From IMG/VR virus record IMGVR_UViG_3300042879_004016, positions 1-28,851 of that record: 28,851 bases of DNA. One strand, given 5' to 3'. How positions within the stretch are numbered: the first letter of the stretch is position 1; every line of letters starts with the position of its first letter. Made by a program: the position numbers and the translations under genes. The notes beneath the pieces are model-generated. The model saw only the letters and a program-made list of their open reading frames with translations, ran no database searches and was not told the DNA's origin. The DNA is from a virus. Positions 1-28,851 of this stretch are shown here, piece after piece.

Positions 1-3000
1 GTTTGCCCATTCCACGTGCTCTCGCACTCTCATACCCCATGAGCAAACCCATCAATTCGTTGTGCTGCGTGAACTTACCATAAAATCCCATAGAAGTTTT
101 AGCCCACCAGTGCAAAGGTCGTGTTGCAATATCCACAACGCTATCCTTTCCACCCTCCATCACCCTTCTGATCTTCTCCTGTTGTTCACCCAGCCGCTCA
201 AAATTCTCCGTCTGGTGACCGTAGTTAAACCTTCCCCGTCTTTCCGCCTCCGTGATCAACGCCACATGATCAGGGTTCTTAAAGTGCCTAGCGAAGTGTG
301 TCGAATCAAAGTCTCCTTTGTCGCCTTTGTTGAACTTAGCCCCAAACGCCTTTCTATAAACGTTGGCCAGTTCTTTAGAAAACTTCCCGATTTGCTTCAC
401 CCCGTTATAATAACCTCCACCCATTGCAACCCACTCAGGCAACAAAGTGTTAATCGGCTGCATAAACTCACTAAAGTGCGAAGCAATATTCCCGCCGATG
501 AACATCACCGCATTAGCTTTGTTCAACGCCGCACCAACAGCACTATCTGGCGTCATGAAGTTGCTCAGCCCCTCCTCCATCTGCTGCTTTACCTCAGGAT
601 GTTCAAGAAACTCAGGTGCGCGGAAGTGATGCTGCGTCGCCGCGTTCATCAGCCTCCGATGTGCAATCCTTTGAGTCATTTCAATATACTTCATGTGCTG
701 GTTAATCGGATTTTGCTTTTCATAACCCTCAGTGAACTTCCTCCCAGCACCAAACCCGTAGCTCTCAGAAGCTAGAGTTTTAGTCAACGCCTCGGAGAAA
801 TTCATACTATCGAGAATTCCCTTCTTAGACTCAGGGTCAATCGGCATGTTTTCCAGCATCGTCTTTAACGCCTCTTCTTTCTTCCTAATAACCTGCCACT
901 CCCGACCATTTTCGTTAATGCGCATTCTATTCTGATACTGTTTTTCCACCACGCTAGACCTAATTAACGTGTAACCAGCCTCTTTCATTTTAGACTCTGT
1001 CTTTCTCAAATCATCTTTACTTTCAAAAGGCAAATTAATAGCCCCTTTCGTCGGATGAGTAAACTCAGCGTTGATAGCCCCAAACCTCCTAAAAGTCAAG
1101 TGAAAAGGATTCGCGGCAAACGCCTCTTGGCGAGTCTTAACAAAATCCAAACGAGCCTGCACAAACTGCAACGCCGATTGAAATTCAGCGTCAGTCAACT
1201 TACTCCCGAGTCTGTAAGCCTCGGTCAAAACCCCGTCACGAATAGCTGTGTAAAGAAAATGCCCATCCCTCGTAGCCTCATGAAACTTTCCTTGGTAAGA
1301 CGCCATGCTAGACAACAGCGTAGAGACTTCAAACATCGCACCTTCATGCTCTGCCTGAATCAGCATCTTTGAGTTAGATTTCATCGAGGTAACTCGCTGA
1401 ATCATATACTTCTCGATATTGCTCTTTTCCAACGGCGACAGCCTGTTAAACGCCGCTCTACCCTCTGCAGTCAGCAACTTCAAATCAACCTTGATAACCC
1501 CTGTGGTAGGATCTTCTACAACAGGATTGACACCTTCCATTTGTGCCGTTTGCTCAATAACCCTCAACGACTCAGTCATTTTTGGACTTTGAGCAATTTT
1601 ACTCCACTCTTTGTCCATGACTTTAACCCCATTAACACCACCTTCTCCAAGAATCGGCATCATTGAGTTAGTAATCCCCGCCATAACTGCACTCGGCGCA
1701 TCACGCATAGCTGCAAAAAGCGGAGCCACAAAAGGATAACGCCGAGAAAAATCCTCCAACCTCTCAAACCACCGAGAAGCTCCCCGACCAACACTTTCCT
1801 TAACATCATTAAAGTTTCCCCTCGCCAAATCAACCCACTCTTTCCCACCCGGAGCATTCTCTACACTTGCATCCACAAACTCCATAGAACTTGTGCGAAT
1901 CTGTGCCAAATCGCCGCTTGACGCAATCAACATCCGATATCCTGTATCGTTGTTTTCTTCAGCCTTGCGGTTAGAGAGGCGAATTTTTTCGAGGCTTTTC
2001 AGAAGATTTGTGTTCAACTGGTGGGCTTCAAATTTTCTCCTGGCTCCGTTGAACATTTTTAGACCTTTTGTCAAGCGATGAAAGTGTCCGACAAGCCAGT
2101 CAAATGCGGAGCGGAGAGGAGTGGGCAAAAGAGTGCTGACCATTTCGTTGCCGTCTTTCAAAAGCGAGAGACGATGAAACGCTGAGGCGTTGGCGAAGAA
2201 TTCTTCAGGAGAAAGGTTTTTAGACACCTCTAACGAAGCAGAGTTTCTAAACTCCTCCGGCAGCAAGCCGTTGTAAAGAACATCCATCGCATCTGCAAGG
2301 GTCTGCGTGTCTGCGCTGCGAATCCAGACGTCAGCTTTGAGAAATGCTTCTTGTGCAACTTGACCGTATCTACCTTCACGCGCGTCAGCTTCAATAATAT
2401 GGCCGAGTTCGTGAGCTAGAACAAAGTGTTGACTTTTCACTCGGTCTTTCGCGGCGAGTTGCTTTAGAGCGGAAAGGTAGATTTCTCGCTTGTTTGTGAC
2501 TGCACCACCAAGTACTCCCGCATTGATGTCATCAAGGAGAGTTCCAAAGCCAATGTCGTCCACGCGAGAAAGCTCAATGATGCGAGCAAAGTCGCGGATG
2601 TAAGTTTCTCGATTTTCAAGTGGAATTCCGAGTTCGTCAAAGATGTGTTCAGCCAGAACTTCTGGGGTGACAATGCGGTCAATTTGAGATTCAGCACCAC
2701 GGAGTGCAGCACGGAGAGGAGTTGTTGCAGCGAACGTAATGCTAGTGCGTTGCAAATACAAATCGTTCAATAGCTTAGCACTTGCTCTAGCTTTTGCCAA
2801 ATCCTTCATCAGCTTTTTATACTGTGGATTCTTCACAGCCTCTTGATACTCAGGTGTACCTTTTTCAGAAGCCGGAGCTAGTTCAATTCTATCACGCTCC
2901 ATGCGGATAAGTGCATCAAGAAAAGGATAGTTATCAATTTTCTTTTCACTTGAACTACGGCCCATACGAGCTTCTTCGATTAACCGCAACTCGCCTTCTG

Positions 3001-6000
3001 TGAAGTCTTTTTTGCCTTCGACAAGTTCAGTAACTGCGTCCGAAAGATCACGAGTTTCTGGACGTGGACCATATGTGCTTGGTTGTTGTTGACCTTGGCG
3101 ATATGGCTCTGTCTTACCAGAAAGAATGTATTTCCGGTATGGAGTTTGATAATCAAAGTTAGAGATAATAATCCCACCGAGTTCAACAGGTTCTTTAGAC
3201 CTACCAGAGACTAGATCAGCCAGAGAAAGCATTGCTTCGCGCACCTGGATTGCAGTAACGCGGACTTTACTTAGCTGCACTTCATTGCGAGCATTCCAGA
3301 TTTTTAAGTCCAAATTGCGGTTAAAGTCAGCCAAGCCAGCAAGAGGATTGCTTTCACGAAGTGCGGAGAAAAGAGCCAGTTTAATCTCTGGAGTGGCTAA
3401 CTTCATGATTGCAGTAGCATCAGATTGAGCTACGCCCCACGCCGCCATCATTCCAGCAACCTGCTCACCTACAAGATTCAACTTCATTTCATTGGAAAAG
3501 AACTCAGTGTTGATTTTACCTTTCGCCTCTTCCAAGTTTTTCATACTCTTGTAGTTTAACAAAACAGAGTCTTTGATCTTTTGATCAAGTTTAAGCTTGC
3601 CAACATATTCTTCGACAAGAACTGGGTCAAAGGGCAGCAAAGCTTCAAAAAGATCCTTTCTCTGTCCTGCGGTAAGCTCTCCATTAAACGCCTCATTAAG
3701 CACTTCTGAGATCAAACCAATCGAGCCTTCAGAATCAACAAACTCAGAGTTCTTTAGATTGCCAAGAATTTCAATGCCCTTCTGAACATCTTTGTCGTTA
3801 ATAGCCTTATAAGATTCAGCTAAATTAACCCCAGTCTGTTTAGAATTTTCAGCCAGTGCTGTGCTTTCAATCCCATTCACCAATGACTCAACGCTAGTCA
3901 AGCCAGGGTTTTTGGCTTTAGAGACAATCCATTCGGAGAAAGTAACCTTCTCTCCATTAACCTTCACACCAGGCCAAGACTCTGGGTTAGCTTTCACTTC
4001 CGCAAAGCGAGCCTCTGTCACCCCAGGAGTTGCTTTAATGCGTTCGAGAAATGACTTTTTAAGCAGCGTGCGCTTGCGTGGGTTGGTGCTGATTGTGTAG
4101 ACCGACTCAGGATTTTCTTTCTTCAAAAGCTCGACCATATCAAGCAACGCAGGTGGATAGTCTGCACTGCTCCGCGTTATTGGAGGTTCTGGTAGAGCGT
4201 TAGTCTGCACTTCGGCATCTTTGTCGTAATAAGGGTCTTTGACTTCCATTGGAAGTATTTCGACCGATTCTGCGACAAAATGCACCTTATTTCCTGCTGG
4301 GTCTGTTAAATCAATAGGCGTAAATTCAGCTGTGGTGTGATTTTGAATAGTGGTGCTAAAAGCATTTTTCAGCCGAGTCACCCGCTCAAACGGAGTCAAC
4401 AAACGACCAGTGTCGATAGAAAAGCTCAACGTTGGGTCGATGCTGCTGAGTTCAAACTCCATTAGTTTTGACAAAAAACCAGACTCAACCTTGCCATCGT
4501 TAGCTTTTTTGCCCTGCACAGCTTTCATCTTCGATGCTGCTTCAATAGAAACTTTAACTTGAGCGTCAATTTGTGCTTTTAGCTCAGGTGAAACTGGGTT
4601 CCCGTTGGCATCAAAAATCTTCACCGACTGCATATCCACACGCCCAGTTGTTGCATCAAACCAATACTTACCACGGTGCATCCAGTTATAAAACTGGTTG
4701 ATCAATTCCTGCTGCAAAGACGCACTATCTTTCATTGTCAAACCTTGGCGTCGTTGCTCGTTTGTGATAAAGCTATCAACGCCGCTGACGCCTTTTTCAT
4801 CTGGCAGGAACAGCTTATTAAACTGCGTCGTGCCGTCAATAATAGCGTTGATCTGTGCGTTTTTCTCGAACACTGACATACTCTGGCTGATCTGATTTAG
4901 CAAGAAATCAGTGTTTGGGTCCATTGGATCAAGCCCTAATTCCACAGCAAGTTCTTCTTTAGAAACCTTAGCTCCAGTTTCCCGAGCAATGACGATTTTC
5001 TTAGCATACTCACCCTGTGTTGGGTTCATGTTCTTGAGAGTCTCTTTCTCAAAAATAGAGCCCATGTAAATTTCCTTAGTCACGTTTAGATCAAGCGGAA
5101 CATCACCCTCCTGACCTTTAACACGCGGCAACATTGCCTTTGAGAACCTATCGCTCCAAAAGCCCTTTCTCACATCTGCATCAGTCATCAAAAGAGTCTT
5201 GCCTTTTTCAGAAGACTTTAAACCTTCTGTGGACATTCTGATTTTGATAATCTGATAAAGCTCTTCGGAACTTAATCCAAACTCGGCCAACTTAGCTTCT
5301 TTTTCTTCTGCTGTGGCTTTCAAACCAGGCATCACTTCACTAAGGACTTCATTTCGCAACTGCTCCACAGCAGCACGGTCAATCCGCATTGTGACATGAG
5401 TTCTGAAAAGTGAACGGATTTTAATCATCACATACTCAGAAATCTTACTGATCAAAGCTTTTGTAGCATCAGCGGCAGCGTAGGCGTCTGCTTTAGGGTC
5501 AGCAGCAATTCCAGCCTTAGGTGTAAAAAGATCTCCGAGAATATTTGCAATTTCTCCACCCAAAGTAGCTAAAGTAGCTTCGTCTTTTGCTTGAGCAGCT
5601 TCGTTTTCAGCTACTGTTTTTGCTGCTTTCACAAGCTTTTCAGCATTTCCAGGCGTAAGCTGTCCCAACGGCTTCAAGTTCCCGTTATCCGCAGCATTAG
5701 ACAGCTTATTTAAAGAAGTCTCACCGGCTTCTTCGTGCGTAGCCCCAGCTTCCAAACTTTTCGCAACACCGTTAGCCAATTCAGGTTGACTAGGCGTTAC
5801 ACCGTGCTCCACTTTAATTGCACTAGCCGCAGCAACAGCTTGCTCGATCGGAGGTGCAGTATCTGGTACGACAGACTTAGAAACTGGATCCCACGTTCTG
5901 CCCTTTAAGTTTGCAGTTGCCTCAGCCATCTCCGCATGAAGCATAGCCTCACCCTCTGGAGTGGCAAAGTGCTTAAACTGTGGCAACTTGCTAATCTCAG

Positions 6001-7669
6001 ACACAAAATCTTTATCTGGACTTGCGGCAAGCGCAGCCAGTTTAAGCAGTTTTTTATCCTCCGGCGACAGACCTTTTCCAGTTTTAACAGCCTGCGTTGC
6101 AGCCTTAGCCGCTGCTTTAGCCTCTGGAGTCTTTGCCGCAGCCTCAGCTTTCTTAGCCACATCAGCAGCTTTCTTCTCCGGTTTCGGAGCTTTGACAGGT
6201 TTAGTTTCAACAAGCTTAGGCACATACCCAGGAAACTGCGTCATATCTGGTGGCAAATCACCTTTCTCCACTTGATGCCTTAACCAAAGATCACCAATCT
6301 GCTGTTCAGTCAGCTTTCCCTGAAACTGCTCTCTAAACAGTTTAGCATCCCGTGCAGCCAACGGCGTTTGAACAAACCTCCCCGCTGGGTCCAAACCAAG
6401 CTCTTCAACTGCAACGCCGAAAAGAGACAGCGTGTCCAAAGGAGTCACAGTGTCTTTGGCATTTTTCTCAATTCCCGCAAGCTTATCCTTATATTCTTTA
6501 ACAGCCGTTTGAACAAACTCATTTCCCAACTCAGGCTTTTCAATCAGCGCGTCGACAGTCAGATTCTCAGGCCAGAATCCTTCTTGTTTCAAACGATTAA
6601 CGGTGCCTTTGAAAGAATCATCCAGTGCCTCCTTCTCATTTTTAACAACCTCCTGAATCCCTCTCAACCGATTCTCGTTGGCAAAACTCTCCGCGATGTC
6701 CAAGCCATACTTCCTTTTAACCAGCATATCATTCAAAACCGAGGGATTCTCAGCTTTTTCGACCATATACTGCGTTTTGGCTTTTTGTGCTGCCGTTGGC
6801 TCACTTTCAATCTCGCTCTTCTCCAAACTCCTTTCGCCGGTAATCTTCGGCCCACCCACCGCATGAGGCTTCACCAGCCCAGCGACGTCAAATGGCAAGA
6901 ACCCTGCCTGATTCAGCACAGTCCCCAGCAAGAACTCAGGTGTAAACGCCTTTTCTCCCTGCTCAATCACATCCTTCGCAAAGAACGCTCCACCCGCCGC
7001 AGCCTGGCCGCCAACATAGTGACTCACTCGATCCTGCAGCGTTTTGGCAAACAACTGCTCGCTAGTCGTCTCAACCCCTTCTGCAACCGCCTTGCTCACC
7101 ACTGTCTCGCCGCCCTCGAACCCCAACGCCTTTGCGCCAGGAATTTTACTAACGCCTTTCATCGCCGCTTGACCACCTAAACCAAATAGCTTTGTAGCCG
7201 CCCAAGGTGTCGCACCGGCTAACGCAGCACTTCCAAGATCATCGGTCTTTTCATAAGCATCCGCCCCACTTAGTAAAGCAGTCGCTCCCATTCCTGCAGC
7301 AGTAACCCACCCAGGCCCAGGAATCATCATCGGTGCCATGTTCACAGCAGCACGCGGCAAGCCTCTGGTCATTTCTCCCACTTGCTCTGGATTCTCAACC
7401 CCCACCATCTCCCCCACCTTAGTGCCAAGCCACTCAGCACCTTGTGGCAAACCAGTCATGTTCAGCTCTTTATCAAGCCGAGCACTACCTCGTTTTGCCA
7501 GATTCCCAATCCAGGAGTCATCAGCATAGTCCATATACTCCGGCTTGCCAGTGATTTGACTCATCATCTGAGCAAATCCCTGCATAGTTGTGTCCGGCGC
7601 GACAGCTCCGGCTTTAAGTGCTTGCTGATACTGCTGATCAGCCTGTGCGAAAGAGACGATGGGGTTCAT
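1..7669 (-). CDS. Giant phage polyvalent/internal virion protein with zinc peptidase motif (partial, C-terminus outside window)
   Basis: One uninterrupted minus-strand frame runs from an ATG at 7669 past base 1, giving 2556 codons without a stop. I checked that the frame at the peptidase motif and at the left edge matches the start. Residues 105-140 are hydrophobic and rich in Gly/Ala (IPGPG at about 116-120). Residues about 486-525 form an Ala/Lys-rich linker. A zincin motif HELGH lies at residues 1753-1757 (bases 2399-2413). A likely third zinc ligand of gluzincin type follows at about residue 1822 in SPEEFFANA. The size, the position after the Gln/Pro-rich virion proteins and the embedded enzyme fit the giant polyvalent or ejection proteins of phages, which enter the cell with DNA. 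The peptidase could process virion or host proteins. The substrate is unknown. I saw no RNA polymerase or transglycosylase motif. Confidence 0.9.
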   Translation of the reverse strand, partial: MNPIVSFAQADQQYQQALKAGAVAPDTTMQGFAQMMSQITGKPEYMDYADDSWIGNLAKRGSARLDKELNMTGLPQGAEWLGTKVGEMVGVENPEQVGEMTRGLPRAAVNMAPMMIPGPGWVTAAGMGATALLSGADAYEKTDDLGSAALAGATPWAATKLFGLGGQAAMKGVSKIPGAKALGFEGGETVVSKAVAEGVETTSEQLFAKTLQDRVSHYVGGQAAAGGAFFAKDVIEQGEKAFTPEFLLGTVLNQAGFLPFDVAGLVKPHAVGGPKITGERSLEKSEIESEPTAAQKAKTQYMVEKAENPSVLNDMLVKRKYGLDIAESFANENRLRGIQEVVKNEKEALDDSFKGTVNRLKQEGFWPENLTVDALIEKPELGNEFVQTAVKEYKDKLAGIEKNAKDTVTPLDTLSLFGVAVEELGLDPAGRFVQTPLAARDAKLFREQFQGKLTEQQIGDLWLRHQVEKGDLPPDMTQFPGYVPKLVETKPVKAPKPEKKAADVAKKAEAAAKTPEAKAAAKAATQAVKTGKGLSPEDKKLLKLAALAASPDKDFVSEISKLPQFKHFATPEGEAMLHAEMAEATANLKGRTWDPVSKSVVPDTAPPIEQAVAAASAIKVEHGVTPSQPELANGVAKSLEAGATHEEAGETSLNKLSNAADNGNLKPLGQLTPGNAEKLVKAAKTVAENEAAQAKDEATLATLGGEIANILGDLFTPKAGIAADPKADAYAAADATKALISKISEYVMIKIRSLFRTHVTMRIDRAAVEQLRNEVLSEVMPGLKATAEEKEAKLAEFGLSSEELYQIIKIRMSTEGLKSSEKGKTLLMTDADVRKGFWSDRFSKAMLPRVKGQEGDVPLDLNVTKEIYMGSIFEKETLKNMNPTQGEYAKKIVIARETGAKVSKEELAVELGLDPMDPNTDFLLNQISQSMSVFEKNAQINAIIDGTTQFNKLFLPDEKGVSGVDSFITNEQRRQGLTMKDSASLQQELINQFYNWMHRGKYWFDATTGRVDMQSVKIFDANGNPVSPELKAQIDAQVKVSIEAASKMKAVQGKKANDGKVESGFLSKLMEFELSSIDPTLSFSIDTGRLLTPFERVTRLKNAFSTTIQNHTTAEFTPIDLTDPAGNKVHFVAESVEILPMEVKDPYYDKDAEVQTNALPEPPITRSSADYPPALLDMVELLKKENPESVYTISTNPRKRTLLKKSFLERIKATPGVTEARFAEVKANPESWPGVKVNGEKVTFSEWIVSKAKNPGLTSVESLVNGIESTALAENSKQTGVNLAESYKAINDKDVQKGIEILGNLKNSEFVDSEGSIGLISEVLNEAFNGELTAGQRKDLFEALLPFDPVLVEEYVGKLKLDQKIKDSVLLNYKSMKNLEEAKGKINTEFFSNEMKLNLVGEQVAGMMAAWGVAQSDATAIMKLATPEIKLALFSALRESNPLAGLADFNRNLDLKIWNARNEVQLSKVRVTAIQVREAMLSLADLVSGRSKEPVELGGIIISNFDYQTPYRKYILSGKTEPYRQGQQQPSTYGPRPETRDLSDAVTELVEGKKDFTEGELRLIEEARMGRSSSEKKIDNYPFLDALIRMERDRIELAPASEKGTPEYQEAVKNPQYKKLMKDLAKARASAKLLNDLYLQRTSITFAATTPLRAALRGAESQIDRIVTPEVLAEHIFDELGIPLENRETYIRDFARIIELSRVDDIGFGTLLDDINAGVLGGAVTNKREIYLSALKQLAAKDRVKSQHFVLAHELGHIIEADAREGRYGQVAQEAFLKADVWIRSADTQTLADAMDVLYNGLLPEEFRNSASLEVSKNLSPEEFFANASAFHRLSLLKDGNEMVSTLLPTPLRSAFDWLVGHFHRLTKGLKMFNGARRKFEAHQLNTNLLKSLEKIRLSNRKAEENNDTGYRMLIASSGDLAQIRTSSMEFVDASVENAPGGKEWVDLARGNFNDVKESVGRGASRWFERLEDFSRRYPFVAPLFAAMRDAPSAVMAGITNSMMPILGEGGVNGVKVMDKEWSKIAQSPKMTESLRVIEQTAQMEGVNPVVEDPTTGVIKVDLKLLTAEGRAAFNRLSPLEKSNIEKYMIQRVTSMKSNSKMLIQAEHEGAMFEVSTLLSSMASYQGKFHEATRDGHFLYTAIRDGVLTEAYRLGSKLTDAEFQSALQFVQARLDFVKTRQEAFAANPFHLTFRRFGAINAEFTHPTKGAINLPFESKDDLRKTESKMKEAGYTLIRSSVVEKQYQNRMRINENGREWQVIRKKEEALKTMLENMPIDPESKKGILDSMNFSEALTKTLASESYGFGAGRKFTEGYEKQNPINQHMKYIEMTQRIAHRRLMNAATQHHFRAPEFLEHPEVKQQMEEGLSNFMTPDSAVGAALNKANAVMFIGGNIASHFSEFMQPINTLLPEWVAMGGGYYNGVKQIGKFSKELANVYRKAFGAKFNKGDKGDFDSTHFARHFKNPDHVALITEAERRGRFNYGHQTENFERLGEQQEKIRRVMEGGKDSVVDIATRPLHWWAKTSMGFYGKFTQHNELMGLLMGYESARARGMGK

Positions 7670-7671
7670 AA

Positions 7672-9003
7672 TTATTGCTTAGGACTACGACCAGTTAGGA
7701 ATTTTTGAAAACCTGCAGAATTACCAAAAAGAGCGTTAAAGATATTACTTGGAACTTCTTCAATGTTTTCCTGTGCTCTTACAGCTGTATCAAGCATTTG
7801 CCCAGGAAGTTGCACCGCAGTTTGTCTTGCCTGTTCAGGAACCCGTCTAGCACCTTCTAAACTCCGATCAAGAGACTGACCAATAAAATCAATATCCCCA
7901 GCTTTCATAAAACCATCAGAAAGCCGTTGCGAAGCTGCACCAGGTTGTGGTAAATTAAAACCAGGTATTCCATACATACTGGCAGGAGGCAAGATAGTAT
8001 CCATTAAACTGTTCCAATTCTGTGCCTGTGGCGAAGGTTGCTGTTGAATAAACCCAGGATTCATTGCTTCAAAAATAGGAATACCTGTCCCATCTGACTG
8101 AGCACTACCTGGAGCATTTGCAAACCTCTGCTGCAAAGTTGGTTGCATCTGACCGCTCCACTCAGGTGCTTGAGGATTATACGGAGTTGGATTGTTTTTA
8201 ATTTGGTTCACAATAGCCTCAACACTACCAGGCTCAGGTGCAGGAGCTGGCTGTGGCATTTGATACCCGGCGGCTAATCTCTGTTGTTCTGTAGCATAAA
8301 CAGGATCAAGCGATTCCCTCACATAAGCCAAAGCACTTTCACTTGGAACTGTCGCCGGTGGCTGCACAGGCATATCCGGCCTTGCACCAATACTGGCCAG
8401 CGCAGGATATTTCGCGTTAATCTCCGCGACAAATTGATCCTGTGTCTTAGGCCCAGCCATAGGCATTTCAGCAATACCCTGATTCCAATTATCCTGCAAA
8501 TTCTGCACACCGTTCACCCCACCACGCGGCACAAAATCGGGAGCCGGTAATGTTGCTTGCGGTTTTGGGATGTTATATTGCCCAGCCGGACGAGCCAGTT
8601 CTTTCATACGCTGTTCATAACCAGCGTTAGCCCGTTGAGCTACTTGCTCAGGAGTGCCAAAGGTGCCGTTTTTCCAAGGGTTTCGTGAGCCAGTTTGAAC
8701 ATCTCCATAAGCATCACGCCGCAAGCCACGGATAAGCCCAGAATTAAGCATAGCATTTTTGCTCTCCATGTCCTGTCTGCCGGATTGAGCCAGCAACGCG
8801 GAGATGTCGGGCATGGGCATTGCAAGTGCTTGGTCCAGCTGAGCATTTGGGCCTGCTACTGTAGGAGCACCTGCTGGAGCAGGCATTGAGTAGTTTGTGG
8901 CAGGTGCGGCAGCCTGTTGTGGTTTTTTCTTGCCACCTTTAGCAGCTTTTTTGGCGGCTTTTTCAGCCTTTCTTTTTGCTTTCTTTTCTTCTTCGGTAGC
9001 CAT
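7672..9003 (-). CDS. Pro/Gln/Ala-rich probable internal virion protein, 443 aa
   Basis: The protein starts with a strongly basic Lys/Ala-rich tail (residues 1-30, KKAKRKAEKAAKKAAKGGKK) that could bind DNA. Long Pro-, Gln- and Ala-rich stretches follow with little predicted order. The last 100 residues look more helical. It ends two bases before the start of the giant protein, so the two are surely co-transcribed. No enzyme motif is visible. Its position between the head-tail adaptor and the giant protein suggests a virion component, perhaps packed with DNA or ejected with it, but this rests on context only. The ATG at 9003 follows an A-rich leader without a Shine-Dalgarno sequence. Confidence 0.85.
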   Translation of the reverse strand: MATEEEKKAKRKAEKAAKKAAKGGKKKPQQAAAPATNYSMPAPAGAPTVAGPNAQLDQALAMPMPDISALLAQSGRQDMESKNAMLNSGLIRGLRRDAYGDVQTGSRNPWKNGTFGTPEQVAQRANAGYEQRMKELARPAGQYNIPKPQATLPAPDFVPRGGVNGVQNLQDNWNQGIAEMPMAGPKTQDQFVAEINAKYPALASIGARPDMPVQPPATVPSESALAYVRESLDPVYATEQQRLAAGYQMPQPAPAPEPGSVEAIVNQIKNNPTPYNPQAPEWSGQMQPTLQQRFANAPGSAQSDGTGIPIFEAMNPGFIQQQPSPQAQNWNSLMDTILPPASMYGIPGFNLPQPGAASQRLSDGFMKAGDIDFIGQSLDRSLEGARRVPEQARQTAVQLPGQMLDTAVRAQENIEEVPSNIFNALFGNSAGFQKFLTGRSPKQ

Positions 9004-9007
9004 ATAG

Positions 9008-9595
9008 TTATTGTGGTTGAAGTTGACCTGTCTTAATCAGGAAGTCTTTGAGTTGTTGTACTGCTGGGTCTACATTTTGACCCTGTTGACCCATTAGACC
9101 AAGTTGTTCAAGAAGAGCGACTTGTTTTTGAATTTGTTGAAGTTCGACGTTATTCTGCATTGATTGATTTAGAAAGGGTTGATTTGCAGAGGTGTTTGAA
9201 ACTGCTTGAGCTTTTCCGGTATTTTCCAGCATTTGCCCAACCAACGCAGCCGCATCACGATCAGCATCGCGTTTGGCACTTTCTGCCGCACGAGCCTCGT
9301 TAGTGTCCATGTATTGCAGTTCCTTCTTCCCCTTCTTCCGTTCCATTTTCGAGGCTTTCTTGCTCTGCTTTCCACTCTGCACATAGTTCTCCAACTGCGC
9401 TCGATCCTGCTCCAGTTGCAAGGGAAAGCGTTGGGCTTGTTGTTGCTGCGTTTGTTGTTGCGCCTGCATTTGCGAGAGCTGCTGAATGGTCTGCATAATC
9501 TCGCCAAGACCCCCACTTGGGGCCATTAACTGCTGCGTTAAAGCAGCTTTTTGTATTTCCCGTGCGTCGGGTTGGTTTTGATATCGAGAAGGCAT
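9008..9595 (-). CDS. Gln-rich helical/coiled-coil phage protein, 195 aa
   Basis: I do not recognise a family. The sequence is very rich in Gln (a Q-run region at about residues 35-55) with a basic Lys patch (about 75-92, SKKASKMERKKGKKE) and a C-terminal Leu/Gln heptad-like region suggesting coiled coil. It lies four bases upstream of the 443-residue gene in the same direction. Its composition resembles its two neighbours, so the three may form one functional set of internal virion or ejection proteins. The start ATG has the leader CTTCTTAAAACTA and no Shine-Dalgarno sequence. Confidence 0.8.
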   Translation of the reverse strand: MPSRYQNQPDAREIQKAALTQQLMAPSGGLGEIMQTIQQLSQMQAQQQTQQQQAQRFPLQLEQDRAQLENYVQSGKQSKKASKMERKKGKKELQYMDTNEARAAESAKRDADRDAAALVGQMLENTGKAQAVSNTSANQPFLNQSMQNNVELQQIQKQVALLEQLGLMGQQGQNVDPAVQQLKDFLIKTGQLQPQ

Positions 9596-9607
9596 AGTTT
9601 TAAGAAG

Positions 9608-9949
9608 TTAGACCATTTCAGCGCGTTTTGGGATGCCCCCGATGCCTCTGTAGTAAACAGCGTTAGGGTCCAGTTGATAAATTTTACCGTTAGCTTGATA
9701 AGCCAGTGGCCCACCTGCAGGTGGAGGCATTTCAAACCCTTCTTGTTGTGGCTGCTGTGATTGTGCAAACTCCTGCATTCCGCTGACATAGGCTTGTTCA
9801 GCAGCACCGAGTTGTCCAAACCCATTAGCTGGTGGAGGAATTTGAAACCCACGAGTTTGATTTGTCATAGGTCTGCCCGTCATAGGGTCAAACCCACGAC
9901 TGTTTTGTTGCTGCCCAAAGGGCGACTGTGCGAATGGTGTAAGTGGCAT
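9608..9949 (-). CDS. Pro/Gln-rich small phage protein, 113 aa
   Basis: The frame is open further upstream, but the ATG at 9949 begins one base after the stop of the adaptor gene and avoids a long overlap, so it is the better start. The product is rich in Gln, Pro and Gly (PFGQQQN, QIPPPANGFG, EMPPPAGGP) and looks mostly disordered. Its C-terminus contains IYQLDPNAVYYRGIGG, which may be a short folded or binding segment. The function is unknown. It belongs to the run of low-complexity proteins between the adaptor and the giant protein, so a virion role is likely by context. Confidence 0.7.
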   Translation of the reverse strand: MPLTPFAQSPFGQQQNSRGFDPMTGRPMTNQTRGFQIPPPANGFGQLGAAEQAYVSGMQEFAQSQQPQQEGFEMPPPAGGPLAYQANGKIYQLDPNAVYYRGIGGIPKRAEMV

Positions 9950-9950
9950 A

Positions 9951-10676
9951 TTAGTAAAGTTCTGGGGTGATACCGCTATCTTGTGAGGATTTATCCTGAT
10001 CAATCACTGTCTGCAAAAGGCGTTCAGCGATTTTCTCAGGAGGAGCTAGAGAGCCTTCTGCGCGGTAAGCGAAGGTTCCCGTGAAATGGTTTGTCTCAAC
10101 TATTGACTGAAAAATCATATAGTCCTGGGCGCTTTCGGTAAAGAAATCTGTATTGCCGTCAGCAGTATAATCACTGGCCCATCCGACGTAATCAATGCGA
10201 AGTTCAATGGACTCAGTTGGAACTGGGTGGAGGTAAAGAGTGTTACCGTGACGAAAAATGCGCCGATGCAAAACTTGGTTTGGACTAGTGTCGTAATCTG
10301 CCATCGCACGGATAGTGTCAGAGTCCCACATTGTCCTTTCGTTTGACTCTCTTTGTAGATAAGTCAAAGCAGACTTTTCCATCAGAGAAAGCGGAAGATC
10401 TCCGCCGTCATACCTGCGGTAGATGTTCAAAAGAGTTTTAACAGAGACTGCGGTGCCGCCCGTTGTAGTCGCAGTTGACAAGGCGACACCGCTTTCTCCA
10501 GAAGGAAGAGTCAGCTTCCCATACGCGTGCAGGTGAGAAAAATCATGCAGCCTTTCCGCAAACTTTCTCGCATTATTTACTGCGATAAGTAGCAAGTCTA
10601 CACCATTCTTTGAGAAATCCGCCACCGGTTTTTCAAGATACGCAGCGACAGCTTTTTTAATTTCACCTACATTCAT
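9951..10676 (-). CDS. Putative head-tail adaptor/connector protein, 241 aa
   Basis: The protein has an N-terminal helical segment (residues 1-45, including LLLIAVNNARKFAERLHDF), a beta-rich middle with a NTLYLHPVPTESIELRIDYVG-like strand pattern (about 165-190), and a helical end containing DFFTESAQDYMIFQSIVE. This layout of a helical N-terminus, strands with a P-x-P turn, then an F-x-E-x-x-x-D-Y-x-x-x helix is typical of phage adaptor proteins that dock under the portal to join head and tail. It lies downstream of the capsid genes, as expected. The family call comes from pattern recognition only. A tail accessory factor is the main alternative. Confidence 0.6.
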   Translation of the reverse strand: MNVGEIKKAVAAYLEKPVADFSKNGVDLLLIAVNNARKFAERLHDFSHLHAYGKLTLPSGESGVALSTATTTGGTAVSVKTLLNIYRRYDGGDLPLSLMEKSALTYLQRESNERTMWDSDTIRAMADYDTSPNQVLHRRIFRHGNTLYLHPVPTESIELRIDYVGWASDYTADGNTDFFTESAQDYMIFQSIVETNHFTGTFAYRAEGSLAPPEKIAERLLQTVIDQDKSSQDSGITPELY

Positions 10677-10697
10677 AATGGGAAGCTGAGTTAGAGG

Positions 10698-10874
10698 TTA
10701 GGGATGACCCGTTGCACCACCAGATTTCGGCGTTTTATTCGGGGTGACTTGACGCTTCAGATTGTTGTTCTCCTTTTGACCACGAGTTTCGCGGCCTCCA
10801 GGTTCAAGCATCCGAGTGTCTTTGACGTCTTTTGGCATTGGGGCGGTGTCGCCGTAGCTGAATGTTTTAGGCAT
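10698..10874 (-). CDS. Small hydrophilic phage protein, 58 aa
   Basis: A short frame runs from ATG at 10874 to TAA at 10698 and reads MPKTFSYGDTAPMPKDVKD, followed by a basic, Gly/Pro-rich tail ending SGGATGHP. It fills the gap between the terminator after the 111-residue gene and the adaptor gene, in the same direction, 21 bases from the adaptor start. The leader ends in CTCAATAAT. No family is recognised. The fit in an otherwise empty gap and the natural composition support a real gene. It is the first gene after the terminator, so its own transcription would depend on read-through or a local promoter. Confidence 0.6.
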   Translation of the reverse strand: MPKTFSYGDTAPMPKDVKDTRMLEPGGRETRGQKENNNLKRQVTPNKTPKSGGATGHP

Positions 10875-10900
10875 ATTATTGAGTTATTTGAGGTTTGGAG

Positions 10901-10930
10901 AAAAAGGTGGGTGCTTTTACACACCCACCT
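10901..10930 (-). terminator. Intrinsic terminator downstream of capsid and head-protein genes
   Basis: Read on the minus strand, a perfect 9-bp stem (AGGTGGGTG pairing with CACCCACCT; plus-strand arms 10922-10930 and 10905-10913) encloses an 8-base loop and runs directly into a T tract (10905-10901). It begins eight bases after the stop of the 111-residue gene. This is a standard Rho-independent terminator. It separates the packaging, capsid and lysis genes upstream from the adaptor, internal and giant protein genes downstream, which would lower expression of the latter. Confidence 0.85.
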
Positions 10931-10937
10931 CAGAGGG

Positions 10938-11273
10938 TTAGCGACCTTTCACGATGAACTGGAAGGTTCCAGTGATTGCCGCAGGGGTTGCGTGAGCAGT
11001 AGCCGTTGCACTGATCACGTTAGGAATCACGATGTATTGACGATCGTAGCTAGGTGCAGCGTAATACACCAGGCTGTTGTCGTCTTTAACCATGAGACTG
11101 ATTTCCTCAAATTCCGTCAAGCCAAAGGCCGAAGCAGGAATACGAGCTGTATCAGTTGTAGTACCTGCTGCAGTAATAGCAGCACGCACCAATTTACAAG
11201 TCCGGCGGCGAAAGCCGTAGCCTTCGTGCCAAGTCCGAACCGTTGTCACATCTCCAGAAGCAAGATTAGCCAT
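10938..11273 (-). CDS. Conserved phage structural protein, probable head decoration or minor head protein, 111 aa
   Basis: A beta-rich protein that begins MANLASGDVTTVRTWHEGY and contains KIP-like and AAPSYDRQYIVIP strands. Proteins of about this length starting MANLA and ending in a VKG-like tail are common next to capsid genes of many phages and are generally uncharacterised. Here it ends FIVKGR. It follows the major capsid gene by 30 bases and ends just before a strong terminator, so it shares the high-level capsid transcript. Decoration or head-completion is inferred from position. A role in the tail cannot be excluded. Confidence 0.7.
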   Translation of the reverse strand: MANLASGDVTTVRTWHEGYGFRRRTCKLVRAAITAAGTTTDTARIPASAFGLTEFEEISLMVKDDNSLVYYAAPSYDRQYIVIPNVISATATAHATPAAITGTFQFIVKGR

Positions 11274-11303
11274 AGTAGTTTAGTCTTTCTGTTCAGTTGA
11301 GGG

Positions 11304-12659
11304 TTAGGACGCCGTGATGGTGGTGAGGTTGTCGATGAAGAAGTGGCGTTCAGGATAGTGCAGCTCAATGCCGCATTCCGTAATCCACTCATCTTTCCGA
11401 CCGTCCTCATCGTTGTTCTGGCGATTCTTCAGACACTGAGTATCAGCGTCTTCGGCGTGAACATACTTCATCGAACCAACATCCAGCACAAACGCGCTGG
11501 CTTGAAGGCCGAGCGATTGGTTGAACAACGGATGCGACTTGAAGATCAAATCACCCCAAGGTGTGGTCCAGCGGAAGATTTTCATTCCGTAGACTTCTTC
11601 CTTCGGATTCAATCCAGTCTGAACGCTGTGATCGAGCTTCACATACTGTTGGAACGCCTTGATGAACTTGTTGCCGCAAAGCACCAACTTCTCATTCGAG
11701 CTGTTCCCATTGTATTTGAAGATCCGCTCATTGAGCGTTTCAAACTGCGCCGCAGTCATCGTGCCGGAGGTGGGCTGGATGATGCGCTTTTCTTCCTCAG
11801 TCGTCCAGTCCGAGAACGTGATGTCAGACCCACCGTCACGATAGTTATAGGTGGAGTTCTTTTCATACTGTTCAAGGAACCAGCGAATACCACCGGAGGT
11901 GCGCTCAGGTGTTGTATCGCCGTTGTCATTGGTGACGTTGGAAGTTCCACGGGTGCCGAACAACGCAGCTTTTTCCAACAATTCCATGTGACGGAGCATG
12001 TTTTCCTTAGCCTTGTGTTTGTAGATACCAGTGCGGTCCCAGCGTAACCCAGCCTTCAACGCGTTCCGCGTGAAGTTGAACGCAGTCCGGTGAATTTGAG
12101 TGTAGTTCTCAATTTCAATCGGCAGCGTCGTGGAGCCAGTCCGTGAGCGATCACCTTCCGCAGCGGCAGAGCCAATCGCAAAGACATGTTTGCCAGCCGA
12201 AATGGTGACTTCAATGTCTGCGACAGCTTCAACCGGACGGAACTCAAGCACGGTGCTTGAAACGATCTCAGTGACAATCCCACGAATCTGCAACAGCTTG
12301 GTAGCCGTCGTAGCCTGTGGAATGTCCTTAATCCAGATCACGTCACGAACGCGGAACTTGTCCGTGTTTGCAACGGTAACCCGCATAGGCGTTCCCACGA
12401 CCGTGGAAAACCCATCCGACTGTGCCACACCGGCTGCCGTAGAAAACGGATTAGCTGCTGTGGTGGTGTAGTATTGAGGCTCGCGGTGTTCCCACCAGCC
12501 GAACTTTGTTTTGTCTGTCTCTTCACTGTCAAGCAGCGAGAGCAAACCCATCAGTGGGAACCTTCCCTCCGGAAAGCGATAAAACACTTCCCGACGTGCC
12601 GTCTCCGAATACGAAGAGGCCAAGTCTTTTGTGGACATAAGTCCAAGAATCGATGACAT
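11304..12659 (-). CDS. Major capsid protein, SU10/DUF5309-like HK97 fold, 451 aa
   Basis: This protein forms the icosahedral shell. The diagnostic stretch is an AAAEGD segment (about 165-170) followed by the NYTQIHRTAFNFT motif at residues 185-197 and a long helix with KENMLRHMELLEKAALFG, the arrangement of the SU10-type (DUF5309) capsid family. Most relatives that I know are shorter, so the N-terminal 80 residues or the strands around 100-160 may be an extension or inserted domain. It lies directly after the scaffold gene and before a small head protein, the usual order. The leader is A/C-rich (AAACCAAAATAAACTAAT) with no Shine-Dalgarno sequence, notable for what must be the most highly translated gene. 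Confidence 0.88.
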   Translation of the reverse strand: MSSILGLMSTKDLASSYSETARREVFYRFPEGRFPLMGLLSLLDSEETDKTKFGWWEHREPQYYTTTAANPFSTAAGVAQSDGFSTVVGTPMRVTVANTDKFRVRDVIWIKDIPQATTATKLLQIRGIVTEIVSSTVLEFRPVEAVADIEVTISAGKHVFAIGSAAAEGDRSRTGSTTLPIEIENYTQIHRTAFNFTRNALKAGLRWDRTGIYKHKAKENMLRHMELLEKAALFGTRGTSNVTNDNGDTTPERTSGGIRWFLEQYEKNSTYNYRDGGSDITFSDWTTEEEKRIIQPTSGTMTAAQFETLNERIFKYNGNSSNEKLVLCGNKFIKAFQQYVKLDHSVQTGLNPKEEVYGMKIFRWTTPWGDLIFKSHPLFNQSLGLQASAFVLDVGSMKYVHAEDADTQCLKNRQNNDEDGRKDEWITECGIELHYPERHFFIDNLTTITAS

Positions 12660-12685
12660 ATTAGTTTATTTTGGTTTGTTGATTG

Positions 12686-13495
12686 TTACTGAAAAATGGA
12701 CTGACCAGCCCACTTTTCCTTTCTTCCACCTTGTTGCTGACGAGGAACACCCCCGCCACCTCCACGTGGGATGAATTGCTTTTGCGTCCGGCGTTTGAGA
12801 CTGAAGTTGGGGTCAATCTGCTGGATCATCTGTTTTGCAACAGTGGCCACCATTTTAACCGCCTCCTGCTTAGTCCTGAACGCTACCTGCCCGGAGCTGG
12901 CAGCTTGGTAAACTTGTTGAATCGCAATATCCACAGCGCGTTGTTTACCTTTAAGCGCGGGATAGCTGTCCACAATCGAGGTGCGAAAGACTTCCGCCTG
13001 ACGTTCCTGATGTGCTTGTTCCAGAGGGGACAACTTCGACTGAAGCTGCTGGAGTTGATGATGCGTCATATATCCACTAGCGAGCAACGCGTGCTCGACA
13101 TACTGGTTCAAAACGCCTGCAAGTGCCGAGGCACGTTCCTCTGGAGTCTCGGCGTCCCAGATAGCTGAGACAGTCTTTGCATCCAGATTTGGTTTCTTCA
13201 AGAGCTTATCACGCTCCTCCTGGCTCATCTGAGTCTGCTGTTGTTGCTGGGGCTGACGCGGCAAATTCGCCGCGATTGCAGCACCGATAGCACTCGGTAG
13301 CTGGGACATATCGAACTTTGGAGATTTCTGACTTTCCAAGTCATCATCGTCGTCCTCGTCGATGTCCACATCATCCTCATCTTCATCCTCATCAAGATCG
13401 ACATCGTCGCTCTCGTCAAAGATACTTCCACCACCCGCGTCGTCATCATCAAATTCCGCACGAAGTGGTCCGTTAGTTAGCCAGTATGGTTTCAT
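12686..13495 (-). CDS. Capsid scaffolding protein, 269 aa
   Basis: The gene lies between portal/96-residue genes and the capsid gene, the classic scaffold position. The N-terminal fifth is extremely acidic (residues about 15-53, with runs such as DEDEDEDDVDIDEDDDDD). The middle is helical and Gln-rich (QQLQSKLSPLEQAHQERQ). The C-terminus is basic and Gly-rich (KRRTQKQF, GGGGGVPRQQQGGRKEK). An acidic N-terminus with a helical core and a basic C-terminal tail that binds the capsid protein is typical of phage scaffolds. No protease motif is present, so this scaffold is probably released rather than cut by a fused protease. Confidence 0.82.
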   Translation of the reverse strand: MKPYWLTNGPLRAEFDDDDAGGGSIFDESDDVDLDEDEDEDDVDIDEDDDDDLESQKSPKFDMSQLPSAIGAAIAANLPRQPQQQQQTQMSQEERDKLLKKPNLDAKTVSAIWDAETPEERASALAGVLNQYVEHALLASGYMTHHQLQQLQSKLSPLEQAHQERQAEVFRTSIVDSYPALKGKQRAVDIAIQQVYQAASSGQVAFRTKQEAVKMVATVAKQMIQQIDPNFSLKRRTQKQFIPRGGGGGVPRQQQGGRKEKWAGQSIFQ

Positions 13496-13501
13496 TGTAT
13501 T

Positions 13502-13792
13502 TTATTCCCCAGATGTTTGTTTTTTGTGTTCAATAACCTCAGCAATATCTTCAGCTAGGGACTGAAAATAACCAAGTTGTCTTTCCGCCTCTTGAACAGC
13601 ACCTTTAGCCTGCTCGTTTAGCGTAAAATCTGCAATGCTAGCCGGAACGGAAGCGACAATCGCCCGACTAGCTTGAAAAATTGTTTCCTTTTGCAACTCC
13701 TGCATAAGCTTATAAAGAGGATCGTTCATCCACTCTTCAAGCCTGAGCTGGAAGTTCTGGAGCTGCTGGAGGTTGTATTCTGTTAAGTCCAT
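13502..13792 (-). CDS. Small helical protein after portal, 96 aa
   Basis: A helical protein beginning MDLTEYNLQQLQNFQLRLEE, with a WMNDPLYKLMQEL segment at residues 21-33. Short proteins with such a W-x-x-P-x-Y/W-K-L segment are frequent between portal and scaffold in podovirus-like genomes and have no known function. The chosen ATG overlaps the portal gene by 56 bases. A second ATG at 13729 (Met22) would remove the overlap, but the upstream residues look like a natural part of the first helix. It ends six bases before the scaffold start. Confidence 0.7.
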   Translation of the reverse strand: MDLTEYNLQQLQNFQLRLEEWMNDPLYKLMQELQKETIFQASRAIVASVPASIADFTLNEQAKGAVQEAERQLGYFQSLAEDIAEVIEHKKQTSGE

Positions 13793-15614
13793 TTTGTAGT
13801 TCTACTTGTTGTTCAGGCGTTTGGATAAAGAAACGCGAAAGATTTCTAACGCCCCGCAACGACTGAATCTCTTCAATCATCGCCTTGAGGTCCAGCGGAA
13901 TTACCTGCATCACCATCGGATTACTCATCACAGCAACAACAAGCTCCTGCAAGCTCTGCGCCACATACCCCTTCTCAGTCGCAGTAGTCGAGTCCTCCAC
14001 AAAAAAGTCCTCACTCTCAATCAATTCATAACTGTTTTCCGGTTTGAACTGAGGATATAAGGCAACGATTTCCTCGGATTCGCCAAGAATCTTTATAAAC
14101 CGTTCAATAGAGATTTCTTGGCGCAAGTTCAAAAGCATTTTCTTGCCTTGCGGTGCCATTGCTTGATTCCAGATGCAGGAGGCTTCCATTTTCATCCTGC
14201 TCGATGCTCCGGTGTTCGCCGCGCGATTCTCCGTCGCACTTCTGCGGCCAGAGGCGACTTGTCCCATAGCGTTTTCATTCACGCCGGAAACCATGTTGAT
14301 GAGTTTAATAGTCTCGCCGGCGTCAGAGAGATGCGACATCGTGGTGTCGACAGTGCGCAGTTGGTGAACGAATTTGTCCAGCCCAATCGGAGGTGCGCTT
14401 TTCTTCGCACGGATGTACGGTGCGCCGGTTTGGAGATCTTCGAGTTCAATGTGTCGACCATCCACGACCACGCGGCCTTGGAGGTTAGTTCTAACAGACG
14501 CGATGCGAGAGTTAAAAAGCCAGGTAACAACTTCTTGCAGCGGGTCGATTAGCTTGGCAAGAGAATCAGAGATTTCCGAAAGATGGTCTGGAGACATCGT
14601 GGCGATGTCGTAAGGAAACATGCAGTGGCGAGAGTCAAACGGCTCGATAGAGATAATTCTGTCGTCGTTCGCAAGTTTGATTTCGTAAAGTTCTTCTTGC
14701 TCATCCTCACCCAAGTTGTAATCATCCGCCATCATGCGATAGTAGACAGTGGTAACGACAACATTGAAATTTTTATCCGTCTCGTTTTTGCTTTTTTCTT
14801 TGTAATCGTCTCCAAAGCCCGGTAAGCGAGTCTCACCCCGTGTGCGTAGGGTGTCGTGTTCCATTTTGTTTAAAAACTTCGTCCCAAACGCCATGCCTTG
14901 TTTTTCCCACCCTTTTATCTGGCGGATGGAGTAGGAAGTTTCGTCTGCGGCGAAAACACCCTCTTGCCAGCGGGTGATAGGCATATTGGTGTCGTAAAAG
15001 AAGTTATATGGAGTGATATTTTCCACATAGTTTCCTTCATACTTCACCACCTCTTGCTTTTGTGAAGGCGTTGTCGCAAGAGTGAGCATATCAGTCTCGC
15101 TCACCTCCGGCATCATTTCCAGAGGAACGTCAGCTTGGTACTTATACGTCTCGTAACGCCAAGTAGTTTTCATCACCCCCAAATTGAACCGTGCAACATC
15201 GAGAAGAAACTGCACCCATTTGTTGAAAATAGCATTATTGCGGCACTCTCGGCCGAGCAACTTGTTAATGATGTCACGGAGTCGGAAATCTTCGTTGCCT
15301 GTCGGGTCGACGGAGAGGGGATTTTCGTTCTGGGTGTAAAGAAGAATGACAAACGTCACAAAAGTTTGCACCTGCGCTTTGGTCAGAGGAATGTTAAGAG
15401 GCTTAGGCTGCTTTTTTCGAGCTGCTTTCTCGCTGTCTTTATCATCTTTTCTCTCCGCGCCGTAGGCTTCGAGACTTGCATCCCATTGGTCATAATGAGC
15501 ACCAATGTGTGTGCGAGCATCCCGCACAAGCTTCACAAGATCATCCCGAAGTTCTGTAAGATCTTCGTTTTGAACCTCTTCGGCGATTAAATCGTTAATA
15601 TTAGACTTGAGCAT
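13737..15614 (-). CDS. Portal protein, 625 aa
   Basis: The dodecameric portal is the DNA gate at one vertex of the capsid. Evidence is the size (625 residues), the place straight after the large terminase (14-base overlap), and the internal character: an N-terminal helical part, a region with FFYDTNMPITRW and repeated aromatic strands, the KLIDPLQEVVTWLFNSRI stem-like helix and the NMVSGVNENAMGQVASG segment followed by a conserved Arg/Ala-rich helix near residue 465-490. This loop-helix pattern is seen in portals of podoviruses with SU10-like capsids. No single catalytic motif exists for this family, so the call rests on context and overall pattern. Confidence 0.85.
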   Translation of the reverse strand: MLKSNINDLIAEEVQNEDLTELRDDLVKLVRDARTHIGAHYDQWDASLEAYGAERKDDKDSEKAARKKQPKPLNIPLTKAQVQTFVTFVILLYTQNENPLSVDPTGNEDFRLRDIINKLLGRECRNNAIFNKWVQFLLDVARFNLGVMKTTWRYETYKYQADVPLEMMPEVSETDMLTLATTPSQKQEVVKYEGNYVENITPYNFFYDTNMPITRWQEGVFAADETSYSIRQIKGWEKQGMAFGTKFLNKMEHDTLRTRGETRLPGFGDDYKEKSKNETDKNFNVVVTTVYYRMMADDYNLGEDEQEELYEIKLANDDRIISIEPFDSRHCMFPYDIATMSPDHLSEISDSLAKLIDPLQEVVTWLFNSRIASVRTNLQGRVVVDGRHIELEDLQTGAPYIRAKKSAPPIGLDKFVHQLRTVDTTMSHLSDAGETIKLINMVSGVNENAMGQVASGRRSATENRAANTGASSRMKMEASCIWNQAMAPQGKKMLLNLRQEISIERFIKILGESEEIVALYPQFKPENSYELIESEDFFVEDSTTATEKGYVAQSLQELVVAVMSNPMVMQVIPLDLKAMIEEIQSLRGVRNLSRFFIQTPEQQVELQNGLNRIQPPAAPELPAQA

Positions 15615-17115
15615 AACCAGTTAAAAAGGGGACGTTAAAGTTGACATTGGACAAATCCAACGGGGTGTAGGCTGATTGATGTTCAGGCTCTACATCAACA
15701 TACTCCAAACCAGTCAGAGCAAGTCGATAAAGACATTCCATCAAGTGATCGTGTTCGTCAATAGGCTTTTCTTTCTTTGGGTCCCAGACATACCTGTCAA
15801 ATTCCATCAAAGTATACATCAAAGCTGAGGAAAAATACCAATTCTTCTCCATTTTCAGCTGCCTTTTGACCTCCTGAATCCCAGCAGTGAGCATTTTTGG
15901 AGCCTTCTCGATCATAATGCCCTTATTCCAGAACACATTAGCCCACATCGTACCATCCACGGGATTTTCCTGGAATGCAAACGGGTCACAGATGATTCTA
16001 TAAGGTGCCCGATTGAAGGTTTTCTCGTGAATTTCGTCACACAGATCATCAATCAGCGTTTTTCTGAACGTCTCTTGATAAAAGAATACCTCTCCGGTGG
16101 GTGCGGTGGCGGCGTAGAGGACCGCATGAGGAGTCTTTGGATGCGGGTCGATGGAGACTCGGATGGTGTAGTTGAGTGGAGGGCAGTCGTGGTCTTTCCA
16201 GCCGTGTGGTGTGTCGATGTAGACGTGCTTTTCATACTCAAATTCGGAGTAAATGGTGCCTGCCAGTGCGCGAGGCTTGCCATACAAACGCGCTGCCTTT
16301 TCTTCCTCGCTAAGAGATTGGATGAACATCTCGATACCCTCACTCTTCAGAGTCTTATTGTCAAACATTGAGCCGGTTAGCACCCACTTTGACTTGGTTC
16401 TGTCCTCGAGGCCATCCAAAAATTCTTCCCGAATGCGGGTGCGTGGAATAAACATATCGTTAATCCACATATAATTCAGCGGCGTGCAAGTGAACCAGGC
16501 ACTTCCATTTCTATCTACCAAGCCCCGTGAGTTAGCAACCCACTGATCTTTGGGAATAGGCTCATCTACATGAATCCAGTCCCAGTCTGAGGATTCCTGA
16601 CCCATCGGATTCGAGAGGAAACTTTTCATCGTGTCGATGTAAATCATCGAGATGCCGCCATAGAGGGAGTCAACCTGAATACAATCGATCTCACCGGCTT
16701 GGTTTTTGTGGATATGCCGGACTGCTTTGCCAGGAAGAAGTTTGAACAGCTTGCCTTGACCCTGCCCTTTTTCCTGAGAAGTGAAAATTTCCCGCGCTTT
16801 GTCCCAGTCACTCACGATAATCAACCCTTTTGTCGAGTGTTTCGGAATACCGAGGGTGCGTAAAGGGTGGTCTGTCGGATACCAGATTCTTTGCCCGAGT
16901 GCGTAGGCACAATCTTCAGCCGCACCGCAGGTTGATTTGCCAAAACGGTTCCCGGTGCGGAGGTAACGTAGTTTTGCCCACGCAGCAGCGTGAAAAAGTT
17001 CTTGCTTTTCATGTGGTTTGTAAAAGGCCAGACCGTTCCCGTCTTTCAACGCCTTTAACCGACGCAGCCTTGCAAGGCGCGCCTGGTCGATAGGGGCTGG
17101 TGGGTTGTCGATCAT
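15601..17115 (-). CDS. terL: Terminase large subunit (packaging ATPase-nuclease), 504 aa
   Basis: The motor that pumps DNA into the prohead and cuts it. The ATPase has a Walker A motif GNRFGKST at residues 55-62 and a Walker B motif WDWIHVDEP at 178-186, with D184/E185 as the acidic pair. A coupling motif candidate FTCTPLNY follows at about 208-215. The C-terminal RNase H-like nuclease shows a first acidic residue at D323 (VSIDPHPKTPH) and another at D377 (ICDPFAF). Length is normal for the family. It overlaps the upstream 124-residue gene by ATGA and the portal by 14 bases. The small subunit is not adjacent but lies 8.3 kb upstream. Confidence 0.95.
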   Translation of the reverse strand: MIDNPPAPIDQARLARLRRLKALKDGNGLAFYKPHEKQELFHAAAWAKLRYLRTGNRFGKSTCGAAEDCAYALGQRIWYPTDHPLRTLGIPKHSTKGLIIVSDWDKAREIFTSQEKGQGQGKLFKLLPGKAVRHIHKNQAGEIDCIQVDSLYGGISMIYIDTMKSFLSNPMGQESSDWDWIHVDEPIPKDQWVANSRGLVDRNGSAWFTCTPLNYMWINDMFIPRTRIREEFLDGLEDRTKSKWVLTGSMFDNKTLKSEGIEMFIQSLSEEEKAARLYGKPRALAGTIYSEFEYEKHVYIDTPHGWKDHDCPPLNYTIRVSIDPHPKTPHAVLYAATAPTGEVFFYQETFRKTLIDDLCDEIHEKTFNRAPYRIICDPFAFQENPVDGTMWANVFWNKGIMIEKAPKMLTAGIQEVKRQLKMEKNWYFSSALMYTLMEFDRYVWDPKKEKPIDEHDHLMECLYRLALTGLEYVDVEPEHQSAYTPLDLSNVNFNVPFLTGYAQV

Positions 17116-17486
17116 TTCATTAAGCCTAATCTTTTTAATTCTTGAGTTAAAAACTGAATTTTGTCTGTGCCATCTAGTTGATTCTGCATTTCAGACATTT
17201 GAATCAGATTTCTTGCAGCTTCTTGTGCTTGTGGCCCTGCTACATTTGGAGTAATTTGATGACCTTTAGTTCCTGCAACAACTTCTGTGACTTTATCACC
17301 GTTTACATCAGGAGGAAACGGTCCAGCCATGTAATTTTGTTGTGATCTTTGTTTGCCAATATTACCCAAAAGCTGGTTAATGGCAAGAATAACACCTTGT
17401 TGATTATCAAGAATGTTAGCTCCACCAGTCTTTTTATTGTAGTCTGTTTGAATTCCAGACATTACACTAGCAAGTTGTTCGCTCAT
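17112..17486 (-). CDS. Hypothetical small phage protein upstream of terL, 124 aa
   Basis: Not recognised. The sequence is helical and polar (LDNQQGVILAINQLLGNIGK at the middle of the first half) with a C-terminal segment DKIQFLTQELKRLGL. It overlaps the start of the terminase large subunit with ATGA and follows the 160-residue gene by one base. Its position could suggest a small terminase subunit, but there is no helix-turn-helix or DNA-binding signature, and a better candidate lies at 25,445-25,966. A virion or tail role is possible. Confidence 0.7.
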   Translation of the reverse strand: MSEQLASVMSGIQTDYNKKTGGANILDNQQGVILAINQLLGNIGKQRSQQNYMAGPFPPDVNGDKVTEVVAGTKGHQITPNVAGPQAQEAARNLIQMSEMQNQLDGTDKIQFLTQELKRLGLMK

Positions 17487-17487
17487 A

Positions 17488-17970
17488 TTATTTCCCGTTT
17501 TGCAAAGCTTCAGAGTTCAATACTTCACCTGTCAATTCATTCAGCATTTTACCACTAAAAGGTCGAACAAGTCTTTCTAACATTTCTTGTGTAATTGCAA
17601 CTGGAACTGATTCGTTGTTGGCTTGAGCTTCTCCAGCAGCCAAACTCGATTGAAAAGCCAATCCGCCAGCGCCAGGAATTAAGAAAGAAGGCAACAATTC
17701 ATAACCAAACCTTGCTGTTTTGCCATAAGGCGACTGAGATTCAGGTGTTTGAGCTAGTTTGGTCTGAGCTTGAGCAGCATTTTTAGCCTCTCCACGCATT
17801 GCGTTAGACCATTCTTTAGGAAAGTTACCAAAAGAAGCCATGTCGGCCAAACCAGCGGCAGCATTAAGCACCCCAGAAGCAAAACCATTTGCTCCTGCAG
17901 CCACAGGAGTCATAATCTTGTCCATTAAATAAGGACTAGGCTTTGGCATCTGGAAATTTTGATCGCTCAT
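17488..17970 (-). CDS. Hypothetical Ala/Gly-rich protein with hydrophobic segments, 160 aa
   Basis: The product has two hydrophobic Ala/Gly-rich stretches (AAGANGFASGVLNAAAGLAD at about 24-43 and LLPSFLIPGAGGLAF at about 91-105). The second resembles the NMAPMMIPGPGWVTAAGMG segment near the N-terminus of the giant protein, including the shared IPGxG. It may therefore be a small relative of the N-terminal domain of the giant internal protein, or just share a membrane-active composition. ATGA overlap with the upstream gene and a one-base gap to the downstream one place it in the late operon. Function is unknown. Confidence 0.7.
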   Translation of the reverse strand: MSDQNFQMPKPSPYLMDKIMTPVAAGANGFASGVLNAAAGLADMASFGNFPKEWSNAMRGEAKNAAQAQTKLAQTPESQSPYGKTARFGYELLPSFLIPGAGGLAFQSSLAAGEAQANNESVPVAITQEMLERLVRPFSGKMLNELTGEVLNSEALQNGK

Positions 17971-18335
17971 TTCACAAATTGAATTGGTTCTTTTGAAATT
18001 CTGCTCCAGTTCCTCTTAGCAATCTGAAATTCCTCCTCCGTTTTATCCGGCATTTCCCAGTTCTCACACCCCTTCTGCACCCCGATGTAAAGAGCATACT
18101 TTTTGCAAGTGCTCAAATGCTCACTCACCTCACCCACCGCTGCGAGAAACCTTTTTGGAACAGGCTCTCCAACTTTAACCCTGCACATAAACAACGCTTG
18201 ACTTGCCTCCACGATACCAAACGCGTAAGTTCCCTCTTCATTTTTAACAATAGAGTCTCCTTTCGGCTGACCTTCAAAAATAATTCCATTTTGTGGAATT
18301 TTTGAAGCTCGCATCAATCTAGTTGTAGGACTCAT
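17967..18335 (-). CDS. Hypothetical phage protein, 122 aa
   Basis: No family recognised. It starts MSPTTRLMRASKIPQNGIIF, has a mixed alpha/beta composition, three Cys residues (CRVKVG, CKKYALY, GCENWEMP) and an amphipathic C-terminal helix with EEFQIAKRNWSRIS. ATGA overlaps on both sides show translational coupling with the tail-protein gene before it and the 160-residue gene after it. A tail or assembly role is suggested by context only. Confidence 0.7.
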   Translation of the reverse strand: MSPTTRLMRASKIPQNGIIFEGQPKGDSIVKNEEGTYAFGIVEASQALFMCRVKVGEPVPKRFLAAVGEVSEHLSTCKKYALYIGVQKGCENWEMPDKTEEEFQIAKRNWSRISKEPIQFVK

Positions 18336-19144
18336 TGAATTGTAAAAAGATTGACGTTAGGTGGAAAATAAGTTTTCTTAATTGCATAGTACATGTCGGA
18401 ATTAGTGACATTTACTTCCGCAGGTTTAGTAAAAACAGACCAAGACAAAAAATTTGTTCTTGGAAATTTTTGCACACTGTTAAAATCTAAAGTGCTATTC
18501 TGAGGCAAATGATCTTCAAAGTAAATAACACCACCATATGAAGCACCACCATATGAACTTTCATATCTAGGTGTGATTTCAATAGTCGGATGCAAACAAG
18601 GTGGAAAAGAAATTCTTCCGTCGTAAACTTTTGCATCAATAGGAAGAGGAATAGGTTCTTCTCCTTCAAGAAATGTGTCAGGAAAAGGAGTAGAAGAAAG
18701 AAATTCTTCCACTAAAACTTTAGTTGCAACCTTTACACCTTCAATATAGGCATATCGAGCACCTAAAAAATAGTTGTTTTCGTCCCCGTTAGTGATTACC
18801 TGTTTCATTATTGAACCAAGATCTTTCAAAACTGCCGGCCAGCTGTAGTCTTCAGTCGTTGTGTAACTTCTAAAAGGCGTCGCAGAGTCTGAAATCGCTG
18901 GGTTAAAAACAAAGTAAATCCACCCTCTTGGCCCATCCTCAACCCCAGCAAACACATGGTTTAGCCAGGTTGAATTCTGCTTTGTGATGTTTAATCCAGA
19001 ATCACCCAAAGTTGTTCCGATCGCAGGAATCTCAGCAAATGAAAAATCAGCCAGCGATACCATAACACGACACCCAGGACGTCTTTTATCCGGTGTCGGC
19101 ATAGGACTAATGCCAAATTCTTGCGTTGTTTGAGACTTAATCAT
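18332..19144 (-). CDS. Probable tail/baseplate structural protein, 270 aa
   Basis: Not recognised by motif. The ATG at 19144 is preferred over upstream alternatives because it gives an ATGA overlap with the preceding gene, the pattern used throughout this operon. The product is beta-rich with many aromatic and Pro residues (GWIYFVFNPAISDS, WPAVLKDLGSIMKQV, GRISFPPCLHPTIEITPRY) and an unusual tandem GGASYGGVIYF. It is co-transcribed with the 245-residue tail-like protein and may interact with it. Head completion or tail nozzle roles are alternatives. Confidence 0.65.
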   Translation of the reverse strand: MIKSQTTQEFGISPMPTPDKRRPGCRVMVSLADFSFAEIPAIGTTLGDSGLNITKQNSTWLNHVFAGVEDGPRGWIYFVFNPAISDSATPFRSYTTTEDYSWPAVLKDLGSIMKQVITNGDENNYFLGARYAYIEGVKVATKVLVEEFLSSTPFPDTFLEGEEPIPLPIDAKVYDGRISFPPCLHPTIEITPRYESSYGGASYGGVIYFEDHLPQNSTLDFNSVQKFPRTNFLSWSVFTKPAEVNVTNSDMYYAIKKTYFPPNVNLFTIQ

Positions 19145-19878
19145 ACCGCATTCCAAGAAACAATTTCACTCAGCTGCACAAACCCAACCACATTTCCACT
19201 CGGCTGCGAAGCCTCGGTCATTAGTAGAAACACCCCAGCTGTGCCATTAGTTCCCGTTAAATTCACCTGCGTCAAGGCCAAAGCATTTGCGAGCGTAGTC
19301 GCTAGCATAAAAGTATTGGCCGAAAGTTTAATAACAAAGTAAAGATTACCAACAGTCAAAGCATCCCAGTTAGTGCCTTCAACAAACTGCACTATATCCC
19401 CAGTTTTATAGCTGTGGGCAGTTTTTGTCAAAATATCTGTCGTGTTATCTGAAGTCACCCCAATGTTAGCATCTGTCGCAGTTGTGCCACCAACAAATGC
19501 CCCGTCATAAAACTTCAAATAAACAACCTCTTCATACCTCGTCCTCGGCGCGACGTGCATGAGTTCGTCTGGCACCCGAACTTTACCCACTCTAGTGTCA
19601 GTCCACAAAACCGCATCTAGCAAACCTACACGAGGATAATCAGCTTGAGTTTCACCAGCAGCAGCTGGAGTTGTTTGACCATCATCCGGCATGATTTGGC
19701 CACTTATTGATTCACTACCATCTGTGTTAGGAGTGCCCATCTTAAACGGCAGCATAGGCCAAGTATCTCGATATGTGCCTCGATTGAGATTAACAGCATC
19801 TGCAATTTCCCACGACTGCACATTCCGAATGATCGGTCCTTTTGTCCTAAAGTCATTGTAAGTCCATTGTATATTCAT
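19141..19878 (-). CDS. Probable tail protein with FCCH-like beta domain, 245 aa
   Basis: The ATG at 19878 forms an ATGA overlap with the endolysin stop, so it is chosen over longer readings. The C-terminal half contains an AHSYKTGDIVQFVEG ... NLYFVIKLSANTFMLATTLANA pattern (about residues 150-205). This 'H-x-x-x-T-G-D-x-V ... Y-F-V-I ... F-x-L-A' layout is a small beta domain seen in many phage tail fibre and tail-associated proteins and related to the FCCH domain of ubiquitin-activating enzymes. The N-terminal part (PMLPFKMGTPNTDG, LWTDTRVGKVRVPDELMH) is unknown. It is likely a virion surface or tail component. Confidence 0.65.
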   Translation of the reverse strand: MNIQWTYNDFRTKGPIIRNVQSWEIADAVNLNRGTYRDTWPMLPFKMGTPNTDGSESISGQIMPDDGQTTPAAAGETQADYPRVGLLDAVLWTDTRVGKVRVPDELMHVAPRTRYEEVVYLKFYDGAFVGGTTATDANIGVTSDNTTDILTKTAHSYKTGDIVQFVEGTNWDALTVGNLYFVIKLSANTFMLATTLANALALTQVNLTGTNGTAGVFLLMTEASQPSGNVVGFVQLSEIVSWNAV

Positions 19879-20465
19879 GATCGTGTAGCTTGAAAGTGCA
19901 TTGCATCGTAACCCCAAAACGCCCCAGCAGAAGTCCAACCCTCTTTTGCAAACTCCTCCATTATTTCCAACGGCATATCCGCCTGCATTGGCCAGTTGTT
20001 TCTAAAAGAATTATCATCCGCATCAAGGTCAATCGCGATGCCCCACGAGTGCAAAGAAAGAGAACTTCCACCGCGTTTTGGTCTGAAATTGTAAATCCCA
20101 CCATAATCCTCTGCCTCCTCTATGATTGACCTTTCCGAACCATAAAGATCGCCGATATTGTTAAGAACACGGAGCAAAGAATCTTTTACTTTGTGGTGGC
20201 AGCGAGAGGTGAGAACTCTTTTTTGACCGTAGAAAGTTGGGAAGGGGAAGGTAAAAGAGACTAGGTTGTTTTCGTCACCGGGCTTGCCGAAAAAGGCTTC
20301 AACGCTTTTACGGTCGGAAGTAGGCCAAGGGTTGTTTTTACACAAAGAACGCAGATATGCGCGACAAGCTTTTTGAGACTGTGGCCCCCAGAACCCATCA
20401 ACTTCGAGATCAAAACCGAAGTCTCTGATTCTTTGCTGCATTGCTTTGATTTCAGTCTCGTTCAT
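19875..20465 (-). CDS. Endolysin: M15-type peptidase with N-terminal binding-like domain, 196 aa
   Basis: Cuts peptide cross-links of the cell wall at lysis. The catalytic domain has the M15 signature SLHSWGIAIDLD with zinc ligands H139 and D146, and the last ligand H190 in GYDAMHFQ. The D-x-M-H form is usual in the M15_4/VanY-like group. Residues 1-40 (MQQRIRDFGFDLEVDGFWGP, then a helix) resemble a peptidoglycan-binding repeat. No signal peptide is present, so it needs a holin. It starts directly after the 50-residue membrane protein and closes the lysis cassette. Length is normal for such endolysins. Confidence 0.85.
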   Translation of the reverse strand: MNETEIKAMQQRIRDFGFDLEVDGFWGPQSQKACRAYLRSLCKNNPWPTSDRKSVEAFFGKPGDENNLVSFTFPFPTFYGQKRVLTSRCHHKVKDSLLRVLNNIGDLYGSERSIIEEAEDYGGIYNFRPKRGGSSLSLHSWGIAIDLDADDNSFRNNWPMQADMPLEIMEEFAKEGWTSAGAFWGYDAMHFQATRS

Positions 20466-20618
20466 TTAGTGAGGAAGTTGAAGAGTCCAGGTTGGCAAAT
20501 TCCAGAAAAGCCAAGTTAAAAAAACCGAACTGGTCATTCCACAGAGCAGCAAGAAAAAGAAGTAAAGATTTCTTTTAAACTTCTTTATCTTGTAAGCTCT
20601 ATGGAATTTAGAGGTCAT
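20466..20618 (-). CDS. Small membrane protein in lysis cassette, 50 aa
   Basis: ATG at 20618 overlaps the holin stop (ATGA), and the TAA at 20466 directly abuts the endolysin ATG. The product begins with a basic tail (MTSKFHRAYKIKKFKRN), then an aromatic hydrophobic helix (LYFFFLLLCGMTSSVFLTWL, residues 19-38) and a short polar end. The topology is that of a single-pass protein with a basic cytoplasmic start. The exact coupling on both sides and the location argue that it is a real lysis gene: an accessory holin, antiholin or spanin-like piece. No homolog is recognised. Confidence 0.72.
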   Translation of the reverse strand: MTSKFHRAYKIKKFKRNLYFFFLLLCGMTSSVFLTWLFWNLPTWTLQLPH

Positions 20619-20896
20619 GGATTTTTGCGGGCAAGATAAGAGAAAATTACTTCCGCAATTACTGAAACTCCGGCGATGATGCCGGAAACAATAGCGGCAG
20701 TTTGGTCTCCGTGGCCGTTAGCTTCAAGCCAGACGGTGAGAGGGGTGGTGATGTAAGCGGTAGCTTTGATTGCTTGCCGGATAATCCAGCCTTTTGAAGT
20801 GGTAAGGACGGTAAAGAGTGTGTCTTTCATAATGTCGTCTGCGTTAACTGTGGGTTTTTGATCGCGCTTGCGCTTTTGAAAAATTGGAAAATTCAT
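20615..20896 (-). CDS. Putative holin with two membrane helices, 93 aa
   Basis: The protein has a basic N-terminal tail (QKRKRDQK) and two hydrophobic helices at about residues 38-57 (IIRQAIKATAYITTPLTVWL) and 66-86 (TAAIVSGIIAGVSVIAEVIF). Its end is positively charged. Size and topology fit a class II holin that makes the inner-membrane lesion for the endolysin. It overlaps the coiled-coil protein before it by ATGA and is followed by the small membrane protein and endolysin. The holin assignment is by topology and neighbours, not by a motif. Confidence 0.7.
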   Translation of the reverse strand: MNFPIFQKRKRDQKPTVNADDIMKDTLFTVLTTSKGWIIRQAIKATAYITTPLTVWLEANGHGDQTAAIVSGIIAGVSVIAEVIFSYLARKNP

Positions 20897-21249
20897 GGGT
20901 CAAGTTTCTTTTCAATTCTTGAAAGTGTTTGGATGATAGAAGTATGAGCATCTTCAAGTCTTTGAACTCTTTTGTCCTGCGCACTTAAAGACTCGGTGAT
21001 TGTATGCAGCATTTTATTGGCGTCTGATGATGTGTAGCGGCTGGCATCTGTGCTAGCTTTCCACAACTTCATTTCTTGTAAATCATTTTCGTGTTTTGAA
21101 ACAGCGTGTGTTCGAAGCTCGATAGTTGTCACCCAAATAGCTAAAACGCAGGCTCCGGCGAGAAGAGATTTGACAAGTGGAACTAGTTTAACTAATCCGG
21201 GAATAATATCCAGCAGGGCTTCTTGTTCGTGTTCGCTCATGAGAGTCAT
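20893..21249 (-). CDS. Single-pass membrane protein with coiled-coil tail, possible spanin-like lysis protein, 118 aa
   Basis: Residues about 15-45 form one hydrophobic helix (LVKLVPLVKSLLAGACVLAI) after an acidic start (MSEHEQEALLD). The rest is a polar, heptad-like region (TITESLSAQDKRVQRLEDAH, then SIIQTLSRIEKKL). A membrane anchor with a coiled-coil tail is the topology of inner-membrane spanins, but holin-like and unrelated functions are possible. A second ATG at 21240 (MSEHEQ) is a valid alternative start. It overlaps the holin gene by ATGA. Confidence 0.7.
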   Translation of the reverse strand: MTLMSEHEQEALLDIIPGLVKLVPLVKSLLAGACVLAIWVTTIELRTHAVSKHENDLQEMKLWKASTDASRYTSSDANKMLHTITESLSAQDKRVQRLEDAHTSIIQTLSRIEKKLDP

Positions 21250-21267
21250 TTCTAGTTATTTTGAAAA

Positions 21268-21435
21268 TTAAAACTTCTTAGTAAAAGTCAATTTGAACCA
21301 CTTTAGTCCTGCGGAAATTCCAAAAGACCACTTTTTCTTCTCTTTTTTCTTTGCTGGTTCAAACGTCACAGCTTCTTGGGGAGCACTTGGTGGAACATCC
21401 CAACCTGGAACTGGTGTGCCTGGGTGTGTGATCAT
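21268..21435 (-). CDS. Small basic hypothetical protein, 55 aa
   Basis: A short frame from ATG 21435 to TAA 21268 reads MITHPGTPVPGWDVPPSAPQ, then a Lys-rich patch (AKKKEKKKW) and a basic amphipathic end (GLKWFKLTFTKKF). It fills an otherwise empty 207-base gap between two genes in the same direction. It lies 20 bases after the stop of the 79-residue gene and 18 bases before the next start. The Pro-rich start and amphipathic basic end could sit at a membrane. No family recognised. Confidence 0.55.
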   Translation of the reverse strand: MITHPGTPVPGWDVPPSAPQEAVTFEPAKKKEKKKWSFGISAGLKWFKLTFTKKF

Positions 21436-21455
21436 TTTGTTAAATCAAAAAGTTG

Positions 21456-21695
21456 TTAGCAACCCCAGCGTTTCCGTGCTGCTTTACCGCGTTCGCCATC
21501 CCATCCTTCACTGCGGGCGCAGAAACTTTTTTTGCGGCCTTTGTCAGCTTCAGTTTTTGGGTTTGGTGCTGGGGGCTTAAGGTTGCTTCCGGTGGCTTCA
21601 TTGTATTTTGCGCGGCCCTTGGCGGTGAGTCCTGCACCTTTTGATACTGGCAGCTTTTCGCCGCGTCCGACACTGAGGTTTGGTTTTTTACTCAT
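21456..21695 (-). CDS. Conserved Lys-rich small phage protein (DUF6321-like), 79 aa
   Basis: The sequence contains GAGLTAKGRAKYNEATGSNL, KPPAPNPKTEADKGRKKSFC and a C-terminal RKRWGC. I recognise this arrangement (GLTAxGR-KYN-TGSNLK-PAPNPKT-GRRKSFCAR ... R-x-W-x-C) as a family that occurs in many marine and freshwater phages and has no assigned function. The two conserved Cys (in SFC and at the last residue) may bind metal or form a pair. It overlaps the gene before it by ATGA. It is strongly basic, which would suit nucleic acid binding. Confidence 0.8.
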   Translation of the reverse strand: MSKKPNLSVGRGEKLPVSKGAGLTAKGRAKYNEATGSNLKPPAPNPKTEADKGRKKSFCARSEGWDGERGKAARKRWGC

Positions 21696-21958
21696 AATTT
21701 GTTTGGGTTAGGTGGCATGGGACACTTCCGCAAAATCCGCAGGACATCCGACGTTCTCCCAGCAGCGAGGTGCTTATCGATTGCGGCTTGAGTCAGACCG
21801 ATGACTGACTCTCGGTGTGCTTCGCAGTCGCGGATTCGCAACCACTTTTCCGCGAGTGCTGGCTCAGCCTGAATCACCGCATGAACTTCTACCATTGTCT
21901 GCGGGGTCAGCGGCACCGACTGGAGTGCCAAGATTGCGAGGAGAGTGTTTGCGTCCAT
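21692..21958 (-). CDS. Hypothetical helical protein, 88 aa
   Basis: All-helical by eye (MDANTLLAILALQSVPLTPQ then a heptad-like VHAVIQAEPALAEKWLRIRD) with two Cys residues. The start may look like a weak signal or membrane helix but is short and followed by Pro. It overlaps the following gene by ATGA and lies five bases after the 201-residue lipoprotein gene. No family is recognised. The leader is a G-poor run (CCCCAACCCCTAACGTCG). Confidence 0.65.
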   Translation of the reverse strand: MDANTLLAILALQSVPLTPQTMVEVHAVIQAEPALAEKWLRIRDCEAHRESVIGLTQAAIDKHLAAGRTSDVLRILRKCPMPPNPNKL

Positions 21959-21963
21959 CGACG

Positions 21964-22569
21964 TTAGGGGTTGGGGTTAGAGATGCGAAGTGCGGCAAGG
22001 TCGAGCGTCAACTCAGCCAGCCACAGGTTTTGTTCAGGAGTCCGCTCGTTCATGTCTGTTAGCGCTTCAACCTCCGCTGCCGTCACGCCAATCATCGACA
22101 CCAAAGGCAGGGTCCGACGGTGCCGCTTGAAGACTTTCCTCCAAGCAGGGGTGGCGTATCCGGTGCCCTTCAGTTTTGCAAACACTGCTGCGGCAATGGT
22201 ATCGTTCCAACTGTTTGATTTGTTGATAAACCCAAGAGCAACAGTCGGATAGGCATTGATCAGTTGCGGAGTCCACGCAGATGGGTCAGTGCCGTTGAGC
22301 GCAACCTTATCAGCGAAGTGGATGCTGTGGGTCTGGTAGAATGCCGGACTGATGAGACTCTGCTTATCAACGCCTTCGATCTTCTGCTGCACTGCCATGA
22401 CGAACCCTCGCTCCACGTTAGTGAGCGGAGGTGCCTTGGCGAGCAAAGTGATCTGCACTGCGTTCGCTTCTTCGCTCGCCGGGTCAGGCAAGGGAGGGGG
22501 AACCTCTTGGGCGTAACCCAGGCAAGAGGACAATGAGAGGATAGCAACTAAGGTGAGGATCGTTTTCAT
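21964..22569 (-). CDS. Probable lipoprotein of unknown function, 201 aa
   Basis: The N-terminus MKTILTLVAILSLSSCLGYA is a classic lipoprotein signal: positive charge, hydrophobic core and the lipobox LSSC, with C16 as the lipidated residue. A Pro-rich linker (VPPPLPDP) follows, then a mostly helical domain (residues 40-190) with no motif I know. The product should be exported and anchored in the membrane of the infected cell. This is unusual between virion genes. It could be a spanin partner, a superinfection-exclusion lipoprotein or a surface protein taken from the host. The Pro-rich start weakly favours an outer-membrane spanin, but it is longer than usual. Confidence 0.75.
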   Translation of the reverse strand: MKTILTLVAILSLSSCLGYAQEVPPPLPDPASEEANAVQITLLAKAPPLTNVERGFVMAVQQKIEGVDKQSLISPAFYQTHSIHFADKVALNGTDPSAWTPQLINAYPTVALGFINKSNSWNDTIAAAVFAKLKGTGYATPAWRKVFKRHRRTLPLVSMIGVTAAEVEALTDMNERTPEQNLWLAELTLDLAALRISNPNP

Positions 22570-22612
22570 GATGTGTTAGGTTTGGGGTTCTGTCGTTTAC
22601 GACGAGATTGTT

Positions 22613-23413
22613 TTATTCAGGTTCTGGTGGTGTCCACTCAGGTCCAACTGGTGGGTTTTGTCCGAGAAGCGCCGCATAGTTAAAGTGCGATGGTGGGACA
22701 GGCACAAGCGTTGGAGTAACTGGCAACCACGCATCTTTTCCACCGATCTGATAAACAGATGTCAGGTTTGTCCAAAGCACCACCCAGTAATCGGTCCCGT
22801 TGAAGAAAGACGCTGCATTGCTCGACGGGAAAAACGTGATGCGGATTCCGGTCAGTTCCTTCCAAGGCAGTGCTGGTCCAACATAATACCCGATGGGATT
22901 CGGATCTATATCACTCATAATCCATTTTTGCCTAGAATCATTTGGAGACAATGGATTCGTTGCCGTCCAAACCTCTGCCCTCCAGTGGGTATTATTGTGC
23001 GTTTGGTTTGTGAAAGTCGTCAAGGTTCGATCCATCGTTGTCACAAAGACATTATAACTCGATGTGCCGTTAATGTAAGGTTCACTACCGTTAAGGCACT
23101 TGACGATCACATCTGTCCACGGACCCCCAGGTGGTGGAGTCAGCGTGAGTTGAAGGCAGCGACTCCGAAAGTAGATTTGCCGCAGACGATTGGTCAGGCT
23201 TGAATTTGAGAAGTCAGCATTTTGAAATGCCACCGACAGACTGTGACCATCAGAATGAACTGTGCTTGGACTCAGCGCACCCATTACATCGTTTTCGCCA
23301 TTGATGGTAATCGGACCAGACAAGTTGTTGGTGGACGGATGTTTGAGTACCGCTGCTGTTTGCGACCAAGCAGAGGCAGTAAGAAGGCAGAGGAAGAGGA
23401 GAATCGTTTTCAT
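22613..23413 (-). CDS. Secreted beta-rich protein with signal peptide, possible fibre-associated protein, 266 aa
   Basis: The first 20 residues (MKTILLFLCLLTASAWSQTA) are a typical Sec signal peptide with a cleavage site near WSQ-T or QTA. The mature part is beta-rich with many Asn, Thr, Ser and aromatic residues (NNLSGPITINGEND, TLTPPPGGPWTDVIVKCLNG), as in adhesins and fibre tips, and ends in a Pro-rich segment (VGPEWTPPEPE). No enzymatic motif is seen. It lies between the tail-fibre-like gene and the lipoprotein gene, both also with signal peptides. Role unknown; a fibre partner or an exported surface protein. Confidence 0.7.
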   Translation of the reverse strand: MKTILLFLCLLTASAWSQTAAVLKHPSTNNLSGPITINGENDVMGALSPSTVHSDGHSLSVAFQNADFSNSSLTNRLRQIYFRSRCLQLTLTPPPGGPWTDVIVKCLNGSEPYINGTSSYNVFVTTMDRTLTTFTNQTHNNTHWRAEVWTATNPLSPNDSRQKWIMSDIDPNPIGYYVGPALPWKELTGIRITFFPSSNAASFFNGTDYWVVLWTNLTSVYQIGGKDAWLPVTPTLVPVPPSHFNYAALLGQNPPVGPEWTPPEPE

Positions 23414-23425
23414 GTTGTTAGAATG

Positions 23426-24886
23426 TTAGCGACGACGAATCCAAACTTTTGTATTCGTGATTGCGTTGTAATCGTTGGGCCTCTGAATGCCCGTTGTTGT
23501 CGCCAAGGTTGTCACATTCAGAATCCAGTCTTGCACTTCAGCATTAATTGTAACTGTAAGCAAAGTATTCCCAGGCAAAGCTGTTGTTGATTTTGCCGCA
23601 AGCAAAACCAGCGAGGTGATCGTGCTGTCGTAGCTTCCACTCCCTCCCGCTGGTGTTGCCCATGTGTTGTCACCACGCAGATAAGTCGTGCTGCTAGCAG
23701 TCCCAGAACTGCCGAGTCGGGCAAGCGGGAGAGTGCCGCTGGAGATGTTTCCGGCGTTGAGGGAGGTGATCTGATTGCCTGCGCCCGTGAATGAGTCTGC
23801 CTGAATGTCGGGAAAAAGGAATTTTGATGGCCCTGCGCTGAAGTATATCCAGCTAGTGTTGTCAGCGTCCCACAAGCCGATTCTCCCGTAGTTACTGCCA
23901 TTCTTTCCCAACTCATAGGCTTCGTCTTTGGCTAAGGTGCCATCGTCTGCAATGGTGACCACACTGCCTTGCAACGTGCTGCCGCCTGTGCCGCTTGCTC
24001 GTGGAAGGGCGTTATCTGTTGTGCCGACTGTGCCGCCGATGCCCGCTGAACCAAGATTAACCCACGCTCCGTTGATATAAGCTCTTAGAGTGTTTCCGGT
24101 AGAGTTGTAAACGAGATCGCCGTTGACGGGACTGGAGGGGTCAGCGGTATGGCCTCCCACATTTAAGCCAGCGTTAGTGCCGTTGGGGTTAAAAACCTGC
24201 CGAGTGCCGTCTGCCCAGGTCGCAGCATTCAAAAAAGTAGCATCAACAAAATCTGCACGATCTAATTGAGCATCTTCCCTCATGACAAATCCGCCAGAAC
24301 CTGTTGAACTGGTTAGTCCGTCAGTTGACAGCTTTTGACGCCATTGTCCTGCTAAAGTATAACCTAAAAGAGTTCTGGACAGTGCTGATATTCCCGTTGA
24401 TGACACCGCATCTGTTGCAGTAAAATACAAAATTGTGTCTGAGCCATTAGACGCATTTGCAATAGCTGTTAAAGTTGCATCTAACCTAGCGTTTGCCACT
24501 GTTCCACTGCTTAAATTTGAGGCATTTAGGTTTGTTAAAGGAGAACCATCTCCGCTAAACCCTGGAGCGTTAATAAGTCCGTCAAAAGTCCACTCAGTGT
24601 CAGTTAACTCTAACACCGAATACTCCCCATTCGCACTATCCCACAACCACAATTCTCCACTACCTCCGCCAGTCGGTGTGCTTTTCACAATGGCATCAAT
24701 CTCTCCATTAGGAACCGCACTCAACGTGCCACCAGCAGTCCACCCAATCGTAGTTGAAACAGCTTTTGGAACAACAGTCTCAGTCGAAGAAGTCGTTCCC
24801 GTTTTCACTTGAAAAATTGCATCACCGACAGCACCATTTAACACGGTACTGCAGAGTAAAAGCAAGATTGGAAGAAAAAACTTCAT
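23426..24886 (-). CDS. Tail-fibre-like protein with N-terminal signal peptide, 486 aa
   Basis: The body has the hallmarks of phage fibre proteins. There are repeated 'L-x-A-x-N-L-S-S-G-T-x-x-x-A-R-L' units (LTNLNASNLSSGTVANARLD near 118-137 and ITSLNAGNISSGTLPLARLG near 370-395), a STTYLRGDNTWATPAGG segment, and long Gly/Ser/Thr-rich strands. Such units occur in receptor-binding fibres and related surface proteins. Unexpectedly, residues 1-20 (MKFFLPILLLLCSTVLNGAV) form a Sec signal peptide, which virion proteins assembled in the cytoplasm do not need. It may be a host-derived surface protein or a protein whose fibre body is displayed outside the cell. It overlaps the next upstream gene by ATGA. 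Confidence 0.78.
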   Translation of the reverse strand: MKFFLPILLLLCSTVLNGAVGDAIFQVKTGTTSSTETVVPKAVSTTIGWTAGGTLSAVPNGEIDAIVKSTPTGGGSGELWLWDSANGEYSVLELTDTEWTFDGLINAPGFSGDGSPLTNLNASNLSSGTVANARLDATLTAIANASNGSDTILYFTATDAVSSTGISALSRTLLGYTLAGQWRQKLSTDGLTSSTGSGGFVMREDAQLDRADFVDATFLNAATWADGTRQVFNPNGTNAGLNVGGHTADPSSPVNGDLVYNSTGNTLRAYINGAWVNLGSAGIGGTVGTTDNALPRASGTGGSTLQGSVVTIADDGTLAKDEAYELGKNGSNYGRIGLWDADNTSWIYFSAGPSKFLFPDIQADSFTGAGNQITSLNAGNISSGTLPLARLGSSGTASSTTYLRGDNTWATPAGGSGSYDSTITSLVLLAAKSTTALPGNTLLTVTINAEVQDWILNVTTLATTTGIQRPNDYNAITNTKVWIRRR

Positions 24887-25080
24887 AAATCTAAGAGACG
24901 GATCTTTTTAATCGCTGTGCCGTTGAGGAAATAAGTAATAAAACCAAGGTTAGTAGTGAAGTCGACGGTGTAACCGATGGGCATTCCAGTCGCGACGAAG
25001 GAATCAGCGATAAGAGTTTCTGTTTCGCCATCGTCGAGAATTAACTCAGCTAGAGAGTCTTGTAAAGCTAGTTCACTCAT
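24883..25080 (-). CDS. Small hypothetical protein before fibre gene, 65 aa
   Basis: Not recognised. A short beta-rich sequence (MSELALQDSLAELILDDGET, then ADSFVATGMPIGYTVDFTTN) that ends in LNGTAIKKIRLLDL. It is joined by ATGA overlaps both to the 122-residue gene before it and to the fibre-like gene after it. It could be a small adaptor for the fibre-like protein. This is inferred from gene order alone. Confidence 0.65.
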   Translation of the reverse strand: MSELALQDSLAELILDDGETETLIADSFVATGMPIGYTVDFTTNLGFITYFLNGTAIKKIRLLDL

Positions 25081-25445
25081 GGCCGTGCTTTAGCGGTTAC
25101 GTCAAAGAAACACATTGTGATAGGTTGACCACCAGAGATTCTGCGAAGTTGACCCACATATTTCTTTGTCGAATCAAGATCGTCGCTGTTGGTGGTTAAA
25201 ATGAGCAGAGCAATTACTCCGTTAGCGAGATCGGTGAGGTCAAAGTTGGTTGTTTCAGTGCCGGAAGTCCAGGACCAGACGTTATTACCTATAATTCCGT
25301 CAGAAAGTCGCTCGGAAAGTCTGAAGTCGAAGGTAGAACCAGTGAGAGAGATGCCAACTTCTGTAGTTTTTGCCCGATAAGTGAGCTGTATGCGACGCCA
25401 GTCACCGATTACAAGACATAAAGGATGTTCCGGAGTGCAGGCCAT
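25077..25445 (-). CDS. Beta-rich hypothetical protein, possible baseplate/fibre adaptor, 122 aa
   Basis: A beta-sandwich-like pattern: DWRRIQLTYRAKTTEVGISL, STFDFRLSERLSDG, then TTNFDLTDLANGVIALLILT and KKYVGQLRRISGGQPITMCF. This 'R-x-x-x-x-x-Y ... D-x-x-L-T-G-x-x-F' layout recalls N-terminal domains of phage upper-baseplate proteins that hold fibres, although similarity is only by eye. ATG overlaps the small terminase stop (TAATG). Its place directly before a fibre-like gene supports an adaptor role. Confidence 0.6.
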   Translation of the reverse strand: MACTPEHPLCLVIGDWRRIQLTYRAKTTEVGISLTGSTFDFRLSERLSDGIIGNNVWSWTSGTETTNFDLTDLANGVIALLILTTNSDDLDSTKKYVGQLRRISGGQPITMCFFDVTAKARP

Positions 25446-25966
25446 TAGACTTCCCTCAGTTCATTTTCGAGTTGAGCAATTTCTTCACCAGGATCAATAG
25501 GGACACTGGATTTTGAGTGGAGAATGTGTTGTGTTGGACGACCACGATAGCGATCAAGCATATCTTTTGACGCGGCGAGCTTGATTGAATCGCTGGCAGT
25601 CTCGGAGTTGATGAGTTCCCGAACTACTTGGACAGCTTCGAGAGAGGCGGCGGAAAGGATTTTGCCGATGTCGTCGGAAAATTCGTTGTGAATGATGTCG
25701 GCGATTAAAGCCCGCATCTCGTTTGTGGCAAGGATTTGACCCACCCGTTCTCTTGTGTAGTCACATTCCTCTGCGATTCTCTTAATCGTTGCACCGCTGG
25801 CATACATGTAGGCCATGATGCGGTGGATTCCTTTTTCCCGTTGGATGTGTGTTTCCTTTTTACCCACTTTTCCTTGCAACGGAGAAGGCGCAGACGTAGG
25901 TGTGGAAATTCCCGCGAGGGAAATCCGCTGGATCTGTCCGGTTAGAGCTTCTTCGAGAGGGTGCAT
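25445..25966 (-). CDS. terS: Putative terminase small subunit, 173 aa
   Basis: Recognises phage DNA and hands it to the large subunit. Residues about 48-88 form a helix-turn-helix (MAYMYASGATIKRIAEECDY, then TRERVGQILATNEMRALI). The central helices and the segment IKLAASKDMLDRYRGRPTQH (about 126-145) match the oligomerisation part and the 'A-x-x-x-L-D-R-x-x-G-R-P' end seen in many phage small terminases. It is the second gene of the minus-strand operon. Unlike most phages it is not next to the large subunit, which begins 8.3 kb further down. A DNA-binding regulator is the alternative. Confidence 0.75.
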   Translation of the reverse strand: MHPLEEALTGQIQRISLAGISTPTSAPSPLQGKVGKKETHIQREKGIHRIMAYMYASGATIKRIAEECDYTRERVGQILATNEMRALIADIIHNEFSDDIGKILSAASLEAVQVVRELINSETASDSIKLAASKDMLDRYRGRPTQHILHSKSSVPIDPGEEIAQLENELREV

Positions 25967-25969
25967 TTT

Positions 25970-26155
25970 TTAGTTTGGATTAGAAACATTCACTGAGGTT
26001 CCCACTGCATGGGACGCTTCGCGTCCTGGGGTTGTCAAATGCTGACGCATGGGCTTTAGATGCACAGGACCAGAATGGGGTGTGAGGCGAATGCGCTTGT
26101 TTGGAAAAATGCCGCTGACATTATCGGCGGGCGATTTTGCGTGTGCGGGATTCAT
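25970..26155 (-). CDS. Possible small protein, first gene of late operon, 61 aa
   Basis: An ATG at 26155 opens a frame of 61 residues ending three bases before the terS start (MNPAHAKSPADNVSGIFPNK and a His/Pro-rich remainder). It has no recognised family, and the composition is rather random. Position and direction fit a leading gene of the operon, but it may instead be untranslated leader. Confidence 0.38.
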   Translation of the reverse strand: MNPAHAKSPADNVSGIFPNKRIRLTPHSGPVHLKPMRQHLTTPGREASHAVGTSVNVSNPN

Positions 26156-26219
26156 GGGGCACCATAAGGCGGGGTTGTAAAAGTGCAAGGCGGAATGGGG
26201 ATTAAATGGGGAATGGTGG

Positions 26220-26225
26220 ATTATA
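26220..26225 (-). promoter_or_regulatory. Candidate -10 box of minus-strand late promoter
   Basis: On the minus strand the bases read TATAAT, a perfect -10 consensus, inside an AT-rich patch (CTAATAATTATAATCC). The region 17 bases upstream (about CAAAAA) is a poor match to a -35 box. The start site would lie near 26,213, about 60 bases before the first possible start codon. Because ATTATAAT is palindromic, the plus strand also reads TATAAT (26222-26227). Confidence 0.3.
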
Positions 26226-26240
26226 ATTATTAGAATACAC

Positions 26241-26248
26241 TATTTTTG
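26241..26248 (+). promoter_or_regulatory. Candidate Bacteroidota-type -7 box
   Basis: The plus strand reads TATTTTTG, matching the TANNTTTG consensus of the -7 element used by the main sigma factor in Bacteroidota. A matching TTTG -33 element is not visible at the expected distance, so this is weak. If used, it would give a leader of about 135 bases in front of the 145-residue gene. Confidence 0.22.
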
Positions 26249-26280
26249 CGCGCCGAGTATGGGGTAGTTACCTAAAAGAC

Positions 26281-26312
26281 AAAGGGGGCCAAGGGCAAGG
26301 GAACCCCTTTTT
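26281..26312 (+). promoter_or_regulatory. Hairpin in leader of the 145-residue gene, attenuator-like
   Basis: AAAGGGG (26281-26287) can pair with CCCCTTT (26304-26310), and the 3' arm continues in T residues to 26312. A stem ending in a T run is the layout of a weak terminator or attenuator. It lies about 75 bases before the start codon. Part of the T run is inside the stem, so termination strength is uncertain. Confidence 0.3.
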
Positions 26313-26388
26313 CCGAATAAGTAGAGGTTTGAAGGGAAAGGGATGAACTCTGAACCTTCAATTCAGTAAACCTAGAAAACCAAATACT

Positions 26389-26826
26389 ATGAAAACGAAT
26401 ACCATCATCACAACGTCCGTTCAACATCCTTTGAATGAAAAGCTCTCCCGTGATTACGCGGTAGATATTGCCGTGCATTTTGCGGGGGTTGAACCTTGGA
26501 TTGCGGTTGCCGCTGCCAAGCAGGCATTCATTGCCGCTGGCAAGTTCCTAGTTCAGAAGTCCCTCCTTTCCGCCATGCCTAAGCCAGATGGCGTGAAACA
26601 GGGGGATTGGATGAAAGAGTTGGAGAGTCGCAATATTGCGAGCATGAACGATTTCCCATCCATTGAGGAGGTTCTCATTGAAGCTCAATCGAAGATGGAA
26701 AAGGTGCTGAATCGGGAGGAAGCAGCGGTAAAGCGCGATCCTGCTATCGAAGCTCTGGCCGCTGCCAAAGGTATCAGCTATGAAGCTCTCATGGCCAAGT
26801 TTGCTGAAATGGCCGCCGCCCTCTAA
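26389..26826 (+). CDS. Hypothetical helical protein, monocistronic plus-strand gene, 145 aa
   Basis: First gene on the plus strand. It begins MKTNTIITTSVQHPLNEKLS, contains a hydrophobic helix with AVAAAKQAFIAAGKFLVQK (about 45-65) and ends in an Ala-rich helical segment (AIEALAAAKGISYEALMAKF, then AEMAAAL). No family is recognised. It stands alone, bounded by a likely promoter region and a very strong terminator 20 bases after the stop, so it is probably expressed separately and strongly. Its G+C content seems higher than that of the other plus-strand genes. The leader (AAACCTAGAAAACCAAATACT) lacks a Shine-Dalgarno sequence. A phage takeover or DNA-organising role is possible but unsupported. 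Confidence 0.8.
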   Translation: MKTNTIITTSVQHPLNEKLSRDYAVDIAVHFAGVEPWIAVAAAKQAFIAAGKFLVQKSLLSAMPKPDGVKQGDWMKELESRNIASMNDFPSIEEVLIEAQSKMEKVLNREEAAVKRDPAIEALAAAKGISYEALMAKFAEMAAAL

Positions 26827-26846
26827 TTCAGTCCCATTCAACGAAC

Positions 26847-26877
26847 GCCCCCCTCCTTTACGGGAGGGGGGCTTTTT
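26847..26877 (+). terminator. Strong intrinsic terminator after the 145-residue gene
   Basis: GCCCCCCTCC (26847-26856) pairs perfectly with GGAGGGGGGC (26863-26872) around the loop TTTACG and is followed directly by TTTTT. A 10-bp stem, nearly all G-C, followed by a T run is a textbook Rho-independent terminator. On the minus strand there is no T run, so it acts in the plus direction only. Confidence 0.93.
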
Positions 26878-26938
26878 CGTTCCAGCCCTTTCAATCGGGA
26901 GGGTTGAAACGAGAAAACAGCCCCGCCTTCCCCCTTTC

Positions 26939-27002
26939 CAAGCCCCTAGACGCGCTTGAATGGGGCTTGTGGGTTATTACAAGGGGGGCGGATTCAAGCC
27001 CC
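26939..27002. repeat. Three alternating copies of CAAGCCCC forming mutually exclusive hairpins
   Basis: CAAGCCCC occurs at 26939-26946 and 26995-27002, and its complement GGGGCTTG at 26962-26969 between them. The central copy can pair with the left copy (15-base loop) or the right copy (25-base loop), but not both. In addition CTTGAAT (26955-26961) can pair with ATTCAAG (26992-26998). The layout resembles an RNA switch, although no T run or start codon follows the alternatives directly. Confidence 0.6.
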
Positions 27003-27089
27003 GTAGAATCGATTTAGATAGCCAATCCGCACGGCCATTCTACCTTACTAACGTGCTTACTCTTATCCAGCCCCGTTCCCTCCAACAAC

Positions 27090-27103
27090 GGGGGGGGGGG
27101 GGG
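27090..27103 (+). repeat. Run of 14 G residues
   Basis: An uninterrupted G14 tract in non-coding DNA. It is the longest homopolymer seen in the window. It could vary in length by slippage or be an assembly or sequencing inaccuracy, since such runs are hard to read. Confidence 0.75.
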
Positions 27104-27110
27104 CGTCTCT

Positions 27111-27170
27111 AGTGTAGCTGGTAGTAGTAGTGTAGTAGATATATAGTAGTTAGAACCAGCCTCCTACACT
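27111..27170. repeat. TAG-triplet array enclosed in an inverted repeat
   Basis: AGTGTAG plus CTGGT (27111-27122) can pair with ACCAG (27155-27159) and CTACACT (27164-27170), a 12-bp stem with a four-base bulge (CCTC) on one side. The arms and the loop together hold nine TAG triplets within 43 bases (27115-27153). A further CTAGTAGTAAG follows downstream. It may be a protein-binding array, an origin-like iteron set or a structured RNA. Confidence 0.6.
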
Positions 27171-27302
27171 CCGCGCGAAACGGGCCGCTAGTAGTAAGCA
27201 AGTCAGTGAGCTAGCACGGCGATTTCAGCAGTGCAACGGGCCAAAACAAACATCAAAGCCCCCCGATAATGTTAGACAGACAGCGGCGAAAGGTTGATTC
27301 CT

Positions 27303-27332
27303 TTCTAAACTCTCAATCACGGGAGTTTAGAA
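27303..27332 (+). promoter_or_regulatory. Perfect hairpin in leader of the 85-residue gene
   Basis: TTCTAAACTC (27303-27312) pairs exactly with GAGTTTAGAA (27323-27332). A further T-G and C-G pair can extend it to 12 bp with loop AATCAC. It ends 23 bases before the ATG at 27356. As DNA it is a 10+10+10 operator-like palindrome. As RNA it is a stable leader stem. No T run follows, so it is not a terminator. Confidence 0.6.
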
Positions 27333-27355
27333 CACGAACTAACTAGAACAAAGCT

Positions 27356-27613
27356 ATGAGAATTGACCAATGGATTAAAAGTAAGAAAGCCCAAGACATG
27401 ACGGATTGGGAAATTGGTTGTAAGCTGCTTGACGTTATTGTCTCGCAAGTTTGCGGCATGGGAGTTGACGATCTTCCCGATACGCCCGAACTGGATAATT
27501 ACAGGCACCAGTGCGTTGATCTTGTCAATATGGAAGATGTAGAAGAAATGCTAGAGGAGTTAAAAGATATCAAAAGCGAGATCAGAGAAAATTTTGCTGA
27601 AATCTTCAATTAG
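27356..27613 (+). CDS. Hypothetical acidic small protein, 85 aa
   Basis: Begins MRIDQWIKSKKAQDMTDWEI and ends in an acidic helical stretch (MEDVEEMLEELKDIKSEIRE). Two Cys residues and a DDLPDTPELDNY turn lie in the middle. No family recognised. Many small acidic phage proteins of this type are early regulators, inhibitors or DNA mimics, but there is no direct evidence here. The leader is A/C-rich (ACTAACTAGAACAAAGCT) with a hairpin just upstream. The next gene begins 73 bases later behind another hairpin. Confidence 0.75.
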   Translation: MRIDQWIKSKKAQDMTDWEIGCKLLDVIVSQVCGMGVDDLPDTPELDNYRHQCVDLVNMEDVEEMLEELKDIKSEIRENFAEIFN

Positions 27614-27623
27614 TTCAGCGCAC

Positions 27624-27645
27624 GGCGTTATCTTCGGGTAACGCC
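27624..27645 (+). promoter_or_regulatory. UUCG-capped hairpin between the 85- and 103-residue genes
   Basis: GGCGTTATC pairs with GGTAACGCC (nine pairs including one U-G) around a TTCG loop closed by C-G, the extra-stable cUUCGg tetraloop. It lies 10 bases after the stop of the 85-residue gene and 41 bases before the next ATG. No T run follows, so it is more likely a transcript-stabilising or processing element than a terminator. Confidence 0.65.
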
Positions 27646-27686
27646 CTCGCTGCATTAACGCAGTAAAACAACGAACAAATAAAACT

Positions 27687-27998
27687 ATGAAAATCGACAA
27701 ACTCGAAGATTGGATTGAAACTCTAGAAGGTGCAAAGTTGCCTCCTGCGGTGCAACAACTGGCAGATGATACAGGCACAAATCTGTATCCTCAAACCGAT
27801 CAACTTTACGCCGACGCGTTAAATGACGCTTGGGTGCGTATTGATTACGGCAAGCTATCTGACGGCACAGTTGGTTGGTATGCTAAAGCAGAACGCAGAA
27901 GTGAAGCTGGCCTGCGTTCACTAGAGACTTTCGCACGTCTCAACATGAAACTCCGCTTTGGAGTGAACAGCACTCCTCCAATGGCCAAGTATAGCTAA
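27687..27998 (+). CDS. Hypothetical small protein, 103 aa
   Basis: Begins MKIDKLEDWIETLEGAKLPP, with a middle segment DQLYADALNDAWVRIDYGKL and a basic end (LNMKLRFGVNSTPPMAKYS). Its start resembles that of the 85-residue protein (M-[KR]-I-D-x-[LW]), a weak hint of a shared N-terminal signal or chance. No family recognised. The leader is AAAACAACGAACAAATAAAA, without Shine-Dalgarno. The stop overlaps the next start (TAATG), so the two genes are translationally coupled. Confidence 0.75.
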   Translation: MKIDKLEDWIETLEGAKLPPAVQQLADDTGTNLYPQTDQLYADALNDAWVRIDYGKLSDGTVGWYAKAERRSEAGLRSLETFARLNMKLRFGVNSTPPMAKYS

Positions 27999-28183
27999 TG
28001 AAAACAGAACTCCTCGGCACAAGTTGGACACCTAAAAAAGGTGGCCTTCCTTGGAAAGTAACTGACGTCTTCACCTCTCACTACAACTGCGATGCAGTTA
28101 AAATTGAGAAATACCAAGGCGGTAGGAACTCTCCTGCAATTATCACATTCAAAAAACTTAAACAGAACTTCAATCAAAACTAA
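27998..28183 (+). CDS. Hypothetical small basic protein, 61 aa
   Basis: Begins MKTELLGTSWTPKKGGLPWK and continues as a beta-rich chain (VTDVFTSHYNCDAVKIEKYQ, ending FKKLKQNFNQN). It starts in a TAATG overlap with the 103-residue gene and ends one base before the next ATG, so it belongs to the same operon as the GHKL-like gene. The sequence is short and could be a single small beta domain. Not recognised. Confidence 0.7.
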   Translation: MKTELLGTSWTPKKGGLPWKVTDVFTSHYNCDAVKIEKYQGGRNSPAIITFKKLKQNFNQN

Positions 28184-28184
28184 A

Positions 28185-28851
28185 ATGAACATGTATCTCA
28201 ACATCTCAAATCCCGGCGAGGCCCCAACCTCCGCCTTCCGCATCTCTGGTGACTCCACAGCACGTGGAGACATTAGCAAAATCGGCAACTTCGGCTCTGG
28301 TGCGAAGCACGCCATTCTCGTCCTCCTCCGCCACAAAATCCCCTTCGTCATCTATTCCGGCTTGAAAGAAATCCCAGTCACTGTCGTCAACGAACTCCAC
28401 GGCACAAGAACAATCCCTGTCGTTTACATCGACAACCTCCCCACTTCGATGTCAATCGAATTCGGTGCCACTGACTGGACAGAACCCTCAATGGCGCTGC
28501 GGGAACTAATCTGCAACGCGCTAGACCAAGACGCGTTGATTGGAGACGCAGTTCGCTTCACTCCGAATGAAATCGTCCCCACAACAGGGATAACGCAAGT
28601 GCAGATCGAGGCCAACATCGGCGGGCCTGTCTGGGCTGCAGCGAGTGAGTTAGACAAGATGTTTCTCCACTACAAATCGCTGGAAAACACCTCGATTCTC
28701 CCGAAGGAAAAGACTTCGCCCTTAAAGTTCTACAGAAAAGGCGTCTTCGTCTCAGAGAGCCCCATCGAGACTCTCTTCGACTACAACGACACTGCCGGGG
28801 CTGTCAAGATTGACGAGTCAAGACAGTTCTCCGGATTCAATCTCTCCGCGA
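28185..28851 (+). CDS. Putative GHKL (Bergerat-fold) ATPase with permuted motif order, partial (222+ aa)
   Basis: Open from ATG 28185 to the right edge, so the C-terminus is missing. Residues 33-45 (IGNFGSGAKHAIL) resemble the G2/lid motif of Hsp90- and MutL-like ATPases (IGxFGxGxxSA). Residues 106-114 (RELICNALD) match the N-box, with E107 as the general base and N111 as the magnesium ligand. A weak G1-like segment (IEANIGGPVW ... ASELDKMFL) lies at 141-161, without the usual Asp. The normal order is N-box, G1, G2; here it is G2, N-box, G1, as expected from a circular permutation. The role in the phage is unknown. The gene follows three small genes in one operon. It might belong to a widespread unannotated phage family. 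Confidence 0.7.
   Translation, partial: MNMYLNISNPGEAPTSAFRISGDSTARGDISKIGNFGSGAKHAILVLLRHKIPFVIYSGLKEIPVTVVNELHGTRTIPVVYIDNLPTSMSIEFGATDWTEPSMALRELICNALDQDALIGDAVRFTPNEIVPTTGITQVQIEANIGGPVWAAASELDKMFLHYKSLENTSILPKEKTSPLKFYRKGVFVSESPIETLFDYNDTAGAVKIDESRQFSGFNLSA

Follow-up and report, generated by a model that had tools for sequence, protein, structure and literature searches.

The locus examined here raises the question of how the signature motifs of a GHKL ATPase come to stand in an unusual order in a phage protein, and of what such a protein might do. The stretch analyzed, here called the window, is a virus record of 28,851 bases; an open reading frame (ORF) that starts at position 28185 on its plus strand remains open through the end of the contig. 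A preliminary description of the product pointed to a G2 motif, IGNFGSGAKHAI, at residues 33-44 followed by an N-box, RELICNALD, at residues 106-114, and both were found at these positions, with G2 first. GHKL proteins (Hsp90, MutL, gyrase, histidine kinases, MORC and RIIA) have their motifs in the order N-box, G1, G2.

The gene, its motifs and its family

The features of the locus, all on the plus strand, are as follows.

27356-27613, 27687-27998 and 27998-28183, plus strand: three small ORFs that precede the one at 28185
28185-28850, plus strand: permuted GHKL-like protein, N-terminal 222 of about 400-430 residues, 3' end missing (from the ORF, the match to PHROG 8203 and dN/dS)
28200-28220, plus strand: counterpart of G1, NISNPGE, residues 6-12; N-x-G replaces D-x-G-x-G, and N9 stands in the column of the G1 Asp (from family alignments)
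28248-28262, plus strand: lid motif G-x-S-x-(K), here GDSTA, residues 22-26, with Lys replaced by Ala (from alignment)
28281-28316, plus strand: G2 motif IGNFGSGAKHAI, residues 33-44, its three Gly positions invariant in 58 of 58 homologues
28431-28478, plus strand: strand and invariant Trp before the N-box, residues 83-98, corresponding to the strand at the N-terminus of normal-order proteins
28500-28526, plus strand: N-box RELICNALD, residues 106-114, behind G2 (from conservation and a match to a profile of canonical proteins only)
28587-28610, plus strand: Thr strand GITQVQIE with T137, not moved, proposed to correspond to the "GT" strand of GHKL proteins (Thr in 58 of 58 homologues; collinear alignment)
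28731-28826, plus strand: YRKGVFV ... DESRQ, conserved after the ATPase core, with an E-x-R invariant in 58 of 58 homologues (profile match at residues 163-214)

The contig stops about midway through the protein, whose remaining half is judged from relatives. The nearest of these, on contig L002, is 90% identical to the window protein over 210 residues (dN 0.13, dS 1.2), which marks the ORF as a real gene under purifying selection. Contig L002 is itself a chimera or recombinant; its positions 1-1362 hold minus-strand genes with no match in the window, similarity to the window begins at position 1362, and its copy of the protein is without the G1 strand. That the gene is truncated by the end of the window, and that L002 ceases to resemble the window immediately before the match, might suggest that the rearranged order is an artefact of assembly or of a chimeric contig. 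The same order recurs, however, in the cultured phages M6, YuA, FP1, AH02 and Ssp-JY42 and is common to some 75 non-redundant homologues from phages and prophages, and we give an artefact almost no weight.

No PHROG match was found for the three small upstream ORFs. Immediately to their left, a region of about 530 bases (26827-27355) holds only short overlapping ORFs and lies between two plus-strand ORFs, the left-hand one being the first plus-strand ORF after the minus-strand genes; this region may be the site of an early promoter region. At the other end of the window, the minus strand carries a very large open frame (2-7669), 2556 residues or longer, that is cut by the contig end.

The window protein belongs to PHROG 8203, a family that includes ORF071 of Pseudomonas phage M6 (392 residues) and its relatives and in which the motifs run G1-G2-N, as they do here. 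Residues 4-214 match positions 3-202 of the 394 of this profile (E 8.5e-20); PHROG 6077 is matched as well, and both are listed as of unknown function. Within PHROG 8203 the window protein is divergent, with about 25-36% identity to most other members and without the lid Lys, which 56 of 58 homologues keep, and is otherwise of the same kind. A tblastn search with the window protein matched 87 phage records (E up to 1), and 68 records, mostly Pseudomonas phages of the M6/YuA group, cover at least 80% of M6 ORF071 when that is the query; a few of the latter are annotated HATPase, ATP-binding protein or "hydrolase, metallopeptidase." In a single record, that of Escherichia phage ERS-1 (PP337211.1, 105551-106561), the M6 ORF071 search gave matches at eight separate places. 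Full-length permuted members mostly have 385-460 residues. In the numbering of L014, a full-length relative 36% identical to the window protein, the residues invariant in 58 homologues are G26 of the lid GxSxK, the three G2 glycines and A47 and, further along, G98, W101, R108, E109, N113, D116, T135, E208 and R210.

A block in a new position

Are these true GHKL motifs? RELICNALD fits the N-box pattern E-x3-N-x2-D/A, and its R, E, N and D are invariant in 120 of 120 proteins (75 permuted and 45 of normal order). GNFGSG fits the G2 pattern G-x-x-G-x-G with invariant glycines, the last part reading GSG or GTG in the permuted family and GEG in normal-order proteins. At G1, by contrast, the window protein has N-x-G where GHKL proteins have D-x-G-x-G, and the order is G1-G2-N rather than N, G1, G2. 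Profiles built only from normal-order proteins matched the window protein, in chain order, as G at residues 22-59 (28.3 bits), N at 104-116 (11.7 bits) and R at 163-214 (15.4 bits), each above the best of 2000 shuffles (6.0, 4.3 and 7.7 bits, respectively). Conversely, the N block of the permuted family reached 10 bits on 16 of 27 normal-order proteins and on none of 2700 shuffles. The preliminary description had called the N-box and G2 resemblances convincing, and these scores bear it out.

Database models gave fainter signals. A Pfam scan of the window protein and the permuted family returned no GHKL model, and the window protein alone had no Pfam match of any kind. A sacsin ATP-binding model of NCBIfam was matched below threshold by 8 of 9 members (best E 0.003); against the PDB, sequence profiles gave only sub-significant matches to MORC2 in the G1-G2 part (E 0.15), which were gone with a larger alignment; and PADLOC returned weak matches to TmtA and DrmB, the former in 7 of 58 permuted proteins (best E 4.7e-4). 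The absence of any Pfam match to the window protein alone is what one would expect if the likeness arose by chance or convergence in a fold unrelated to GHKL; against this stand the profile-profile and fold evidence and the fact that shuffles never reach the observed scores, so that this reading is scarcely credible.

Normal-order relatives allowed the rearrangement to be located. Gp016 of Erwinia phage Hena1 (PHROG 6077) is a homologue whose N-box comes first, followed by G1 and G2, and the profile of the permuted family matched it in three out-of-order pieces, namely, the N-box block at 2-37, G1-G2 from 47 onward and the region after the Thr strand from 142 onward; two relatives repeated the pattern. 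A second normal-order set (A4), mostly of 435-454 residues and with an invariant C-terminal HExxH, matches HATPase_c_3 (best member E 1.3e-5) and HATPase_c in Pfam and, weakly, SprT-like and Zincin_1. Both groups have N, G1-G2 and post-Thr-strand blocks homologous to those of the permuted family, from which they differ in the order N-G1-G2 and, where a zincin-like domain is present, in having HExxH instead of EExxH. An hhalign comparison of 58 permuted with 10 normal-order proteins gave 335 collinear columns (E 2.4e-24), in which the N-box block stands out as an insertion. This block of about 32 residues, aligned alone, placed columns 86-117 of the permuted alignment (A2) on columns 8-39 of A4 (E 1.2e-6), which are the N-terminus of the normal-order family.

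The position of G1 bears on the nature of the event. A weak G1 had been proposed to follow the N-box, which would give the order G2-N-G1; this finds no support, and the alignments give a different order. NISNPGE (residues 6-12) aligned with the G1 region of normal-order proteins, N9 lying opposite the G1 Asp, so that the chain order is G1-G2-N. The Asp, which is essential in Hsp90, was rightly said not to be obvious: its position is Asn in 51 of 58 permuted homologues and Asn, Ser or Thr in all scorable permuted members. In the block alignment only one normal-order protein (L139, DDGPGM) has it, and since most normal-order relatives are also without it, the loss is not specific to the permuted branch.

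Meanwhile, the T137 strand and all that follows it are collinear between the two families, and T137 is presumably the equivalent of the Thr of the Hsp90 "GT" strand, an equation that draws on family knowledge and not on structural superposition. Because the Thr strand and everything after it have stayed in place, only a strand-helix-strand block around the N-box has moved. The preliminary idea of a rearranged GHKL (Bergerat) protein therefore stands on homology to normal-order GHKL proteins and on predicted structure, whereas its circular permutation falls, the Thr strand being unmoved and the block relocated. If the Bergerat domain as a whole had been circularly permuted in the strict sense (G2-N-G1), G2 would indeed precede the N-box; such a permutation would not account for a G1 counterpart ahead of G2 or for the collinearity of the Thr strand and downstream region, and it is very improbable. 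We rejected it on the unmoved Thr strand. The window protein is a permuted derivative, not a regular member of the GHKL group, and it descends from normal-order GHKL proteins.

A tree of 75 permuted and 45 normal-order proteins, built from blocks that were aligned separately so that motif order cannot influence it, separates the two orders by one branch with support of 1.0. This unrooted tree fits one rearrangement event; we take the change to have run from normal to permuted because GHKL proteins in general have the normal order.

Predicted fold and the C-terminal domain

The preliminary description had proposed comparing a predicted structure with GHKL folds by Foldseek, and we did so with L014. 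The AlphaFold2 model (pLDDT 93.6, pTM 0.82) has elements E8-14, H43-53, strands from 58 to 86, E89-94, H103-116, E121-125 and E134-140; thus, the N-box helix (103-116) comes after the G2 helix (43-53). Against the PDB it matched full-length Hsp90, TRAP1 and HtpG (E 5e-6, prob 0.99), with TM-scores of about 0.2 that alone do not prove the topology, and against viral models it matched RIIA of phage KVP40 (E 8e-5). A Bergerat alpha/beta sandwich is predicted on the strength of the Hsp90 match. The model of a normal-order protein, L135, built from only 10 sequences (pLDDT 86), contains the elements of L014 with strand-helix-strand first (E2-9, H18-36, E40-45, E48-54, H79-93, then strands) and matched topoisomerase VI-B as well as Hsp90, the latter also in its isolated N-terminal domains (prob 1.00). 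The low TM-scores of L014 beside the clear match of L135 would fit a rearranged chain seen by a sequential aligner. The permuted family resembles Hsp90 and topoisomerase VI-B in its predicted Bergerat fold and catalytic motifs but differs from them in motif order, in the missing G1 Asp and in its zincin-like C-terminal domain. It likewise resembles RIIA of T4-type phages, a phage GHKL ATPase with a variable C-terminus, which is longer and has a different C-terminal domain.

Full-length permuted relatives, like A4 proteins, end in the zincin-like domain, which has EExxH in permuted and HExxH in normal-order proteins with no exception in the sample. Among classified permuted ORFs, 83 have EExxH, none has HExxH, 12 are degraded and 10 are without the domain; among normal-order ORFs the numbers are 27 with HExxH, none with EExxH and 87 without the domain, redundant sequences being included in both sets of counts. 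The domain of the window protein, in the region beyond the contig end, is assigned from relatives, one of them 90% identical. In relatives it is predicted to share the fold of the minigluzincins selecase and abylysin (prob 1.0 for the C-terminal domain of L014) and of Spartan/SprT zincins (Spartan, prob 0.72), from which the permuted family differs in that the first metal-binding His of HExxH, the signature of zincin metallopeptidases, is Glu. In L135, L122, L130 and other A4 members a GHKL ATPase is fused to an intact HExxH zincin-like domain, a combination that looks like an ATP-coupled phage metallopeptidase. The open-access literature searched contained no description of a permuted GHKL protein and nothing relevant on a phage GHKL-metallopeptidase or on phage minigluzincins.

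Possible mode of action

We propose that the product of the ORF is the ATPase half of an early phage protein whose ancestor would have been a normal-order phage GHKL protein, the strand, N-box helix and strand having passed from the N-terminus into a beta-hairpin just before the invariant-Thr strand. A single Bergerat-type pocket would still form and bind nucleotide, because the protein retains the Glu, Asn and Asp of the N-box, the Thr and the glycines of G2, and the conservation of these nucleotide-contacting residues argues for ligand binding. Base recognition is perhaps altered, the G1 Asp being Asn, and the altered G1 together with EExxH points to a changed preference for ligand and to a C-terminal domain that binds rather than cleaves. 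As is the case for other GHKL proteins, the nucleotide would make a dimer or clamp open and close, and this movement would act on the zincin-like domain, for which protein binding is likelier than protein cleavage because the permuted branch has EExxH. The expected outcome would be that a host or phage protein is remodeled or trapped early in infection. We put at about 0.7 the probability that the anatomy, the fold and a nucleotide-driven action of some kind are all correct; the specific role of an ATP-operated protein-remodeling switch in early infection is tentative, possible rather than likely.

Nucleotide binding may also be weak or lost, the G1 Asp being absent and the lid Lys of the window protein being Ala. 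Carried to its end, this would make the protein a degenerate, nucleotide-free derivative, GHKL by descent and now a binding scaffold without ATPase activity. The replacement of the G1 Asp in all scorable permuted members speaks for such a derivative, as do the lid Ala and the accompanying change of HExxH to EExxH; yet the Glu, Asn and Asp of the N-box, the Thr and the three glycines of G2 show no substitution in any of the 58 homologues, highly diverged as these are. Such constancy is difficult to account for if the protein neither binds a ligand nor acts as a catalyst, and we consider loss of nucleotide unlikely.

If the nucleotide-driven reading holds, the clamp would have to differ from familiar ones. 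The N-terminal strand of known GHKL clamps forms a free arm; because that strand is internal in the permuted chain, the usual exchange of arms should be impossible. A more speculative proposal, less likely than not, is a naturally permuted Bergerat ATPase without the free arm that proteins of the Hsp90, MutL and GyrB types exchange when ATP binds; its dimer or clamp would have to work in another way, in concert with a zincin-like domain that changed from HExxH to EExxH in the same lineage. As for the setting, several phages have the homologue in an early or DNA-metabolism region, near genes for DNA polymerase, primase and dCMP deaminase, and a comparison of gene neighborhoods revealed no neighbor conserved beyond close relatives. 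Such a location is compatible with a role in host takeover or counter-defense, as suggested for RIIA orthologues, which have been called poorly understood counter-defense GHKL proteins (PMC7824862).

Finally, we note that the anatomy is solid and constitutes a real and unusual finding. Other phages have normal-order relatives built on the same full-length plan, so that the states before and after the rearrangement can be compared, and the family offers a natural test of which connections of the Bergerat fold are dispensable. The finding also assigns a fold to PHROG 8203, a widespread phage family that includes Pseudomonas phages M6 and YuA, which are amenable to laboratory study.
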